A stretch of DNA of 64,000 bases from Spirochaetales bacterium. Lineage in GTDB: Bacteria > Spirochaetota > Spirochaetia > Sphaerochaetales > Sphaerochaetaceae. Numbering within the stretch: the first letter of the stretch is position 1; every line of letters starts with the position of its first letter. A model generated the notes under the pieces. The model was not told the DNA's origin and did not search any database. It worked only from the letters and a program-made list of their open reading frames with translations. Below, piece by piece: positions 1 through 64,000 of the stretch. Position numbers and translations under genes: made by a program. Location of the stretch: NCBI GenBank assembly GCA_017614375.1, contig JAGABZ010000006.1, positions 124,001 through 188,000 of the forward strand, in the 5' to 3' direction.

Positions 1-335
1 CTTGTCTCCTCCATCAGGTGCTCGGAACCCTGGCCTATGATTGTCCGCACATGGTCGTCGGCGAGGAAGTAGTAAATCGTCTTGCCCTCCCGGCGGTTGC
101 CGACGAGGTTTCCTGCCTTGAGGACCTTCAGCTGGTGGGAGATGGCGGACTGGGTCATGCCCAGAAGTTCTGCTATCGCGCAGACGCAGAGCTCCGATTC
201 AAACAGCGAGTAGAGGATTCTCAGTCGGGTGTTGTCCCCGAAAAGCTTGAACAGGTCGGACAGATCGGCGAGGAACTCTTCTTTGGGAAGCTGGCTGCGG
301 ACTGAATTGAGAAGTGAATCATGATTGTGCGGCAT
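1..335 (-). CDS. ArsR/SmtB-family metal-responsive repressor (3' end cut off)
   Basis: About 111 residues are visible before the window edge. The fold is a winged helix, with a recognition helix around residues 60-75 (TQSAISHQLKVL). Two metal-site signatures can be seen. ELCVC at 48-52 resembles the alpha-3 cysteine site of ArsR/CadC. D93-x-H95 and H106-x-x-E109 match the spacing of the alpha-5 zinc site of SmtB/CzrA. Such proteins repress efflux genes until metal binds. The ATG at 333-335 is preceded on the minus strand by an AAAGGA ribosome site. Two TCATATGA palindromes just upstream suggest autoregulation. The target operon would lie to the left of the window. The family call is firm; the metal (zinc or cadmium) is inferred. 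Confidence 0.88.
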   Translation of the reverse strand, partial: MPHNHDSLLNSVRSQLPKEEFLADLSDLFKLFGDNTRLRILYSLFESELCVCAIAELLGMTQSAISHQLKVLKAGNLVGNRREGKTIYYFLADDHVRTIIGQGSEHLMEET

Positions 336-349
336 GTCTGAACATCCTT

Positions 350-399
350 TCATATGAATTGACGCTCATATGATTGCCTGTTCATGTGTTTTTTGTCAA
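350..399 (-). promoter_or_regulatory. arsR promoter with candidate ArsR operator palindromes
   Basis: Reading leftward, a perfect TTGACA lies at 399-394. It is followed by two identical self-complementary octamers, TCATATGA, at 366-373 and 350-357, 16 bp apart, and a related half site (TTCATGTG) at 381-388. The octamers cover the region where the -10 element and transcription start should lie, as expected for a repressor that blocks its own promoter. The -10 itself is not obvious. Confidence 0.5.
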
Positions 400-418
400 G
401 CGGTTAGGAAAAGGGATT

Positions 419-844
419 TCAGCGGACGATGTTGATCGATACGATTTGCAGGCTTTCGCCGTCCAGCAGAAAGGTCAGTATCCTTCCCGGTCCGGGGAAA
501 TAGACTCCCACCGAGCAAAGCCCGTTGCTCAGTGTCAACTCTGAGAAAACCGCGTCGCGGCAGGGGAGGAGGTCGGCGAGGATCTCGGTGTAGAGATAGG
601 CCAGGACCTTCCGGTTGTCTGGGGCGAAGTGCTCATCGGTCCACTTTGCTCCGAAATCCTCGGCGAGGGCCCTTTTCAGGGCGGCAACAGCCCCGGCGCC
701 GGTGGATGGATTGGCCGTAAAGGTTCCGCAGACGCTCGGCATCAGCGGCGTCCTGAAAAGCGAAGCGAGGCCGGCCTCGGTGTCCCCGGCCCAGAGGGGG
801 CAGAGGAGGAGCATGAGAACCAGAATCACCGCGGCTTTTTTCAT
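419..844 (-). CDS. Small exported protein of unknown function
   Basis: This is a 141-residue protein that starts MKKAAV and has a classical signal peptide (hydrophobic run, then a likely cut after CPLWAG). The mature part has no motif I recognise. It contains two cysteines that could form a disulphide and ends in a beta-rich stretch. A longer reading frame extends upstream, but the ATG at 842-844 puts the signal peptide at the N-terminus. There is no ribosome site. Instead a promoter ends 6 nt before the ATG, so translation may be leaderless. It is divergent from exonuclease III and upstream of arsR on the same strand, with a 83-nt gap. The function is unknown. Confidence 0.6.
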   Translation of the reverse strand: MKKAAVILVLMLLLCPLWAGDTEAGLASLFRTPLMPSVCGTFTANPSTGAGAVAALKRALAEDFGAKWTDEHFAPDNRKVLAYLYTEILADLLPCRDAVFSELTLSNGLCSVGVYFPGPGRILTFLLDGESLQIVSINIVR

Positions 845-850
845 AGTTAA

Positions 851-879
851 AATATCCGCCTTCCCGGGGATTTTGTAAA
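851..879 (-). promoter_or_regulatory. Promoter of the 419-844 gene, predicted leaderless
   Basis: On the minus strand TTTACA (879-874), a 17-bp spacer and GATATT (856-851) are followed after 6 nt by the ATG at 844. Transcription would start at or next to the start codon. Confidence 0.5.
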
Positions 880-887
880 GTGCGATG

Positions 888-916
888 TGGTCAGTGAGGG
901 TGCGATGTTCTATAAT
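888..916 (+). promoter_or_regulatory. Promoter of exonuclease III
   Basis: TGGTCA (888-893), a 17-bp spacer and TATAAT (911-916). The leader is about 11 nt and carries the GAAGGAG ribosome site used by the ATG at 934. Confidence 0.5.
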
Positions 917-933
917 GTATGAAGGAGAAAACG

Positions 934-1674
934 ATGAAACTGGCCTCATGGAATGTCAACGGACTGCGCGCCTGCCTGGCAAAGGGTGATTTCGACGCTT
1001 ATCTGGAACGGGAGCGGCCCGACGTGCTCTGCCTGCAGGAGATCAAGCTTTCCGAAGGGCAGTTGGACAGGACCTTTGACGGTTGGCACTCCTTTTGGAA
1101 CTACGCTCAGAAAAAAGGTTACTCCGGTACCGCTCTTATGAGCCGGACCGAGCCCCTGTCGGTCGGTTTCGGACCGGACAGCGAGGGGCGGGTGATCGAG
1201 GCCGAGTACCCCGATTTCTACGTCGTCAATGTCTATACTCCCAACTCCCAGGAGGGACTTGCCCGGTTGGACTTCAGGATGGAGTGGGACAGCGCCTTCA
1301 GGGCCCGGATGAAGGAACTCGACAGCAAAAAGCCCGTCCTGATCTGCGGTGACATGAACGTGGCCCGGGGGCCGGAAGAACTTGCCAACCCAAAGAGCAA
1401 CGAACACAACGCCGGGTACACCATCCAGGAGCGGGAGGGCATGAAGGCCTTGCTCGAAGCCGGATTCGTTGATACTTTCAGACACTTCCATCCTGATGCC
1501 CGGGGGGCGTACTCGTGGTGGTCGTACCGCTTCCGGGCCCGCGAACGGAACGCGGGGTGGAGAATCGACTACTGGCTCTGCTCCGAGCGTCTGACAGGAC
1601 GCCTGCACGACAGCCTGATCCGAAGCGATGTGTTCGGCTCGGACCACTGCCCGGTGGTGCTGCTTGCGGACTGA
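934..1674 (+). CDS. xth: Exodeoxyribonuclease III (AP endonuclease)
   Basis: This 246-residue Mg-dependent endonuclease/exonuclease/phosphatase-fold enzyme cuts DNA 5' of abasic sites and removes blocked 3' ends in base-excision repair. The diagnostic motifs are SWNVNGLRA near the N-terminus, LCLQEIK with the metal-binding Glu, the GDMNVA segment with the catalytic Asp and Asn, and GSDHCPV with the catalytic Asp-His pair at the C-terminus. Its length is normal for the ExoA/Xth family. The ATG at 934 is chosen over one at 919 because a GAAGGAG ribosome site sits between them and the family starts at MKLASWNVNG. Confidence 0.95.
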   Translation: MKLASWNVNGLRACLAKGDFDAYLERERPDVLCLQEIKLSEGQLDRTFDGWHSFWNYAQKKGYSGTALMSRTEPLSVGFGPDSEGRVIEAEYPDFYVVNVYTPNSQEGLARLDFRMEWDSAFRARMKELDSKKPVLICGDMNVARGPEELANPKSNEHNAGYTIQEREGMKALLEAGFVDTFRHFHPDARGAYSWWSYRFRARERNAGWRIDYWLCSERLTGRLHDSLIRSDVFGSDHCPVVLLAD

Positions 1675-1742
1675 TTGTGTGGAAAAATGAAGAAAAACCG
1701 GCCGTATTGCACAACGGCGTTTTGATATAGTAGGTTTCAGTC

Positions 1743-2528
1743 ATGACAGGGTTCTTTTTCAAGAAAGCGTTCTTCGACGGGTGGGACAACTTCTTCCCGC
1801 TCATGCTGATGAACCTCGGCTATGTTCTTCTGGTCCTGGCCGTGCTGGGCGTCATCAGCCTCGTACTCCCCGCCTGGGCATACCTGCTGGCCTTCGCCGC
1901 CCTCGGACTGGTTTTCTCCGTGTACACCGGCGGCGTTTCCGGCATGGCCAACCGCATTTCCAGGTACTCAAAGGAGAACTTCAAGTACTTCCGCCAGTGC
2001 GTCCGGCGAAATCTGGGCCACAGCGTGCTTCACTTCTTATGCATCGCCGTAATCGTGCTGGGTGTCAGCGAAATCATGCCGTACTACCTGCAGATTCTGC
2101 CCAACACTTTCGGAGTAATCCTGGCCGGTCTGGTGTTCTGGGTCGTCTTTTTTCTGGCCGTCGCCCTTCAGTACTACTTCCCCCTGGCCAACCTGATGCC
2201 TGACGACAGCCCCCGCAAGACTCTGAAAAAGTGCTTCATCGTGATGTTCGGCAACCCCGGATTCTCGATTTTCCTCTTCTTCTACGGAGTAATCGATTTC
2301 GCCCTTTCAGTGGTTCTGGCCTTTATGATTCCCGGTCTGGCCGGAGTCAACCTGGCCTATGATGTGGCGCTTAAGTTGCTGATGTTCAAGATCGATTACC
2401 TCGACGCCAACCCTGACCTCGACGTCCGTCAGCGCCGTCACATCCCCTGGGACGATCTGCTGTTCGACGAAAAGGAAAAGGTCGGACACCGCAGCCTGCG
2501 CAACATGATCTTCCCCTGGAAGGAATAG
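1743..2528 (+). CDS. Polytopic inner-membrane protein of unknown function
   Basis: A 261-residue protein with about five to six hydrophobic segments (roughly residues 20-45, 46-65, 95-115, 120-150, 170-200 and 205-220) and a charged cytoplasmic tail rich in Asp, Arg and Lys. The general look, with a short aromatic N-terminus and paired helices, recalls YesL/DUF624-type membrane proteins seen near sugar transporters, but I cannot assign it. A TATAGT -10-like box at 1726-1731 and a weak AGG ribosome site precede the ATG. It stands alone on the plus strand and converges on the ABC importer at 2556. Confidence 0.65.
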   Translation: MTGFFFKKAFFDGWDNFFPLMLMNLGYVLLVLAVLGVISLVLPAWAYLLAFAALGLVFSVYTGGVSGMANRISRYSKENFKYFRQCVRRNLGHSVLHFLCIAVIVLGVSEIMPYYLQILPNTFGVILAGLVFWVVFFLAVALQYYFPLANLMPDDSPRKTLKKCFIVMFGNPGFSIFLFFYGVIDFALSVVLAFMIPGLAGVNLAYDVALKLLMFKIDYLDANPDLDVRQRRHIPWDDLLFDEKEKVGHRSLRNMIFPWKE

Positions 2529-2555
2529 CTTTCCCTTTGTTTTCCGGGCCAATCC

Positions 2556-3305
2556 TTACAGAACCACCACCGGATGCTCCGAACCCGGCGCGCTGATGAT
2601 CCGCGCGTCCGAAGAAAAGACGGTTTTCAGCAGATCCTGAGTCACGACATCAGCCGGTTTCCCCGAGCAGATCAGCTTTCCTCCGCTTAATACGTGGCAG
2701 TAATCGGCGTAGCCGAGGGCCAGGTTCAGATCATGCAGGGCGCAGAGGACGGTCCTGCCTTCGCCGACAAGACCGGAGGCGATTCCCAACAGCTGGCTCT
2801 GGCGGTTTATGTCGAGGTTGTTCGTCGGCTCGTCCATCAGTATCACAGGGGCATCGCAGCAGATGGCCCGGCAGAGCATGACCAGCTGGGCCTCTCCGCC
2901 GGAGAGCCCGGAGGCGCGGCGGTCGGCCAGGTCGGGGATTCCGACCTTTTCAAGCGCCCTGTCGATGTCGGCATCGGAACACCGCCTGCCGGCAAAATCG
3001 GTCATCGAAATAACCCCGCGGACGGTAAAGCCGTCGGGGATCAGGTAGGACTGCGGCACATAGGCTATCAGGCCGGCCAATTCCCGCTGGCTGAGCGTAC
3101 CGATGTCCCTTGAGCAGATGCTGATTGTCCCGCCTGAGGGCTTGAGAGTCCTGAGAAGGAAGTGCAGAAGTGTGGATTTGCCCGAACCGTTCGGTCCGAG
3201 GAGGGCGGTGAAACGTCCGGCGGGCACCTCCAGGCTCAGGTCCCTGAAGACCTCCCGGCCCCTGTAGCCGCCGCGAAGCGAATTGACGGAAACGGCATTC
3301 ACCAC
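2556..3305 (-). CDS. ABC importer ATPase, FecE/BtuD type (iron-chelate, haem or cobalamin)
   Basis: This 249-residue nucleotide-binding subunit energises uptake through the permease at 3299. It shows Walker A (GPNGSGKST), the Q-loop YVPQ, the LSGGEAQ signature, Walker B followed by DEPTNNLD, and an H-loop (ALHDLN). The NNLD form of the D-loop and the short length are typical of FecE/BtuD/FhuC ATPases. Translation probably starts at the GTG at 3305-3303, eight nt after an AAGGAG. It overlaps the permease stop by seven bases. An open frame continues upstream through the permease gene but is only out-of-frame permease sequence. The substrate cannot be told from sequence alone. Confidence 0.87.
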   Translation of the reverse strand: MVNAVSVNSLRGGYRGREVFRDLSLEVPAGRFTALLGPNGSGKSTLLHFLLRTLKPSGGTISICSRDIGTLSQRELAGLIAYVPQSYLIPDGFTVRGVISMTDFAGRRCSDADIDRALEKVGIPDLADRRASGLSGGEAQLVMLCRAICCDAPVILMDEPTNNLDINRQSQLLGIASGLVGEGRTVLCALHDLNLALGYADYCHVLSGGKLICSGKPADVVTQDLLKTVFSSDARIISAPGSEHPVVVL

Positions 3306-4285
3306 AGTCCGTTCTCCTTTTTCAGGGCGAGCATCACAAACAGCGGGGTGCCGAGGATGGCCGTAATCACCCCGACCGGCAGCTCGGTAGGAGCCATGAT
3401 CGTACGGGCGATGGTGTCCGCTGCGAGCATGATTATCGCCCCGGTCAGGGCAGAGGAGGGGACCAGCCTGCGGTGTTCCGGTCCGACGGCCAGCCTGGCG
3501 ATGTGCGGGGCAAGCAGGCCTGAAAAGCCGATTATCCCGCAGAAACAAACGGCGCTGGCGGTACACACAGTACCGACGACGAGGAAAACCAGTCTGGAGC
3601 GCCTGATATCCAGACCCAGCGAAGCGGCGCTCTGGCTGTCCAGAAGCATCAGATCCAGCGAACGGGACCTGAAACAGACGAAGATGAAGCTGAGACAAAA
3701 GACGGCGGCCATAATCGAGACCTTTGTCATCGTCATCGAGGCGAAGCTTCCCATGTTCCAGAAGATTATGTTGGCCAGTTCGGTCCGCCTGAGGTAGATG
3801 ACAAGCGTCGTCAGAGCTGAAAACAGCCCGGACAGGGCTATGCCTGAGAGAATAAGCGTTCTCCGGTTGTTCCGGGAAATGGCCAGGACTATCGAGGTTG
3901 CGAGCAAGCCCCCGAGGAAGGCCAGCAGGGGAATGCTCGGCAGAAAGCCCATCGTGATTCCCGCCAGCGAGCCCAGGGCCACCGCCAGCGATGAACCGCC
4001 GGAGACTCCGAGCAGATAGGGATCGGCCATCGGGTTTCTGAAAACCGCCTGAAAAATGACGCCGCACAGGCCGAGCATGGCACCGCAGAGGGCAGCTCCC
4101 AGCACCCTGGGAATCCTGATTGCGCGGATTATCAGGCTGTTTCCGGTCTCCCTCCCGCTGAACAGGCTTTCCATTACTTCGGAAAACCCGGTCGGGACGC
4201 CGCCTACGCACGCCGAAGCCAGTCCCAGCAGAACCAGGACGGCCAGAAAAAGCGTCAGAATAAGCGCAAGCGGTGGTTTTTTCAT
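3299..4285 (-). CDS. FecCD-family ABC permease
   Basis: A 328-residue permease with about ten hydrophobic helices, typical of the FecCD/BtuC family that imports iron-siderophore, haem or cobalamin. Visible family marks are the N-terminal stretch with RIPRVLGAALCGAMLGLCG, the GSSLAVALGS segment, and the GFSGLLAPHIARL coupling-helix region that contacts the ATPase. The ATG at 4285 is preferred because it follows AAGGGGG and leaves a 11-nt gap after the binding-protein stop. The order binding protein, permease, ATPase is usual. Confidence 0.9.
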   Translation of the reverse strand: MKKPPLALILTLFLAVLVLLGLASACVGGVPTGFSEVMESLFSGRETGNSLIIRAIRIPRVLGAALCGAMLGLCGVIFQAVFRNPMADPYLLGVSGGSSLAVALGSLAGITMGFLPSIPLLAFLGGLLATSIVLAISRNNRRTLILSGIALSGLFSALTTLVIYLRRTELANIIFWNMGSFASMTMTKVSIMAAVFCLSFIFVCFRSRSLDLMLLDSQSAASLGLDIRRSRLVFLVVGTVCTASAVCFCGIIGFSGLLAPHIARLAVGPEHRRLVPSSALTGAIIMLAADTIARTIMAPTELPVGVITAILGTPLFVMLALKKENGLW

Positions 4286-4296
4286 CCGCCCCCTTG

Positions 4297-5220
4297 TCAA
4301 TTGAAGAGTTCAGGGTGAAGAAGGGCGGCGACCTGCTCTATGGCGTCGGCGGTACGCGGTCCCTGTCTGTCCATGATGTCGCCGTTGATCCGGTACATCC
4401 TGTTTTCCCTGACGGCGGTCAGGTAGCTGTAAGGAACGGTGCTCCGGAAATACGCGGTGTCGTTGTCGAAGTTGTCGTACGAGTACTCGGGAAAGAGGAT
4501 GACCTGCGGGTCTTTGGCGACCAGCTGTTCGCGGCTGTAGGACCAGTAGACCCCGTCGGAGGCTATGTTGTTTCCCCCGGCGATTGTCAGCACTCCCTGG
4601 ATGAAGGTATCCCCGGTGGCGGTGAAATCACCGTAGTCCCCGTAGCCTGCGCAGTAGTAGACGGAAACCGGTTCCGCTCCGGCCACTTTTGCCTCGACGG
4701 AGGCGATGCGGGCCTTCATGTCGGCAACCACCGCTGCGGCCTGCTCGGGGCAGTTGACGATGGCCCCGACGTCCTCAATCATGTCGTAGGTGCCCTCGAG
4801 GGACTCCTGCATGTTGAGGATGATTACATTGACTCCGAGGTTTCTCAGGGCGGTGATTGTATCCAGACTTATCAGCGAGGAGAGCAGAACCACATCGGGG
4901 GCAAGCGAGACGACCTTTTCGATGTTGATGTTGTACAGATCCCCAACCGATTCGGCAGCCGATGCCTCGGCCTGGTAGTTGCAGTAGTCGGTCCGTCCGA
5001 CGAGTTTTCCGCCGGCACCGATGGCCCAGAGAGTCTCGGTGATGTTCGGGTTGAGTGAGACTATCCTCTGCGGTTCCGCTGTCAGGACGGTGGTCACACC
5101 GGTCGTGTCGGTGTAGGTCAGCCAGGACCGCTCAGGAAGTTCCGTCGCGGGCTGCGCAAAGGCGGAAAACGCGGAAAAAACGATAATCAGAGCTATAATC
5201 GCAGTCTTTTTCATGTTCAT
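4297..5220 (-). CDS. Periplasmic metal-chelate binding protein (BtuF/FecB type)
   Basis: This 307-residue exported protein has a signal peptide with a likely cut after AFAQ. It then carries the class III binding-protein fold: a first lobe with RIVSLNPNITETLWAIGAG, a long linker helix around residues 150-175, and a second lobe. The SLNPNITE start and the VGRTDYCNYQ segment are common in BtuF/FecB-like cobalamin or iron-chelate proteins. It feeds the permease and ATPase downstream. The ATG at 5220 is preceded by GGAG. A TTGACA promoter directly upstream leaves no room for a cobalamin riboswitch, so regulation by that route is unlikely. The substrate is unresolved. Confidence 0.88.
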   Translation of the reverse strand: MNMKKTAIIALIIVFSAFSAFAQPATELPERSWLTYTDTTGVTTVLTAEPQRIVSLNPNITETLWAIGAGGKLVGRTDYCNYQAEASAAESVGDLYNINIEKVVSLAPDVVLLSSLISLDTITALRNLGVNVIILNMQESLEGTYDMIEDVGAIVNCPEQAAAVVADMKARIASVEAKVAGAEPVSVYYCAGYGDYGDFTATGDTFIQGVLTIAGGNNIASDGVYWSYSREQLVAKDPQVILFPEYSYDNFDNDTAYFRSTVPYSYLTAVRENRMYRINGDIMDRQGPRTADAIEQVAALLHPELFN

Positions 5221-5236
5221 AACCAACTCCGCGGAA

Positions 5237-5265
5237 AGTCTAGGTTTGTTCAGCCTTGATGTCAA
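5237..5265 (-). promoter_or_regulatory. Promoter of the FecCD-type importer operon
   Basis: On the minus strand TTGACA (5265-5260), a 17-bp spacer and TAGACT (5242-5237). Its -35 shares bases with the -35 of the divergent rnhA promoter. Confidence 0.6.
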
Positions 5266-5284
5266 GAATGGTTGTCGGTACACT
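5256..5284 (+). promoter_or_regulatory. rnhA promoter, predicted leaderless
   Basis: TTGATG (5256-5261), a 17-bp spacer and TACACT (5279-5284), then 6 nt to the ATG at 5291. No ribosome site is present. Confidence 0.5.
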
Positions 5285-5290
5285 GGTGCC

Positions 5291-5740
5291 ATGGACAAAG
5301 TGACTTTCTACACCGACGGCGGGTGCAGCGGCAATCCCGGTCCGGGCGGATGGGCTTTCGTCGGACTTGACGGGGGCGACCGGATGATTATCTCCTCCAG
5401 CGGAGGCGAGGAGCAGACCACCAATAACCGGATGGAACTGCGGGCGGTGATCAGCGCCCTCGAGGCCCTGAAGACCCTCGGTGCCCCGGGCGCCGTCCTG
5501 TACACCGACAGCCAGTACGTCAAAAACGGAATCACCGTCTGGATTTCCAACTGGAAACGCAACGGCTGGAGAAACGCCCAGAAGCAGCCGGTCAAGAACC
5601 GTGAACTGTGGGAGGAACTCGACTGTCTGGCCTCCGCGCTGAAGGTCGACTTCGTCTGGGTCAAGGGCCACGCCGGAATCAAGTACAACGAAATCTGCGA
5701 CTCAATGGTCCGCGCGGAGATGGAGAAGTTCCTCCGATGA
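5291..5740 (+). CDS. rnhA: Ribonuclease HI
   Basis: A 149-residue enzyme that removes RNA from RNA-DNA hybrids. The motifs YTDGGCSGNPG, TNNRMELRA, YTDSQYV and the late GHAG...CD segment supply the acidic catalytic set (D9, the Glu of MEL, the Asp of TDSQ and the final Asp), together with the conserved His. The WISNWKRNGWR segment is the basic handle helix of the E. coli-like type, and the length is standard. The ATG at 5291 has no Shine-Dalgarno but sits 6 nt after a -10 box. The stop overlaps the start of the first chrA gene by four bases, so the three genes are cotranscribed. Confidence 0.95.
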   Translation: MDKVTFYTDGGCSGNPGPGGWAFVGLDGGDRMIISSSGGEEQTTNNRMELRAVISALEALKTLGAPGAVLYTDSQYVKNGITVWISNWKRNGWRNAQKQPVKNRELWEELDCLASALKVDFVWVKGHAGIKYNEICDSMVRAEMEKFLR

Positions 5741-6324
5741 CTCCGCTTTGGCAACTGTTCGTCTCCTTTGCCAAGGTCGGCGTGATGACCTTCGGCGGGG
5801 GGATGGCGATGCTTCCGCTGCTGGAGGACGAACTGGTCCGCCGCCGCGGCTGGATTACTTCCGAGGAACTGCTGGACATCTACGCGATAGGGCAGTGCAC
5901 TCCCGGGGTAATAGCAGTCAACACTGCCACCTTTGTCGGCTACCGCCGCCGGGGGGACATCGGCGGCATCGTCGCCACGGCGGGTATGGTCTTTCCGTCC
6001 CTGGTCATTATCCTCGCCCTCGCCTCAGTAATCAGGGCCTTCGCCGGAAACCCCTGGGTGGAAAAGGCGTTCAGCGGAATCCGCATAGCGGTCTGCGCCC
6101 TGATTCTGAAATCGGTTGTCTCCATGGGCCGAAAGTCGGTCATCGATGTCCTGACAGCCCTGCTTCTGGTCATTTCAATAGGGCTGAACCTGTTTCTCGG
6201 GATATCGACTGTCTGGATAGTTCTGGGTACGGTGGTGTTCGCCGTGGCCTGTCACTTCATCAAAGCCGGACGCTCCCGCGGTCCGGACGGCAATCGGTCC
6301 GGGGACGGGGAGGGGACGAAGTGA
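5737..6324 (+). CDS. chrA: ChrA-family transporter, first half (short-chain type)
   Basis: A 195-residue membrane protein that carries a single CHR domain. It has the signature FGGGMAMLPLLEDEL near the N-terminus and IGQCTPGVIAVNTATFVG after it, followed by about five helices and a hydrophilic tail. Short-chain CHR proteins are encoded as pairs whose products work together with opposite topology, equivalent to one long ChrA. Characterised members export chromate; many in anaerobes have no tested substrate. It is joined by ATGA to rnhA and by GTGA to its partner, so the two halves should be made together. Confidence 0.88.
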   Translation: MTPLWQLFVSFAKVGVMTFGGGMAMLPLLEDELVRRRGWITSEELLDIYAIGQCTPGVIAVNTATFVGYRRRGDIGGIVATAGMVFPSLVIILALASVIRAFAGNPWVEKAFSGIRIAVCALILKSVVSMGRKSVIDVLTALLLVISIGLNLFLGISTVWIVLGTVVFAVACHFIKAGRSRGPDGNRSGDGEGTK

Positions 6325-6857
6325 TTTTTCTCCAACTGTTCTGGGAGTTTTTCCGGTCCGGGCTTCTGGCGGTGGGCGGAGGACTGGCAACCCTGCCTTT
6401 CCTCTATCAGATGTGCACGACCCATCCGGACTGGTTCACATCGGCCACCCTGGCCGACATGATCGCAATCAGCGAGTCGACCCCCGGGCCGATCGGAATC
6501 AACATGGCAACCTACGCCGGATTCTCCGTCGCCGGACTGGCAGGGGGTCTGCTGGCGACATTCGCGTTGGTTCTTCCGTCGCTGATCATCATTCTGATTG
6601 TCGCCAGGGTCTACACGAAGTTCAGGCAAAGCGCCCTGGTGAATGACGTGTTCACCTGCCTGCGACCGGTTGTCACCGGCGTCATCGCCTGCGTGCTTGT
6701 GAATCTGTCCCTGAGTTCGATGTACCCCGGCGGGGCGGTTCAATGGTACGGTATCGGAGTGTTTGCCTTCTGTACGGCCCTGGCCTTCACATTCAAAAGG
6801 CTCCACCCCATATTCATCATTCTCATCGGGGCTGCGGCCGGGGTTTTCCTGTTGTAG
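6321..6857 (+). CDS. chrA: ChrA-family transporter, second half (short-chain type)
   Basis: A 178-residue partner of the preceding protein, with its own CHR signature (AVGGGLATLPFLYQM, then SESTPGPIGINMATYAG) and about five helices. The GTG start at 6321 overlaps the upstream stop. The two halves differ clearly in sequence, as is usual for such pairs, so this is an old split or duplication and not a frameshift. The stop lies one base from the stop of the convergent lipoprotein gene, with no terminator visible between them. Confidence 0.88.
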   Translation: MIFLQLFWEFFRSGLLAVGGGLATLPFLYQMCTTHPDWFTSATLADMIAISESTPGPIGINMATYAGFSVAGLAGGLLATFALVLPSLIIILIVARVYTKFRQSALVNDVFTCLRPVVTGVIACVLVNLSLSSMYPGGAVQWYGIGVFAFCTALAFTFKRLHPIFIILIGAAAGVFLL

Positions 6858-6858
6858 C

Positions 6859-7392
6859 TCAGAGTTCTCCCGTAAGCAGGACCTTTCGGGCTGATTCCAG
6901 ACAGATATCACGGCCTATGAGCGTTCTTGCCAGGGCCTTTGCCTGGTCGGCCATCCCCAGCATGAGGTACGCCTCCAGAGCGCTTTGGCCGAAACTTTCA
7001 CACCACGGGTCCGCCTCAAGCCCCTCCAGACTTACCGCCAGGACTTCGGAATACATCTCCCGCATAGTGAAAAAGCGGATTCTGAGCTTTATGAAGGACA
7101 GCGTATCCGGCCAGTCCCGCTGGCCCTGAAGGGCGGCCTCCTCGGCCGCATCCCAGTCCTCTGCCATCGCCAGGCATACGGCCAGGTTGTACTGAAGTCT
7201 GCTGCTGGAAATCCGCGTCAGGGCATCGGCGCAGACATCGGCGGCCGCCCTGTAATCTCCGGCGTCGACATAGGTCGAGCACAAAAGCAGGGCGGCGTTC
7301 TCGATTTCCCCCTGAGGGTCGGCGGCTGTGGCACAGGAGACCGTCAGGAGAATCGAGAGACAGAGGATGCAGAGAACCGGGGCGCGCTTCAT
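6859..7392 (-). CDS. Lipoprotein with TPR-like helices
   Basis: A 177-residue protein with a signal sequence that ends in a lipobox-like LTVSC (Cys near residue 20), so it is probably lipid-anchored in a membrane. The mature part is made of paired helices rich in Ala and Leu (YRAAADVCADALTR, WDAAEEAAL, ADQAKALARTL), which matches degenerate tetratricopeptide repeats used for protein contacts. The start overlaps the stop of the upp-like gene (TGATG), so they share a transcript. No enzymatic motif is seen. Confidence 0.75.
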   Translation of the reverse strand: MKRAPVLCILCLSILLTVSCATAADPQGEIENAALLLCSTYVDAGDYRAAADVCADALTRISSSRLQYNLAVCLAMAEDWDAAEEAALQGQRDWPDTLSFIKLRIRFFTMREMYSEVLAVSLEGLEADPWCESFGQSALEAYLMLGMADQAKALARTLIGRDICLESARKVLLTGEL

Positions 7393-8465
7393 CACCTGCC
7401 CAGAACGGTTTCCTCGATTTTCTTCACCTGGGCACGGTAGAGGTTGTTGATGTTCGTGCCGTAGTCGGCAATCAGCTGGATCATGTTGCGCGGATTGTCG
7501 GGCAGGTCGACTCCGTTGAGTCTGTCGCCGGCGTCCCCCAGTCCGGGGAGGATGTATGCCGCTTCGTTGAGAATCGGGTCCATCCACAGGGTGTGGACTT
7601 CGCAGTTCGGTATGGCGCGGACGATTCTCAGGGCTCCCTTGAGGGCGCTTATGACGTTGATGAACTTCACCGAGCGGGCCTTGATGCCGATGCTTTCCAG
7701 ATGCTTGACGATGGTGACCAGCGAGCCGCCGGTGGCGTTCATCGGGTCGGCGAAGATCCAGTTCTTGTCCTGAAGGTCCTCGACCTTGAAGAATGAGCGG
7801 TCCAGATCGAGCACGTAGTCCATGTTCTTTTCCTTCTTGGACTCGTCCCTCTTGATCTTGAACAGGGCGAACGGCGGGACTTCACCGGAGGAGCTGTACT
7901 CCTGGATTTCCTTGCTGATGATCATCGAGGGAAGCAGGGCTCCGCGGAGCATGACGCAGAGCACGCTGTCCTGGACGATCGAGTCGACTTCCGGAATCTT
8001 GTGTACGGCATAGTTGCGGCAGGGGTTGGTAACCGGGGTCGGGGTGATTATGCTCCGCTTGCGGGGCATGTCCAGGGCCGCGTCGGTAAAGACATGGGCG
8101 AACAGCAGTTCGTACGCCCTCTGCACATAGTAGAGGAACTCCTCGTGTCCGGTTTTCGGGTCACGGAGCTTGGCAATCAGCCTGGAAGCCTGACCGTGGA
8201 GTTCACGCGGGGTCTCGAAGGAGTAGACGTGGATGGCGTTTTCCCGTTCGACCACGCTCTGAAGGTAATCGCCGATGTCACCGGCGCTCCTGACCAGTTC
8301 GTCCTGGGCCTCTTTCAGCTCGGCTGTGTTTTTTGCCTCTTCGATCCTCCGGCAGGCATCAAGCGAAGTATCATAAAGCCTGTCTGCTTTTTCGATGGCG
8401 ATGCGGTCCCTGTCGAGCAGGTATCCGTCCAGGTCCTGTGCGTGAAGAGTGATTTTGTTGCCCAT
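7392..8465 (-). CDS. upp: Uracil phosphoribosyltransferase-like protein with long N-terminal extension
   Basis: The C-terminal 200 or so residues match uracil phosphoribosyltransferase, which makes UMP from uracil and PRPP. The PRPP loop reads DPMNATGGS, and the uracil-recognition end reads GLGDAGDRLNG. The protein is 357 residues against about 208 for the usual enzyme. The extra 140 residues at the N-terminus are charged and helical (AIEKADRLYDTSLDACRR and so on) and carry no motif I know. The ATG at 8465 follows a perfect GGAGG. It is the first gene of a two-gene unit with the TPR lipoprotein. The activity is likely; the role of the extension is unknown. Confidence 0.85.
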   Translation of the reverse strand: MGNKITLHAQDLDGYLLDRDRIAIEKADRLYDTSLDACRRIEEAKNTAELKEAQDELVRSAGDIGDYLQSVVERENAIHVYSFETPRELHGQASRLIAKLRDPKTGHEEFLYYVQRAYELLFAHVFTDAALDMPRKRSIITPTPVTNPCRNYAVHKIPEVDSIVQDSVLCVMLRGALLPSMIISKEIQEYSSSGEVPPFALFKIKRDESKKEKNMDYVLDLDRSFFKVEDLQDKNWIFADPMNATGGSLVTIVKHLESIGIKARSVKFINVISALKGALRIVRAIPNCEVHTLWMDPILNEAAYILPGLGDAGDRLNGVDLPDNPRNMIQLIADYGTNINNLYRAQVKKIEETVLGR

Positions 8466-8503
8466 GTTTCCTCCGGAAACCTGCGGTTGCAGGCCCGCGG
8501 AAC

Positions 8504-8532
8504 ATGATAATGCATCCAAACCCGATTTACAA
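8504..8532 (-). promoter_or_regulatory. Promoter of upp-like operon
   Basis: On the minus strand TTGTAA (8532-8527), a 17-bp spacer and TATCAT (8509-8504). The short leader contains a small hairpin (CCTGC AACC GCAGG) before the ribosome site. Confidence 0.5.
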
Positions 8533-8598
8533 TCAGGTCTTGCCCCGGATGACGGGCGCCTTGCCGGCAACAACATGCCGTCCGAAGGAGGTTTTGCT

Positions 8599-8627
8599 TT
8601 GCAATACCGGCGGGTTTGTGCTAGAAA
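8599..8627 (+). promoter_or_regulatory. Promoter of the RDD-protein gene
   Basis: TTGCAA (8599-8604), a 17-bp spacer and TAGAAA (8622-8627), preceded by TGC, which gives an extended -10. Confidence 0.5.
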
Positions 8628-8665
8628 TAGAGTGTTGAATCTGCAACCGGGGGAGATTGCTGCCG

Positions 8666-9430
8666 ATGACTTTCGATGTACAGAGGGCGGGCATTTGGAA
8701 ACGCATCAGTGCGTGGATGTTCGACCGCATTCTTCTGTCGATTCTTGCTGTCGGCATGATGTGGCTTCTGAGCCTGGTCACCGGTTATGACAGCATAGGC
8801 AACAGATACTCCGATGGGCTGGTTTCCTACGAGAAGGCCTACAACATGAGTTTCGCCGTCACCAACGATGAATACCAGCAGATGTCCGACGCCGACAGGC
8901 AGAACTGGGACGCGGCGTATCAGGCCTTGATTTCCGATACCGAGGTGATGGCAGCCTATTCGACATACTTCCGCCTGACAATCATGAACATCTCCCTGAG
9001 CATCTTCATCGCCTATCTGGCCCTGGAGTTCCTCGTCCCCGTTCTGGCCTTCGGACACGGACGGACACTGGGAAAGAGGGTCTTCGGCCTGGCAGTGATG
9101 CGCACCGAGGGTGTCAGGATAAGCGGACCGGTGTTCTTCGTCAGGACGATTCTGGGCAAGTACACCCTCGAAACGATGGTTCCGGTCTTCATCATCCTGA
9201 TGATCTACTTCAACCAGCTCGGAATCATCGGTCTGGTGGTTCTGGGGGCATACGCCGTATTGCAGATCATCCTGCTGTTCGCCACCGCCAACCACACCCC
9301 GGTGCATGACCTGCTGTCCGACACCATCGTAGTCGACTACGCCAGCCAGAAGATTTACAACAGCCGTGAGGAGATGATCGCGGACATCAACGCGGATGCA
9401 AAGGAGAGCGCGGCACGCGACCCGTATTGA
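8666..9430 (+). CDS. RDD-family membrane protein
   Basis: A 254-residue protein. The RDD domain begins with the Arg and Asp of RISAWMFDRILLSI in the first helix and contains the second signature GRTLGKRVFGLAV. Between the first two helices is a hydrophilic loop of about 70 residues rich in Tyr, Asp and Gln, which probably faces the periplasm; two or three further helices follow. RDD proteins are widespread, and a few have been linked to Na+/H+ exchange, but most have no known role. The ATG at 8666 is used because it follows GGGGGAG. Confidence 0.82.
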   Translation: MTFDVQRAGIWKRISAWMFDRILLSILAVGMMWLLSLVTGYDSIGNRYSDGLVSYEKAYNMSFAVTNDEYQQMSDADRQNWDAAYQALISDTEVMAAYSTYFRLTIMNISLSIFIAYLALEFLVPVLAFGHGRTLGKRVFGLAVMRTEGVRISGPVFFVRTILGKYTLETMVPVFIILMIYFNQLGIIGLVVLGAYAVLQIILLFATANHTPVHDLLSDTIVVDYASQKIYNSREEMIADINADAKESAARDPY

Positions 9431-9473
9431 GCAAACAGCGCCTTGAGCGTAACACCGATAAAAGGAAGAGCAA

Positions 9474-10574
9474 ATGATTGTTGATCTACAGAATCTGACA
9501 AAGGTTTTCCCCAGCAGGAACAAGAAGGAAAAGGAAATGGTCACCGCCGTTTCCGACTTCACCTTTACCATCCCGGACGGCAAACTCGTAGGCCTCCTCG
9601 GGCCCTCCGGCTGCGGAAAGAGCACCACACTGTACATGATCTGCGGCCTGCAGAAGCCCTCCTCGGGAAAAATCTTCTTCGGGGACAACGACGTGACACA
9701 GCTTCCGCCGGAGAGCAGGGGAGTAGGACTCGTATTCCAGAACTACGCCCTGTATCCCCATATGACGGTCAAGCAGAACATCATGTTCCCCCTGCAGAAC
9801 CTCAAGGGCGCCGACAAGCTGGACAAGGACGAGATGCTCAAGCGCACCGTCGAAGTTGCCAGAATCGTCCAGATCGACGACCTGCTGGAGCGCAAGCCCA
9901 ATGAGCTTTCCGGCGGTCAGCAGCAGCGGGTCGCCATCGCCCGGGCCCTGGTCAAGATGCCGCGGGTTCTGCTTCTGGACGAGCCCCTGTCGAACCTCGA
10001 CGCCAGGCTCAGACTCCAGACCCGTGAGGAAATCCGCCGCATCCAGCGCGAGACCGGAATCACCACCGTTTTCGTCACCCACGACCAGGAAGAGGCGATG
10101 AGCATCTCCGACATGATCGTCGTGATGAAGAAGGGTGTCGTACAGCAGACCGGACACCCGCAGGACGTGTACAACAGCCCGGAAAACCTCTTCGTCGCCA
10201 AGTTCCTCGGCACGCCGCCGATCAACGTCTTTGACGCCACGGTCCGCTCCGGAAAGGTTTACATCGGTGACGAGGCCGTCATCGACGTCCCGGACGTACC
10301 CGACCAGGAAGTCATAGTCGGTATCAGGCCCGAGGGCTTCATCGTCCGCCCCGAGGGCAGGTTCCACTGCGCCCTCAACGGGGTGGAGGTCATGGGCAGG
10401 GACGTGAGTCTGGTCATGAATCATCCGGCGATGAACGTCCCGGTAATCCGCGCCATCATAGACGCCGACGTCACCGTCGACCCGGAGGCAACCGAGGTCG
10501 GATTCGACATCAAGCGCAACAAGATCTTCCTCTTTGAGAAGGAGACCGAGGCGCGCATATTCTTTGAGGTATAG
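9474..10574 (+). CDS. Sugar ABC importer ATPase (MsmK/UgpC type)
   Basis: A 366-residue ATPase of the MalK/UgpC/MsmK group. It has Walker A (GPSGCGKST), the Q-loop FQNYALYPH, the signature LSGGQQQRVAIARAL, Walker B with DEPLSNLDARLR, the H-loop THDQEEAMS, and a C-terminal TOBE-type regulatory region from about residue 245. The first residues before Walker A include a lysine-rich insert (SRNKKEKEM). It has a good AAGGAAG ribosome site. It is followed after one base by the first permease and heads a six-gene unit. One such ATPase can serve several transporters. Confidence 0.92.
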   Translation: MIVDLQNLTKVFPSRNKKEKEMVTAVSDFTFTIPDGKLVGLLGPSGCGKSTTLYMICGLQKPSSGKIFFGDNDVTQLPPESRGVGLVFQNYALYPHMTVKQNIMFPLQNLKGADKLDKDEMLKRTVEVARIVQIDDLLERKPNELSGGQQQRVAIARALVKMPRVLLLDEPLSNLDARLRLQTREEIRRIQRETGITTVFVTHDQEEAMSISDMIVVMKKGVVQQTGHPQDVYNSPENLFVAKFLGTPPINVFDATVRSGKVYIGDEAVIDVPDVPDQEVIVGIRPEGFIVRPEGRFHCALNGVEVMGRDVSLVMNHPAMNVPVIRAIIDADVTVDPEATEVGFDIKRNKIFLFEKETEARIFFEV

Positions 10575-10575
10575 C

Positions 10576-11538
10576 ATGGGCGGCAAGAACACAATGGTGG
10601 AAAGCAGACGCCCGTGGATGGCATGGGTCTATCTGGCCCCGGCCATCCTGCTTCTGCTCGTATTTACGGTCTGGCCGATCATCAACACCTTCAGGATGGC
10701 CTTTCTCGTAGGCTACCGCGGACTTGAGGCTGTCCAGGGCAAGACCTTCCCGTTCGGCTTCGGCAACTTCACCAAGGTCATCCAGTTCCAGGACTTCCTC
10801 AACTGCCTGCGCAACACGACTCTGCTTTGCGTGATCACCGTTCCGCTGTCGACCTTTCTGGCTCTGCTGATTTCGGTTTGCCTCAATTCGATCAAAACGC
10901 TCCAGAAAGGCCTACAGACGATCTTCTTCCTTCCGTACGTGACCAACTCCATCGCCATCGGCATGGTTTTCGCGGCGATGTTCAACATCGTCGGCAGCGC
11001 CCACGGAACTTCAAACCAGATCATCATCACCGCCGGAATCGTAAACAACATCATCACCTTTTTCGGCGGTGAGCCGGTCAATTGGATCAACTCAGGCTCG
11101 ACCTATCTGGCCAACATGACGGTCATGGTGATCTACATCGTGTGGAACGCCCTTCCGTTCAAAATCCTGATCCTGTTGGGCGGACTGCAGAGCGTGAACA
11201 AGCAGTACTACGACGCGGCCAGGGTTGACGGGACTTCCAGAAGGAGAATCTTCACCCGCATCACAGTGCCCCTGCTTTCCCCGATGATCGCCTACGTCGT
11301 CATCACCGGATTCATCGGAGGTTTCAAGGAATACACCAGCATAGTAGGTGTGTTCGGTGAAAAGATGGGACCGGCGAACGACCAGGGCAGACTGAATACC
11401 ATGGTCGGATTCATCTACGATGCGCTGGAGAACAACCATCAGGGCAGGGCAAGCGCCGCCGCTCTGATCCTGTTCGGCATCATCCTCGTCGTGACCTTGA
11501 TCAACCTCCAGGTCAGCAAGAGACGGGTCCATTACTAG
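10576..11538 (+). CDS. Sugar ABC importer permease 1 (MalF/UgpA type)
   Basis: A 320-residue permease with six hydrophobic helices and the coupling motif near the C-terminus (YYDAARVDGTSRRRIFTRITVPLL). The ATG at 10576 begins one base after the ATPase stop. It pairs with the next gene to form the channel for an oligosaccharide or related solute. The spacer between helices 3 and 4 (residues about 140-175) is longer than in MalF-like short forms and contains GSAHGTSNQ. Confidence 0.9.
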   Translation: MGGKNTMVESRRPWMAWVYLAPAILLLLVFTVWPIINTFRMAFLVGYRGLEAVQGKTFPFGFGNFTKVIQFQDFLNCLRNTTLLCVITVPLSTFLALLISVCLNSIKTLQKGLQTIFFLPYVTNSIAIGMVFAAMFNIVGSAHGTSNQIIITAGIVNNIITFFGGEPVNWINSGSTYLANMTVMVIYIVWNALPFKILILLGGLQSVNKQYYDAARVDGTSRRRIFTRITVPLLSPMIAYVVITGFIGGFKEYTSIVGVFGEKMGPANDQGRLNTMVGFIYDALENNHQGRASAAALILFGIILVVTLINLQVSKRRVHY

Positions 11539-11547
11539 GAGGCGGTC

Positions 11548-12453
11548 ATGGCTGAAACATTCAACACGATGCAGGAAAAAGACATGGGTTCCGTCGTCTC
11601 CAGACAGAAGGTCATAGCCGTCCTGGCAAAGGTCCTCGTCTACGCCTTTCTCATCCTGATGGCGGTGATAGTGCTCTTCCCGTTCTACTGGATGATCAAC
11701 TCCTCACTCAAGCCGCTTGAGGAGTACAGGCTCCCCATCCCGACCTTCTGGCCGCACAAGCTTCTGCTGAGCAACTACGTCAATGCCTTCAACACGGCCA
11801 AACTGGGCAGACTGTTCCTGAACACTCTGTATGTCGGCGTGGTCTCGACCCTTCTGTCGCTGGTGATCACCATCCTCTCCGCATTCGCCTTTGCCAGACT
11901 GGAGTTCAAGGGCAAGAACGTCCTGTTCGCCGGGCTGCTGGCCACGATGATGATTCCCGGAGAGTTGTTCACCATCACCAACTACATGACGGTCACCAGA
12001 CTGAACTGGCTCAATACCTACACGGTACTCATCGTGCCGTTCCTGGTAAGTGTGTTCTACATCTACCTGCTGCGTCAGAACTTCCTGCAGATTCCCGATG
12101 AACTGTACCTGGCTGCGAAGGTCGACGGGACCAGCGATTTCAAATACCTTTGCAAGGTAATGATCCCGCTCTCGCTCCCGACGCTGATCTCCATCACGAT
12201 TCTCAAGATGATGGGAGCGTGGAACTCGTACATCTGGCCCAGACTGGTTGCAAACAAGGACCCGCTGAACAACGGAGGCCACAGGCTGATCACCAACGGA
12301 CTGCGCAATGCCTTCACCCAGACTACCGGAGAAGTCAACTACCCCGAGCAGATGGCTGCCGTAGCCCTGGTCAGCGCCCCGCTGTTCCTGGTATTCGTGT
12401 TCCTCAGGAAGTACATCATGAAGGGAGTGAGCCGGAGCGGAATAAAAGGCTGA
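11548..12453 (+). CDS. Sugar ABC importer permease 2 (MalG/UgpE type)
   Basis: A 301-residue second permease with six helices. The family marks are FYWMINSSLKP after the first helix, FAFARLEFKGK, and the coupling motif ELYLAAKVDGTSDFKYLCKVMIPL. It has an AGGAGG ribosome site and lies 9 nt after permease 1. It works with the ATPase at 9474 and the binding protein at 12521. Confidence 0.9.
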   Translation: MAETFNTMQEKDMGSVVSRQKVIAVLAKVLVYAFLILMAVIVLFPFYWMINSSLKPLEEYRLPIPTFWPHKLLLSNYVNAFNTAKLGRLFLNTLYVGVVSTLLSLVITILSAFAFARLEFKGKNVLFAGLLATMMIPGELFTITNYMTVTRLNWLNTYTVLIVPFLVSVFYIYLLRQNFLQIPDELYLAAKVDGTSDFKYLCKVMIPLSLPTLISITILKMMGAWNSYIWPRLVANKDPLNNGGHRLITNGLRNAFTQTTGEVNYPEQMAAVALVSAPLFLVFVFLRKYIMKGVSRSGIKG

Positions 12454-12520
12454 GAACCGGCCCTCAGAACATAGGATTGAAAAGGTGATTTATGATAGAA
12501 TCATCCACAAGGAGAACAAT

Positions 12521-13936
12521 ATGAAAAAAGCTTTGCTTCTGGTGTCAGTGCTCTTTCTCATCGCGCTGACTTCAGCCTTCTGCGGCGGAACCGCCGAGAG
12601 CGCAGCCGCGAGTGCGTTCGAGGTTCCCGAGGGCGGCTATGACGGCAGCGAGGTCACCCTGACCTTCTACCACACCATGGGCGCCAACCTCAACACCGTC
12701 CTGGACGAGTACATCGCCGAGTTCAACCAGCTGTTTCCGAACATCCACATCAAGTGGGAGCAGGTCGGCGGCTATGACGATGTAAAGAACCAGATCAGTA
12801 CCGAGATTCCCGCCGGAAACCAGCCGAACCTGGCCTACTGCTATCCCGACCATGTCGCCATGTACAACCTGGCCGGAGCCGTGGCAACCCTGGACAACCT
12901 GATTGCCAGCCAGATTCCCGTCACCCATGCCGACGGAACCACCGAGATTCTCGGACTGACCGAGGAGCAGAAGGCCGACTTCATCGAAGGCTACTACAAC
13001 GAAGGCTGCCAGTTCGGCGACGGACTGATGTACACCATGCCCTTCTCGAAGTCCACCGAAGTCCTCTATTACAACAAGACCTTCTTCGACGAGCACAACC
13101 TCAAGGTTCCCACCACCTGGGACGAGATGGAGGAAGTCTGCGCCAAGATCAAGGAAATCGCTCCGAACAGCATCCCGCTCGGATATGACTCCGAGGCCAA
13201 CTGGTTCATCACCATGTGCGAGCAGTACAACAGCCCGTACACCAGTGCCACCGGTGACCACTACCTGTTCGACAACGCCACCAACCGCGAGTTCATCAAG
13301 CGCTTCCGCCAGTGGTACCAGAACGGCTGGATGACCACCCAGACCCTCCTGGGTTCCTACACCTCAGGCCTGTTCACCTCCACCAACGAGACGGTCAGCT
13401 ACATGTCAATCGGCTCCTCGGCAGGCGCAACCTACCAGAGACCGGCAGCCGGTGCCGACGGAAAGTATCCGTTCGAAGTCGGAATCGCCACCATCCCGCA
13501 GGTCTCCGATGCCAACAGAAAGGTCATCTCCCAGGGCCCGAGCATCTGTATCTTCAACAAGGACAACCCGCAGGAAGTCGTTGCATCCTGGCTTTTCGTC
13601 AAGTACCTGACCACCTCGGTTGAGTTCCAGGCCGCCTTCTCGATGGCTTCCGGTTACGTACCGGTTCTCAAGTCCGTCACCGACAACGAAATCTACGCTG
13701 ATTTCATCGCCCAGGCCGACTACGGCAAGTACATCACCGCCCTGTCGACCAAGGTCTGTCTTGAGCAGCAGGATGCCTACTACACCTCCCCGGCGTTCAA
13801 CGGATCCTCCACTGCCCGTGATGAGGTCGGTGCCCTTCTGACCAAGTGTCTGACCATCCCCGAGGGAAGCGATGTGGATGCCCAGATTGCCGCTGCCTTC
13901 AAGCTGGCAATCCAGAAGTGCGAGTACAATGACTGA
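12521..13936 (+). CDS. Extracellular sugar-binding protein of the ABC importer
   Basis: A 471-residue exported family 1 solute-binding protein. The N-terminus is a signal peptide ending around SAFCGGTAES; the Cys could be a lipid anchor, although Phe before it is unusual for a lipobox. The lobe pattern starts with VTLTFYHTMGANLNTVLDEY, a common opening for carbohydrate-binding proteins, followed by aromatic-rich regions typical of sugar contacts. The start is the ATG preceded by AAGGAG. It is encoded last among the transporter genes but first before the two exported nuclease-like and OB-fold proteins. The sugar is not predictable. Confidence 0.88.
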   Translation: MKKALLLVSVLFLIALTSAFCGGTAESAAASAFEVPEGGYDGSEVTLTFYHTMGANLNTVLDEYIAEFNQLFPNIHIKWEQVGGYDDVKNQISTEIPAGNQPNLAYCYPDHVAMYNLAGAVATLDNLIASQIPVTHADGTTEILGLTEEQKADFIEGYYNEGCQFGDGLMYTMPFSKSTEVLYYNKTFFDEHNLKVPTTWDEMEEVCAKIKEIAPNSIPLGYDSEANWFITMCEQYNSPYTSATGDHYLFDNATNREFIKRFRQWYQNGWMTTQTLLGSYTSGLFTSTNETVSYMSIGSSAGATYQRPAAGADGKYPFEVGIATIPQVSDANRKVISQGPSICIFNKDNPQEVVASWLFVKYLTTSVEFQAAFSMASGYVPVLKSVTDNEIYADFIAQADYGKYITALSTKVCLEQQDAYYTSPAFNGSSTARDEVGALLTKCLTIPEGSDVDAQIAAAFKLAIQKCEYND

Positions 13937-13944
13937 GGAATGAG

Positions 13945-15225
13945 ATGAAGAGGTTCTGCGCTGTTCTTCTGATTCTGATCGGCGCCTTCGCCGCCCTCTG
14001 GGCAGCGACCGACTATGCATCGTCCGTGCGGCTTGACATGCGGTCCAGCACCGCCAAGCAGGCCGTTACGGTCAAGATGTTCATCGACGGTGATACGACG
14101 CATTTCTTCGTCCCCGAGTCCGTCTCGGCCACCGGAGTGCTCAAAGCCAGATATCTGGCCGTAAACACTCCGGAGTCGACGGGCAGGGTGGAGGAGTACG
14201 GCAAGAAAGCTTCAGCGTTCACCCGCGAAAAGCTTACCAACGCCCAGTCGATCATCATCGAATCGGATGACTCGAACTGGAACCTCGACTCTACCGGGGG
14301 CAGATACCTGGTATGGGTCTGGTACCGCAACAGCGAAAACGAAGAATACCGCAACCTCAACATCGAACTTCTTCAGAACGGTCTGGCCATTGCCTCATCC
14401 TCGGCCAACAACCGCTACGGAACCGTCTGCATGGCAGCCATCAACCAGGCGCGTGAACAGAAGCTCAATGTCTATTCAGGACAGAAGGACCCGGATTTCT
14501 ACTACGGGGACGCGATTGAGCTGACGCTCCACGGGCTGAGGACCGACATTTCCCTATATGAGGGAAAGAAGGTCGCCTTTGAGGGTGTTGTGACGATGAA
14601 CGACGGTTCGAGCGTCTACGTCGAGGAGTTCGATCCCGAATCGGGAATGTACAACGGGATTTCGGTCTACTACGGATACAACCTCTCCGCCACCGGACTG
14701 GACATCATCTCGGTCGGGAACCGCTGCAGGATTGTCGGCACGCTTCAGTATTACGAGGCGGGCGGCGTCTGGCAGATTTCCGGTCTGAACTACAAGATGA
14801 TGAAACCCAAGGATCCGGGAAATATCCAGAAGATCAGTTCGGGTCATCAGGGAGCCTTTGTCGACACGGAACCCTCCGTGTTCTTCTCAAAGGTCACCCT
14901 GACCGACGAGGACGGGCAGTCGAAGCAGTTCGACTACGCCTATCTCGCCATGGACACGACGATCACCATGGACGGTCTGTACGTCAAAAGCGTAAGCACC
15001 ACCTCGGATCCCGACAGTTCCAACTACGGGGCGATGACGCTGCACTGCGTTGCCGGCGGATACGAAATCCAGGTACGCACCGCCGTCCTGACCGAAAACA
15101 GGCAGCTGGTGACCTCGTATGCCTATCTGGGGCATACGATCACGGTGCGCGGTCTGGTCGGACTGTATAACGGCTCTTATCAGATCAAGGTCCTTACCCA
15201 AAAGGACATAACAATTGAAAAATAA
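13945..15225 (+). CDS. Exported staphylococcal-nuclease-like protein with OB-fold tail
   Basis: A 426-residue protein with a signal peptide (cut near residue 20). Residues 40-160 match the staphylococcal nuclease domain: VKMFIDGDT (D48, D50), the RYLAVNTPES stretch (R69, N74, E77) and GGRYLVWVW (R120). In the model enzyme the position of N74 is Asp40, a calcium ligand, so activity may be altered. The rest holds two OB-like segments (for example GKKVAFEGVVTMNDGSSVYV and a second near residue 290) that resemble nucleic-acid-binding folds. It lies 8 nt after the sugar-binding protein, with a GAGGAATGAG leader, so it belongs to the transporter operon. Confidence 0.72.
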   Translation: MKRFCAVLLILIGAFAALWAATDYASSVRLDMRSSTAKQAVTVKMFIDGDTTHFFVPESVSATGVLKARYLAVNTPESTGRVEEYGKKASAFTREKLTNAQSIIIESDDSNWNLDSTGGRYLVWVWYRNSENEEYRNLNIELLQNGLAIASSSANNRYGTVCMAAINQAREQKLNVYSGQKDPDFYYGDAIELTLHGLRTDISLYEGKKVAFEGVVTMNDGSSVYVEEFDPESGMYNGISVYYGYNLSATGLDIISVGNRCRIVGTLQYYEAGGVWQISGLNYKMMKPKDPGNIQKISSGHQGAFVDTEPSVFFSKVTLTDEDGQSKQFDYAYLAMDTTITMDGLYVKSVSTTSDPDSSNYGAMTLHCVAGGYEIQVRTAVLTENRQLVTSYAYLGHTITVRGLVGLYNGSYQIKVLTQKDITIEK

Positions 15226-15245
15226 GCAAACAACAGGAGCTTGAA

Positions 15246-16646
15246 ATGAAAAAAATCGTAATCTTAGGGCTTGTACTCCTGCTGGCAGCCTTCGCCGTTT
15301 CGGCCCAGGCCCTGGCAGAGTCCCCGCTGAAGAGCAGAGTGGTCGTGGCCAAGGAAGCCCCGAAGGCCGCCCCGGTCGTAAAAGAAGATCCCGAAGCCGA
15401 CCTTGAAGCAGCTCTTGAGTATGTCAAGGTTCTGTACAACAAGGCCACCCTGGACAATCCGGCCCCGAAGACCTCGTCCGACTACGAAGTCCTGGACGTC
15501 GTCAGAATCAAGGATGTCGTCTTCGACGTCGCCTGGGCCAGTGACTCCGAGTTCGTCCAGGTTGTACCGGGCGCAGACCACAAGGTCGTAATCGACATCG
15601 ATGAAGCCTGCCCGGCCGAGACTGCCTACACCCTGACTGCCACCGTCACCCACCCGACTACGGGCAAGTCCGGGACGGTCGTCATCCCGCACACCCTTCC
15701 CGAAGGCAAGGTCCTGAGTGATCCGACCTACGAGGAAATCGTTGATGTCCTCTATGCCCTCGAGGCCGACGAGGCCACCAAGCAGACCTACCGCCTCTAC
15801 GGACAGGTCGTCTCCATCCCGAGCGCCTACAACGAGAAGTACGGCAACATCACCGTCAACATCGTGGTCGCCGGACTGGCTGAAAAGCCGATCCAGTGCT
15901 ACCGCCTCGCCGGTGAGGGCGTGGACAAGATTGCCGAGGGCGACTGGATCACCGTCGAGGGAATCGTGAAGAACTACAAGGGCAACACCATCGAGTTCGA
16001 CGCCGGTTCCAAGCTTATCGGCTTCGGTGAGATTCCCGACCAGAGCGCGCTGCTGGAAAAGGCCTTTGCCCTCGAGGCTGACGAGGCCATGAAGTTCCCC
16101 TGCGTCATCGTCGGAGAAATCGTGGAAATCCCGACCCCCTTCAACGAGAAGTACGGCAACGTCACCGTCAACATCGCCCCGGTCGGAACTCCTGAAAAGG
16201 TCGTCCAGTGCTACCGCCTGGCCGGACCGATGGCCGCCACCCTCGAAGTCGGACAGAAGATCGCCGTTGTCGGAACCATCAAGAACTACAAGGGCAAGAC
16301 AATCGAGTTCGACGCCGGATGTATCGCCGTTCCCGCCGAGCACTACAACCAGACAAAGGTTCTGCTCAAGGCATACGAGCTTGAGGCTGACAAGGGCTAC
16401 GACACCCAGTTCACCATCACCGGTACCGTCAGCTCCATCCCGAGCGCCTACAACGAGAAGTACGGCAACATCACCGTCAACCTCCTCGTCGACGGTCTCG
16501 AAGCCTATCCGATCCAGTGCTACCGCCTCGCCGGCGAAGGCGCTGCCGAGATCAAGGAAGGCGACGTGATCACCGTCACCGGAAAGATCAAGAACTACAA
16601 GGGCAACACCATTGAGTTCGACGCCGGCTGCCAGCTGGTGAAGTAA
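15246..16646 (+). CDS. Exported protein with Ig-like domain and three OB-fold repeats
   Basis: A 466-residue protein with a signal peptide cut near SAQALA. Residues 52-152 look like an atrophied bacterial Ig-like domain. Residues 162-257, 267-360 and 372-464 are three near-identical repeats, each containing NEKYGN(I/V)TVN, QCYRLAG and NYKG(N/K)TIEFDAG. Similar repeats occur in exported proteins of gut Firmicutes next to nucleases and are modelled as OB folds. No catalytic motif is seen, so binding is the likely role. It is the last gene of the transporter operon and ends before a double terminator. Function is inferred only from fold and neighbours. Confidence 0.7.
   Translation: MKKIVILGLVLLLAAFAVSAQALAESPLKSRVVVAKEAPKAAPVVKEDPEADLEAALEYVKVLYNKATLDNPAPKTSSDYEVLDVVRIKDVVFDVAWASDSEFVQVVPGADHKVVIDIDEACPAETAYTLTATVTHPTTGKSGTVVIPHTLPEGKVLSDPTYEEIVDVLYALEADEATKQTYRLYGQVVSIPSAYNEKYGNITVNIVVAGLAEKPIQCYRLAGEGVDKIAEGDWITVEGIVKNYKGNTIEFDAGSKLIGFGEIPDQSALLEKAFALEADEAMKFPCVIVGEIVEIPTPFNEKYGNVTVNIAPVGTPEKVVQCYRLAGPMAATLEVGQKIAVVGTIKNYKGKTIEFDAGCIAVPAEHYNQTKVLLKAYELEADKGYDTQFTITGTVSSIPSAYNEKYGNITVNLLVDGLEAYPIQCYRLAGEGAAEIKEGDVITVTGKIKNYKGNTIEFDAGCQLVK
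15729..16637 (+). repeat. Three tandem ~310-bp in-gene repeats encoding OB folds
   Basis: The units begin near 15729, 16044 and 16359. Each contains the string AACGAGAAGTACGGCAAC, which recurs about every 310 bp. Repeats one and three are more alike than either is to repeat two, for example IPSAYNEKYGNITVN against IPTPFNEKYGNVTVN. Confidence 0.85.
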
Positions 16647-16650
16647 CCTT

Positions 16651-16728
16651 CGGGGATCCTCCCCGACTTATCAGAAAGGGAGACATGCGACGAAGATTTT
16701 CCATCTTCGGAACATGTTTCCCTTTTCT
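16651..16728. terminator. Two hairpins between convergent OB-protein and ROK genes
   Basis: The first is CGGGGA-TCC-TCCCCG at 16651-16665. The second is a long stem with left arm AAAGGGAgACATG plus GAAGAT and right arm ATCTTC plus CATGTtTCCCTTT (16675-16726). It has A residues on one side and T residues on the other, so it can stop transcription from both strands. The right arm touches the ROK stop codon. Confidence 0.75.
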
Positions 16729-17852
16729 TATATCGACTCGAGAAATCTGTCCAGCAGGGGCAGGGCGGCGCCGGTAAGTACAGGATTAGCGTCGCATTCT
16801 CCGCGGGTGATGCTGAAACCGACCTGCTTGAAGGTCGTCATCCCGATGACCTTGGACTTGAGGTTGATGATGTCCTGATCCTGAATGAATTTCAGAAGAT
16901 ATCCGTCAATTATGATGTCGCAGGGTATCACCATCCTGGCGCTGTCGATGGCCAGGGCCAGGTCATCCAGATACCTGTCCCAGACCCCTGCGGCCTTAGG
17001 ATCTCCCGAACGTACCGCCGCGAAGAACTCCTCAAGGGTGCTCATTGCGCTCATCTTCAGGAGACTGGCGGCGGAGCAGTACGCGTCGACACAACCGCGC
17101 TTGGAGCAGTAGCATTCCCTGCCGTTCTCATGGATGACCAGATGCTCTATGGTGCCGCTGCTCAGATTCCCGCTGACATGAACCTTTCCCCCGATGACAA
17201 ACGCCGTGCAGATGTGATTGTTCAGAAAGATAATCAGCGTATCGGCGGACAGTTTGCGGTCCCTGAGTTCCGCGCTGGCTCCGCATTCGGCATCGTGTCT
17301 GCATTCACAGGAATACCCTATGAACTGTGTCAGTTCCCGTACGTTGAACTCAGCCGTCCTGAGCAGTTCCGAGTATACGATTTCCCCGCTTTCGCTGTTG
17401 ATGATCGCCGGCAGTGAAATACCCACTCCCAGAACTTCGCCGTACTTCGCCGAACAATTTCCGGCAAAAGAGTTGACCAGGGCACCGAACCGGCGGTAAT
17501 AGTCCTCATCCGCCGCAAAGCACAGTTCAGCCGACATGGAATCGACAGTCTTTCCGTACAGATTCACCGCGGCGGCGTTTACCCTGTCCGGAAGCACTTC
17601 CACCCCTATGCCGAGCTTGGCGTTCTCGTTGAATCTGTGGACAAAGGCCGGCCTTCCTCCGGTTGACAGGAACGAGCCTTCACGGACAATAAGGTTTCTG
17701 CCCTGAAGCTCCCTGAGGGCGTTGGTCACCGTGGGAATGCTCAGTCCCAGACTCATCGTCAGCGTGTTTTTTGAAGCGCTTCCCCTCGCGTAGATTTCCC
17801 GGAAGACCTGACTGAGGTTCATCTTTTTGAGTTCGGTGGAGGTTTTGTTCAC
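16728..17852 (-). CDS. ROK-family transcriptional regulator
   Basis: A 374-residue NagC/XylR-type repressor. Residues about 10-65 form a winged helix (SKNTLTMSLGLSIPTVTNALREL). The rest is a ROK sugar-sensing fold with the zinc cluster CYCSKRGCVDAYC. The phosphate-binding DxGxT of ROK kinases is absent (GIGVEVLPDRV in its place), so it should not be a kinase. Translation starts at GTG 17852, following AGGAG. It converges on the sugar ABC operon and is the obvious candidate to control it in response to the imported sugar, but that is inferred from position. The duplicated dyad at 18020-18101 could be its binding site. Confidence 0.87.
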   Translation of the reverse strand: MNKTSTELKKMNLSQVFREIYARGSASKNTLTMSLGLSIPTVTNALRELQGRNLIVREGSFLSTGGRPAFVHRFNENAKLGIGVEVLPDRVNAAAVNLYGKTVDSMSAELCFAADEDYYRRFGALVNSFAGNCSAKYGEVLGVGISLPAIINSESGEIVYSELLRTAEFNVRELTQFIGYSCECRHDAECGASAELRDRKLSADTLIIFLNNHICTAFVIGGKVHVSGNLSSGTIEHLVIHENGRECYCSKRGCVDAYCSAASLLKMSAMSTLEEFFAAVRSGDPKAAGVWDRYLDDLALAIDSARMVIPCDIIIDGYLLKFIQDQDIINLKSKVIGMTTFKQVGFSITRGECDANPVLTGAALPLLDRFLESI

Positions 17853-17911
17853 TTTCGGACTCCTGTTTTATAAAAGTACATCTATCATTTTTTCACAAAG
17901 AAAGGCAAGGC

Positions 17912-18049
17912 GACCCCGGCTGCAGCGGAATCTTCAGCATAAACTTCGTCTCCGGCGAACCCGTGGCCGATGTCCTTGAGGGCCTGCCCCTGCTTCTGAC
18001 CGGGACGGGAAACCCGGCGTTTCATCAAAACAGGTGCATTAATTGTTGA
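17912..18049 (+). pseudogene. Possible relic of a coding sequence inside a 345-bp gap
   Basis: The 17853-18197 gap holds no clear gene. On the plus strand, 17912-18049 reads in one frame as DPGCSGIFSINFVSGEP followed by VADVLEGLPLLLTGTGNPAF and a stop, with G/C-rich third positions as in real genes and no start. The spacing G-x-F-S ... G ... A ... L..L.L loosely recalls the C-terminal part of Cys/Met-metabolism PLP enzymes. The opposite strand is also open for 61 codons. Either may be chance; I would not rely on it. Confidence 0.2.
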
Positions 18050-18101
18050 ATTGATGAAAAGTTTCATCAAAACCGGGCTATCAATTGTTAAACTGATGAA
18101 A
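18020..18101. repeat. Duplicated 40-bp element, each copy an inverted repeat
   Basis: Copies at 18020-18059 and 18062-18101 are offset by 42 bp. Each starts TTTCATCAAAAC, has AATTGTT in the middle and ends TGATGAAA, so the outer octamers form a dyad (TTTCATCA/TGATGAAA) around a 24-bp centre. The middle bases differ between copies, while the arms are identical. It lies between the ROK regulator and the M16 peptidase gene and looks like a pair of operator sites on the same face of the helix. Confidence 0.65.
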
Positions 18102-18147
18102 GAGCCTCACTCAACTCGGGGGAAGGCCTGGGCGGTCTTGCCCAGCC

Positions 18148-18177
18148 TTGAACAAGAGCGGGGATTGACGGCATAAT
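18148..18177 (+). promoter_or_regulatory. Promoter of the M16 peptidase gene
   Basis: TTGAAC (18148-18153), an 18-bp spacer and CATAAT (18172-18177). A GC-rich hairpin (AAGG-c-CTGGGC ... GCCCAG-CCTT, 18123-18150) ends inside the -35. Confidence 0.45.
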
Positions 18178-18197
18178 CGACGGTATTGGAGGTAAAA

Positions 18198-21100
18198 ATG
18201 AGAAAAATCCTCATGTTCGCGGCAGTTGCGCTTTTTGCTGTCGCTTCGCTTTTCGCCCAGGCGGTGATTGAGGTCGCCCCGGAGCGCGTTGTCACCACTG
18301 CCCCCCAGCAGGAGCCTGTCCTTGAAGTGGGCCGGTCTGTCAACGGTTTCGTACTGACCGAGGTGACTGATTTCGACCTGATCGGAGCGAAAGTCTATCA
18401 GTTTGAGCATCAGAAGACCGGTGCGGTCGTCCTCTACATCGCAAACGAGGACACCAACAGGGTGTTTGAGATTACCTTCCGCACTCCTACGTTGGCCGAT
18501 ACGGGTATTCCCCACGTCTTTGAGCACTCGACCCTGGATGGTTCGGAGAAATATCCTTCAAAGACTCTGTTCTTCAACCTCAGCTACCAGACCTACAACA
18601 CCTACATGAACGCCAGCACCTATCCGTTCATGACGACCTATCCGGTAGCGTCTCTCTCCGAGGACCAGCTTCTGGCCCTGGCGGACTACTACACCGACAG
18701 CGTGTTCAACCCGATGGTTCTTCAGGACAAGTCGATTTTCGACGAGGAAGCCTGGAGATATGTCATGGACAGCGAGGACGCTGACCTGACCATCGCCGGA
18801 ACCGTGTACAGCGAGATGCTCGGTGCCACCACCCGCACGAGAAAGGCCTCAAAAAACTACCAGCAGGTGATTTATCCCGGTTCGTGGATCGGAAACGACA
18901 GCGGCGGAAACCCCGACGTGATTCCCGAGATGACCTGGGATGATTTGAAGAACTACCACGCCGACTACTATGTACCGTCCAACTCCGTGACCTGCATCTA
19001 CGGAAAGCTGGACAACTGGGCAGACTTCCTGCAGCTGCTCGACGGCTATTTCAGCGCCTACACCGCCGACCCCGTCGTCATCGACGACCCCCAGTACAAG
19101 AGAATCGACGGACCGCAGACAGCGGCCTTTGAGTTCCCCGTCGAAAGCGGAAGCAACACGGAAAAGGCCACCACGATTTACTACGGTTTTCTCTGTCCCG
19201 ACATTGACAGCGAGACTCTGAACAAGATCGACCTGATGACTTCCCTGGCCGACTATGACAGTTCGGTGCTGATTGAGAACCTCAAGAACGCCATCCCGTA
19301 CGGCTCGTTCTCCTGCTCAATCGACATCTCCGGCCCGGATTACGCCATTGTCTTCGTGGCTGACAACGTCAACCCCGAGGATGCCGAGACCTTCAAAAAG
19401 GTCGTCGACGAGTCGATGGCTCAGATTGCGGCGGAAGGTTTTGAGGATGAGGCGGTCGATTCGTTCGTCGCATCCTACAGCTTGAGCATGATGCTCACCA
19501 GCGAGAGTTCCGAAACCGGTCTGTCGGTGATTCCCAACATGATGTACTACTGGGCGGCAACCGGAGACCTGTACGGCTATCTGGAATTCATCGACAGTAT
19601 CGACTTCTTCCGCGCCTGGGCCGATGACGGTTCCTTCCAGGATGTCATCACCCGCTTTGTGGTAAACAACGACCTCAACGCCCTGGTGACCACCACTGCC
19701 GTGGCCGGACTCAAGGAGCAGAAGGACGCTGCCCTGGCCGCCAGGCTGGCCGAGAAAAAGGCCTCGATGAGTGCCGATGAGATCAAGGAAATCGTCAGCA
19801 TGACCAATGAGCCGGAAGAGGAGACGGTCGACCCGACTCCGATGATCCGCGCCCTGCAGGTCGTCGACGTTCAGACCCTCCCGGAAGAGGCCAGATTCTA
19901 CGAAGTCACCGAAACCGCCGGTGAGGACGGAATCAACTACTACTGGGCAAAGGCCGACATCACCGGCGTAGGGTTCGCAGGCATGTATTTCGACATGTCC
20001 GGCCTGAGCCAGGACCAGATTCACTACTTCAAGCTGTTCTCCAGCCTCATCGGAGAACTGGACACTACTGAGCACACCAGAACCCAGCTGGCCAACCTGA
20101 TGGCCCGCTATCTGTATGACGGAACCATCCGCCCGGCCTACAGCAAGGATGACGTGTCCAAGGTCTTTACCCCGAAACTGCGCGTAAGCTTCGTCGCCCT
20201 CGACGAGGATGTCTCTCCGGCGATGGATCTCTGCCGCGAACTGCTGTTCGACAACGTGTTCGACGCGTCGAGGATTTCCGACCAGGTATCCAACATGCTG
20301 ACCTCCCTCAAGCAGAGCTTCACCAACAGCAGCTACTCGGTGCTCCTCTACAGGGCAATGGCGGCGGACAGCGAACTGTACGCCTACTACAACTACGCCA
20401 ACATGCTGGACTACTACTACTTCCTCCAGCAGACCGCGCAGTTGCTCGAGACCGAGCCCGAGACGGTCATCGCCGGCCTGCAGGGAATCGTCGACTACAT
20501 CAACAACGCCCAGGCCATGACCTTTGTCTTTGCCGGAAACGGGGAGAGCTGGGAAAACTTCAAGCCCCTGGCCGCCGCGTTTGCCGCCGGGCTTGACCGC
20601 AGACCCGTGGAGAGACAGACCTACAGCTTCGATGAGATTATGCCGGCTGAGGCCCTGATCGTCGACACTTCGGTCAACTTCAACATCATCTGGGTTCCGT
20701 CCTCCGATCTGGGTTACGAGGAAGCCACGGCAGACCTCGCCGTTGTTTCCTCCGTCATCGAAGACATGTTCCTCCTCCCCGAGCTGAGGGACAAGAGGGG
20801 AGCCTACGGTGCCTATCTGAGCTTCAGCGATGACGGTGCCTATGCCTTTACCTACCGCGACCCGAACATCGCCGAGACATTCGATGTCTACGACGTCATG
20901 GCCGACTTCGTTGACCAGATCGTCCTCGACCAGGAGAACCTTGACGGCTACATCCTTGCCAACTATTCGAGTCTGGCACTCAGTTCCGGAGAGCTTACCG
21001 GAGCCACCAACGCCGTTCTGGGAGCCGTCCTCCACGAGGATCAGACCGAAGTTTTGGAATTCATGCAGCAGCTCAAGGGTATGAAGGCAGAGAACTTCGC

Positions 21101-21647
21101 CGCCGACTACGCCCCGCTGATCCGCGCCCTGGTCGACAATTACAGCTACTACACCTCCGGAAGCGCCTCGGCGATTGACAAGGTCTCCGACTACTTCCTC
21201 GTAATCCACAATCCGTTCGGAGTGGAGAGCAGGGAAGACGTGGTCCTCAGCGACATCAACGAGGAGAGCCCGTACTACGATGCCCTGAACTTCGTGTTCC
21301 AGGAAGGAATCATGGCCAATGTCTCCGACACGGAGTTCGGTGCCGAACTTCCCGCCACCCTGGGCGAGGTCGCACAGACCTTCTGCCTGCTGATCGGCTA
21401 CGAGCTCGACCAGGCGCAGAGCATCGGACTGCTTTCCCAGTACGGAATCCTTCCCAACGCCGATCCGGCCACCGGGCTTTCCCTGGACGACCTCAACGGA
21501 ATCCAGAACAACTTCCGCGGAGCCGTCGGACTCGGAACCTCCTCCGCGATGCTCCAGACCGTAACAGGTCTCGGCGTCGACCCGGCGACGACAGCGACCC
21601 GCGCCCAGCTGGCGCTGACCGTCATGTACATGGTCTACGGAATGTAG
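18198..21647 (+). CDS. Exported M16C (presequence-protease-like) metallopeptidase with C-terminal SLH-like repeats
   Basis: An 1149-residue protein with a signal peptide cut near SLFAQA. It carries the inverted zinc motif H106-V-F-E109-H110, with the third ligand at E206 (GTVYSEMLGA), exactly 96 residues on as in PreP/Cym1-type oligopeptidases. The two-half M16C architecture fills residues 45 to about 1000. From about 1018, YYDALNFVFQEGIMANVSDTEFG and a later ATRAQLALTVMYMVYG match S-layer homology (SLH) repeats, which normally bind cell-wall polymers. The likely role is degradation of imported or secreted peptides at the cell surface or in the periplasm. It is monocistronic, with a TTGGAGG ribosome site and a strong terminator. 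Confidence 0.85.
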   Translation: MRKILMFAAVALFAVASLFAQAVIEVAPERVVTTAPQQEPVLEVGRSVNGFVLTEVTDFDLIGAKVYQFEHQKTGAVVLYIANEDTNRVFEITFRTPTLADTGIPHVFEHSTLDGSEKYPSKTLFFNLSYQTYNTYMNASTYPFMTTYPVASLSEDQLLALADYYTDSVFNPMVLQDKSIFDEEAWRYVMDSEDADLTIAGTVYSEMLGATTRTRKASKNYQQVIYPGSWIGNDSGGNPDVIPEMTWDDLKNYHADYYVPSNSVTCIYGKLDNWADFLQLLDGYFSAYTADPVVIDDPQYKRIDGPQTAAFEFPVESGSNTEKATTIYYGFLCPDIDSETLNKIDLMTSLADYDSSVLIENLKNAIPYGSFSCSIDISGPDYAIVFVADNVNPEDAETFKKVVDESMAQIAAEGFEDEAVDSFVASYSLSMMLTSESSETGLSVIPNMMYYWAATGDLYGYLEFIDSIDFFRAWADDGSFQDVITRFVVNNDLNALVTTTAVAGLKEQKDAALAARLAEKKASMSADEIKEIVSMTNEPEEETVDPTPMIRALQVVDVQTLPEEARFYEVTETAGEDGINYYWAKADITGVGFAGMYFDMSGLSQDQIHYFKLFSSLIGELDTTEHTRTQLANLMARYLYDGTIRPAYSKDDVSKVFTPKLRVSFVALDEDVSPAMDLCRELLFDNVFDASRISDQVSNMLTSLKQSFTNSSYSVLLYRAMAADSELYAYYNYANMLDYYYFLQQTAQLLETEPETVIAGLQGIVDYINNAQAMTFVFAGNGESWENFKPLAAAFAAGLDRRPVERQTYSFDEIMPAEALIVDTSVNFNIIWVPSSDLGYEEATADLAVVSSVIEDMFLLPELRDKRGAYGAYLSFSDDGAYAFTYRDPNIAETFDVYDVMADFVDQIVLDQENLDGYILANYSSLALSSGELTGATNAVLGAVLHEDQTEVLEFMQQLKGMKAENFAADYAPLIRALVDNYSYYTSGSASAIDKVSDYFLVIHNPFGVESREDVVLSDINEESPYYDALNFVFQEGIMANVSDTEFGAELPATLGEVAQTFCLLIGYELDQAQSIGLLSQYGILPNADPATGLSLDDLNGIQNNFRGAVGLGTSSAMLQTVTGLGVDPATTATRAQLALTVMYMVYGM

Positions 21648-21670
21648 TTGCCGTACAAATCTGTTTTTTG

Positions 21671-21700
21671 CGGACCGGCCTTTCGCGGCCGGTCCGTTTT
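21671..21700 (+). terminator. Rho-independent terminator after M16 peptidase
   Basis: A perfect 10-bp stem CGGACCGGCC/GGCCGGTCCG with loop TTTCGC, followed by TTTT. Confidence 0.9.
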
Positions 21701-21742
21701 GTATATACTCACACCCGTAAATATTTGCCAAAGAGGTTGAAG

Positions 21743-22558
21743 ATGAAAAAACGGACTGTAGCAGCCGTTGTTGCCGCATTGATTCTGGTCTGCCTGCTTG
21801 TGACGGTCTCATGCTCAAAAAAGCCGGCCGAAGCAAAGGAGCCGTCGTGGCGTATGGAAAGGATGACACGTACCGACGAGGCGGGAGCGGAGCAGCCCGA
21901 CGGGTTCCGCTACACATTCAGCAGCCTCAGCGGTGTCTGGAAGCCGGCGGCAGAGGAGCCTGAAGAAGGAGAGCAACAGACGGAGCCGAAGGGAATCCCG
22001 TTTGTCTTCGATATCGTCTTTGACTCGACAGCGGTGTACGAGAACATGGGATTCTGGTTCGTAATTAGCGGGGTCGGGGATACTGTCATGCCTGCGGAGG
22101 GGGATTTCCTCCTGCTGTATCTGTCCGACGGCATGGGCTCGGAGTTCTTCTTCCCGGTCAACGTTCAACTGGTGACGAATGACGGATTCGCGGTGTTCGT
22201 CTACGCCAGCGATATAGACTACTCCAGCATGTACTGGTATTTCGCCGAAGTCATCGAGGGAACCGTTACGTACCGCCTGTACGATGAGGACAACAACTAT
22301 TACGAACTGGGGACCATCACGACGGTCGCCGACGGCCAGACCGAGGTAATCTCCGGTACAGGTCTGCTGGGGTTCTTTGACCTGATCATGAACGATGTGC
22401 TCGGACCGTACACAAAGCTTATGGACCAGGGCAGATACCAGGAGGCCCTGGATGCGTTCAGACAGGACTTCGAACCTCTGCTGACCGACACCCTTGAATA
22501 TGAAGCCGGACTCCAGTGTATCGTGGACCCCTGCGAGGAAGCCCTTAAGACCGAGTGA
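21743..22558 (+). CDS. Lipoprotein of unknown function
   Basis: A 271-residue protein with a hydrophobic signal ending in the lipobox LVTVSC (Cys at about residue 24), so it is membrane-anchored. The mature part begins with a charged linker (PEEGEQQTEPKG), then a beta-rich domain with many Tyr, Phe and Asp residues, and ends in a helical segment (YQEALDAFRQDF). No catalytic motif is seen. The stop overlaps the first DHH gene by one base (TGATG), and it shares that operon. The ribosome site is GAGGTTGAAG. Confidence 0.6.
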   Translation: MKKRTVAAVVAALILVCLLVTVSCSKKPAEAKEPSWRMERMTRTDEAGAEQPDGFRYTFSSLSGVWKPAAEEPEEGEQQTEPKGIPFVFDIVFDSTAVYENMGFWFVISGVGDTVMPAEGDFLLLYLSDGMGSEFFFPVNVQLVTNDGFAVFVYASDIDYSSMYWYFAEVIEGTVTYRLYDEDNNYYELGTITTVADGQTEVISGTGLLGFFDLIMNDVLGPYTKLMDQGRYQEALDAFRQDFEPLLTDTLEYEAGLQCIVDPCEEALKTE

Positions 22559-23532
22559 TGCAGATGACGGAAAACCTCAAATACCGGGCGGCTTTGGACG
22601 CCATCCGGGAATCAGAGACGATTATCATCCACCGGCACAGCCGGCCGGACGGGGATGCCATAGGCAGCCAGGTCGGACTGCGTGCCCTGATCAGGGCGAA
22701 CTTCCCGAAGAAAAAGGTCCTGATAACCGGAGACAGCGCGGGGCGGTACTCTTTCCTGGTTCCGGAAGGGATGGACAACGTTGCGGATGATGCTTTCGCA
22801 GGGGCCCTGTGCATAATACTCGACACCTCATCGCAGGCCATGATCAGCGACGGGCGTTGGCGCACGGCGGGGCGGACCCTGAGATTCGACCATCACCTCT
22901 ACTGCGGGCAGATTGCCGGTCAGGAGGTCATAGATTCAACCTTTGAAAGCTGCTGCGGTCTGATTGCCGATTTCGCGGAGACCTGCGCCCTCTCGGTGGA
23001 CCGTGAATGCGCCCAGGCCCTGTTTTGCGGGATGGTCACCGACTCGGGACGCTTCAGATATGAGAACACCAACGCCAGAACCCTGGCTCTGGCCGGCAGA
23101 CTGCTCGAAACCGGGGTGGATGCGCAATCTTTGTACCACAGGCTGTACACGGACAGCATCGAGCACCTCCGGCTGAAGGCCGAATTCTGTCTGGCCGTTC
23201 AGAGGCGGGGAAACGTGGGTTTCATCTACACCGACCGCCGGAGGCTGGCCGAGTTGGGAACCGACGCCTATACCGCCGCCCGGGGCATGGTCGGTGTCAT
23301 GGGCGATCTCAAGGGGATTGATGTGTGGGTGAGTTTTGCCGAGGATGAGGACGGGGTGCTCTGTGAACTTCGCTCAAGCGGACCGTCGGTCAACCCGATA
23401 GCGGTCAAGTACGGCGGGGGCGGACATGCCAAGGCAAGCGGAGCCATGGTAAAGGACCGCTCTGAAGCGATGGCGATGCTGGACGATCTGACCGAACTGG
23501 CCGGCTCCTGGGCAGAAGGGGAAAAGGAATGA
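22558..23532 (+). CDS. DHH-family phosphoesterase, NrnA-like (copy 1)
   Basis: A 324-residue protein with the DHH-DHHA1 arrangement. Motif I is H-x-RPDGDA (D31, D33), motif II LDT, motif III FDHH, and the C-terminal substrate loop is GGGGHAKASGA. All metal ligands of the family appear intact. NrnA enzymes degrade very short RNA (nanoRNA), and some hydrolyse pAp or cyclic dinucleotide products such as pApA. It is followed with a four-base overlap by a second, diverged copy. The start is weakly supported, with ATG at 22558 or 22564 both possible. Confidence 0.86.
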   Translation: MQMTENLKYRAALDAIRESETIIIHRHSRPDGDAIGSQVGLRALIRANFPKKKVLITGDSAGRYSFLVPEGMDNVADDAFAGALCIILDTSSQAMISDGRWRTAGRTLRFDHHLYCGQIAGQEVIDSTFESCCGLIADFAETCALSVDRECAQALFCGMVTDSGRFRYENTNARTLALAGRLLETGVDAQSLYHRLYTDSIEHLRLKAEFCLAVQRRGNVGFIYTDRRRLAELGTDAYTAARGMVGVMGDLKGIDVWVSFAEDEDGVLCELRSSGPSVNPIAVKYGGGGHAKASGAMVKDRSEAMAMLDDLTELAGSWAEGEKE

Positions 23533-24512
23533 ACAACATGCAGATCAAGCAGGCCGTTCTGGACCTGATCAGGGAATACGACAGCATCATAATCTCCCGG
23601 CACATCAGACCGGACGGGGACGCCTGCGGTTCGGCTCTCGGACTGAAGAGAATCATAGAACTGTCGTTTCCGGACAAGACGGTACGTTACATCGCCGACG
23701 ATGAATCCGAGCTCTACAGCTTTCTCGGAAGCGGCGATCAGCAGGTGAGTGAGGAGGTCTACAGACGGTCGCTGTTGATTGTCGTCGACACGGCCACCGA
23801 TGACCGGATTTCCAATTCTATGGCTAGATTTGCCGGGAAAATTCTCAAAATAGACCATCATATCGATAATGAGCCCTACGGAGACCTCTGCTGGATCGAG
23901 GACGGACGCTCGTCCAACTGCGAGCTTCTGGCCGACTTTCTGACGAGTTTTCCCGGGGTTCTGAAGACCGACACCTACGGGGCAACCTGCCTCTATGCGG
24001 GGATGGTCACCGACTCGGGCCGTTTCATGTTCGAGGGGACCTGCGGTGACACCCTGCGCCTGGCCGGAGCGCTGCTGGATTACGGGGTGGATATCCAGAC
24101 CCTGTACGCGCAGCTGTACATGGACGATTATGCCTTTCACAAGTTCAAGGCCCATGTTCTGCAGACGATGAACATCACCCCTTCGGGAGTCGCTTGGACT
24201 TATGTCGACAACGATACAATCAAGCAGTTCGGCCTGAGCCTGAAACAGGCCAGCGAGTGTGCCTCCTTTATGGAGAAGATCCGCGGATCGCTGATCTGGC
24301 TGGCCTTCATCGACAACCCCGACGGAACCATCCGGGTCCGCCTGCGCTCCCGGTTCGTGACGGTCAATTCCCTGGCAAACAAGTACGGCGGCGGCGGACA
24401 CGCCAACGCAAGCGGGGCCACGGTTGCAGACCGGGCGCAGATGCAGGCTCTGATTGACGACGCTGACGCGCTGCTGGCTGACTACAAGGCCAACCACAGG
24501 GGGTGGCTGTGA
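23529..24512 (+). CDS. DHH-family phosphoesterase, NrnA-like (copy 2)
   Basis: A 327-residue paralogue of the previous protein. It has the full motif set (RPDGDACGS with D29 and D31, VVDT, IDHH, and GGGGHANASGA), so both copies should be active. The copies differ over most of their length (for instance YRYIADDESELYSFLG-type text against GDSAGRYSFLVPEG), which points to division of labour and not recent duplication. The ATGA overlap with copy 1 and the GTGA overlap with surE tie the nucleotide phosphatases into one unit. Confidence 0.87.
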   Translation: MNNMQIKQAVLDLIREYDSIIISRHIRPDGDACGSALGLKRIIELSFPDKTVRYIADDESELYSFLGSGDQQVSEEVYRRSLLIVVDTATDDRISNSMARFAGKILKIDHHIDNEPYGDLCWIEDGRSSNCELLADFLTSFPGVLKTDTYGATCLYAGMVTDSGRFMFEGTCGDTLRLAGALLDYGVDIQTLYAQLYMDDYAFHKFKAHVLQTMNITPSGVAWTYVDNDTIKQFGLSLKQASECASFMEKIRGSLIWLAFIDNPDGTIRVRLRSRFVTVNSLANKYGGGGHANASGATVADRAQMQALIDDADALLADYKANHRGWL

Positions 24513-25234
24513 AGATACTCATTACCAACGACGATGGAATCCGGGCCGAAGGGCTTGAGATTCTCGCGCGCTGGGCCCGCAAAATAGGGGAGGTGACCAT
24601 CGCTGCCCCGATGGTGGAGCAGAGCGGAAAGAGCCACAGCATCAACATCCACAGTCCGTTTTCAGCTAATCCCGTTTCATATCCGGTGGATGGAGTCCGG
24701 GCCTGGGCTGTCGATTCCACTCCGGCAGACTGTGTCAGGTTCTACCTGGCCACGATTGAGGATGCCGACATCGTCTTTTCCGGGATCAACCGCGGGGTGA
24801 ACCTCGGCGGCGACATCGCTTACTCGGGGACGGTCGGAGCGGTTTTCGAGGCCTCATATTTCGGGAAGAAGGCCGTGGCCTTTTCCACATTTCCCGACAG
24901 CCTGATGGCGGCGGGCAGTGACCTGGACAGAATCTGGGACTACGTCACCGGAAACGGGCTGCTGGAAAAGCACAGTCTGTTCAATATCAACATTCCCTCT
25001 GCCCCCGGGGCGGAGATACGGATTACACGTCAGGGCGGAGCGTACTTCAAGGACAGATACGAGGAAATCTCGCCCGGGATGTACATCGCCCGGGGATACT
25101 GCGTCCACGACGGCGGGGCGGACATGAGTCTGGACACCGACGCGCTGATGAGCGGTTGCGTCTCGATCAGCCCCCTCAGTCCGGCCCGGACCGATGAGAC
25201 GGTTTTCAGACATTTGGCCGGCATGGAGTGCTGA
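24509..25234 (+). CDS. surE: 5'/3'-nucleotidase SurE
   Basis: A 241-residue survival protein E, a metal-dependent nucleoside monophosphate phosphatase. The N-terminal KILITNDDG carries the two catalytic Asp residues. SGINRGVNLGGDIAYSGTVGAVFE is the conserved core, shown here only in part by GVNLG and SGTVGAVFE. The GTG at 24509, with AGGGGG five bases upstream, is chosen; it overlaps the preceding stop. Together with the two NrnA-like proteins it forms a small nucleotide-salvage or turnover operon. Confidence 0.93.
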   Translation: MKILITNDDGIRAEGLEILARWARKIGEVTIAAPMVEQSGKSHSINIHSPFSANPVSYPVDGVRAWAVDSTPADCVRFYLATIEDADIVFSGINRGVNLGGDIAYSGTVGAVFEASYFGKKAVAFSTFPDSLMAAGSDLDRIWDYVTGNGLLEKHSLFNINIPSAPGAEIRITRQGGAYFKDRYEEISPGMYIARGYCVHDGGADMSLDTDALMSGCVSISPLSPARTDETVFRHLAGMEC

Positions 25235-25237
25235 ACT

Positions 25238-25657
25238 ATGGCAGAACAGGTCTATTTCCACACGGTACAGTACTATGAGACGGACAGGATGGGGGTGACC
25301 CACCATTCGAACTACATCCGCTGGATGGAGGAGGCCCGCGTAGCCCTGCTGGGGGCAACGGGGGCGGACTATCGCGAGATGGAAGAGCAGGGGGTGCTCT
25401 CACCGGTGGTCAAGGTGGAGTGCGGTTTCAAAAAGCCGACAACCTTCGGAGACCGGGTGGGTATCCGTCTGAAAATCGCCGCCTTTACCGGAATCCGGCT
25501 GACCCTGGGCTATGAGATGTTCCGCGAGTCGGACGGTGAGACGGTATGCACCGCCACAAGCGAGCACTGTTTCATGGATCCGTCGGGAAAGCTGCTCAAC
25601 CTCCGCCGCAGCCATCCTGAGCTTTTCGAGGTCCTGAAGGCCGTTGAAAGTGTGTAG
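25238..25657 (+). CDS. Acyl-CoA thioesterase, YbgC/4-hydroxybenzoyl-CoA type
   Basis: A 139-residue hot-dog-fold protein. The N-terminal motif TVQYYETDRMGVTHHSNYIRW holds the catalytic Asp (D16) and the family Tyr/His pattern. It hydrolyses acyl-CoA or acyl-ACP thioesters; the natural substrate is unknown. It is the last gene of the lipoprotein-nrnA-nrnA-surE unit, three bases after surE, and has no clear terminator behind it. Confidence 0.87.
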   Translation: MAEQVYFHTVQYYETDRMGVTHHSNYIRWMEEARVALLGATGADYREMEEQGVLSPVVKVECGFKKPTTFGDRVGIRLKIAAFTGIRLTLGYEMFRESDGETVCTATSEHCFMDPSGKLLNLRRSHPELFEVLKAVESV

Positions 25658-25691
25658 TTGCGGGTAATCCGCACAAAAGTTCGCGCCCGCA

Positions 25692-25720
25692 TTTACAAGA
25701 CGGGACGTTCGTGCTATATT
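25692..25720 (+). promoter_or_regulatory. Promoter of the four-gene exported-protein operon
   Basis: TTTACA (25692-25697), a 17-bp spacer and TATATT (25715-25720), preceded by TGC for an extended -10. Transcription should start near 25727, which leaves a leader of about 38 nt. Confidence 0.6.
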
Positions 25721-25764
25721 GTATTCTGTATCCGTGCATGCGGGGAAATTGCGGGTGCGCTGTG

Positions 25765-26298
25765 ATGAAGAAAGTACTGATTATTCTGCTTTTCTTTGTA
25801 TCCCTTCCCCTTCTGGCCGTCGACACGAGTACGACGAATTTCAGCGTGCACCTTTCCGTCACGACAGTCAAACACTTCACCATGTCGATCAAGCCGTTTG
25901 ACGTGAACTACAACACGATTCTCGACGGTGAGACTGTTGAGGTGGACGGAGTGAACAATACCCACCGTTCCCAGATCTGCAGGGTTGACATCGCGACAAA
26001 CGAGAAGAATTACTACATCACCTTTTCCGGCGTGGCTCTCAACTGCACCGAGGGGTATTCCCAGGGGCAGAAGTTCCCGTACCGGCTGGTTCTCACCAAG
26101 GGAACCCGAGAGTTGACCCTGGACATCCTGGCAACCGATCTCGTTCTGGGGACAAAGGCTATCGATTTCCCGGTTGAGGTTGCCTCGCCGGGTATCGTCA
26201 CATCGAGGATTTTCGTGTATGCCGTGCTGACGGACTTCAATGATATGCTTCCGGGCACCTATCAGGCCACGATTCAGGTGGAGGAGAAGACGCTGTGA
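25765..26298 (+). CDS. Exported beta-rich protein, first gene of unrecognised four-gene operon
   Basis: A 177-residue protein with a signal peptide (MKKVLIILLFFVSLPLLA). The mature part is short alternating hydrophobic strands with one Cys pair (C74-like QICRV and NCTEG), and it ends LPGTYQATIQVEEKTL. That G-x-Y-x-x-T-I ending resembles the last strand of pilin-type or spore-coat-U-type beta sandwiches and recurs in the genes downstream. I do not recognise the family. The start chosen is the ATG at the signal peptide; an upstream in-frame ATG at 25738 is possible. It overlaps the next gene by four bases. Confidence 0.6.
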   Translation: MKKVLIILLFFVSLPLLAVDTSTTNFSVHLSVTTVKHFTMSIKPFDVNYNTILDGETVEVDGVNNTHRSQICRVDIATNEKNYYITFSGVALNCTEGYSQGQKFPYRLVLTKGTRELTLDILATDLVLGTKAIDFPVEVASPGIVTSRIFVYAVLTDFNDMLPGTYQATIQVEEKTL

Positions 26299-26972
26299 AA
26301 AGAACCGTATTTATCGCGCTGCTCCTCCTGACGGCCCTGTCGTTTGCCCTGGCCGATACTTCAGAACTTACAATCAAGGGCTACTATGCCCCGGCGGCGG
26401 AGAAAACCTGCAGCCTGAAAGTCTGGCAGCCGACCCAGGGCGCCCCGACCGATTCGGACCGCATCTACCACTCCGGTTCGGTGACCCTCGACGGTTCGGG
26501 GCTCGACATCTCACAGTCCAACACGACCACCACCCTGAACAACGAAACGGTGAAATATGTGGAGTTCCCTCTGTTTACGTGGGAGGTTACCAGCAACTTC
26601 AACACGACCTATACCCTGTCCTTTAAGATGTCTCCGTTCCAGGCCTTCAAGGGAGGCAGTTACTACATCCCGAGCCACAGAATCCTGATGACAGTCGGCA
26701 ACGCGACCGTTTCGGAGGATTTCTACAACCCCAGCTCCGAGGACGGAACCACCCAGGGGACCTACCCCTATGTGGGATTCTATGTCAGCGGCAGCACCGT
26801 CAGGACCACGAATTTCAGCTATGACAACACGACCAATCCTCTCAACGGTTCGGAGAACAACCCTGCCAGCGTGACCGGAACGTGCAAACTCTGGATGTTC
26901 GCCATAGACGAGGAAAGCGGCACGACCTTTGACTATTCGAGCAACGTGACAGTGGAGTTGACCGTACAATGA
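26295..26972 (+). CDS. Exported beta-rich protein, second gene of the four-gene operon
   Basis: A 225-residue protein with a signal peptide ending SFALADT. The mature part is rich in Thr, Ser, Asn and Tyr, with many predicted strands and no lysine-rich or catalytic motif. It contains two Cys residues, in KTCSLKVW and TGTCKLWMF. The end FDYSSNVTVELTVQ is a looser version of the shared C-terminal strand. The GTG start overlaps the previous stop and follows GAGGAG. Low charge and high Thr/Asn content suggest a structural surface or periplasmic protein. Confidence 0.6.
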   Translation: MKRTVFIALLLLTALSFALADTSELTIKGYYAPAAEKTCSLKVWQPTQGAPTDSDRIYHSGSVTLDGSGLDISQSNTTTTLNNETVKYVEFPLFTWEVTSNFNTTYTLSFKMSPFQAFKGGSYYIPSHRILMTVGNATVSEDFYNPSSEDGTTQGTYPYVGFYVSGSTVRTTNFSYDNTTNPLNGSENNPASVTGTCKLWMFAIDEESGTTFDYSSNVTVELTVQ

Positions 26973-27658
26973 AGAGAATCCTGATTGTTTCCATCCTGCT
27001 TCTGTCCTGTCTGTTTTCCCTCGTTGCCGAAGACCTCAAGGAAAACTACAACATTTCCCAGACAATCCAGGGCTTTGTCGAGCTGAACAACGTGGCCAGC
27101 TTTGAGCTTTACGTCGGATCCTTCCAGTATAATTCCGGAAACGGAATCAACCTCGACATCAACGACTCGAACAACAACCTCAGGTATCTCATTGCCCCGA
27201 CCCAGACCCCGATGAGCGAGGCGGGACTGCTTGTCTCAACCGTCACGTTGGCGGCGTCCCAGCCCGTATACAGGCTGAGAATCACCCACAACAGGCTCAG
27301 CTGGAAAAACCCCATGACAAATGTCTGGTCATATCTGGATTACGAACTTGCATTCAGCTACAAGGTCACATCCCTGGTCAACGGTTCCAGTGTCACCAAC
27401 ACAGTCACCAAATTCTGTAAGAGCCGCGAACTTGACCCCAACACAACCTACGACAGCACGACAACGAGTACGGATTATGCCATCATTGTTTCCCTGACCG
27501 AGGGCGGTAACGGCGGCAACGTGACTATCAACGATGCCGGTCTGCACTTCCGCCTGAGAACCGCCCCGACTGTCTCCACTCAGTATGTCAACAACAACAA
27601 CCAGACGAAGACAGGGCATTACGATTCGACCATATATATCGATGTGGAGAGCCTGTGA
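26969..27658 (+). CDS. Exported beta-rich protein, third gene of the four-gene operon
   Basis: A 229-residue protein with a signal peptide (cut near SLVAED). It has an Asn-rich mature region (NDSNNNLRYL, NNNNQTKTG) and the ending GHYDSTIYIDVESL, close to that of the first and fourth proteins. It is coupled by ATGA to the gene before and by TGATG to the one after. No homologue is recognised from sequence. The Asn-rich runs and absence of catalytic motifs fit an assembled subunit better than an enzyme. Confidence 0.6.
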   Translation: MKRILIVSILLLSCLFSLVAEDLKENYNISQTIQGFVELNNVASFELYVGSFQYNSGNGINLDINDSNNNLRYLIAPTQTPMSEAGLLVSTVTLAASQPVYRLRITHNRLSWKNPMTNVWSYLDYELAFSYKVTSLVNGSSVTNTVTKFCKSRELDPNTTYDSTTTSTDYAIIVSLTEGGNGGNVTINDAGLHFRLRTAPTVSTQYVNNNNQTKTGHYDSTIYIDVESL

Positions 27659-28986
27659 TGAAAAAATCCGCAGTCCTGATTCTGATACTTCTTGTTCTGT
27701 CCCCTCTGTTCGCGATAACCGACGCGGAAAAAACAGAGCGCGTCTGGTTCATGGATAACGCACAGGACAAGTTCAAGAGTGTCGACCTTGAGAAGGCCAT
27801 ATACCTGCCCAAGTACAACTCCAGGGACTGGTCAGGCACTGCTGATGACTATGGTGATCCGGAGAACGGAACCTATGGCACGGTCAATGTTCTGGGGCAT
27901 ATCGGCTGTGCATTCCTCGATCACCATCTGCGGTTTACCGTCACCACCGACGGACGGTTCGTCTCCCAGTCCGATCCGACAAAGTACCGTGAGTTCTATA
28001 TCGCCCTGATGCCGAGAATCCGTTACGGCGAGAAGGACTACAACTGCATCATGGACTATTCGACCACACCCGCCCAACAGGTGACGGTCTCCGACCGAGT
28101 CCCCAATACGAAGTTCACAGGTTCGGCCACTGTCGTCACTCCGAGCTGGACCAACAGCAGTCCGTCCGTGGTTATCGACGGAAACGGCACGACAAAGAAC
28201 CCGACACGTTTCTACTGTGACGTGCTTATCATCATGGATGAGCTGACCGCCGCCGACCAGCAGCACCTGGCCCAGAAGGACGACTACATCGCCACTGTAA
28301 CTATCAGCTGGACCTGCACCGATCCGGACTGCGACTACTCGGACGCCAACGTCTCCGGTTTCCAGGGGCACCATGCCTGCCACCAGGGCTCGTACACCTT
28401 CGTCGTACGTGGATACATCAACAAGCAACCTACTGCAACCAAAATCAGCGCCTTCGTCGTCCCGACGTTTTCGGCCACCAACCTCAACATCATGGACATA
28501 GTGGCCAACAAAAACGGGGAGGAGAAAATCGCGGATTTCGACCTGTATGCATCTTCAAACAAGACGGACTGGGTAAGCCTGTTGTATGTATTTCCCTCCT
28601 CAAGCAACAGTTACTCAACCAACGGCTCTCATTTCTTCCTGACCAAGAAAACCGACGCCAATGTGAAGATTCCGTATCAGATAGTAATAAAGAATCTGGA
28701 TACAGGTCAGGTGAACCAGACATTTGACGGCACGATGAAGTACGTCCAGAGCAACACGACGTCACGCCTGCAGTTGGCGGACTATCGAAGTATGATCAAC
28801 GACCGAAGCGCTGTTCTCTGGTACTCAATCCTGTACAAGGGCGAGGTATATATCAACATCCAGATGGAGGATCCGGAGCATGCCGGACAGTACATCCCGA
28901 TGACCGAGGCCGAACTGAACAGCGACCCGAACTACGCCGGTCTGTATACTTCAACGATTTACTACCACGTCGTCTCGTCCAATTAA
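27658..28986 (+). CDS. Large exported beta-rich protein, fourth gene of the four-gene operon
   Basis: A 442-residue protein with a signal peptide (cut near SPLFAITDA). The middle has a small Cys/His cluster (WTCTDPDCDYSD, then GHHACHQGS) that could bind metal or form disulphides. The C-terminal third ends GLYTSTIYYHVVSSN, the same closing motif as proteins one and three. Twice the length of its neighbours, it could be a tip, anchor or scaffold for them; this is inference. A good terminator follows. Confidence 0.6.
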   Translation: MKKSAVLILILLVLSPLFAITDAEKTERVWFMDNAQDKFKSVDLEKAIYLPKYNSRDWSGTADDYGDPENGTYGTVNVLGHIGCAFLDHHLRFTVTTDGRFVSQSDPTKYREFYIALMPRIRYGEKDYNCIMDYSTTPAQQVTVSDRVPNTKFTGSATVVTPSWTNSSPSVVIDGNGTTKNPTRFYCDVLIIMDELTAADQQHLAQKDDYIATVTISWTCTDPDCDYSDANVSGFQGHHACHQGSYTFVVRGYINKQPTATKISAFVVPTFSATNLNIMDIVANKNGEEKIADFDLYASSNKTDWVSLLYVFPSSSNSYSTNGSHFFLTKKTDANVKIPYQIVIKNLDTGQVNQTFDGTMKYVQSNTTSRLQLADYRSMINDRSAVLWYSILYKGEVYINIQMEDPEHAGQYIPMTEAELNSDPNYAGLYTSTIYYHVVSSN

Positions 28987-28993
28987 CCGTCTT

Positions 28994-29024
28994 GCGGAGG
29001 CAGTCAGCCTCCGCTATTATTTTA
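28994..29024 (+). terminator. Rho-independent terminator after exported-protein operon
   Basis: An 8-bp stem GCGGAGGC/GCCTCCGC with a 5-nt loop, followed by a run TATTATTTTA. Confidence 0.85.
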
Positions 29025-29068
29025 TCCGACCGGGAATCGCCCGGGTAATCCAACAGCAGGAGACCTGA

Positions 29069-30865
29069 ATGAAAATCACCGACGACATCATCTACATCGG
29101 CGTGAACGACCATGAAATCGACCTCTTTGAAGGCCAGTACATCGTCCCCAACGGGATGGCTTACAACTCATACCTGATAACGGACAAGAAGATTGCCGTC
29201 ATGGACACGGTTGACCGCCGGTTTACCCACCAGTGGCTGGACAACATCCAAAAGGCCCTCGGCAGCCGCAAGCCCGATTATCTGGTCGTACAGCACATGG
29301 AGCCGGACCACTCGGCCAACATCCTGAATTTCATGAAGGCCTATCCGCAGACCACCGTCGTTTCCTCGGCAAAAGCCTTTCCGATGATGAAGAACTTCCT
29401 CGGTGAGGATTTCGAGGGCAGGCGCATCGAGGTCGGCGAAGGTGACAGCCTGAATCTGGGCAGGCACACGCTGAACTTCATCACCGCCCCGATGGTCCAC
29501 TGGCCCGAGGTAATCATGACCTACGACAGTACCGACAGAGTTCTCTTTTCCGCCGACGGTTTCGGCAAGTTCGGAGCCCTGGATACCGAGGAGGACTGGG
29601 CATGTGAGGCCCGCCGCTATTACTTCGGCATCGTCGGCAAGTACGGGGCGCAGGTACAGGCCGTTTTGCGCAAGGCCTCGTCGCTCGATATTGCGGTAAT
29701 CTGTCCCCTCCACGGGCCGGTCCTCTCCGAGAATCTGGGTTACTACCTCAACCTCTACAATATCTGGTCTTCTTACGGTGTGGAGAGCGAGGGCGTGATG
29801 ATTGCCTACACCTCCGTCTACGGAAACACCAGAAAAGCGGTCGAACTGCTTGAGCAGAAGCTCCGGGACAAGGGCTGCCCTAAGGTGGTTGTCACCGACC
29901 TGGCCCGGGATGACATGGCAGAGGCTGTCGAGGACGCTTTCCGCTACGGCAGGCTGGTCCTGGCATCCACGACGTACAACGCGGATGTATTCCCCTTCAT
30001 GAGGACATTCATCGAGCACCTGACCGAGCGCAACTACCAGAACCGCACAGTGGCCATCATCGAAAACGGTTCCTGGGCGCCGCAGGCGGCAAAGGTCATG
30101 ACGAACCTCCTCTCCGGTTCAAAGAACCTCACCTTTGCACAGACCTCCGTCCGGATAAAGTCCGCCCTGAATGACGAGTCAAAGGCCCAGATCGAGGCCC
30201 TGGCGGACGAGCTGTGCAAGGACTACCTGGCCCGTCAGGACGAGACCGCCAACAAAAATGACATGACGGCCCTGTTCAAGATCGGCTACGGATTGTACGT
30301 CGTCACCTCCACCGACGGCCGCATGGACAACGGGATGATAGTCAACACCGTTTCCCAGGTGACCAGTTCCCCGAACCGTGTTGCAGTGTGCATCAACAAG
30401 CAGAACTACACCCACCATGTAGTCCAGCAGACCGGAATCATGAACCTCAACTGCCTCAGCATAGAGGCTCCCTTCTCCGTCTTTGAACGCTTCGGCTTCC
30501 AGAGCGGCAGGACCGTGGACAAGTTCGAGGGTTCGGATTACGAGGTGCTGAGGTCTGACAATGGCCTTCGTTTCCTTTCAAAGTATATCAACGCGATGAT
30601 GAGCCTTAAGGTCGAGAGCTACGTCGATCTGGATACCCACGGGATGTTCATCTGCACGGTGAGCGAGGCCAGGGTGCTCAGCGACAAGGAAACGATGACC
30701 TACACCTATTACCAGTCCAACGTCAAACCCAGGCCGAAGACCGAGGGAAAGAAGGGCTGGGTCTGCAAGATCTGCGGCTATGTGTATGAGGGCGAGGAGC
30801 TTCCCGATGACTTCATCTGCCCGCTGTGCAAGCACCCGGCTTCGGATTTCGAGCGGATCAGCTGA
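29069..30865 (+). CDS. Flavodiiron protein fused to flavin-reductase-like and rubredoxin domains
   Basis: A 598-residue cytoplasmic O2/NO-reducing enzyme. Residues 1-240 are the diiron lactamase-like domain with a full ligand set (H76-x-E78-x-D80-H81, H144, D163, H215). Residues 243-390 are flavodoxin-like (AYTSVYGNTRKA binds FMN). Residues about 400-550 match FMN-binding flavin reductases. Residues 561-598 are rubredoxin, with C566, C569, C584 and C587. The chain can therefore carry electrons from NAD(P)H or rubredoxin to the diiron site without partners. The usual role is oxygen or nitric oxide defence in anaerobes. It has an AGGAG ribosome site and overlaps the Nudix gene by one base. Confidence 0.93.
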   Translation: MKITDDIIYIGVNDHEIDLFEGQYIVPNGMAYNSYLITDKKIAVMDTVDRRFTHQWLDNIQKALGSRKPDYLVVQHMEPDHSANILNFMKAYPQTTVVSSAKAFPMMKNFLGEDFEGRRIEVGEGDSLNLGRHTLNFITAPMVHWPEVIMTYDSTDRVLFSADGFGKFGALDTEEDWACEARRYYFGIVGKYGAQVQAVLRKASSLDIAVICPLHGPVLSENLGYYLNLYNIWSSYGVESEGVMIAYTSVYGNTRKAVELLEQKLRDKGCPKVVVTDLARDDMAEAVEDAFRYGRLVLASTTYNADVFPFMRTFIEHLTERNYQNRTVAIIENGSWAPQAAKVMTNLLSGSKNLTFAQTSVRIKSALNDESKAQIEALADELCKDYLARQDETANKNDMTALFKIGYGLYVVTSTDGRMDNGMIVNTVSQVTSSPNRVAVCINKQNYTHHVVQQTGIMNLNCLSIEAPFSVFERFGFQSGRTVDKFEGSDYEVLRSDNGLRFLSKYINAMMSLKVESYVDLDTHGMFICTVSEARVLSDKETMTYTYYQSNVKPRPKTEGKKGWVCKICGYVYEGEELPDDFICPLCKHPASDFERIS

Positions 30866-31404
30866 TGGAACTCACCGAAAAGAAACTGAGCGGGGTTTCC
30901 GTCTATGACGGGAACCTGCTCCATGTGCGCCGCGACGAAGTGGTTCTCCCCAACGGAAGAACCGCCTCCCGGGAGTTCATACGCCATCCCGGCGCCGTGG
31001 CGGTCGTGCCTGTGACCGACGATTCAAAGGTGGTTGTAGAGCGTCAGTTCCGCTATCCGCTCGGTCAGGTGATTCTGGAGATTCCGGCCGGAAAGATCGA
31101 CCCGGGCGAGGATACCCTGGCGGCCGCCAAGAGGGAGCTGGAGGAGGAGACGGGGTATACGGCCTCAGAGTGGGAATGCATCGGCACCTTCAATCCGTCC
31201 CCGGCCTACACGGACGAGCTTATTACCCTCTATCTGGCCCGCGGGCTTAAGGCAGGACACGACCGGATGGACGAGGATGAGTTTCTCAACGTAGAGCTGA
31301 TGGACCTGCAGGAGCTGGTTTCCCTGATTGTCCGCGGGGAAGTCCCAGACGGGAAAACCCAGACGGCCGTCCTTCTGGCCCGTGAAAGGCTCTCGTCATT
31401 GTAG
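30865..31404 (+). CDS. Nudix hydrolase, ADP-ribose pyrophosphatase type
   Basis: A 179-residue protein with a perfect Nudix box, starting at GKIDPGE and ending RELEEETGY, which binds Mg and the pyrophosphate. The preceding strands (VVVERQFRYPLGQVILEIPAG) are the hallmark of ADP-ribose/ADP-sugar hydrolases of the NudF type. The start overlaps the flavodiiron stop (TGATG), linking it to an oxidative-stress gene. Confidence 0.88.
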   Translation: MELTEKKLSGVSVYDGNLLHVRRDEVVLPNGRTASREFIRHPGAVAVVPVTDDSKVVVERQFRYPLGQVILEIPAGKIDPGEDTLAAAKRELEEETGYTASEWECIGTFNPSPAYTDELITLYLARGLKAGHDRMDEDEFLNVELMDLQELVSLIVRGEVPDGKTQTAVLLARERLSSL

Positions 31405-31427
31405 CAGGTCATATCTTCTGATAAGAT
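31399..31427 (+). promoter_or_regulatory. Promoter of the HD-protein operon, predicted leaderless
   Basis: TTGTAG (31399-31404), a 17-bp spacer and TAAGAT (31422-31427), then 6 nt to the ATG at 31434. The -10 lies within a small hairpin (ATATCTT CTGAT AAGATAT). Confidence 0.45.
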
Positions 31428-31433
31428 ATTGGT

Positions 31434-32249
31434 ATGAAATCACCTAAAGAACTGACCCTCGAGCGCAGGCTGCTGAGGATTCTTGAAGAAGGTTCGCATT
31501 CCCATGCCCTGGCGCAGACCCTGATTGCCGATGAGGAAATCCAGAACATCCAGGACTACGGAAACAACGTCTCGATAAAGAGGCTCGGGTTCAACGACCA
31601 CGGGCCGGTACATATGCGCCAGGTGGCGATCAACGCCCTGACCATGCTCAGGCTGCTCCATCAGGCGGGTATTCCGATGAGCCTGGAAAAGGAACAGGTC
31701 GGCACCTATGACGACAGCGCCTGTGCGGTGCTGCTGGCTTCGTTTCTCCACGACCTGGGGATGTCGATCGGGCGGCAGGACCACGAACTGATGAGCGCGA
31801 TTATCGCTCGGCCGATTATCCGCCGCCTGCTTGAGAGCCTTGAGGGGCTTGATGCCCGCAGAAGGACGATGATCGAGTGCATGGCGCTGGAGGGCATAGT
31901 GGGACACATGGCCACACGCCGGATTCATTCGCTCGAGGCCGGGTTGATTCTGATTGCCGACGGTTGCGACATGGAAAAGGGCAGGGCCCGGATTCCCCTG
32001 GCAATCAGCCTCGGCGGACAGGAGGCCCACTACGGAGACATCCACAAGTATTCCGCAAACTCCATCGAGCATGTGGAGATTGACAAGGGACAGACCAAGC
32101 CGATCCGGATCACGGTGCACATGTCCAGCGAGGTCGGCTGCTTCCAGATTGAGGAAGTGCTGATTCCCAAGATCAACATGAGCCCTTCAAAGCCGTTTGT
32201 CGAACTGGTCGCCCTGGTCGGAGGGGAAAGCGAGAGGCACTACCTGTGA
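31434..32249 (+). CDS. HD-domain phosphohydrolase-like protein
   Basis: A 271-residue protein with the HD metal motif: NDHGPVHMRQV (H56, H60) followed by FLHDLGM (H106, D107) and the later HEL and EGIVGH elements. HD proteins hydrolyse nucleotides or cyclic nucleotides or act as sensors; the substrate here is unknown. The C-terminal 60 residues form a small beta domain. No ribosome site precedes the ATG. The stop overlaps the kinase gene by four bases. Confidence 0.83.
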   Translation: MKSPKELTLERRLLRILEEGSHSHALAQTLIADEEIQNIQDYGNNVSIKRLGFNDHGPVHMRQVAINALTMLRLLHQAGIPMSLEKEQVGTYDDSACAVLLASFLHDLGMSIGRQDHELMSAIIARPIIRRLLESLEGLDARRRTMIECMALEGIVGHMATRRIHSLEAGLILIADGCDMEKGRARIPLAISLGGQEAHYGDIHKYSANSIEHVEIDKGQTKPIRITVHMSSEVGCFQIEEVLIPKINMSPSKPFVELVALVGGESERHYL

Positions 32250-33166
32250 TCATCTGCATCGGCGAATCGTTGGTTGATATTGTCGGCCCCAGAGTTCAGA
32301 GCGGCGGCTGTCCCTACAACACCGCCCTGGCAGCCGCCCGTGCCGGAGCCGGGGCGGTCATGTACCTGGGGCGCATTTCCTCGGATGAATACGGAGCGCT
32401 GTTGCTTGAAACCCTGGTCGAAAGCCTGGTCATGTTCGACCCGTCGCTTTGCTGTACACAGCTGCCGACGGCCATAGCCCGGGCTCAGATGGCTGAGGAC
32501 GCAAGCGTGTCCTACGATTTCAGCCTTGAGGGAACCGCTGCCCTGGCGGCGGATAAGGATGACTACGTCAGGGGCCTCGACCTGGCTCCCGATGCCGACT
32601 ATCTGTTCTGCGGCTCAATCGCCCTCTCCGATGAGCGGCACAGACAGGTTGTTGTTGACGCGCTGACTGCCGACGGCAGGCCTTTCATCCGTTTCACCGA
32701 TGCCAACGTCAGACCCCAATTGATAGCCGATATGAAGGGATATCTCGAGTTTTTTGAGAACTATATCCGCAATTCGGACATCGTAAGGCTCAGTACCGAA
32801 GATGCTGCGGCCCTGTATCCCGGACTGGATGAATCCGCCCTGGCCCGCAGGTTCTCCGATCTGGGAGTCAGGCATTTCATCTATACCAAAGGAGCCGGCG
32901 GAGCGTCCTGGCACCGCAACGGCGGCGGCACAGTATCCGTGCCGGCAATAAAAGCCGGAATTGCCGATACCATCGGGTGCGGGGATACTTTCAACGGAGC
33001 CGTCCTCTGCTGTCTGGATCAGATCGGCTATGCCAAAAGCCGTTCTCTGGATGACGCTCAGATCAGAAGGATCCTGGAGTTTGCCTCCAGGGCGGCCGCC
33101 GTCAACGCCACCCGTCCCGGCTGCAATCCTCCGACAGCTGAGGAGATCGAGAGCCTTGTACCGTAA
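32246..33166 (+). CDS. PfkB-family carbohydrate kinase (fructokinase-like)
   Basis: A 306-residue ribokinase-fold sugar kinase. The N-terminal motif is GGCPYNTALAAARAGA, and the C-terminal PfkB signature is DTIGCGDTFNGAV, with the catalytic Asp in GCGD. The length and the ICIGESLVD opening are typical of fructokinases, although ribose, ketogluconate and other substrates are possible. The GTG start overlaps the HD stop. It may act on a sugar brought in by one of the importers here; this is inference. Confidence 0.88.
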   Translation: MIICIGESLVDIVGPRVQSGGCPYNTALAAARAGAGAVMYLGRISSDEYGALLLETLVESLVMFDPSLCCTQLPTAIARAQMAEDASVSYDFSLEGTAALAADKDDYVRGLDLAPDADYLFCGSIALSDERHRQVVVDALTADGRPFIRFTDANVRPQLIADMKGYLEFFENYIRNSDIVRLSTEDAAALYPGLDESALARRFSDLGVRHFIYTKGAGGASWHRNGGGTVSVPAIKAGIADTIGCGDTFNGAVLCCLDQIGYAKSRSLDDAQIRRILEFASRAAAVNATRPGCNPPTAEEIESLVP

Positions 33167-34127
33167 GAACGGCCTGACGGCCCTGGTCGTCCTCTGCGTC
33201 GTCTGTCTGCTTTTGTCCTCATGCCGGAACGGGGAGTTGGTCAGGACGGACCGGTTCGTTCTGGGGACGGTCTGCTTTGTGTCCCTTCCCTCGGGAACCG
33301 ACGACGCCGGAATCTGGCAGACCCTTCAGCAACTTGACCGCACTTTATCGGCACACGATCCCGACAGTGAGCTCGGGTACCTGAACGCAAACGCGGGAGC
33401 AGGCTGGGTCACCGTCTCGGAGGAACTCTACGATGCGATTGTCTTCAGCATAAAAATGGCGGAGATTACCCGCGGGGCCTTCAATCCGGCAATAGGAGCG
33501 CTGACGGCGCTTTGGGATATCGAGGGTGAAAACCCCGCGGTCCCCACAGCGGACAGTATTTCCGAGGCGCTGGAGCACATCGATTGGAGACAGATTGAAA
33601 CCGGAGAGGGAAACACGGTCCGGATCAACGACCTGGGGCTGAGGCTCGATCTGGGAGGAATGGGAAAAGGTCTGGCGGCGGACATTGTTGCCGGCCTGTT
33701 GCGGGAAAACGGCATAAAAAGCGCCCTTCTCAACTTCGGCGGAAACATCATGTGCGTCGGTTCCCGTCCGGACGGAAAGGATTTCCAGATCGGAATCCAG
33801 ATTCCTTTCGCGCAGCGAAACTCTTACAGACAGGTGGTGCAGGCCTCTGACCTCAGCGTTGTTACCAGCGGCAAATATGAAAAGTACTTCACCGATGAAA
33901 CAGGGAAGCAGTGGCACCACATCATCGACCCGCAAACCGGCTATCCCGTTGAGACCCCGCTGGCTTCGGTGACTGTCACGGGACCTTCAAGCGCGGTCTG
34001 CGATGCTCTGTCCACCGCACTTTTCGTCCTGGGCGAGGCCGACGCGGACAGAATACTTCAGGGTTTTACCGGATACGGGGCTTTGTTCATCTACCCGGAC
34101 GGAAGCTGCAATTCGTACGGAAACTGA
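33156..34127 (+). CDS. apbE: FAD:protein FMN transferase (ApbE)
   Basis: A 323-residue lipoprotein (lipobox LLLSSC) that attaches FMN to Thr residues of exported flavoproteins such as Rnf/Nqr subunits. The family motifs LDLGGMGKGLAADIV, LLNFGGNI and HHIIDPQTGYPV are all present. The start is the TTG at 33156, ten bases after GAGGAG; it overlaps the kinase gene by 11 bases. No ATG can supply the signal peptide. No Rnf or Nqr gene lies in this window. Confidence 0.92.
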   Translation: MYRKNGLTALVVLCVVCLLLSSCRNGELVRTDRFVLGTVCFVSLPSGTDDAGIWQTLQQLDRTLSAHDPDSELGYLNANAGAGWVTVSEELYDAIVFSIKMAEITRGAFNPAIGALTALWDIEGENPAVPTADSISEALEHIDWRQIETGEGNTVRINDLGLRLDLGGMGKGLAADIVAGLLRENGIKSALLNFGGNIMCVGSRPDGKDFQIGIQIPFAQRNSYRQVVQASDLSVVTSGKYEKYFTDETGKQWHHIIDPQTGYPVETPLASVTVTGPSSAVCDALSTALFVLGEADADRILQGFTGYGALFIYPDGSCNSYGN

Positions 34128-34138
34128 CAGGCGGGACC

Positions 34139-34168
34139 CCGACATGATCAGCGGGTTTGTGTTATAAT
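34139..34168 (+). promoter_or_regulatory. Promoter of the HtrA-uvrB pair
   Basis: CCGACA (34139-34144), an 18-bp spacer and TATAAT (34163-34168), preceded by TGT (extended -10). An ATG at 34167 lies inside the -10 and cannot be the start on this transcript, which supports ATG 34188. Confidence 0.55.
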
Positions 34169-34187
34169 GACCGGGGCCGGAAAGAGA

Positions 34188-35468
34188 ATGACCGCAGAAA
34201 AGAAGAGTAAAGTCAGAAGAATCGTACTTTGGGTGGCAGCGGCAGTCGTCTGCCTCCTGCTGGTTTTCGTGCTGATCCGCTGGACCGGCTCGATCAGAAC
34301 GCGTCAGAAGCGGGATGAACTGTCCCGGGCAATCAAGATGCTGGTTGAACAGGAGGGGCAGCTCGGGTTGTTCGAACTGGCCGGAATACCGGTTGATTAC
34401 ATCTACGGCGACAACGACGGTTATCTGGTATTCGAAAACGGCCTGACGGACGGCATGTACTCAGGCTTTGAGCTGCAGAATATGTACGTCTATGACCAGT
34501 GCGCCTCTTCGGTGGTGTACGTACGGGTCTACGAGAGTTCGTCCGATAAACTGACCTACGGGAAACAGCTCAACTCCGGAAGCGGTATGATTTATTCATC
34601 CGACGGATACATCCTCACCTGCGCCCACGTCATAGAGGGCGGAGCGGTGTTTGTCGTGACCTTTGCCGACGACACGACCGAGGAGGCGACCCTAGTCGGA
34701 TTTGACCGGGAAAACGATATAGCCGTCCTCAAGGCAGGAGACCTCAGAGGGTTCCCGCCTGTGGTCCTGGACACAAAGTCCGATCTTAAGGTAGGCCAGC
34801 GGGTCTTTGCCCTGGGCAATCCTCTGGGGTTCACCAGAACACTCTCAGGCGGCTACATTAGCGGCCTGTCCAGACCGCTTCGCAACAGTTCCGGACGTAT
34901 TGTGACGGGTATGATCCAGACCGATCTGTCCATCACCGCCGGAAACTCCGGTTGTCCGCTTATCAGCACCGACGCTGCAGTTGTCGGCATGGTTTTCTCC
35001 ACCTATTCCGAATCGGGCAGCTTCGAGTCGATGAGTTTCGCGGTTCCTGCGTCCACGGTCAAAAACATAGCAGACTCAATCATCAGCACCGGAAGCGTCA
35101 GCCGCGGCTGGCTTGATCTGGTTGCCCTGAGCCTGACCGACCCGATAGTGGAATATCTGGGACTGGGTATCAGAAACGGGCTGATGGTCACTCAGGTTGT
35201 CCCCAACGGCTATGCAGCAAAGGCCGGTCTGAGGGCCGGAACCCAGTTGGTCAAGTACGGAAACGGCAGCATATATCTGGGAGGGGACATCATCACCGCA
35301 ATTGACGGTTACCGGATCCTGGACGCCAGCGATGTCTACACGGCTCTGATGAACACCTCTGCCGGGGACAGAGTCACGCTGACGGTGTACCGCAACGGCG
35401 AACTGTTCAACGTTCAGGTGCAGCTCGTGGCCCGCACCGACGAGAACCAGCTCTGGCTGCTCCGCTGA
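34188..35468 (+). CDS. HtrA/DegP-like membrane-anchored serine protease with PDZ domain
   Basis: A 426-residue protein with one N-terminal membrane anchor (residues 12-30) and the protease domain in the periplasm. The catalytic triad is H147 (CAHVI), D177 (ENDIAVLK) and S254 (AGNSGC). A PDZ domain fills about 315-410 and would recognise exposed C-termini of misfolded proteins. The usual GNSGGPL reads GNSGCPL here, putting Cys next to the oxyanion hole. The N-terminal 110 residues before the protease domain are longer than in DegP and unassigned. Six bases separate it from uvrB. Confidence 0.88.
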   Translation: MTAEKKSKVRRIVLWVAAAVVCLLLVFVLIRWTGSIRTRQKRDELSRAIKMLVEQEGQLGLFELAGIPVDYIYGDNDGYLVFENGLTDGMYSGFELQNMYVYDQCASSVVYVRVYESSSDKLTYGKQLNSGSGMIYSSDGYILTCAHVIEGGAVFVVTFADDTTEEATLVGFDRENDIAVLKAGDLRGFPPVVLDTKSDLKVGQRVFALGNPLGFTRTLSGGYISGLSRPLRNSSGRIVTGMIQTDLSITAGNSGCPLISTDAAVVGMVFSTYSESGSFESMSFAVPASTVKNIADSIISTGSVSRGWLDLVALSLTDPIVEYLGLGIRNGLMVTQVVPNGYAAKAGLRAGTQLVKYGNGSIYLGGDIITAIDGYRILDASDVYTALMNTSAGDRVTLTVYRNGELFNVQVQLVARTDENQLWLLR

Positions 35469-35474
35469 CAAAGA

Positions 35475-37589
35475 ATGAAAGAAGAACAATACACCGGTAA
35501 CGTTGATTCCAGCTGGGGCTCGGTCATGGTCGACAGCGTCCACGGCGCGGTCCAATACCGCAAAAAGCCCTTTGTCCTCCACGCCGACTACGACTGCAGC
35601 GGAGACCAGCAGCAGGCTGTGGACAGCCTTTCAAAGGGGATTGAGGAAGGGCAGAAATACCAGACGCTCAAGGGAGTCACCGGTTCGGGAAAGACCTTTA
35701 CGATGGCCAAAATCATCGAAAAGGTCCAGAGACCGGCGTTGGTCCTGTCCCACAACAAGACCCTTGCAGCCCAGCTTTACAGGGAGTTCAAATCCTTCTT
35801 TCCCGAAAACGCCGTCGAGTATTTCGTCTCCACATACGACTACTACCAGCCCGAGGCCTACGTTCCCGGAAAGGACCTGTACATAGAAAAGGACGCCGAC
35901 GTAAACGAGGAAATCGACCGGATGAGGATGAGCGCCGCCTTTTCCCTGATGGAACGGACCGATGTCATCGTCGTGGCAACCGTGTCGTGCATCTTCTCCC
36001 TGGCCAACCCGGTGTCTCTGCGCGATATGACCCATGTGTTCCGCGTCGGAATGGATTTCGACTACAAGACCGAGCTCGGACAGCTGGTCCGGATGCAGTA
36101 CGAACGCAACGATTTCACCCTGGAAAGGGGAACGTTCAGGATGCGCGGTGACCGGCTGGAAATCTATCCGGCCTATCTTACGAACGCCGTCCGGCTCACC
36201 CTGGACTGGGAGACGGTGACCGACATCACCTGGTTCGACCCGGTAAGCGGCGAGAAGCAGGACAGCGTCGATAACTTCACCCTATATCCTGCCAAGCAGT
36301 TTGTCCTGCCCCCGGAGCAGATCAAGGCCGGAATCAGGCGGATCGAGGAGGAAAAGGACCAGCAGTACGAGCACTTTCTTGCAAGCGGAAAGATTCTGGA
36401 AGCCGAACGGATCAAGACCCGGGTCGAATACGACATGGAGATGCTCAGTGAGATAGGGTACTGCTCCGGAATCGAGAATTACAGCAGGCCGCTCTCCGAC
36501 CGCAAGCCCGGTGAACGCCCCGCCGTGCTTCTTGACTACTTCCCCCAGGGCTTCGTGACTTTCATCGACGAATCCCACGTGACTCTGCCCCAGGTCGGGG
36601 CGATGTACGAGGGGGACCACAACCGGAAGGTGACTCTGGTCGAGTACGGCTTCAGGCTTCCGTCGGCACTGGACAACAGGCCGCTGCGTTTCGATGAGTT
36701 CACACAGATGATCGGCCAGAGGATCTTCGTCTCCGCCACACCGGGAAAGATGGAAAAACAGCTCTCCACCAACACCGCGCTGCAGGTTATCCGTCCGACC
36801 GGGCTTCTCGATCCGCTGGTGGAGGTCCGCCCCACCGAGGGGCAGATTGAGGACCTGTTCGGCGAGATCAGCAAGTGCATCGCAAAGGGCCAGAGGGTTC
36901 TTGCCACGACTCTGACCAAAAGGATGGCCGAGGAACTGGCCGGTTTCTTTGCCGCGAAGGGCATCAAGGCCAGGTACCTGCACTCGGATATCGAGACAAT
37001 CGAGAGGGTGGAGATTCTGCGGGACCTCAGGCAGGGAAAGTTCGACGTACTGATCGGAATCAACCTCCTGCGTGAAGGTCTGGATCTGCCGGAGGTTGCC
37101 CTGATTGCGATTCTAGATGCGGACAAAATCGGCTTTCTGCGCTCGGCCACCAGCCTGATTCAGACCATCGGAAGGGCTGCCAGAAACGTCGACGGGCACG
37201 TAATCATGTATGCCGACTCGATGAGCGACGCCATGCGTGAGGCCATCGGTGAAACCGAAATGCGGCGTGAGATTCAGATGAAGTACAACCGGGAACACGG
37301 AATCACCCCGACCAGCATCAAAAAGGCGGTTGAGGACATCCTGCGTACCGAACGCCGGCAGACCGTCGAAGACCAGAAGCAGGATCTGAAGATCCGCTCA
37401 TCCGGCTACAACCTCCTCAATCCCGCGCAGCGGAAGGCTTACATCAAGGAACTGGAAAAAGAGATGATGAAGGCCGCCGAGGCTCTGGAGTTCGAACGGG
37501 CCGCCGTCATCCGCGACCAGATCGACGCCCTCAAACAGGGCAGGACCGATGTTGTGGAGTCTTCGGTTCCCGTCTTTGTCATGCCTTAG
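35475..37589 (+). CDS. uvrB: Excinuclease ABC subunit B
   Basis: A 704-residue DNA-damage recognition helicase of nucleotide excision repair. Walker A is GVTGSGKT at 67-74. The beta-hairpin that clamps DNA contains YDYYQPEAYVP near 121-131. The helicase motifs include FIDESHVT and GLDLPEVALI, and the UVR motif that binds UvrC lies near 655-690. The N-terminus is about 35 residues longer than in most UvrB proteins and is poorly conserved; a later in-frame ATG (residue 18) is possible. It overlaps convergent thiQ by 11 bases. Confidence 0.96.
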   Translation: MKEEQYTGNVDSSWGSVMVDSVHGAVQYRKKPFVLHADYDCSGDQQQAVDSLSKGIEEGQKYQTLKGVTGSGKTFTMAKIIEKVQRPALVLSHNKTLAAQLYREFKSFFPENAVEYFVSTYDYYQPEAYVPGKDLYIEKDADVNEEIDRMRMSAAFSLMERTDVIVVATVSCIFSLANPVSLRDMTHVFRVGMDFDYKTELGQLVRMQYERNDFTLERGTFRMRGDRLEIYPAYLTNAVRLTLDWETVTDITWFDPVSGEKQDSVDNFTLYPAKQFVLPPEQIKAGIRRIEEEKDQQYEHFLASGKILEAERIKTRVEYDMEMLSEIGYCSGIENYSRPLSDRKPGERPAVLLDYFPQGFVTFIDESHVTLPQVGAMYEGDHNRKVTLVEYGFRLPSALDNRPLRFDEFTQMIGQRIFVSATPGKMEKQLSTNTALQVIRPTGLLDPLVEVRPTEGQIEDLFGEISKCIAKGQRVLATTLTKRMAEELAGFFAAKGIKARYLHSDIETIERVEILRDLRQGKFDVLIGINLLREGLDLPEVALIAILDADKIGFLRSATSLIQTIGRAARNVDGHVIMYADSMSDAMREAIGETEMRREIQMKYNREHGITPTSIKKAVEDILRTERRQTVEDQKQDLKIRSSGYNLLNPAQRKAYIKELEKEMMKAAEALEFERAAVIRDQIDALKQGRTDVVESSVPVFVMP

Positions 37590-38634
37590 GCTCGATTCTC
37601 CTGTCACCGGCAAACACAATCGTATTGTCCAGCCGTACTTCCAGATCCAGCGTCTGCGAGGTCGGGGCCCGGCGCACACGGGCTTTGAGCAGGGCCGTCT
37701 TGTATGAGCAGGTCAGATCCCAGCAGTCCCCGCGGTACTCGGATTTGATAATCGTGCAGCCGGGGAAGAGCAGTCTGCTGTACAGGGGACCGGGGAGGGC
37801 AGGTGAAACGTCTTCGGGTCTGAAGAAAACGGTGTTCTGGCCCGAGCCCGGGATCTCGGGCAGCCGGGTCCGGTCGAACGCCGAAGTACTCAGGCAGGAG
37901 AGGGCCAGTTCGCAGGGAATCGTGCAGCCCGGTCCCATGAATGAGGCGACGAAGCGGTTGGCCGGTTCACGGTATACCTGCTGCGGTGTGCCGATCTGCT
38001 CGATTCTTCCGTTTCTCATCACGCAGATCCGGTCGCTGATAGCCAGCGCTTCCTCGCGGTCGTGGGTGACATAGACCATCGTCTGTCCCAGGGTCTGCTG
38101 GATACTGTGGATTTCACTGCGGAGCCTGAGCCTGAGTTGAGCGTCAAGGGCGGAAAGAGGCTCGTCCAGAAGCAGGACAGCCGGGGAGGCTGCCAGGGCG
38201 CGGGCCAGGGCAACCCTCTGCTTTTCACCGCCGGAGAGGCTGCCTATCTGGCGTTTGGCGAAGTTGCCGAGATTGACCAGTTCCAGCAGCTCTCCTACCC
38301 GCTGACGGGTGTATGAGCGGTTTCTGCGGCGTACCGAGAGAGGGTAGGCCACGTTGTGATACACATCCATAGTCGGAAACAGCGCGTAATCCTGGAAAAC
38401 CACAGCGCATTCACGCTTTTCCGGGGGCAGATCCGTCACATCCCCATCCCCGATGAAAACCCTGCCGTCATCCGGCTCCAGCAGGCCGGAAATGATGTTG
38501 AGCGTGGTGCTCTTCCCGCAACCGGACGGGCCGATCAGCGAAAGGAGCTCACCCCTTTCGACGCTGAGATTCATCTCAAGCGCCAGCTCCCCGATGGTTT
38601 TCCTTATATTCTCAAGCCTGAGTGCGATGCTCAT
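37579..38634 (-). CDS. thiQ: Thiamine ABC importer ATPase
   Basis: A 351-residue ATPase with Walker A (GPSGCGKST), the Q-loop FQDYALFP, the signature LSGGEKQRVALARAL, DEPLSALDAQLR and the H-loop THDREEAL. A C-terminal regulatory domain of about 110 residues makes it longer than E. coli ThiQ and more like FbpC/PotA. It is assigned to thiamine because it is coupled by ATGA to the fused permease and because the operon starts with a TPP riboswitch. Confidence 0.85.
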   Translation of the reverse strand: MSIALRLENIRKTIGELALEMNLSVERGELLSLIGPSGCGKSTTLNIISGLLEPDDGRVFIGDGDVTDLPPEKRECAVVFQDYALFPTMDVYHNVAYPLSVRRRNRSYTRQRVGELLELVNLGNFAKRQIGSLSGGEKQRVALARALAASPAVLLLDEPLSALDAQLRLRLRSEIHSIQQTLGQTMVYVTHDREEALAISDRICVMRNGRIEQIGTPQQVYREPANRFVASFMGPGCTIPCELALSCLSTSAFDRTRLPEIPGSGQNTVFFRPEDVSPALPGPLYSRLLFPGCTIIKSEYRGDCWDLTCSYKTALLKARVRRAPTSQTLDLEVRLDNTIVFAGDRRIEPKA

Positions 38635-40286
38635 TTCTTCTCCTCGGATGCCCGCGCGGTACTCTCCCGACGCGACGCCTGTCCCAGGGCAAAGACCCCG
38701 AAGCACACGAGCATCAGTACCGAACCCAGGGCACAGGCCCCCTGGTAGTTGTATGAATCCGTCAATCTGTAAATCAGCACGGGCAGGGTCTGGACGGTCC
38801 CGGTGCTGAGCATCATCGTCGCGTTCATTTCCCCGAATGAGATTGCGAACGCAAAGGCCCCCGCCGTGAGCAGTATCGGTCTAAGCAGGGGAAGTTCGAC
38901 CCTGAAAAAAGTTCCAGCCGGAGTGCATCCCAGGGTCCGGGAAGAGTTGATAAGGCTCTGCGGAAGTGCCCGGTAGACCGGCAGGATCGTCCTGATTGCG
39001 AACGGAATCACCAGTACGGTGTGTGCCAGCACGATCAGGACATGGGCGCTTATGTTGCCCAATAGCCGCGAAACGGTGTAGTAGCCCAGTCCGACTATGA
39101 TTGAACTGACGGCCATAGGGAACATCGCCACGGTTTCCAGGAAACCCGATTTCCTGCGCCGCAGGTATACACAGAGGCTCAACGAGCAAAACAGTGCCAC
39201 AATGCAAACCGAGGCAGCAATAATCAGGCTTCCGGCCAAGGCCTGACCGACCGAACCGGAAAACAGCCCTCTGTACTGTTCAATGCTGAAGTGCTTCTCC
39301 CCGGCGCGGGTGGCTGAGCCGACGAACGAGCGCACGACAACCGACACAAGCGGGGCCAGGACGAAGAACCCGAGCAGCAAGGCGTAAACCAACGCCCATG
39401 CCTTTCCTTTTCCGGCTGACCTGCGATCCCCTGCGGGACGCAGACCTTCGACCGGCTTCTGAAGCATGATGTCGGTGATTACCACGACGATGCAGACAAA
39501 CAGTGAAACCAGGGCGAGGGCAGCGGCCTGGTCGGTGTTCATCAGCCGTCTGGCCTGGTTGTAAATCTCGACCTCGATTGTCGTAAACCTGGGCCCGCCT
39601 CCCAGGACCAGCACGACGGCGAAGCTGGTGAAGCAGAACAGAAAGACCAGAAGCGCCGAAGAGAGGACGGCAGGCAGGAGCCGAGGCAGGGTGACGCTGA
39701 CAAAAGTTCTGAACCTGCCTGCCCCGAGGGTTCTCGAGGCCATCTCACAGGAGCGGTCCATCTGCTCCCACGCAGAGCCTGTCAGACTCATCACCACCGG
39801 AAAGTTGTAAAAGGTATGGGCGGCAATGATGGCCCAATATGAGTAAAGTATCCTCAGCGGAGGCTGTGAAAGCCCGAACAGGGCCATCAGAGCCCGGTTC
39901 AGGTAGCCGTTGTTTCCGTAGAAGATGACAAAACCGAGAACCAGCAGAATCGGGGGCAGGACAAAGGGAATCATGCAGACGGATTTCAGAATCCGGCGCC
40001 CCGGAAAGTCGCAGTTGCCGATCAGCCATGCCCCAGGCAGACCTGCCGCGACAGAGAAAAGAGTGCTGACCAGAGCCTGCCTGAACGTAAATCCGATGAC
40101 GCTCAGACTGTACGGATCGCTGAGGATGAGCGCAATCCGCTTCAGGCTGAACCTGCCGTCAACTATGAACGCTCCGCCCGTGGTGTAAAGGAGCGGGACG
40201 AAGAAAAGGACAATCAGAAGCACCCCCGCCGGAAGCGGAGTGAGCAGCAGAAGTCCTTTGCCGGTGCGTCCTTTTGTCGGGGACAT
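38631..40286 (-). CDS. thiP: Thiamine ABC importer permease (fused two-domain)
   Basis: A 551-residue permease with about 12 helices in two homologous halves, as in ThiP and FbpB. Each half has a coupling motif: EMASRTLGAGRFRTFVSVTLP in the first and SSRTLGCTPAGTFFRVELPLL in the second. It begins three bases after the thiB stop with AAGGG as ribosome site and overlaps thiQ by four bases. Confidence 0.87.
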   Translation of the reverse strand: MSPTKGRTGKGLLLLTPLPAGVLLIVLFFVPLLYTTGGAFIVDGRFSLKRIALILSDPYSLSVIGFTFRQALVSTLFSVAAGLPGAWLIGNCDFPGRRILKSVCMIPFVLPPILLVLGFVIFYGNNGYLNRALMALFGLSQPPLRILYSYWAIIAAHTFYNFPVVMSLTGSAWEQMDRSCEMASRTLGAGRFRTFVSVTLPRLLPAVLSSALLVFLFCFTSFAVVLVLGGGPRFTTIEVEIYNQARRLMNTDQAAALALVSLFVCIVVVITDIMLQKPVEGLRPAGDRRSAGKGKAWALVYALLLGFFVLAPLVSVVVRSFVGSATRAGEKHFSIEQYRGLFSGSVGQALAGSLIIAASVCIVALFCSLSLCVYLRRRKSGFLETVAMFPMAVSSIIVGLGYYTVSRLLGNISAHVLIVLAHTVLVIPFAIRTILPVYRALPQSLINSSRTLGCTPAGTFFRVELPLLRPILLTAGAFAFAISFGEMNATMMLSTGTVQTLPVLIYRLTDSYNYQGACALGSVLMLVCFGVFALGQASRRESTARASEEKK

Positions 40287-40289
40287 CCC

Positions 40290-41306
40290 TTACCTGACCA
40301 TCCTCAGCGCCCAGGCGGAGAGATACTCCTCCATCTTTGCCAGAACTTTGTCGCGGTCGGTGCTCAGGATCTTTTCCGGAACCGGAGCGTATTCAAAGGC
40401 GGCCGGCATCTGCTCGAGGGTGTTTGCCGGATACATCGAATTGTCCACGGCTATTTCCTTCTGGCCATGGGTGAGCAGATAGTCCATAAAGAGCTTCGCT
40501 CCCTCAGGGTTGGAGGCGTTTGCCGTGATTCCGGCGAATTCCACGCACTGGTGGTGCCCGTCGGTGAACAGGAGGGCCCTGATCGAGGTGGTGTTCTCAT
40601 ACATTACGTGATAGACGGGGCTGGTGGTGTAGCTGATGACCATCGGAGCCTCGCCCTCGGTGAAAAGGCCGTAGGCTGATGACCAGGAATCGGCGATTGT
40701 CAGGGCATTCTGAGCGGCCCGTTCCCACCAGTCAAGATAACCCTCCTCGCCGTAGACATCGATTGTCCACAGCAGCAGGCCCATGCCGACCGAACTGGTT
40801 CTGGGGTCGGCGAGGATAAAGGCGTTCTTGTACTCCGGCTTGAGCAGATCGTCCAGACAGGTCGGGCAGTCACTGAGTTTCTCAGTGTTGACGACGAAGG
40901 CGAACACGCCGTAATCGTAGGGCACAAGCCTTCCGTCCTGGACATCGAGCGAGGCAGCCAGATTGACCGACCCGGGCAGAGTGTAGCCGGCGTAGGAGGA
41001 GAAGTCCACGGCATCGGAATCCTGGATGCCGACCACAACGTCGGCAATCGAGGAGGAGCCCTCGTAGGCCAGACGCTGAAGCATGTCCACGGATGTGCCG
41101 CAGCTTATCAGATTCAGTTTCAGACCGGTTTCGGCCTCGAAACCTTCTTTAATCGCGTTTCCCGGACCCCAGTCGCCGGTGAAAGAGTCGTAGCAGTAGA
41201 CCGTCACTGTGCCGGAATCGGGTGTTTTCTGTTCGGCAATGCCCTGCGCGAACAGCGGGGCAATCAGAAAGAGGGCAAGAAACGCCGCAACAAAGCCTTT
41301 CCTCAT
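40290..41306 (-). CDS. thiB: Thiamine (or thiamine precursor)-binding periplasmic protein
   Basis: A 338-residue exported binding protein with a signal peptide cut near PLFAQG. The opening TVTVYCYDSFTGDWGPG is the ThiB pattern, followed by a GTSVDMLQRL segment and a SYTTSPVYHVMYE motif that corresponds to the ligand-contact region of ThiB. The ribosome site is AAAGGAGG. A TPP riboswitch lies directly upstream, which supports thiamine or a breakdown product as ligand. Confidence 0.88.
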   Translation of the reverse strand: MRKGFVAAFLALFLIAPLFAQGIAEQKTPDSGTVTVYCYDSFTGDWGPGNAIKEGFEAETGLKLNLISCGTSVDMLQRLAYEGSSSIADVVVGIQDSDAVDFSSYAGYTLPGSVNLAASLDVQDGRLVPYDYGVFAFVVNTEKLSDCPTCLDDLLKPEYKNAFILADPRTSSVGMGLLLWTIDVYGEEGYLDWWERAAQNALTIADSWSSAYGLFTEGEAPMVISYTTSPVYHVMYENTTSIRALLFTDGHHQCVEFAGITANASNPEGAKLFMDYLLTHGQKEIAVDNSMYPANTLEQMPAAFEYAPVPEKILSTDRDKVLAKMEEYLSAWALRMVR

Positions 41307-41345
41307 TGAAAAGCCTCCTTTGAAATCGTTCTGCCGAGGGGGAAA

Positions 41346-41424
41346 AGTGTCGCTCCCTACGCCGGTATTATCCGGATCAGGTCAACGGGTTTGATCTCAG
41401 GCCAGCGGCCACCCCAGGACAAGC
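41346..41424 (-). promoter_or_regulatory. TPP riboswitch (thi-box) controlling thiBPQ
   Basis: Reading leftward, the RNA contains CTGGGGTG, GGCCTGAGATCA, ACCCGTTGACCTGATC and GGATAATACCGGCGTAGGGA in that order, which is the conserved core of the thiamine pyrophosphate aptamer (P2/P3 CUGAGA, P4/P5 ACCUGAUC...GCGUAGGGA). TGTC and GACA close the P1 stem. A CCTC stretch downstream can pair with the GAGG of the thiB ribosome site, so control may be at translation. The aptamer begins close to the predicted transcription start. Confidence 0.95.
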
Positions 41425-41427
41425 AAT

Positions 41428-41456
41428 ACTGTACTTTCGCCCATGACTCCTGTCAA
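41428..41456 (-). promoter_or_regulatory. Promoter of the thiBPQ operon
   Basis: On the minus strand a perfect TTGACA (41456-41451), a 17-bp spacer and TACAGT (41433-41428). Confidence 0.65.
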
Positions 41457-41479
41457 GTCTCGGAAAAAGTTGCTATAAT
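41450..41479 (+). promoter_or_regulatory. Promoter of the 41499 membrane-protein gene
   Basis: CTGTCA (41450-41455), an 18-bp spacer and TATAAT (41474-41479), preceded by TGC (extended -10). The -35 occupies the same bases as the divergent thiBPQ -35. Confidence 0.55.
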
Positions 41480-41498
41480 GGGCGGACGAGGTCCGCGG

Positions 41499-41960
41499 AT
41501 GCTTCAGATTTACATTCTCAGTGTGGTCTATCTGCTTATCGGGTCGGGAATCCTGCTCGTGGGGCGCTACACCGTGCGCCTGCTTTTCTTCGTGGACCTC
41601 AGGAAATCAATCCAGGACAGCCCGTTCTGGCAGATGGCGCTGCTGTTCTCCGGGGTTCTAATCGCCCTGGCTCTGCTGTTCTTTCCCATTGAGCCCGGTC
41701 CGCGTTTCCTGGGGGACCTGCTTCCGGCGCTGACCGTTCTGGGGCTGGTCGTGTACTACGCCTTTGCACTTCCGGGAAAGACCCTTTCCGACATGGCCGG
41801 ACGCATAGGAGGGCAGGAGCCCCAGGATGCAGGCCGGGATCCCGGCTCTGACGGCTTTGACCCTGCCGGGGCTCCCGGTTCCCTCAGACGCGTGCTCGGA
41901 ATCATCTGTCTGGTCGTTGCCGCGGTTCACACGGTTCTGCCGTCGGTGGTGATTCTCTAG
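41499..41960 (+). CDS. Small membrane protein of unknown function
   Basis: A 153-residue protein with four hydrophobic helices (about 3-22, 44-62, 70-90 and 132-150) and a hydrophilic loop of about 30 residues rich in Gly, Asp and Pro before the last helix. No family is recognised. The ATG at 41499 follows a GAGG; an ATG at 41478 overlaps the -10 box and is unlikely. It is 8 bases upstream of the MutT-like gene and shares its promoter. Confidence 0.6.
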   Translation: MLQIYILSVVYLLIGSGILLVGRYTVRLLFFVDLRKSIQDSPFWQMALLFSGVLIALALLFFPIEPGPRFLGDLLPALTVLGLVVYYAFALPGKTLSDMAGRIGGQEPQDAGRDPGSDGFDPAGAPGSLRRVLGIICLVVAAVHTVLPSVVIL

Positions 41961-41968
41961 GGGTCCGG

Positions 41969-42370
41969 ATGCAGAGCAGGCTGACGACGAGCGGAATCTG
42001 GGTCAGGGACGGCAAGGTCCTGATTGCCCGCCGCAGCGCCGGAGGCGAAATCGGTTCACTCTGGGAGTTCCCCGGGGGCAAGAACCGACCGGGCGAAACC
42101 CTTCAGCAGACATTGAACCGTGAATTCACCGAGGAACTCGGGGTGAGTGTGGACGTAGGCAGGGAAGTCTTTGTCCACCACTTCACAAACCGCGGGATTC
42201 TCTACGAACTGCATGTATTTCTCGTCGGGTCGGACCAGCAGGCCCTGGTTCACCCCGGCATAAACTCACAGCTACGCTGGGTCAGGCCGGACGAACTGTC
42301 CGGCTATGATCTGGTCCCCAGCGACAGGGCCTGTCTGGATGCGGTAATTTCAGCTTTGGGAACTACATGA
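41969..42370 (+). CDS. Nudix hydrolase, MutT-like (8-oxo-dGTP diphosphatase type)
   Basis: A 133-residue protein with a full Nudix box, starting GKNRPGE and ending REFTEELGV, preceded by LWEFPGGK, the usual MutT context. The short length and the opening (TSGIWVRDGKVLIARR) fit MutT enzymes that remove oxidised purine nucleotides, though other nucleoside triphosphates are possible. It overlaps the end of convergent glgC by eight bases. Confidence 0.82.
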   Translation: MQSRLTTSGIWVRDGKVLIARRSAGGEIGSLWEFPGGKNRPGETLQQTLNREFTEELGVSVDVGREVFVHHFTNRGILYELHVFLVGSDQQALVHPGINSQLRWVRPDELSGYDLVPSDRACLDAVISALGTT

Positions 42371-43658
42371 CCGTTCCATCGGGAATCGTCGCACCCTTGT
42401 GGATGACTATGATTCCGTCGTGGATGCTGTAGCCGTCAAAGTCACCTTCCGAACGGGGGATGTCATCCACGCCGATGCGGCAGTTCCGGCCGATGCGGGC
42501 GTTCTGGTCGATGATCGCCCTGCGGATCTTGGTTCCCTCACCGATTCCTACATCGGGGATGCCAGCTTCGCGGTTCTTGGCCAGCTGCTCCTCCGTCTCG
42601 TAGAACCCGGCCCCCATGCAGTAAACACCGTCAAGCTCGGTACCCGCCTCGATTCTCGAGCGGACGCCGATGATGGAGTTGTTCAGTTTCGAGTCGGTGA
42701 TGATCGAACCCTCCGAAGTGAGTGAATGACGGATCTCGCAGTGGCTGATCTTGGTGGCGGGCAGGTGGCGGCGGTGGGTGTAAATCGGCATCGTCTCGTC
42801 GTAGAAGTTGAACTGCGGTTTGTCGCTTCCCAGATCAAGGTTGGTATCGTAGAACGCCTTGATTGTCCCGATGTCCTCCCAGAAACCGTCGAAGAGGAAT
42901 GTCGTCATCTTCCGCTGGCCGAGGGCGGAGGGAATGATTTCCTTTCCGAAATCGCTCTTGTCGTTGTCCAGCATCTCGCACATGCTCTTGTAGTTGAAAA
43001 CGTAGATTCCCATCGAGGCGAGGTATTCGTTGCCGCTGTCCGGTTCGACACCCAGGGAGTCGCGCAGGTAATCCGGATTGACCTTGAGGTCGGTGATGTC
43101 GGCGTCGGGGGCGGGCTTTTCACAGAAGCGTGTGATGTTGCCCTCCGCGTCGGTTCCGATGACCCCCAGCCCGGTGCACTGGGCCCGCGAGATCGGCTTG
43201 GCGGCGATGGTCAGCTCGGCACCGGTGGCGACATGGCGCTGGAGCATCTTTTCCAGATCCATCCTGTACAGCTGGTCGCCGCTGAGGATTACGCAGTAGT
43301 CGGGCTCCATGTCGGAGAAGTGCTTGAGGTTCTTTCTGACGGCGTCGGCCGTTCCCTGGTACCATGAGGTGCTGCTGAATGTCTGTTCAGCGGCGAGGAT
43401 TTCGACAAAGCCCTTGTTGAAGGCGTCGAATACATAGGTGCTGGCTATGTGGTTGTGCAAAGAGGCGGAGTTGAACTGTGTCAGGACGTAGATCTGTCTG
43501 AGATGGTTGTTGATGCAGTTCGAGATGGGAATGTCGACAAGTCGGTACTTGCCCCCGAACGGAACCGCGGGCTTGGACCGTTCCTTGGTAAGCGGATAAA
43601 GACGGGTTCCCTTTCCCCCTCCCAGAATGATGGCGATTGCGTTAGCGTGTCTTGGCAT
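42363..43658 (-). CDS. glgC: Glucose-1-phosphate adenylyltransferase
   Basis: A 431-residue enzyme that makes ADP-glucose for glycogen synthesis. The nucleotide-binding start is ILGGGKGTRLYPLTKERSKPAVPFGG (in part GGGKGTRLYPLT), followed by the substrate region YRLVDIPISNC and a C-terminal left-handed beta helix with hexapeptide repeats that forms the allosteric interface. The ATG at 43658 follows GGAG and overlaps the end of glgA by 17 bases, so the two enzymes are made together. Confidence 0.96.
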   Translation of the reverse strand: MPRHANAIAIILGGGKGTRLYPLTKERSKPAVPFGGKYRLVDIPISNCINNHLRQIYVLTQFNSASLHNHIASTYVFDAFNKGFVEILAAEQTFSSTSWYQGTADAVRKNLKHFSDMEPDYCVILSGDQLYRMDLEKMLQRHVATGAELTIAAKPISRAQCTGLGVIGTDAEGNITRFCEKPAPDADITDLKVNPDYLRDSLGVEPDSGNEYLASMGIYVFNYKSMCEMLDNDKSDFGKEIIPSALGQRKMTTFLFDGFWEDIGTIKAFYDTNLDLGSDKPQFNFYDETMPIYTHRRHLPATKISHCEIRHSLTSEGSIITDSKLNNSIIGVRSRIEAGTELDGVYCMGAGFYETEEQLAKNREAGIPDVGIGEGTKIRRAIIDQNARIGRNCRIGVDDIPRSEGDFDGYSIHDGIIVIHKGATIPDGTVM

Positions 43659-45111
43659 TGAGGCTTCTCCTTTTGCTGGTGTTCTTCTTTTTTTCCTTTA
43701 TCATTTTTTCATACAGGGCGATGTACTCATGCGCCGAGCCGGCCCACGAGCAGTCCTGTTTCATGCCGTTTTCCTGTGCCCTGTCATACTGCTTTGTACC
43801 GTAGAGAGAGACGGCCTTTGCGACGGCTACACGGACCTGCCCGGCCTCGGGGGCCCTGACGAACAGTCCGGTACCCCTGACGGGGTCCTGCTCGAGGTCG
43901 ATGACGCTGTCGGCAAGCCCGCCGGTCCGCCCGACGATGGGGACGGCACCGTAGCGGAGGGAGTACAGCTGGTTCAGTCCGCAGGGCTCATATCTGCTCG
44001 GCATGAGGAAATAGTCCGCCCCGGCCTCGGCCAAGTGGGCGGCTTCGTCGCTGAAGACCATGTTGGCCGACAGATTCGGATACCGCGCGTCCAGATCGCG
44101 CAGGGCCTGTTCGTAACGGGCGTCTCCCGTGCCGATGATCAGGAACTGGCAGTTGCCCTCCTTAAGGATATCCTCAAGGACGGAGAGGACCTCTTCGATT
44201 CCCTTCTGCCAGGCCAGACGGGTGACCATCGAGAACAGCGGCAGATCCGGCCGGACTTCCAGACCGAAACGTTTCTGAACCGCGGCCTTGACCTGGGCCT
44301 TGGGGGCGCGGTCGGTGCTGCTGTAGTGAAACGGCAGATGTCTGTCGGTGGCCGGATTCCACACTTCGGCATCGATTCCGTTGAGGATTCCGCTCAGACG
44401 GTCCGCCTTTTCATTGAGTACGCCCTCAAGCCCGAATCCCTGCTCGGCTGTCCTGATTTCCTTTGCGTAGTTCGGCGAGACGGTGCTCACGTAATCGGCC
44501 ATGATGATTCCGGCCCGGAGCATGTTGATCCGCCCGTCAGGGGTGAATACCTCAGGGCGGGGAAGCGTCATCGAGTTGAGCAGTTCGTAGCGGGGGAAGT
44601 TCCCCTGAAAGGCTATGTTGTGGATTGTCACCAGGGTCGAGACCCGATTGAACTGTCCGCTGCGGTCCTCCTCCAGAAGGTAGGGAACCAGACCTGTCGT
44701 CCAGTCGTGGCAGTGCATCACGTCCGGAATCCACCCGGTGACGCGGCAGACCAGAAGGGCGGCCTTCTGCAGAATCAGAAAACGCAGGAAGTTGTCGGGG
44801 TAGGGGGTGAAACTGGTGTTTCCGTAGACACCGCTGCGCTTTGTGAAAAGCGGGTCGCATACGAACCAGTAGATGACCCCGTCGACGGTGCGGCGGCGGA
44901 TCTCGACCTCGCGCTGTCCGCCGATCAGGTTCATCGTCAGGGTGCAGACAAACGTGCCCGCTTCATCGCCCTCTTTTCCGAAGGAGGGAACCAGGATGCG
45001 CGCGTCGTGCCCGCTTTTGACCAGGGCGTTTGAAAGCGCGCCGACGACATCGGCCAGGCCGCCGGTTTTCGAGAACGGCACCGACTCACTTGAAACCATC
45101 AGAATCCGCAT
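43642..45111 (-). CDS. glgA: Glycogen synthase (ADP-glucose type)
   Basis: A 489-residue GT5 glycosyltransferase that adds glucose from ADP-glucose to glycogen. The N-terminal KTGGLADVVG (K15 to G24) binds ADP-glucose. The C-terminal GT-B half contains FLMPSRYEPCGLNQLYSLRYG, shown in part by SRYEPCGLNQ, and TGGLADSV. The length is standard. It is the first gene of the glgA-glgC pair. No ribosome site is present; the ATG is six bases from a -10 box. Confidence 0.96.
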   Translation of the reverse strand: MRILMVSSESVPFSKTGGLADVVGALSNALVKSGHDARILVPSFGKEGDEAGTFVCTLTMNLIGGQREVEIRRRTVDGVIYWFVCDPLFTKRSGVYGNTSFTPYPDNFLRFLILQKAALLVCRVTGWIPDVMHCHDWTTGLVPYLLEEDRSGQFNRVSTLVTIHNIAFQGNFPRYELLNSMTLPRPEVFTPDGRINMLRAGIIMADYVSTVSPNYAKEIRTAEQGFGLEGVLNEKADRLSGILNGIDAEVWNPATDRHLPFHYSSTDRAPKAQVKAAVQKRFGLEVRPDLPLFSMVTRLAWQKGIEEVLSVLEDILKEGNCQFLIIGTGDARYEQALRDLDARYPNLSANMVFSDEAAHLAEAGADYFLMPSRYEPCGLNQLYSLRYGAVPIVGRTGGLADSVIDLEQDPVRGTGLFVRAPEAGQVRVAVAKAVSLYGTKQYDRAQENGMKQDCSWAGSAHEYIALYEKMIKEKKKNTSKRRSLNAKTR

Positions 45112-45117
45112 GGGTTA

Positions 45118-45146
45118 ATTCTAGACCCTGCGGTTGATGTAGGCAA
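45118..45146 (-). promoter_or_regulatory. glgAC promoter, predicted leaderless
   Basis: On the minus strand TTGCCT (45146-45141), a 17-bp spacer and TAGAAT (45123-45118), then 6 nt to the ATG at 45111. Confidence 0.55.
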
Positions 45147-45156
45147 GTGCAAAACC

Positions 45157-46269
45157 TCAGTAAACCGGGCCCTCGATACCGGGAACCCTGACGTAGAGCC
45201 GCCTGTATCCCCCCGGTGAACTCATATCCTCGAACGGGAGCCTGTCCAGACAGAACTTCAGGTTGGGCTCATCACTGTCCTTCACCACGACCCAGCGCAT
45301 CCCCCGCCGTCTGAGGCGGTCGAGCATCTCGCCGAAGGCCTGGGCCGCCATCGCCCTGACCGTAATCTCCGGGGCAATCCAGAAGCCCTCGATCAGCCCG
45401 TGGTCCGCCGGCAGGCGCGGATCACCGACTCTGCCGATGACGATACCGCCCGGGGTGTCCATCAGATACGGCACGATTGCCAGGTCCTCCTGTTTTCTGA
45501 GCAAGTCCTGACTGATCCCGTCTGCCGGGATCCCTTCCTGGGAGGCCAGGCCTTCTACCATTCTCCTGAGAATCTGCGGCTCGGTCCGCACCGCGTCAAA
45601 GTAGTGGAAGTTCCCCTCGATTCCCCGGCCGGTATAGCCGGAGCGCCTGAGCTGAGGGGGCAGGTGGGAGATGTCGGAGATGTACGGCACGTTCATGGAC
45701 CCGTCCTCCGAGATTTCTATCAGCGTCACGGCGGTGTTTTCGCCCCCGTTTATGTTGGGATACCAGGTGATGTCCCTGCCCAGGACCGCCGTCAGGGTGC
45801 TGATGATCGTAGTCACGTGAGACACGGCAATCATCGTCCCGCCGGGATGCTCGGCGACCATCTGACGTATGGCCTCCATCCCCCTCTGGGCGACCGATGT
45901 GAATTTTTCCGCTCCCGGGATGTTGTGGTTCCACGGCTCGCGGATCCACGACTTCCACTGCTCCGGGTAATTGTACGCCGTCCAGCCGATGGAGGTGCCC
46001 TCCCAGATTCCGATGGTGTATTCCCTCCAGAGCCTGCGCAACTGAACCTCCAGATTGTGGCTCCGGGCCACCGGTACGGCGGTTGTCACAGCCCTGAAGG
46101 CGTCACTGGAGTACACACCGTCAATCTTCTCGTCCTTGAACCGCTCACAGAGGGCCTGGGCCTGAAGCAGTCCTTTATTGGTGACGATCCCGTCGAACTG
46201 GGCGTGATTGCGCCGGCAGAGGTTTCCCTCCGATTCACAGTGCCTGACCAGATAAATCCTCGTTTTCAT
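45157..46269 (-). CDS. Histidine phosphatase with C-terminal acetyltransferase-like domain
   Basis: A 370-residue protein. Residues 1-200 are a phosphoglycerate-mutase-like histidine phosphatase, with phosphoacceptor H10 in LVRHCESEGN, a proton donor Glu in the WREYTIGIWEG segment and a second His in AVSHVTT. From about 215 to 285 is a linker region of unknown fold. Residues 290-365 (GGIVIGRVGDPRLP, then VRAMAAQAFGEMLDRLRRRG) have the strand-helix layout of a GNAT acetyltransferase. The fusion is unusual; the substrate is unknown. There is no ribosome site, and the start is predicted near-leaderless. Confidence 0.8.
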   Translation of the reverse strand: MKTRIYLVRHCESEGNLCRRNHAQFDGIVTNKGLLQAQALCERFKDEKIDGVYSSDAFRAVTTAVPVARSHNLEVQLRRLWREYTIGIWEGTSIGWTAYNYPEQWKSWIREPWNHNIPGAEKFTSVAQRGMEAIRQMVAEHPGGTMIAVSHVTTIISTLTAVLGRDITWYPNINGGENTAVTLIEISEDGSMNVPYISDISHLPPQLRRSGYTGRGIEGNFHYFDAVRTEPQILRRMVEGLASQEGIPADGISQDLLRKQEDLAIVPYLMDTPGGIVIGRVGDPRLPADHGLIEGFWIAPEITVRAMAAQAFGEMLDRLRRRGMRWVVVKDSDEPNLKFCLDRLPFEDMSSPGGYRRLYVRVPGIEGPVY

Positions 46270-46277
46270 GATTCGGA

Positions 46278-46306
46278 ATTCTAACACAAACCACGACGCG
46301 CTCAAA
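46278..46306 (-). promoter_or_regulatory. Promoter of the histidine-phosphatase fusion gene
   Basis: On the minus strand TTTGAG (46306-46301), a 17-bp spacer and TAGAAT (46283-46278), preceded by TGT (extended -10), then 8 nt to the ATG at 46269. Confidence 0.5.
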
Positions 46307-46312
46307 GTCCGC

Positions 46313-46341
46313 TTGAGGGACATCCCGGTTTGGTGTACTGT
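46313..46341 (+). promoter_or_regulatory. Promoter of the 46349 gene, predicted leaderless
   Basis: TTGAGG (46313-46318), a 17-bp spacer and TACTGT (46336-46341), then 7 nt to the GTG at 46349. Confidence 0.4.
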
Positions 46342-46348
46342 TTCTGCT

Positions 46349-47239
46349 GTGAGAAAAACAGTTGCCGCATTTGTGCTGTCCGTCCTTGTCCTGGGAACGG
46401 TGTGGTCCGTCGATTTCACGACCGTAGAGGAATTACGGGAGAAAAACGGCGACTTTCAGGGCTACTACGACGCGCTGACCGGGATGCTTGACGAAACCGC
46501 TGACACTCAGGACGAGGTCGAGGTTCTCTGGAGGCTCTCGCTGGCCAGCCTGCTTATCGGGGACACGAAGGACTCCAAAGAGGAACGGCGAGAGTGGTTT
46601 GCCCGTGGGCTTGAGTACGCCGAGCGGGGTATGGAGATCGACCCGCTATGTGCCCAGCTGTACATGTGGCACAGCGGGAATGTCGGAAAGGACGCCCTGA
46701 CCCGGAGTTTGACCAGCCAGCTTTCCGCCGTGGGAAAGATCGATGACGATCTGGACATGATTCTCAACAGGCTGGGGCGGGTGGATTACTCCGAGGCCTG
46801 GGACGCACTGGCCGAGGTCTGTTTCAACCATCCGTTCCGCTCGAATACCGCCGCGGTGAACTACATGAGGGTCTGTATCGACACGATTCCCGACGGCGAG
46901 CTCAGGCTGGATGCGTACGCCACATTTGCCGGGATTCTGTACAAGACGAACCGCAGCGCCTCAAAGCGCAGGTCCGATATTTCCAAAGGCCTGGGCACCT
47001 GGCAGAATCCCGGGGGAAGTTTCACCGACAGGTATGCATGCTATGAAAGCGCCCTGGGTGCCGACTATGTGCCGCAGTGGACACAGGGACAGGCTCTGTC
47101 GGGCATTTCGGACCGGCAGGAGGCTGTGATGGTGCTCAACTACGCCGCGTCGCTCTATCAGGCTGCAAAGGAGCATCTTCCGGCTGATGAGGCCGCCATG
47201 GAGAGAATCGCCGGGTTGCTCAAGGAATACTCAAAATAG
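46349..47239 (+). CDS. Exported TPR-like helical protein
   Basis: A 296-residue protein with a signal peptide (VRKTVAAFVLSVLVLGTVWS). The mature part is almost all helix, with TPR-like pairs such as GLEYAERGMEIDPLCAQLY and a Gly/Lys-containing segment (HSGNVGKDALTRSL) that resembles the TatT/RMD1-type helical repeat proteins of spirochaetes. No enzymatic motif is seen. The GTG start is the only one that keeps the signal peptide; it has no ribosome site but lies seven bases after a -10 box. The SGNH hydrolase follows nine bases on. Confidence 0.65.
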   Translation: MRKTVAAFVLSVLVLGTVWSVDFTTVEELREKNGDFQGYYDALTGMLDETADTQDEVEVLWRLSLASLLIGDTKDSKEERREWFARGLEYAERGMEIDPLCAQLYMWHSGNVGKDALTRSLTSQLSAVGKIDDDLDMILNRLGRVDYSEAWDALAEVCFNHPFRSNTAAVNYMRVCIDTIPDGELRLDAYATFAGILYKTNRSASKRRSDISKGLGTWQNPGGSFTDRYACYESALGADYVPQWTQGQALSGISDRQEAVMVLNYAASLYQAAKEHLPADEAAMERIAGLLKEYSK

Positions 47240-47248
47240 GGGGCTGGT

Positions 47249-47893
47249 ATGAAACGCATTCTCTGCTACGGGGACTCAAATACCTGGGGTTACGAAGCCG
47301 GCACCGGTCGGCGCCTTGCCGAGGATGTGCGCTGGACCGGGGTGATGCAATCCGACCTGGGACCGGGATACACGGTCATCGAGGACGGGCTCAACGGGCG
47401 CACCACGGCATATGACCTGGGTTGGAAGTCCGTGGCCAACGGAATGGATGCCCTTGGCTTCACCCTTGTTTCCCAGGCTCCGATCGACCTTGCAATCGTG
47501 ATGCTCGGAACAAACGACCTCAATGTACAGGGGGCGCTCGGGTTCTACAAAGGATTGACCGCTCTGGTTCGTACAATCAAGAACGCCCAGACAGTCTACA
47601 ACCCCAGCGACCGGATATTCAGCGACCCGGAACATCCGGAAATCCTGCTGATTTCGCCTGTTGCCCTCGGAAAAGGGATTTCCGAAATGGAATCGATGGT
47701 CCGGGACAAGTATGAGGATTCGCTGCAGTTCCCGTACTGGACCGAACGGGTTGCCTCGGAACTCGGAGTCGGGGTGATGCACGCCGGACAGTTCGCGTCC
47801 GTCTCTCAGACCGACTGTGTCCACATCGATCCGGAGGGGCACCGCCGGCTGGGTCATGCCGTAGCCGACAGGGTGCGGCAGATACTCGGTTGA
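47249..47893 (+). CDS. SGNH/GDSL-family hydrolase (esterase-like)
   Basis: A 214-residue protein with the four SGNH blocks: GDSNTWGY (nucleophile S10), the Gly in DGLNGRTT, GTNDL with the Asn, and DPEGHRRLG near the end with the catalytic His. No signal peptide is present, so it is cytoplasmic. The family includes arylesterases and acyl or acetyl-xylan esterases; the opening CYGDSNTWGY is close to arylesterase-type members. It has a GGGGCTGG leader and ends before a short GC hairpin with a T run. Confidence 0.87.
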   Translation: MKRILCYGDSNTWGYEAGTGRRLAEDVRWTGVMQSDLGPGYTVIEDGLNGRTTAYDLGWKSVANGMDALGFTLVSQAPIDLAIVMLGTNDLNVQGALGFYKGLTALVRTIKNAQTVYNPSDRIFSDPEHPEILLISPVALGKGISEMESMVRDKYEDSLQFPYWTERVASELGVGVMHAGQFASVSQTDCVHIDPEGHRRLGHAVADRVRQILG

Positions 47894-48013
47894 CGGACCG
47901 GCGACCGGTTTGATTTCTTTTTTATTATCAACTTTATTTTCAATTTTTTGAATTATTATTCTCAACTTTTCCCGAATCTGTGATACAATGTCATGTGGAC
48001 AAGGAGGCTGCTC
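47894..48013 (+). promoter_or_regulatory. AT-rich regulatory region before the AlbA_2-domain gene
   Basis: About 60 bp (47915-47970) is nearly all A and T, in strong contrast to the neighbours. It contains a TTCAA-TTTT-TTGAA palindrome (47939-47952) and two copies of a TCAACTTT box (47928 and 47963). A TACAAT -10 preceded by TGA lies at 47984-47989. The layout suggests operator sites for autoregulation. Confidence 0.4.
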
Positions 48014-49423
48014 GTGAGCGTCAGTGAAAACCTTATTTCCGATTTGCTTAAAAGGTCATTCGAAGACACATGGTTCGAATTCAAGGCAAACTGGTTTGAC
48101 CCGGATGGAATCGGTGAGTACATCTCTGCTCTGTCAAACGCGGCAGTAATCGCGGGGGCGGATTTCGGTTATCTGATCTGGGGGGTCGATGACGTGACCC
48201 ATGAAGCAACAGGTACCGACATGGACTTCACCCGGAATGTCAGAAACGAACCTCTGGAGCATTATCTTACCCGGAACCTTTATCCCGCCTTGAATTTCCG
48301 CTTTGAGAGTGTTGACTACAGGGGAAAGAGGCTTGTGGTCCTTACCGTCCCCGCTGCCCGTAGCCTGCCGACTTCGTACAAAAACATCAGGTACACCAGA
48401 ATAGGGGCCAGCAAGGAAAGCCTGCTTCGGTATCCCGAGCGGGAGGCGGAGCTCTGGAACGCGCTCAATCATGTCAATGATACGATTGAGAATACGGAAT
48501 CGGCCTATCAGGACCTGACATTCGGCAGCCTGGTCAACTACTATTCCACAAAAGGGATAACTCTTGATCCGGGTACATTCAGGGAGAATCTGGGATTGCT
48601 GACCAGAAACGGCAGGTATAATATCCTGGCACAGTTGCTGTCGGATAATTCCCGCGTATGTGTGCGGATTGCCGTGTTTGCCGGAAAAGAGAAATCTGAC
48701 CCGTTATTCGCCGTCAAGGAATGCGGTTTCATGTCTCTGCTTCTGAGTCTGGACAAGGTCCTGGACTACGGCGACACGTTCAATATCCCTCAGGCCGACG
48801 AGCGCAACAGAAAAGCCGAGAGAAAAGAGGTCATGCTGTTTGATTCTGCTTCCTACCGGGAGGCAATCATCAACGCCTTTGTCCATAACGACTGGATGGG
48901 GCAGAATGCCCCCATGATTACCTTCTTTTCCGACCGTATCGAAATCATATCAAACGGCGCACTGTCGCCGAAGCTGACGATGGACGACTTCTACAGAGGA
49001 AAGAGCAAACCGGTGAACAAGGCCCTCTCTGATATATTCCTCCAGCTGCATCTCAGTGAGCGTTCCGGCAGGGGAGTGCCGACCATTGTCAAACGGTACG
49101 GGAAAAGAGCCTTCTCCTTCCTTGAAAACTACATTATGGTCACGATTCCGTTCAACTTCCTCCATGCGGTGGACTATCGGCCGGGGGCAGACCAGGTCGG
49201 GGAGGAATCCCCGGAGTATTGCAGGAGGAGGATTACTCCGAACCAAAACGAAATCATGAGACAGATCCGAAGTAATCCGGGTATTACCATCGGAGAGATA
49301 GCCTCAGCTGTCGGACTGAGCCCGACTGCAGTTTTCAACAATCTGAATCGGCTTCAGGAATTCGGGCTGCTCGAGAGGGTCGGTTCCAGAAAGACAGGTT
49401 ACTGGCGCCTGTCAAAAGCTTGA
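48014..49423 (+). CDS. AlbA_2-domain (Schlafen-like) regulator with RecG-C-type ATPase domain and HTH
   Basis: A 469-residue protein. Residues 10-150 match the AlbA_2 domain (FEFKANWFDPDG, NAAVIAGADFGYLIWGVDD). Residues 270-385 match the divergent ATPase often labelled RecG C-terminal/HATPase_c_4 (REAIINAFVHNDW, SDRIEIISNG, SGRGVPTI). The last 70 residues form a winged helix (TIGEIASAVGLSPTAVFNNL). Such proteins are probably DNA-binding regulators, found near mobile or defence genes. The GTG at 48014, six bases after AAGGAGG, is preferred to an ATG at 47993. Lower G+C than its neighbours and AT-rich flanks suggest transfer. Confidence 0.85.
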   Translation: MSVSENLISDLLKRSFEDTWFEFKANWFDPDGIGEYISALSNAAVIAGADFGYLIWGVDDVTHEATGTDMDFTRNVRNEPLEHYLTRNLYPALNFRFESVDYRGKRLVVLTVPAARSLPTSYKNIRYTRIGASKESLLRYPEREAELWNALNHVNDTIENTESAYQDLTFGSLVNYYSTKGITLDPGTFRENLGLLTRNGRYNILAQLLSDNSRVCVRIAVFAGKEKSDPLFAVKECGFMSLLLSLDKVLDYGDTFNIPQADERNRKAERKEVMLFDSASYREAIINAFVHNDWMGQNAPMITFFSDRIEIISNGALSPKLTMDDFYRGKSKPVNKALSDIFLQLHLSERSGRGVPTIVKRYGKRAFSFLENYIMVTIPFNFLHAVDYRPGADQVGEESPEYCRRRITPNQNEIMRQIRSNPGITIGEIASAVGLSPTAVFNNLNRLQEFGLLERVGSRKTGYWRLSKA

Positions 49424-49440
49424 AATATGGGGTGCAGACT

Positions 49441-49590
49441 GTGAGGGGCCTCGTGTTAACTCTTTATCCGTTGGGACAACAAGATTTGTGGCACCATTTT
49501 GCAGAGAGCATAAACTTGCTCCTGTTGCTTGCATTTTTGACAGCAGCCATTTATGCTTTTGCTGATGTTTCGCGGCATTCCGCATTGTGA
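49441..49590 (+). CDS. Possible 49-residue membrane peptide
   Basis: In the 176-bp gap between the AlbA_2 gene and adk, one frame is open from GTG 49441 to TGA 49590. It would encode a peptide with one hydrophobic helix (INLLLLLAFLTAAIYAFA) and a His-rich start (DLWHHFAES). The ribosome site is weak (GGGG) and the codon use is AT-leaning, like the upstream gene. It may be a chance frame or a relic; a TTGACA at 49537 inside it may instead serve adk. Confidence 0.22.
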   Translation: MRGLVLTLYPLGQQDLWHHFAESINLLLLLAFLTAAIYAFADVSRHSAL

Positions 49591-49599
49591 GGTTTGACA

Positions 49600-50232
49600 A
49601 TGAAAATGGTATTTCTCGGCCCTCCGGGAGCAGGAAAGGGCACGATTGCGGCAAGGGCCAAGGAGGCCTACGGAATAGTCCATATCTCGACCGGTGATCT
49701 GTTCAGGGCGGCCATCAAGAACGAGACCGAACTGGGCAAGAAGGTCAAGGCCATCCTGGCCGCCGGCGATCTGGTTCCGGACAGCGTTACCATCGAGATG
49801 GTCCGGCAGAGAATCGCCCAGCCTGATTGTGAGAAAGGCTTCATACTTGACGGGTTCCCCCGGACCGTGGCCCAGGCCGATGCCTTGACCGGGATGACCG
49901 GACTGGATGCCGTCGTGAACTTCGTGGTTCCCAAGGAGGTCGTCGTCCGCAGGCTCTCCGGCAGAAGGATGTGCCCCTCCACCGGCCGGATTTACCACAT
50001 CGAGTTCGGACCGCCCAAGGTTGAGGGAATCGACGATGAGACGGGTGAGCCTCTGATTCAGAGACCGGATGACAGGGAAGAGACCATCGTCAACCGCCTG
50101 GAAGTCTACGACAGGTCCACCGCTCCGCTGATTGACTACTATCGGCAAAAGGGCCTGATTGTCGACATAGACGGTTCCGGCAGTCCCCAGCACGTATTTG
50201 AGCTGATGGACGCGGCTCTAAAGGCGCTTTGA
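49600..50232 (+). CDS. adk: Adenylate kinase
   Basis: A 210-residue enzyme that equilibrates AMP, ADP and ATP. The P-loop GPPGAGKGT lies at 7-15, followed by the AMP site (STGDLFR) and DGFPRTVAQA. The LID region is of the long type, but only one Cys of the zinc-finger form is present (GRRMCPSTGRIYH), so it does not bind zinc. The start is the ATG after GTGAGG. A hairpin with flanking T tract ends the gene. Confidence 0.97.
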   Translation: MKMVFLGPPGAGKGTIAARAKEAYGIVHISTGDLFRAAIKNETELGKKVKAILAAGDLVPDSVTIEMVRQRIAQPDCEKGFILDGFPRTVAQADALTGMTGLDAVVNFVVPKEVVVRRLSGRRMCPSTGRIYHIEFGPPKVEGIDDETGEPLIQRPDDREETIVNRLEVYDRSTAPLIDYYRQKGLIVDIDGSGSPQHVFELMDAALKAL

Positions 50233-50238
50233 AAAAAA

Positions 50239-50262
50239 AGAGGCCTTCGGGCCTCTGTTTTG
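50239..50262. terminator. Bidirectional terminator between adk and tRNA-Val
   Basis: A stem AGAGGCC-TTCG-GGCCTCT at 50239-50256, with GTTTT on the right and eight A residues on the left, can end adk on the plus strand and the tRNA on the minus strand. Confidence 0.88.
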
Positions 50263-50269
50263 CGTTGGA

Positions 50270-50341
50270 TGACGACGAACGGATTTGAACCATTGACCAG
50301 TAGTGTGTAAGACTACCGCTCTCCCACTGAGCTACGTCGCC
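50270..50341 (-). tRNA. tRNA-Val (anticodon TAC)
   Basis: The 72-nt minus-strand RNA folds into a cloverleaf. The acceptor is GGCGACG/CGTCGTC (one G-T pair), the D arm holds AGCTCAGTGGGAGAGC, the anticodon stem GTAGT/ACTAC holds loop CTTACAC with anticodon TAC, and the T arm contains GGTTCAAATCC. The discriminator is A, and CCA is not encoded. Confidence 0.93.
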
Positions 50342-50360
50342 GGGTGCTTTGCGCCTATGC

Positions 50361-50389
50361 AAAATAGCATTTTGGGTAGCGGTTGTCAA
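50361..50389 (-). promoter_or_regulatory. tRNA-Val promoter
   Basis: On the minus strand a perfect TTGACA (50389-50384), a 17-bp spacer and TATTTT (50366-50361), preceded by TGC (extended -10). Confidence 0.65.
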
Positions 50390-50409
50390 CAAGAGGGGCA
50401 GAGACGCAT

Positions 50410-51090
50410 TTGATCGCGGATGTCATAGAATCGCTGAAAAAACAACTCGGGGCGGTCAGCCTGATGGCCGTCTCGAAGACCCGCACACTTGATGAGGTGC
50501 GTCGGGCAGTTGAGTGCGGCCAGAGGCTTTTCGGCGAGAACCACGTCCAGGAAATCGAGGCCAAGTTCGCCCCCGGTACCGCTCTGCCGTCCTCAGTGCG
50601 CTGCGAGATGATCGGTCACCTGCAGTCCAACAAGGTCCGCAAGGCTGTCATGTACGCCTCCCGCATAGATTCGGTCGATTCCGTCGGACTTGCCCTGAAA
50701 ATCTCCGATGAGGCTCTGCGTCAGGGAAAGGTCATGCCCGTGCTGCTGGAGGTCAACTGCAGCGGCGAGGACGCAAAGACCGGGTTTTCACCTGACACAA
50801 TCCTCTCTGCCGTTGCGCAAATCAGGGAACTGCCCGGAATCAGGATTGAGGGTTTCATGACTGTGGGACCTGTCCTGTGCACTGTCGGTACGGAAATCTG
50901 GAGACAGAAGACCCGCTCGGCATTCAGACAGCTCAGAAGCATCCGCGACGAAGCCGTGAGGAAATGGCCCGAAGACAACATGAGCGAACTGTCGATGGGA
51001 ATGAGCCACGACTGGGAAATCGCGGTTGAAGAAGGTTCGACGATGGTACGTATCGGAACGATGATCTTCGGCGAGAGGAACTACGGATGA
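50410..51090 (+). CDS. yggS: YggS-family pyridoxal-phosphate homeostasis protein
   Basis: A 226-residue PLP-binding barrel protein that buffers free pyridoxal phosphate. The PLP lysine is in MAVSKTRT. Other marks are FGENHVQE, GHLQSNKVRKA and the closing GMSHDWEIAVEEGSTMVRIG-type segment with IFGERNYG. The start is uncertain; TTG codons at 50383 and 50410 are possible, with AGAGGGG between them, and 50410 best fits the short family N-terminus. It is the first gene of a five-gene unit and overlaps the next by four bases. Confidence 0.9.
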   Translation: MIADVIESLKKQLGAVSLMAVSKTRTLDEVRRAVECGQRLFGENHVQEIEAKFAPGTALPSSVRCEMIGHLQSNKVRKAVMYASRIDSVDSVGLALKISDEALRQGKVMPVLLEVNCSGEDAKTGFSPDTILSAVAQIRELPGIRIEGFMTVGPVLCTVGTEIWRQKTRSAFRQLRSIRDEAVRKWPEDNMSELSMGMSHDWEIAVEEGSTMVRIGTMIFGERNYG

Positions 51091-51506
51091 AAAAGGTCCT
51101 CCTGCTTGTCTGTGTTCTGTTTCTTCTGTGTATCCTGCCGCTGTCTGCCGTAGACGGTGAGCAGCAGGAGGCGCAGCCTGAGCAGAAGACGAGCATTCCG
51201 ATCGACCCGGCTCCCTACAACATCAAGGCGGCCGCCGAGGCTGCCAGAGGAAAGACCCCGTCCGGCTTTGAATACGAGCTTTATTCACCGGAGGAGTTCT
51301 CTCCGGGGCTTCTGAAGCTCCGCAGGGCTGAAACTCTGTTCTTCGGCGGAATCCCGCTGACCTTTGCCATGACCGGGGTCGTCAATGCCCTGGTCGGAAT
51401 GGTCACCGGAAACAGGCTGGAGTTCTGGCCGGTGCTGGGAATCAGCGCCGCCGCTTCGGCGGTCATCAGTCTGATCGACTACATCCTCGGGGAGAGGGGC
51501 ACCTGA
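51087..51506 (+). CDS. Exported or membrane protein of unknown function
   Basis: A 139-residue protein with an N-terminal signal or anchor (MKKVLLLVCVLFLLCILPLSA), a Gln/Glu-rich linker and two C-terminal hydrophobic helices (about 88-110 and 114-132). A Pro/Tyr-containing segment (FEYELYSPEEFSPG) lies between. No family is recognised. It is coupled on both sides (ATGA to yggS, TGATG to rluD), so it is a stable part of this operon. Confidence 0.62.
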   Translation: MKKVLLLVCVLFLLCILPLSAVDGEQQEAQPEQKTSIPIDPAPYNIKAAAEAARGKTPSGFEYELYSPEEFSPGLLKLRRAETLFFGGIPLTFAMTGVVNALVGMVTGNRLEFWPVLGISAAASAVISLIDYILGERGT

Positions 51507-52453
51507 TGGTCCTGTCCCGAACCGTTGAACTGACAGTACCCCCGGATGCGCCGAAGGTCCGTCTTGATGTCTGGATTGTCTCGGCCACCGGTCTTTCCCG
51601 CACCCTGCTTTGTCGGGACGATACCGTCATTACTGTGAACGGAGAACTGGCAAAGAGAAGTTCGGTGGCCCGTGCGGGCAGTTTCGTTCGCATTTCATAT
51701 ACACAAGAGGTGTTTGAGGACATCGAACCGGAGGATATAGCGCTCGATGTGATCTACGAGGACTCCGACATCCTGGTAATCAACAAGCCTCAGGGGATGG
51801 TGGTCCATCCCGCAGCGGGAAACCACAGCGGCACTTTGGTCAATGCCCTGGCCGCCCGTTACGGACGGGAGTTCGTTGAGTCGATGAGCCCGGACGAGGA
51901 GGAGGATTTCACCCGTCCCGGCATCGTCCACCGTCTGGACAAGGACACCAGCGGGGTGATGGTTGTCGCCCTCAACCCCAAAAGCCACAGTGCCCTGGCA
52001 TCGCAGTTCGCCGCCCACACCGTTTCAAAGACCTACATCGCAATCTGCCGGGGACAGTTCATGCCCCGAAGCGGAACGGTTTCGACCAACATCGCCCGCG
52101 ACGGCAGGGACAGAAAGCGCTTTTGCGCGGTTCAAAGCGGTGGCCGCAGCGCCCTGACGGAGTACAACGTGATCGAGCAGTACGCCCGCCACGCCTACTG
52201 TTCGGTGTCGATTCTCACCGGGCGGACCCACCAGATCAGGGTCCACATGAGTTCAATCGGTCACCCGGTCCTGGGTGACGCCGTTTACGCCCGGCGCGAC
52301 CCGGAATTCCCCGATGCCACGCTGATGCTCCATGCCCGCAGGCTGGAGATCGACCACCCGTCCACCGGGGAAAGAATGACCTTCTCCAGCCCTGTTCCGG
52401 AGCGTTTCACCTCGGTCCTGAGACGGCTCGAGAGCGCGGAGGGCAGGGCATGA
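51506..52453 (+). CDS. rluD: RluD-type 23S rRNA pseudouridine synthase
   Basis: A 315-residue RluA/RluD-family enzyme that converts uridine to pseudouridine in large-subunit rRNA. Residues 15-65 form an S4-like RNA-binding domain (LDVWIVSATGLSRTLL). The catalytic Asp is D145 in the HRLDKDTSG motif, and LTGRTHQIRVHM is the RNA/uracil-binding motif. The start overlaps the previous stop by one base, with GGAGAGGGG upstream. The exact target site cannot be read from sequence. Confidence 0.9.
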   Translation: MVLSRTVELTVPPDAPKVRLDVWIVSATGLSRTLLCRDDTVITVNGELAKRSSVARAGSFVRISYTQEVFEDIEPEDIALDVIYEDSDILVINKPQGMVVHPAAGNHSGTLVNALAARYGREFVESMSPDEEEDFTRPGIVHRLDKDTSGVMVVALNPKSHSALASQFAAHTVSKTYIAICRGQFMPRSGTVSTNIARDGRDRKRFCAVQSGGRSALTEYNVIEQYARHAYCSVSILTGRTHQIRVHMSSIGHPVLGDAVYARRDPEFPDATLMLHARRLEIDHPSTGERMTFSSPVPERFTSVLRRLESAEGRA

Positions 52454-53409
52454 GGGGTGTCGTCGAGAGGGGGGTGAACAATATCTTTACCGTCCGCTGC
52501 GAAGAGGGGCGTTACCTCTGCCGGATAAAGGGCAAGGTCCTGGCCGACAGCAACAGTGAGTACAATCCCCTGGCCGTCGGGGACCTGGTCGACTTCATGC
52601 CCGTATCGGACACCGAGGGCCTGATAACCGCCCGCGCTCCGCGCAGAAACTGCTTTCAGAGATGGAATCCAAAGGGGGACGCGAACCAGACGATAGTGGC
52701 CAACACCGACCTAGTCGTCTGCGTCTGCAGTACACAGTCTCCGCCGTTCAGACCGAATTTCGTCGATCGGGTGATAGCCTGCAGTCGCAACGTTCCGGTG
52801 CTGATTCTGCTGAACAAGTGCGATCAGGCTATCGATGAGCAATCCCTGAGGCGGTTGGAACTGTACCGCGGACTGGGCTTTCAGGTTCTGAGCGTGTCCG
52901 CCCTGACCGGCGAGGGGCTTGAGGTGCTTCGCGGCGTCCTCAGGGGGAAAACCGCCGCGTTCGTGGGCCAGAGCGGGGTGGGCAAGTCTTCGCTGGTCAA
53001 CGCCCTGACCGGCACGGTCCGCCAGAAGACCGGCGATGTCTCGGAGAAGTACAACCGGGGCAAACACACCACCACCGCCTCCGCGATGATTGACGCCGGG
53101 GAATTCACGATAATCGACACTCCGGGGGTGCGTGAGTTCTCCGTCTGGCATGACGACCCCCTGCTTTTGCAGTCGGCCTTTCCCGAGTTCGCCGCCTACT
53201 CCCCGGGATGCCTCTATCCGGGGTGCCTGCACGACAGCGAGCCGGATTGCGCCGTGAAAAAAGCCGTGGACGGGGGCCTGATCGACCCGGACAGGTACGG
53301 CAGCTATCTGCGGATTCTGGACAGCCTGAAGGACGAAAAGGTCCCCCTCTGGCAGCGCCGCACGAAAAAGGAGCACAGCAATGCTGGAAAGAACAGCCAG
53401 AGATCTTGA
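52450..53409 (+). CDS. rsgA: Ribosome small-subunit-dependent GTPase A
   Basis: A 319-residue circularly permuted GTPase that checks maturation of the 30S subunit. An N-terminal OB domain is followed by the permuted order G4 (NKCD, 122-125), G5, G1 (GQSGVGKS, 173-180) and G3 (DTPG). The C-terminal zinc finger is CLYPGCLHDSEPDC. It overlaps rluD by four bases and mutS2 by 29 bases, so the ribosome-related genes form one transcript. Confidence 0.95.
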   Translation: MRGVVERGVNNIFTVRCEEGRYLCRIKGKVLADSNSEYNPLAVGDLVDFMPVSDTEGLITARAPRRNCFQRWNPKGDANQTIVANTDLVVCVCSTQSPPFRPNFVDRVIACSRNVPVLILLNKCDQAIDEQSLRRLELYRGLGFQVLSVSALTGEGLEVLRGVLRGKTAAFVGQSGVGKSSLVNALTGTVRQKTGDVSEKYNRGKHTTTASAMIDAGEFTIIDTPGVREFSVWHDDPLLLQSAFPEFAAYSPGCLYPGCLHDSEPDCAVKKAVDGGLIDPDRYGSYLRILDSLKDEKVPLWQRRTKKEHSNAGKNSQRS

Positions 53410-55741
53410 GATACCCCAGGTCCTTGCCCAGATCCGGGCCTGCTGTCTGAGCAGCGAGGGGCGTTCACGCCTGGAAAACCCCGTCCTGATGAAGGATGCG
53501 CAGAGCATTGCCGAACGCCAGGACCTGGTTGAGTCGATAATGGCAATCCTCTCCGAGCACAGCCGGACCGGTCTGGAGCAGTTCCCCGACATCGGCCCGG
53601 TTCTGGCGAAACTGCAGGACACTCCGTACGGAACTCTGGATGCCGCCGAGGTTTTCCTGGTGGGCCAATACCTGCAGAGCGCCGTTGCCATGAGCGATTT
53701 CCTGGCCCTGGAGTGCACCGACCCGAAGGTTGCCCTTCATCCGGTGAACACCCTCATCGGGGACATATCCGACGGACTTGTCGGACTGAAGAACGAAATC
53801 TCGAACGTCCTGGAATACCCCGGTCAGGTGAAACGCACTCATCCCGCGGTGGCCGCCGCGATGGCCGAAATCGAGCGCCAGCGGGCAAAAAGGACCGCCT
53901 TCGGCAATTCACTCATGCGCTCAAACGCCCAGCTGATGCAGAGCGATGTGGCCTCGTACAGGAACGACAGGGTGGTAGTGCCGCTCAAGGCAGAGCACAG
54001 GGCGGCCCTTCCGGGGCTGGTCCACGGTGCCAGTTCCTCCGGCCAGACGCTGTACGTCGAGCCGCTGGCCATGGTCGAATACAACAACAACGTCGTGATG
54101 GCGCAGCAGGAACTTGAACTGGTCATTGCCCGGCTGGTGGGGGAGCTGTCCGCCCGGGTTGCCCAAAACGAGATGGAGCTCAGGGCCCTGGTCCATGCCG
54201 TCTCACAGGCGGACGAGCTGTGCGCCATCGCATTCTGGGCGCGGGGGCACAACTGCTGCCGGACCGCGTTGTCGGAGGATTTCTCGGTCCACCTGCTCAA
54301 GTGCAGGCATCCCCTGTTGAAAAAGGCCGTTCCCATAACGCTGGACCTGCAGAGCCCGGTAAACGCCCTGGTAATCAGCGGCCCGAACGCCGGAGGAAAG
54401 ACCGTCACCGTCAAGACCGTCGGAGTGATGGCCTGTCTGAATCAGATCTGCGGCTTCATCCCCGCCTCCGAGGGCTCGGCACTGCCGGTCTATGACGGGG
54501 TGTTCACGGATATAGGAGACGACCAGAGCATCGACGCGGACCTCTCGACTTTTTCCGGGCACATGAAGCAGGTCGGCTTCGTCCTGCGCACCATGACGTC
54601 CCGTTCGCTTGTGATTCTGGACGAACTGGGCTCCGGGACCGACGAGGTTGAGGGCTCCGCCATAGCCAAGGCCGTGCTGGAGTACTGCGTGAAAAAGGCC
54701 GGAACGACCCTGGTCACCAGCCACCACAACGCCCTCAAGCAGTTCGCCTACGCCGCCGACAGCGTGATGAACGCCGCCATGGAGTTCGACGAGACTTCGG
54801 CCAAACCTACGTTCCGTGTCGTACCCGGCTTGAGCGGCGAAAGCCACGCGCTGGACACCGCCCGCCGGATGCACCTGCCGAGGGAGGTCCTGCATTCGGC
54901 CCGGGAATACCTTGGAAAGGACCAGATAAACGTCAGCAGCCTGATCCGCGACCTGGAGCAGAAGCGCCTGGAGGCTGACCGCCTGACGGAGGAGCTTGAG
55001 AAGAAGCGTGACGAAATCGCGCTCAAGGCCAGACAGAACGAACTTCGCTCGCTGACTCTTGACCAGAAGGAGTACCAGCTGAAAAAGGGCAGGATGAACG
55101 AACTGGACAGCTACCTGGCCAACAGCCGCAGGGAACTTGAGGCTCTGGTCCGTGAACTGCGTGAAGGTGAAATCACAGCCGAAAAGACCCGCAGGGCCAA
55201 GGCCTTCATGGAGAAATCCCGTCAGGAAGCCCAAGAGCTTGAGCAGAAACTCGAGCAGAAGCGCCGGTCGATTGAAAGCCGCCAGGCCACCGACCAGCCT
55301 GGGACAATCAGCCCCGGCCAGGCCGTCCACTGCGGTCCGTCCAGAAGGGAAGGTACTGTCATCCGTTACGAGGGTGACGACAAATGGCAGGTAGCCGTGG
55401 GGGCGATGCGCTTTACGATGAAGACAGCCGACCTCAAGCCCGTCGCGGCCCGTCCGGTGCCCAAGCCGCAGATTCAGTATTCCACTTCGGGGATGCAGCC
55501 GAAACTCGTAATCGACGTCCGCGGCCTGACTCTGGAGGAGGCGCTGGAGAAGCTTTCCAGGCAGATTGAGTCCTGCACCGTCCACGGACTGAAGTCATTC
55601 GCGGTGATTCACGGACTGGGAGACGGAATCCTCGGCAGGGGAATCCACAGATATCTGGGTTCGGAGCGCCTGGTCGGCTCGTTCAACTTTGCCCTTCCCG
55701 ACGACGGGGGACACGGCAAGACCTACGTCAATCTGGTTTAG
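53381..55741 (+). CDS. mutS2: MutS2 (RqcU-type) ATPase with Smr endonuclease domain
   Basis: A 786-residue protein. It has a MutS core and ATPase domain with Walker A (GPNAGGKT), Walker B and LVTSHHNALKQFA, a long coiled coil (residues 515-640, rich in Glu, Lys and Arg) and a C-terminal Smr domain (DVRGLTLEEALEKL, VIHGLGDGIL). It lacks the mismatch-recognition domain of MutS. MutS2 acts on collided or stalled ribosomes or suppresses recombination. The ATG follows AAGGAG and lies within the end of rsgA, in another frame. That fits its ribosome-related neighbours. Confidence 0.95.
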   Translation: MLERTARDLEIPQVLAQIRACCLSSEGRSRLENPVLMKDAQSIAERQDLVESIMAILSEHSRTGLEQFPDIGPVLAKLQDTPYGTLDAAEVFLVGQYLQSAVAMSDFLALECTDPKVALHPVNTLIGDISDGLVGLKNEISNVLEYPGQVKRTHPAVAAAMAEIERQRAKRTAFGNSLMRSNAQLMQSDVASYRNDRVVVPLKAEHRAALPGLVHGASSSGQTLYVEPLAMVEYNNNVVMAQQELELVIARLVGELSARVAQNEMELRALVHAVSQADELCAIAFWARGHNCCRTALSEDFSVHLLKCRHPLLKKAVPITLDLQSPVNALVISGPNAGGKTVTVKTVGVMACLNQICGFIPASEGSALPVYDGVFTDIGDDQSIDADLSTFSGHMKQVGFVLRTMTSRSLVILDELGSGTDEVEGSAIAKAVLEYCVKKAGTTLVTSHHNALKQFAYAADSVMNAAMEFDETSAKPTFRVVPGLSGESHALDTARRMHLPREVLHSAREYLGKDQINVSSLIRDLEQKRLEADRLTEELEKKRDEIALKARQNELRSLTLDQKEYQLKKGRMNELDSYLANSRRELEALVRELREGEITAEKTRRAKAFMEKSRQEAQELEQKLEQKRRSIESRQATDQPGTISPGQAVHCGPSRREGTVIRYEGDDKWQVAVGAMRFTMKTADLKPVAARPVPKPQIQYSTSGMQPKLVIDVRGLTLEEALEKLSRQIESCTVHGLKSFAVIHGLGDGILGRGIHRYLGSERLVGSFNFALPDDGGHGKTYVNLV

Positions 55742-55897
55742 TCCGTGGTCCGGGTCACGGAAAAGAGGGTGCAAAAACCAGGTTTTTCAAAATTCATACC
55801 CACTTTGGTGGGTGGAAAAATGGAATTCCGCCCGAAAAAGTCCACCGAGGTGGACCTGAAAGGCGGGTTCGTTCAAAAATTACCCACTTTTGCCCTT
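55742..55897. other. Structured 156-bp gap between convergent mutS2 and udp
   Basis: There is no gene here. Two strong hairpins stand out: ACCCAC-TTTG-GTGGGT (55798-55813) and GTCCAC-CGAG-GTGGAC (55840-55855). The second is enclosed by a further stem CCGCC/GGCGG (55828-55832 with 55862-55866). The words TTCAAAATTCATACCCACTTT and TTCAAAAATTACCCACTTTT recur at either end, at 55786 and 55872. It may act as terminator for both genes, but there is more structure than a terminator needs. Confidence 0.5.
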
Positions 55898-56674
55898 TCA
55901 ATCCCGGTCGGAGAGGATGAGGTTGCGCACGGCCTCCACTGCGGCGCGGATGGCCAGGTCGGTGTCGTGGGTCTTGGGATTGTCAAGCCCGAGGGCCTCG
56001 CGCTCCTGGTTCCCCACTACGTGAAAGACCGAGCCGCATCTGGCGCCGAGGGCCGCGCTGACAACGAACATCGCCGCGCTTTCCATCTCGCTGGCCAGAA
56101 CTCCCAGACGCTTCCACGCTTCCCATTTCTGCTTGAGTTCGTATGAGACCGGCATCCGGTCAGGGTCGTGCTGGCCGTAGAAAGAATCCTTGCACTGAAC
56201 CACGCCAATATGGCTCTTTGCCCCCAGCGTGTCGGCGGCCTGTTTCAGCGCGGTGACTACACCGTAGTCGGCCACCGCGGGGAAGGCGAGCGGGGCATAT
56301 TCCTGACTGGTTCCTTCGGCCCGTACGGCGCCGGTGGCGATGACCAGGTCGCCGCCCATCACATCAAGGGCGATTCCGCCGCAGGTGCCGATGCGGATGA
56401 AGGTGTCCGCTCCGCAGGCGTGCAGTTCCTCAAGCGCGATTGATGCCGAAGGGCCGCCGATGCCTGTCGAGGTGACGCTTACTCTCACCCCCTCAAGCGA
56501 GCCGGTATATGTGATAAACTCCCTGAAGTCGGCGACCTGGACGGCGTCGTCCAGATAGGAGGCAATCAGCGGGACGCGCTTGGGGTCACCGGGGAGGATA
56601 ACATACCTGCCGACGTCCCCCTTTTTGATTCTGAGGTGATACTGAATCCCTGTTCCGCCCATGTAGTCGCTCAT
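55898..56674 (-). CDS. udp: Uridine phosphorylase
   Basis: A 258-residue nucleoside phosphorylase I-type enzyme that splits uridine into uracil and ribose-1-phosphate. The family marks are [17 protein letters not shown] near the start, RIGTCGGI for phosphate, and [13 protein letters not shown] for the ribose. The ribosome site is AGGAGAG. It fits with the upp-like enzyme at 7392 in pyrimidine salvage. It follows the small GIY-YIG-like gene after 27 bases and probably shares its promoter. Confidence 0.92.
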
Positions 56675-56701
56675 TGTTCTCTCCTAAAAAGTACGCGTTG
56701 C

Positions 56702-56977
56702 TCACTCATACAGCAATCCGCAGCTTTTCAGATGCTTCTCCAGCGCCGCCTGAAGTTCCTCCTCGGATGCCCGCGGCAGGTACTCCGCCTCCCTGATTTC
56801 AAAGACCTCCAGGCCGGTATTGGTATAGTCCTCCTGAAGCGAGGCCAGAGGATAGGTGCCCAGATCTAGACTGAAACGGATTGAAGCGCAGTCGGAGAAG
56901 GTGTCCTCCGAGGCCAGACAGAGGCATCTGTCTGTGAGAAGATTGCGGATTTCGATGATTCCGGAACGCTTTTCCAT
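56702..56977 (-). CDS. Small degenerate GIY-YIG-like protein
   Basis: A 91-residue protein. The pattern GIIEIRNLLTDRC at the start, then an Arg-Phe-x-Leu stretch (IRFSLDLGTYP), SLQEDYTNTG and FEIREAEYL, follows the GIY-YIG single-domain fold. However, the name-giving Tyr residues are replaced (GII for GIY and CLCLA for YIG), so nuclease activity is doubtful. The ATG at 56977 has no ribosome site and lies seven bases after a -10 box. Its partner downstream is udp. It may be a binding protein or a remnant. Confidence 0.6.
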   Translation of the reverse strand: MEKRSGIIEIRNLLTDRCLCLASEDTFSDCASIRFSLDLGTYPLASLQEDYTNTGLEVFEIREAEYLPRASEEELQAALEKHLKSCGLLYE

Positions 56978-56984
56978 CAACGCA

Positions 56985-57013
56985 ATTCTAATGCCGCCAC
57001 AGCATTATTGCAA
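56985..57013 (-). promoter_or_regulatory. Promoter of the GIY-YIG-like/udp pair, predicted leaderless
   Basis: On the minus strand TTGCAA (57013-57008), a 17-bp spacer and TAGAAT (56990-56985), then 7 nt to the ATG at 56977. Confidence 0.55.
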
Positions 57014-57047
57014 GTCCGGGGCGGGCAGCGGAGGAGACAGTCCGGTC

Positions 57048-57076
57048 TTGTGCTAGGCCCTTTTAGATAGTATTAT
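57048..57076 (+). promoter_or_regulatory. Promoter of the V-ATPase operon
   Basis: TTGTGC (57048-57053), a 17-bp spacer and TATTAT (57071-57076). The leader of about 17 nt contains the AAGGTGG ribosome site. Confidence 0.5.
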
Positions 57077-57099
57077 TGGATGCATTAAGGTGGTACCCG

Positions 57100-57657
57100 A
57101 TGGAAATGCAGATTCAGGATCTGGTCAGCGCGATCAGAAAGGACGGAATCGAGGAAGCCGAAAAGCAGAAGGCTCAGATTCTTGAGCAGGCACGTGCCGA
57201 AGCGGCGCGGATTGTCGGGGACGCCCGTGCCCAGGCAAAGAAGATCGAGGAGGAGACCGAAGCGAAGCTTGAGAGGGAAAAGGCCGGAACACTTTCCGCA
57301 GTCCGCCAGGCTTCGAGGGACATCGTCCTTTCGCTCAAGAACGAACTCAACGGAATCTTCACATCGATTCTCGCGTCAAAGGCCGGCTCTTCCCTCGGCC
57401 CGCAGGAAATCGCCGAAATCGTGATTGCCGCAATCGGAAACCAGGATCCCGCGAAATACGAGCTGCAGATCAGCACGCTCCGCGCAGAGCTCAAGGCCTC
57501 CCTGGCCCGGCAGATAAAGGACGGACTGCAGCTTCGCTCCGTAGGAGGAGTGGACGGATTCAGACTGGCCTCAAAGGACGGCTCGGGATTCTACGGTTTT
57601 TCCGATGAGGAAGTCGCCGCCATCCTCAAGCCCTACGTGGGCAATCTGGAAATCTGA
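57100..57657 (+). CDS. atpE: V-type ATP synthase subunit E
   Basis: A 185-residue peripheral-stalk subunit that links the A3B3 head to the membrane part. Residues 5-90 are a long Ala/Glu/Lys-rich coiled coil, and the C-terminal globular part ends DEEVAAILKPYVGNL. The ATG follows AAGGTGG. It is the first gene of the operon, with 11 bases before the next. No separate G (AtpH-like) subunit gene is present. Confidence 0.9.
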   Translation: MEMQIQDLVSAIRKDGIEEAEKQKAQILEQARAEAARIVGDARAQAKKIEEETEAKLEREKAGTLSAVRQASRDIVLSLKNELNGIFTSILASKAGSSLGPQEIAEIVIAAIGNQDPAKYELQISTLRAELKASLARQIKDGLQLRSVGGVDGFRLASKDGSGFYGFSDEEVAAILKPYVGNLEI

Positions 57658-57668
57658 CGGGGCAGCAG

Positions 57669-58199
57669 GTGTCGGAGTATTACTACCTCATCCCCAGTCT
57701 CCCGTCGCTTGACTTTTCCGAGCCCTGCCCGCTGAGCGCGGAGGCCTTTCTGGCCATGTGCAAGGGCAATGTCAGCGACCGGGATTACGCCAACCTCAGC
57801 ACGCTGGATATAAGCGGGGGAGAGGGGTGCACATTTGCCCGCCGCTGGAGTGAGTTCTACGCCGCCTTCAGGACAGCCCTGTCCGATGCCAGGTTGCGCA
57901 GGTCTTCCGCGGCATCTTCCTCAAAGGAGCAGGCAGACCCTCAGATTCAGCAGTGCATCGCACAGGCTCTGGCGGAGGAGAATCCGCTGGAAGCCGAGCT
58001 TATCATGCTGAAGTTCCTCTATGCCAAGGCAGGTGAGATGGCGGGACTGGCCTGGTTCGATACCGACGCCCTTTTCTGCTACGCGGTGAAACTGCGCATC
58101 CTCCAGAGAAAGGACCTCTTTTCCGCCCGTGAGGGCAAGGCCGAGTTCAACCGCCTCTTTGCCGGGCTTCAGAGCGTGATTTTCGAAACGAATACCTAA
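57669..58199 (+). CDS. DUF2764-like protein of the V-ATPase operon
   Basis: A 176-residue soluble protein starting YYYLIPSLPSLDFSEPCPLS, the pattern of the DUF2764 proteins that lie between atpE and atpA in spirochaetes and some other bacteria. It is helical, with a low-complexity Ser/Ala segment (RRSSAASSSKEQ) in the middle. The position suggests that it substitutes for the missing C or F subunit, or helps assembly. The start is the GTG at 57669; it ends 12 bases before atpA. Confidence 0.8.
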   Translation: MSEYYYLIPSLPSLDFSEPCPLSAEAFLAMCKGNVSDRDYANLSTLDISGGEGCTFARRWSEFYAAFRTALSDARLRRSSAASSSKEQADPQIQQCIAQALAEENPLEAELIMLKFLYAKAGEMAGLAWFDTDALFCYAVKLRILQRKDLFSAREGKAEFNRLFAGLQSVIFETNT

Positions 58200-58211
58200 C
58201 CGGAGAACAGT

Positions 58212-59954
58212 ATGGACAATAAAACAGGTCGTGTGGTCGGAGTCAACGGAAACATGGTGACAGTCCGCTTCGAGGGAGCCATCTCCAAGAACGAAGTCGG
58301 ATACATCTCCGTCGACAACACCAGACTCAAAGGCGAGGTCATCAAGATCCGCGGGCAGTTCGCCGACATGCAGATCTTCGAAATGACAAACAAAATCGCT
58401 GTCGGTGACAGCGTGACCTTCACTTCGGAGATGCTCAGCGTCGAACTCGGACCCGGACTGCTGACCCAGGTCTACGACGGACTGCAGAACCCGCTTCCCG
58501 ACCTGGCCGAGAAGTGCGGATTCTTTCTCCAGCGGGGCGTTTACCTCGACCCGATTCCAAACCGGGACTGGGATTTCACCCCGGTTGCCGTACAGGGGCA
58601 GAAGGTCCGCCCCGGTGATACGCTCGGGACCGTTCCCGAAGGTGTCTTTACCCACCGGATCATGGTTCCCTTCTCCTTTGCCGATACGGACTGGACGGTC
58701 AAATCGATAGTCCCCGCCGGCACATACAACGTCCGCTCCAAAGTAGCCGTCCTGACCGACCCCAGGGGCAACGAAAAAGAGTGCACCATGGTCTTTTCCT
58801 GGCCGGTCAAGCGCCCGATAAAGCTTTACAAAGAGCGCCTGCGCCCCGACGAGCCGCTGGTGACGAAAATCCGGATCATCGACACTTTCCTTCCGATAGC
58901 CAAGGGCGGGACCTACTGCATCCCCGGACCGTTCGGAGCGGGCAAGACCGTCCTCCAGCACATGACGAGCAAGAACGCCGATGTCGACATAGTAATCATC
59001 GCCGCCTGCGGAGAGCGTGCCGGCGAAGTAGTCGAAACGCTCAAGGAATTCCCCGAACTGATTGACCCGAAGACGGGCAGGACCCTGATGGAGAGAACGA
59101 TCATCATCTGCAACACCTCGTCCATGCCCGTCGCCGCCCGCGAATCTTCCGTATACACCGCCGTGACGATGGGCGAGTACTACCGGCAGATGGGTCTGAA
59201 CGTCCTGCTTCTGGCAGACTCGACCAGCCGCTGGGCCCAGGCGATGAGGGAAATGAGCGGCCGTCTCGAGGAAATCCCGGGCGAGGAAGCATTTCCCGCA
59301 TACCTGGAAAGCGTCATCGCCGCCTTTTATGAGAGGGCGGGCAAGGTCCGGCTGAACGACGGCACCGTGGCCTCCGTCACGATAGGCGGAACAGTCAGCC
59401 CGGCCGGAGGAAACTTCGAGGAGCCGGTGACCCAGGCGACGCTGAAGGTCGTCGGAGCCTTTCACGGACTGTCCCGCGAGCGCAGCGACGCCCGCAAGTA
59501 TCCCGCGATCCACCCGCTCGACTCGTGGTCGAAATACAGCGGAATCATCGACCAGAAAAAGGTCGACCGTGCCCGCTCGATTCTGTTCAGGGGCAACGAA
59601 GTCTCCCAGATGATGAAGGTCGTCGGCGAGGAGGGAACCTCGGTGGAGGACTACACCATCTACCAGAAGGGTGAACTGCTCGATGCCGCATACCTTCAGC
59701 AGAACTCGTTCGACCCGGTAGACGCGGCGGTCCTGCCCGAGAGGCAGAGCCACGTCTTCGACCTGCTGTACAGGGTGCTGACGACGGAGTACAACCTGGA
59801 AGACAAACGGGCCGTCCGCGGTTTCTTCAACCAGCTCAGGCAGAAGTTCCTCGACTGGAACGGGGTCAGGACGGACGACCCGCGCTACGCCTCTTTCGAG
59901 GAAGAAATCAACGCCTTGGTTGATTCAAAGGCCGTCAACAAGGGAGGCCGCTGA
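58212..59954 (+). CDS. atpA: V-type ATP synthase subunit A (catalytic)
   Basis: A 580-residue catalytic subunit. The V-type insert region (residues 110-190) is followed by the P-loop [18 protein letters not shown] and [12 protein letters not shown]. The length and the extra non-homologous region distinguish it from F-type beta. It carries the nucleotide sites for ATP synthesis or hydrolysis. The stop overlaps the atpB start by one base. Confidence 0.97.
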
Positions 59955-61246
59955 TGCAGAAGGTCTACACCAAAATCGAATCGATAATCGGAAACGTCAT
60001 CACCGTCCGCGCCGAAGGGGTCAGATACCAGGACCTGGCGATGGTCGGAAACAGTTACGCCAACGTCATCAAGCTTGACGGGGACCTGGTCTCTCTTCAG
60101 GTCTACGCCGGCGCCCAGGGCGTTTCCACCGATGACCCGGTGCGCTTTCTCGGCGAACCGATGAGGGTTTCCTACTCGGAAAACCTGCTCGGCCGGGTCT
60201 TTTCCGGAAGCGGCAGACCGATGGACGGCGGCCCGGTGCTGGATGAGAACATGATTGAAATCGGCGGACCGTCGGTCAATCCAGCCAGGCGTATCGTCCC
60301 GCGGAACATGATCCGGACCGGAATCCCGATGATCGACGTGTTCAACACCCTGGTCGAATCGCAGAAGCTTCCGATCTTCTCCGTATCCGGCGAGCCTTAC
60401 AACCAGCTGCTGGCCCGGATTGCCATGCAGGCCGAAGTCGACCTGATCGTCCTCGGCGGCATGGGTCTGAAGTACGATGACTACCTGTTCTTCCGCGACA
60501 CGCTGGAGCAGAGCGGGGCTATGGGCCGCACGATAATGTTCATCCACACCGCCAGCGACCCGACGGTCGAGTGTACCCTGGTGCCCGACATGGCACTGGC
60601 TGTGGCCGAGCGCTTCGCGCTTGACGGGCGCAAGGTCCTGGTCCTCCTGACCGACATGACGAACTTCGCCGACGCCCAAAAGGAACTGGCGATCACGATG
60701 GACCAGGTTCCCTCGAACCGCGGATACCCGGGTGATCTGTACAGCCAGCTGGCCTCCCGCTACGAGAAGGCCGTCGACTTCGAGGGTGCAGGCTCGCTGA
60801 CGATCCTCGGAGTCACCACGATGCCCGGCGACGACGTGACCCACCCGGTCCCGGACAACACCGGATACATCACCGAGGGACAGTATTACCTGAAAAACGG
60901 GAGAATCGAGCCGTTCGGATCGCTTTCCCGTCTGAAACAGAACGTCAACAAGGACACCCGCGATGACCACCGGCAGCTGATGGACGGCATGATCAAGCTC
61001 TACGCCGCCTACAAGGACTCGCTGGAAAAGAAGTCTATGGGCTTCAACATGAACGACTGGGACAACAAGCTGCTCAAGTACGGAGCCCTGTTTGAAACGA
61101 AGCTGATGGATCTTTCGGTCAACATCCCGCTCGAGGATGCCCTCGACCTGGGTTGGGAAATCCTGGCGGAATGCTTCGAACCCAACGAGACCGGACTGAA
61201 GACCTCGCTGATCGAAGAGCGCTGGCCGCGCAGGACGGAGGGCTGA
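59954..61246 (+). CDS. atpB: V-type ATP synthase subunit B
   Basis: A 430-residue non-catalytic partner of subunit A. The family marks are [26 protein letters not shown] in place of a P-loop, and the closing [11 protein letters not shown]. The residues around SRLKQN and [10 protein letters not shown] form the C-terminal helical part. It alternates with A in the head. The ATG overlaps the atpA stop (TGATG). Confidence 0.97.
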
Positions 61247-61248
61247 GC

Positions 61249-61860
61249 ATGGCGGTCAAACTGACCAAGAACGAGCAGAAGAAGCAGAAGGACGCGCTCA
61301 AGCAGTACGAACGCTACCTTCCCACGCTTCAGCTGAAAAAACAGCAGCTCCAGATGGTCATCAGACAAATCCAGGCACGCCGTGCGGAACTGGACGCCGA
61401 GAAGAACCGGCGTGAGGAGGCCCTCAGCCGGTGGATCGCGGTGTTCAACGAGAACACCGTCTTTGCCGGCGGAACCGGACTGGAGGAACTGGTCCAGATC
61501 GACCTGATAAAGAGGGGAGTGGGCAACATCGCCGGGGTGAGCATCCCGGTGTTTGAGGATTTGCGCTTCAAGGACATCTCCTATGACTTTGCCGACTACC
61601 CGCTGTGGGTTGACGCCGCGGTCTACGAGCTGAAGGAACTGGCCAGGCTCGACGCGATGAACGCCACCCTGAGCCGTCAGATCTTCCTGCTGGAAAAGGA
61701 ACTGCGTTCGACCAGCCAGAGGGTGAACCTCTTTGAGAAAGTCAAGATTCCCGAGGCGAAGGAGAACATCCGGAGAATCGGAATCTACCTCGGAGACCAG
61801 CAGACCTCCGCAGTCGTCCGGGGAAAGATCGCCAAAAAGAAACTGGAGAAGGCCCAATGA
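61249..61860 (+). CDS. atpD: V-type ATP synthase subunit D
   Basis: A 203-residue central-shaft subunit. Two long helices (residues 10-70 and 140-200) pack as a coiled coil; the N-terminal LTKNEQKKQKDALKQYERYLP and the Gln/Lys-rich stretches fit AtpD. It turns inside the A3B3 head. It lies two bases after atpB and overlaps atpI by four bases. No subunit F gene follows. Confidence 0.93.
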   Translation: MAVKLTKNEQKKQKDALKQYERYLPTLQLKKQQLQMVIRQIQARRAELDAEKNRREEALSRWIAVFNENTVFAGGTGLEELVQIDLIKRGVGNIAGVSIPVFEDLRFKDISYDFADYPLWVDAAVYELKELARLDAMNATLSRQIFLLEKELRSTSQRVNLFEKVKIPEAKENIRRIGIYLGDQQTSAVVRGKIAKKKLEKAQ

Positions 61861-63704
61861 TTGAAAAGATGTACAAAGCCGCTCTGGTTTCACGCTCGGC
61901 GGACAGAAGGAAGATGGTCAGCGACCTGAGGGATATCGGGCTGATGCACATCAGTTTCGAGCGTTCAAAGGCCGTCTCGACAGCCGCTCTGGAGACGTTC
62001 AGAGCCGAGCTGGCCGACCTGCAGCGCATAGTTCTCGCCCTGGAGGAGAACTCCCCGAAAACCCGCCCGGCGCAGAAGCCCGTCGCCGACGGGGAATTCG
62101 ACCGGATCCGCAGCGATTATCTCTACGCCCTGGACAGGGTACGGGCCCTGACCGAGGAGACCGCCAGACTCAGACTGCGCCTTTCGGATATCGAGGGCTG
62201 GGGCGACTACGATGCCTCAGACCTGGTCCGTCTCCATTCACTGGGGGTAGGGCTTCACTTCTACACAATCGGAAAGAAGGAACTTGAAAAACTCCCCGGC
62301 GATGTGTCGTGGATCAGGCTCTCACCGGTTTCCGGACGGCAGGCTATAGCCGTTGTCGGGGCCAAGCTCCCGCCCGAGACCGGAGCTGTTGCGTTCCACG
62401 CATGGAGATTCTCGCCGGTGGCAATCCGCAGGACGATCGCTGAAAACGAGGCGGAGACACAGAAGCACAAGGCGAGAATTGCCGACGGCGCTTCGCTGAT
62501 CGATGCCTTCAAGAGGAGAATAGATTCGATAGGAGAGGCAATCAAGCTCGAGATGGCCACCTGCGAGGTGGATGAGGGCGACAGCCTCTGCTGGATCACC
62601 GGCTTCATTCCCGAGGGCGGACTGGAGACTTTCCGCCGCAGGGTTTCGCAGCTCGGCTACGGTTGCATGGTCGATGAAGTCAACCCGGAGGACGAACCTC
62701 CGACCAAAGTCATCTACAACAAGGTCACCCGGCTGATGAAACCGGTGTTCGACATGCTCGGCACTGTCCCGGGATACTACGAGTACGACATCAGCATGTG
62801 GTTCCTGGCGTTCTTCGCCCTGTTCTTTGCCATGATCATAGGCGACGCCGCCTACGGGGTGATATTCCTGATTGCCGGGGCGCTTATCCACATGAAGACG
62901 AAAAAGGCCAGCAACGCGGTGCTTCTGATCTATGTCCTGGGGGCGGCCACGGTAATCTGGGGCGCCATGACGGGGACCTGGTTCGGAAGCCGCGCCATCC
63001 TCGAAGCCTGCCCGCTTCTGCAGGTTTTCGTCGTCAAGGAGATATCCAACTTCCACGAACTGTTCGGGGTGACGGCAAAAACCGCCCAGGACACCGTTAT
63101 GCAGCTGTGCTTCATAGTCGGAACGCTCCAGCTGTCCCTGGCCTGCGTGATGAACGTCATCCGAAAGGCCGGGGCCAAAGATCTGAGCCTGGTGGCCGAC
63201 ATCGGCTGGCTGGTGATGATCGACGCCCTGTACTTTCTCGTGCTGCTGCTGGTCCTCAACCGGACCGATGTCAACGCCGGGGCGATATTCACCTGCGTGG
63301 GAGCCGGCTTCGTGCTGGTTGTCGTCTTCGGCTTCCAGGGACCCGGGATCAAGTTCGCCCGGGGCCTGTCCTCAGGCGCCGGCGGGCTTTTCACCACTTT
63401 CCTGAACACAATCAGCGCCTTCGGCAACATCATGAGTTACATCCGTCTGTTCGCGGTCGGCATGGCATCTCTGGCGATTGCCGAGAGCTTCAACGAAATG
63501 GCATCACCGATGCTCGGCGGCCTGGCCCTCCCGGCGGGAGTGCTGGTTCTGGTCATCGGACACGGCCTGAACCTGGTAATGGGCCTGCTTTCCGTGGTCG
63601 TCCACGGGGTCAGACTCAATCTCTTGGAGTTTTCCGGACAGCTCGGCATGGGCTGGACCGGAATAGCATACGAACCTTTCCGCAAAACAACGCAAGGAGA
63701 ATAA
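61857..63704 (+). CDS. atpI: V-type ATP synthase subunit I (membrane stator)
   Basis: A 615-residue subunit. The N-terminal half (1-320) is cytoplasmic and coiled, and the C-terminal half has about seven to eight membrane helices (from YDISMWFLAFFALFFAMI). The latter part contains the conserved NIMSYIRLFAVGMASLAIAE helix, whose Arg faces the rotor Glu in the ion path. It couples ion flow to rotation. The ATGA overlap with atpD places it in the same transcript. Confidence 0.95.
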   Translation: MIEKMYKAALVSRSADRRKMVSDLRDIGLMHISFERSKAVSTAALETFRAELADLQRIVLALEENSPKTRPAQKPVADGEFDRIRSDYLYALDRVRALTEETARLRLRLSDIEGWGDYDASDLVRLHSLGVGLHFYTIGKKELEKLPGDVSWIRLSPVSGRQAIAVVGAKLPPETGAVAFHAWRFSPVAIRRTIAENEAETQKHKARIADGASLIDAFKRRIDSIGEAIKLEMATCEVDEGDSLCWITGFIPEGGLETFRRRVSQLGYGCMVDEVNPEDEPPTKVIYNKVTRLMKPVFDMLGTVPGYYEYDISMWFLAFFALFFAMIIGDAAYGVIFLIAGALIHMKTKKASNAVLLIYVLGAATVIWGAMTGTWFGSRAILEACPLLQVFVVKEISNFHELFGVTAKTAQDTVMQLCFIVGTLQLSLACVMNVIRKAGAKDLSLVADIGWLVMIDALYFLVLLLVLNRTDVNAGAIFTCVGAGFVLVVVFGFQGPGIKFARGLSSGAGGLFTTFLNTISAFGNIMSYIRLFAVGMASLAIAESFNEMASPMLGGLALPAGVLVLVIGHGLNLVMGLLSVVVHGVRLNLLEFSGQLGMGWTGIAYEPFRKTTQGE

Positions 63705-63706
63705 GA

Positions 63707-64000
63707 ATGAACATCGTCTACATCGGAATGGCCTGCGCACTGTGCATCTCAGCCCTCGGTTCCGGACTCGGGGCCGGAGTGGCCGGAAGAGCTGCAATCG
63801 GCGGCTGGAAGAAATGCTACGCCAACGGCAAGCCGGCCCCCTTCATCATGATCGCCTTCGGCGGAGCTCCGCTGACCCAGACAATCTACGGATTCCTGCT
63901 GATGAACTTCATCGGAAACCACCTCAGGGAAACCGGATTCGACCCTCTGCTGGGTATGTTCACCGGTGTGTTCGGCGGTTTCGCCATCGGACTGTCGGCG
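63707..64000 (+). CDS. atpK: V-type ATP synthase subunit K (rotor ring; cut by window end)
   Basis: The first 98 residues of a proteolipid subunit are visible. The first hairpin contains GSGLGAGVAGRAAIGG and then PLTQTIYGFLL. The Thr-Gln pair corresponds to T64 and Q65 of the sodium-binding NtpK of Enterococcus. The carboxylate Glu would lie in the second hairpin, outside the window. This points to Na+ as coupling ion, subject to the missing half. The start is three nt after atpI, with AAGGAG. Confidence 0.92.
   Translation, partial: MNIVYIGMACALCISALGSGLGAGVAGRAAIGGWKKCYANGKPAPFIMIAFGGAPLTQTIYGFLLMNFIGNHLRETGFDPLLGMFTGVFGGFAIGLSA

Follow-up and report, generated by a model that had tools for sequence, protein, structure and literature searches.

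Classical chaperone-usher systems, such as those of type 1 and P pili and the F1 antigen, are encoded in single-locus operons, and their ushers carry an ordinary signal peptide. The archaic Csu pili of Acinetobacter are built of SCPU pilins with the CsuC chaperone, the CsuD usher and the CsuE tip. Caf1/F1 antigen and Saf, also chaperone-usher products, make up coats that are capsule-like or amorphous and not fibrous. CanA cannulae and the Pyrobaculum pilus are assembled without ushers. Archaic pilins have invariant pilin cysteines, and in the non-classical (archaic and alternative) chaperones Arg89 in strand F1 anchors the C-terminus of the subunit (PMC4654587). The operon described here, g1-g4, lies in a stretch of 64,000 nucleotides from a Spirochaetales bacterium (the window) and most likely encodes the subunits of a divergent chaperone-usher pilus whose assembly pair has its genes elsewhere in the genome. 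Its first three products are very probably shaft or adaptor pilins and the fourth a two-domain tip, which together would form a fibre.

The sequence, read directly, contains four overlapping plus-strand genes spanning 25765-28986, each of whose products has a signal peptide by sequence; the overlaps amount to 4 bases for g1/g2, 4 for g2/g3 and 1 (or 4) for g3/g4. Upstream lies a predicted sigma-70-type promoter-like site (25692..25720, plus strand) with TTTACA at 25692-25697, a 17-nt spacer and TATATT at 25715-25720; downstream, a predicted intrinsic terminator (28994..29024, plus strand) consists of a perfect 8-bp hairpin at 28994-29014, with the stem GCGGAGGC/GCCTCCGC, followed by TATTATTTTA, its tail being T-rich. 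A scan recovers both sites; since about 2 promoter-like and about 3.5 terminator-like sites are expected in the stretch by chance, the argument is one of position and not of score. The coupled layout between promoter and terminator, with overlaps of one to four bases, and the four signal peptides are as the original prediction had described them. In Pfam and NCBIfam, none of g1-g4 reaches any model; COX4_pro and UBL_AVO1 were rejected as identities of window proteins, their Pfam scores lying far under the cut-offs. Common to the operon products are C-termini of the G-x-Y-x-x-T-I type. The three near-identical ends that had been quoted are exact, and the weaker fourth is that of g2 (...FDYSSNVTVELTVQ). 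As all of 18 g4 homologues keep both the G and the Y, and all of 36 g3 homologues keep the Y and at least 90% of them the G, the motif exceeds what chance would give.

The first gene, g1 (25765..26298, plus strand; 177 aa; ATG start, GTG at 25762 possible), encodes an exported pilin-like subunit, as judged from its reading frame, homologues and profile similarity. Its signal peptide (about residues 1-18) is followed by an alternating-hydrophobic segment, TNFSVHLSV, and its C-terminal strand reads GTYQATIQV. Homologues of g1 form the first gene of each cassette, and most of them, by inspection, have such a segment behind the signal peptide. A phmmer match of g1 to designed PPR proteins in the PDB covers 15 residues and was discarded as spurious. 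The g2 product (26295..26972, plus strand; 225 aa) is classed as an exported pilin-like subunit from its reading frame, its homologues and its profile similarity to g1; a conserved ..I.GYY.. stands behind its signal peptide, its homologues show alternating hydrophobics at the N-terminus as g1 homologues do, and in other genera a g2-type gene lies directly 3' of the usher gene. Mature g1 resembles both g2 and g3 in profile comparison (95% each), with g2 versus g3 reaching a probability of only 3%.

For the exported pilin-like subunit g3 (26969..27658, plus strand; 229 aa), the AF2 model (pLDDT 81.3) shows residues ~20-36 unstructured and a pilin-like sandwich in residues 37-229. Residues 21-36 (27029..27076, plus strand), a low-confidence coil in the model, are proposed as a donor-strand extension: a sandwich preceded by 16 unstructured N-terminal residues is a likeness to donor-strand pilins, most VIA-align alignments of g3 to donor-strand subunits begin at residue 36-38, and the stretch precedes the part aligned to Caf1, whose own aligned range begins at Caf1 residue 15. 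The structural matches of g3 are modest (best Foldseek E 0.02; VIA Z at most 7.2, where a Z below 8 may mean merely a common arrangement), and VIA-align ranks the archaeal CanA cannulae above pilins; pilin families missing from the VIA lists were not counted as evidence.

The g4 product (27658..28986, plus strand; 442 aa; ATG start, GTG at 27655 possible) is identified as a two-domain tip subunit by AF2, Foldseek and family conservation. Its model (pLDDT 85.7, pTM 0.80) consists of two pilin-type Ig sandwiches, and Foldseek places CfaE/CfaB of CFA/I at the top, with Saf, FimH and CupB6 also matched. The N-terminal Ig-like domain (residues 24-256; 27727..28425, plus strand) aligns with the CfaE 200-377 region (139 residues aligned, rmsd 3.5, VIA-align Z 7.8, again within the range that may reflect a common arrangement) and is proposed as the outward-facing or binding domain. 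The C-terminal pilin-type domain (residues 257-442; 28426..28983, plus strand) gives Z values, all likewise below 8, of 7.6 for CfaE, 7.1 for CfaB, 6.8 for CsuE, 6.2 for the FimH pilin domain and 6.0 for EcpA, and is proposed as the acceptor of the next subunit's donor strand. In the model, the first strand of g4 starts at residue 28, immediately behind the signal peptide, and a donor extension is lacking, which suggests that g4 is the first subunit out. Sec would export the four products, a PapD-type chaperone would cap them in the periplasm, and at an outer-membrane usher they would polymerise through donor-strand exchange, g4 presumably leaving first and g3, g2 and g1 following, by analogy with Csu.

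The four-gene order, with its short overlaps, is kept in many genomes of the family (Sphaerochaeta and relatives), where cassettes are often duplicated and occur in changing chromosomal contexts. This spread becomes visible only with profiles: single-sequence searches are near-empty (5 of 139 genomes for g1), g4 peptide patterns find nothing in GTDB contigs, and the g4 profile matches 62 of the 139 genomes. In the profile search of the neighbourhood and the structural search, both of which the original prediction had proposed, the gene order is conserved, g3 and g4 are modelled as pilin-like sandwiches, and g4 falls among chaperone-usher tips and pilins. Neither four unrelated folds nor an order peculiar to this genome was found, and the idea of a pilin-like surface fibre gains support.

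The absence of a chaperone or usher from the neighbourhood, as first noted, holds for the window, in which a profile scan of the open reading frames matches only g1-g4; it does not hold for the genome, so that an assembly route no longer has to be left blank. Searched with profiles built from the pairs of other genera, it yields exactly one PapD-type chaperone (E 2.7e-88) and exactly one usher of 1,146 aa (E 1.2e-182 to usher profile A6), whose genes are neighbours on contig 10 of the same assembly: the chaperone gene (locus L148) at 10052-10798 and the usher gene at 6568-10008, both on the minus strand. No subunit gene adjoins this pair, and contig 13 carries two further solo pilin-like genes, which the contig-10 pair probably serves as well. 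What ties the cassette to the usher in this genome is co-occurrence and not adjacency. In other genera, an usher of approximately 1,100 residues adjoins a PapD-type chaperone gene with related subunit genes directly after, and seven loci (L091, L092, L097, L098, L105, L108 and L110) have the arrangement chaperone - usher - g2 - g3 - g4 - further pilin-like genes. An usher gene lies directly downstream at 108 of 109 chaperone loci. Sphaerochaeta, a culturable relative, also encodes the chaperone and the usher. A chaperone or usher is present in 47 of the 50 genomes with a strong g4 match, and both are present in 31 of the 32 such genomes that are at least 90% complete (Fisher p 5e-4).

The own chaperone scores 28.8 bits against PapD_N (Pfam cut-off 23), a model matched by all 11 chaperones of set A5. 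Its only significant solved relative is EcpB (E 2.7e-4). Arg112 in E-L-S-F-R-L is invariant in 8/8 sequences, the equivalent Arg of E-x-x-F-R recurs in 11/11, and the alignment pairs it with the Arg in YYRIV of EcpB; it would correspond to the published anchor Arg89, with a presumed offset in numbering. Residue 89 of the EcpB chain (SEVIRFF) was considered as the anchor and set aside, as it seems to precede strand F and the YYRIV Arg fits the published description better (PMC4654587). The own usher has no Pfam match, and NCBIfam matches no part searched. The view that the family lacks ushers, which came from Pfam Usher giving no match over its cut-off family-wide, was abandoned when weak matches revealed real ushers; these matches lay in reading frames mostly of more than 1,000 residues, some beside cassettes. 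Pfam Usher matches 5 of the 11 ushers of set A6 at E<=1e-3, one of them passing the PF00577 cut-off (34.2 vs 27.1 bits), and profile A11, which includes the own usher, aligns with FimD over 600 residues of plug and barrel (E 6.4e-5).

With the archaic Csu system the spirochaete genes share a PapD-type chaperone and an usher, along with several small pilins and a tip of two domains, and the structural matches of g4 include CsuE. They differ in that mature g1-g3 have 0-4 cysteines each, varying between homologues and none invariant; that SCPU (PF05229) matches neither g1-g4 nor members of sets A1 and A2; that the cassettes are unlinked from chaperone and usher; and that the usher, which has a membrane segment at its N-terminus, is longer by ~300 residues. 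The alternative pili (CFA/I CfaA-B-C-E; ECP) provide the top Foldseek matches of g4 and, in EcpB, the chaperone relative with the aligned Arg; however, there is no sequence-level membership, and here four different subunits, split loci and an extended usher are found. Classical FimD and PapC match usher profiles and the FimH pilin domain matches g4, but the spirochaete system has no single locus and probably no ordinary usher signal peptide. In other Spirochaetia families, compact operons (L254-L260, L262) hold pilin, chaperone, usher and tip together; their chaperones (125-207 bits) and ushers (75-141 bits) are homologous to the Sphaerochaetales profiles, their pilins and tip have similar C-termini, and their usher profile reaches FimD (E 8.6e-10) and PapC (E 3.5e-5). 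They differ in this one-operon layout and in their ushers, most of which have 786-956 residues (a single one has 1,311); these start with what looks like an ordinary signal peptide and lack a long linker right after it. Compact-operon subunits pass the Pfam SCPU cut-off, which upholds the suggested spore-coat-U likeness indirectly, g1-g4 themselves giving no match.

It is very unlikely that g1-g4 are exported beta-sandwich proteins that self-assemble or stay periplasmic independently of the chaperone-usher pair (carbohydrate-binding proteins and cannula/TasA-like donor-strand fibre proteins being examples). A window without either gene, the ranking of CanA cannulae and the Pyrobaculum pilus as best matches of g3, and genome G118 (92% completeness), in which the cassette is present and no chaperone or usher was detected, would suit such proteins; the related subunit genes that, in other genera, immediately follow those for chaperone and usher, the chaperone-usher tips and pilins that best match g4, and the co-occurrence in 47/50 genomes argue against them. 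A less remote, though still improbable, alternative is that the products do use the pathway but make a capsule-like or amorphous coat without fibres instead of a rigid pilus, as the presence of Caf1 and Saf among the structural matches might suggest; a two-domain protein dedicated to the tip, with three further subunits that differ from one another, is more reminiscent of tip-bearing pili, a point that is not decisive. The preferred reading is a divergent chaperone-usher pilus.

In these ushers an N-terminal hydrophobic helix and a Pro/Glu-rich linker of ~150 residues stand ahead of the core, an arrangement that makes anchoring in the inner membrane, with the protein reaching across the periplasm, probable on sequence grounds. 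Predicted membrane segments number at least 2 in 34/79 ushers and are odd in count in 67/79, and the hydrophobic stretch is a long one, with a median of 21 residues vs 13.5 in compact spirochaete ushers. These features speak against an ordinary cleaved signal peptide followed by a mere soluble periplasmic extension of Pro/Glu composition; this reading, for which the single, possibly peptidase-cleavable segment of 44/79 ushers can be cited, is rather unlikely. A crude A-x-A test does not separate the usher segment from cleaved signal peptides. It is somewhat more likely than not that the system of Sphaerochaeta-type spirochaetes is decentralised: a single usher, held in the inner membrane and crossing the periplasm by way of its Pro/Glu-rich linker, would build alternative pili out of several cassettes that are unlinked and can be duplicated. 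To our knowledge, an envelope-bridging usher would be an architecture undescribed for the chaperone-usher pathway.

Two features look new. The subunit cassettes lie apart from the one pair that serves assembly, and the ushers combine N-terminal membrane helices that look uncleaved with a Pro/Glu-rich linker. A literature search found no paper joining Sphaerochaeta with chaperone-usher pili, which is weak evidence of novelty as the search covered little of the subscription literature; one paper on secretion systems, consulted for spirochaete chaperone-usher data, leaves this pathway out of its scope. An unannotated operon gains a named machine, a spirochaete chaperone-usher pathway largely missed by standard family models. 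If this is true, a textbook adhesion-fibre pathway extends across a spirochaete lineage, and subunit genes can part from the genes of their assembly pair and increase in number. This raises the question as to whether an outer-membrane usher can have a physical tether to the inner membrane, and what purpose such a tether would serve.

Four coupled genes, g1 to g4, occupy positions 25765-28986 of the plus strand and encode products of 177, 225, 229 and 442 residues; direct reading of the sequence, with a scan for the regulatory sites, confirms four reading frames overlapping by 4, 4 and 1 bases, a promoter-like site and an 8-bp terminator hairpin, all where the original prediction had placed them. 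It had also correctly described a signal peptide at the start of all four products, and the C-termini that it quoted are exact. These signal peptides lack an evident lipobox, and the four proteins match nothing at a meaningful score in Pfam-A and none of the NCBIfam models. Just upstream, a 139-residue gene (25238-25657) apparently encodes a hotdog-type thioesterase (..ETDRMGVTHHSNY..); a homologue lies directly downstream of the cassette (the four genes in order) in a related locus, L049 (11967-12386), so this neighbour is shared, though on a different side, and another lies near the cassette in L051. A tandem pair of related frames of 325 and 327 residues (22555-24512) apparently encodes DHH-type phosphoesterases (..RPDGDA..).

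Single-sequence searches of 139 genomes of the family return weak relatives of each of the four genes, mostly adjoining one another. In the loci read, the order is kept, usually with 4-base overlaps, in differing genomic surroundings, and the cassette can be doubled: in tandem (L052 and L053), divergently (L054) or as two copies, one partly read (L057). Of the 139 genomes, the g4 profile matches 62, spread over 11 of 22 genera (E ≤ 1e-3); its weakest matches span the N-terminal region only, and a strong match is found in 50 genomes. Conserved order and profile spread together exclude a gene order found only here. In L046, a HAD-type hydrolase gene is doubled (75-788 and 6779-7492), one copy on either side of a block that contains the cassette plus two solo pilin-like genes; the arrangement resembles an insertion of the block that duplicated its neighbour.

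The predicted models show pilin-type folds for g3 and g4. In the AlphaFold2 model of g4 (18-sequence alignment; pLDDT 85.7, pTM 0.80), the first strand starts at residue 28, immediately after the signal peptide. Each of the ten top Foldseek matches of this model in the PDB is a chaperone-usher pilin or tip (CfaE/CfaB, CfaB, Saf, CfaE with chaperone, FimH, CupB6; best E 2.4e-8). Their whole-chain TM-scores are low (~0.2), which we put down to a differing arrangement of the two domains. VIA-align superposes residues 25-256 on the 200-377 region of CfaE (Z 7.8, with 139 aligned at rmsd 3.5); for residues 261-442 it gives CfaE, CfaB, EcpA, FimH and CsuE, the tip of the archaic Csu pilus (Z 6.0-7.6). 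A Z below 8 would be weak if taken alone, but most of the entries listed belong to a single functional class, one to which gene neighbourhood leads independently. The g3 model (36 sequences; pLDDT 81.3) has no Foldseek match below 1e-3; VIA-align places CanA cannulae first (Z 7.2), followed by pilin domains of CfaE, Caf1, CsuE, EcpA, PapG and FimG (Z ~5-5.8). Most of these alignments begin at residue 36-38, and residues 20-36 are modelled as low-confidence coil, at the position expected for a donor-strand extension. Mature g1 is similar by profile to both g2 and g3 (95% each); g2 against g3 is non-significant.

The original prediction had seen no chaperone or usher nearby and left the route of assembly unknown; the route now resolves to a split, divergent chaperone-usher pathway, whose chaperone and usher are encoded on another contig, contig 10. 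Family-wide, the Pfam usher model gives no match above cut-off; its sub-threshold matches fall in frames 705 to 1,311 residues long, and two of these have a g4 gene within ~4 kb. Such linked loci read chaperone-like (~245 residues), usher-like (~1,100-1,300 residues), g2-like, g3-like and g4-like, followed by more small pilin-like genes. PapD_N is matched by all 11 of their chaperones and PF00577 by 5 of 11 ushers (E ≤ 1e-3; one above cut-off). Profiles built from these chaperones and ushers each match 105 of 139 genomes, 101 in common, and find exactly one of each in the present genome, adjacent on the minus strand of contig 10: the chaperone (10052-10798), above the PapD_N cut-off, and the usher (6568-10008), matched by no Pfam model. 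A profile of eight compact ushers from other spirochaete families matches FimD over ~600 residues (E 8.6e-10), PapC (3.5e-5) and the F1 capsule-anchoring protein (0.0025), and a joint profile including the present usher matches FimD at 6.4e-5. Given also that a PapD-type chaperone adjoins the usher in 108 of 109 chaperone loci, we take the usher's identity to be settled as far as homology goes. The pair lacks an adjoining subunit gene in many genera and often stands directly beside what we take to be V-type ATPase genes (L094, L095, L153, L155-L157 and L160-L165).

A chaperone or usher is present in 47 of the 50 strong-g4 genomes vs 62 of the 89 others (Fisher p 5e-4, a statistic that ignores phylogeny), and both are present in 31 of the 32 strong-g4 genomes at least 90% complete. 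The converse often fails, as in the g16 group, presumably Sphaerochaeta, because small pilin-like genes, in arrays or as single copies, take the cassette's place in many pair-bearing genomes. Sphaerochaeta-like genomes (L246, L248, L249, L250, L253) have pilin-like genes of ~180 residues, solo or in spaced arrays, and no four-gene cassette. Two solo pilin-like genes also occur in the present genome, on contig 13 at 48457-48975 (E 2.7e-23) and 144487-144996 (E 2.0e-10).

By hydropathy count, 78 of 79 non-redundant Sphaerochaetales ushers have a hydrophobic segment of at least 19 residues near the N-terminus; 34 have at least two, and the number is odd in 67, as expected if the N-terminus were cytoplasmic and the usher core outside. 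Between this segment and the usher N-terminal domain lies a Pro/Glu-rich stretch (median ~155 residues, 28% P+E; its boundary was set by pattern and is approximate, the pattern having failed in a few outliers). In compact spirochaete ushers, by comparison, the hydrophobic run spans 13.5 residues, and the ones that were read have their usher domain close behind the signal peptide. We infer that the Sphaerochaetales usher is anchored in the inner membrane, although the segment of single-helix ushers may be cleaved. In many of the latter it ends in a conserved TC (for example FIWTCF, LFFHTC, LFFYTC; L149, L151, L152, L155, L157, L162, L163, L165), a possible lipidation site or disulphide.

Beyond the family, the usher profile finds 37 genomes of other families among 395 of the class, mostly as frames of ~780-950 residues; eight such compact loci generally read pilin, chaperone, usher, tip. 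Four subunits from these operons were scanned, and each passes the cut-off of SCPU (PF05229), the pilin domain of archaic chaperone-usher systems. Csu is one SCPU example (PMC4654587). A named-genome scan with three peptide patterns finds the chaperone in Sphaerochaeta halotolerans, Pleomorphochaeta, Ca. Aphodenecus, Ca. Ornithospirochaeta and uncultured Spirochaetales, and in none outside spirochaetes. In subunit fold the system is closest to the alternative (CFA/I) pili; in gene logic, and through its relatives in other spirochaetes, it is closest to the archaic pili. It is filed only as divergent chaperone-usher rather than as a member of either class.

Signal peptides, conserved order and a single chaperone and usher in the genome are established from sequence. 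On the pathway proposed, g1-g4 would be exported by Sec, and the subunits capped, then polymerised, by donor-strand complementation and exchange, with g4 probably at the tip and g1-g3 as shaft or adaptor subunits; the contig-10 pair would serve the cassette, the usher N-terminus may act as an anchor, and the fibre would lie at the surface, with a putative adhesive role. The four-gene finding is real and its interpretation as a fibre well supported; what surprises is that the cassettes are unlinked and that the usher appears to be tethered.
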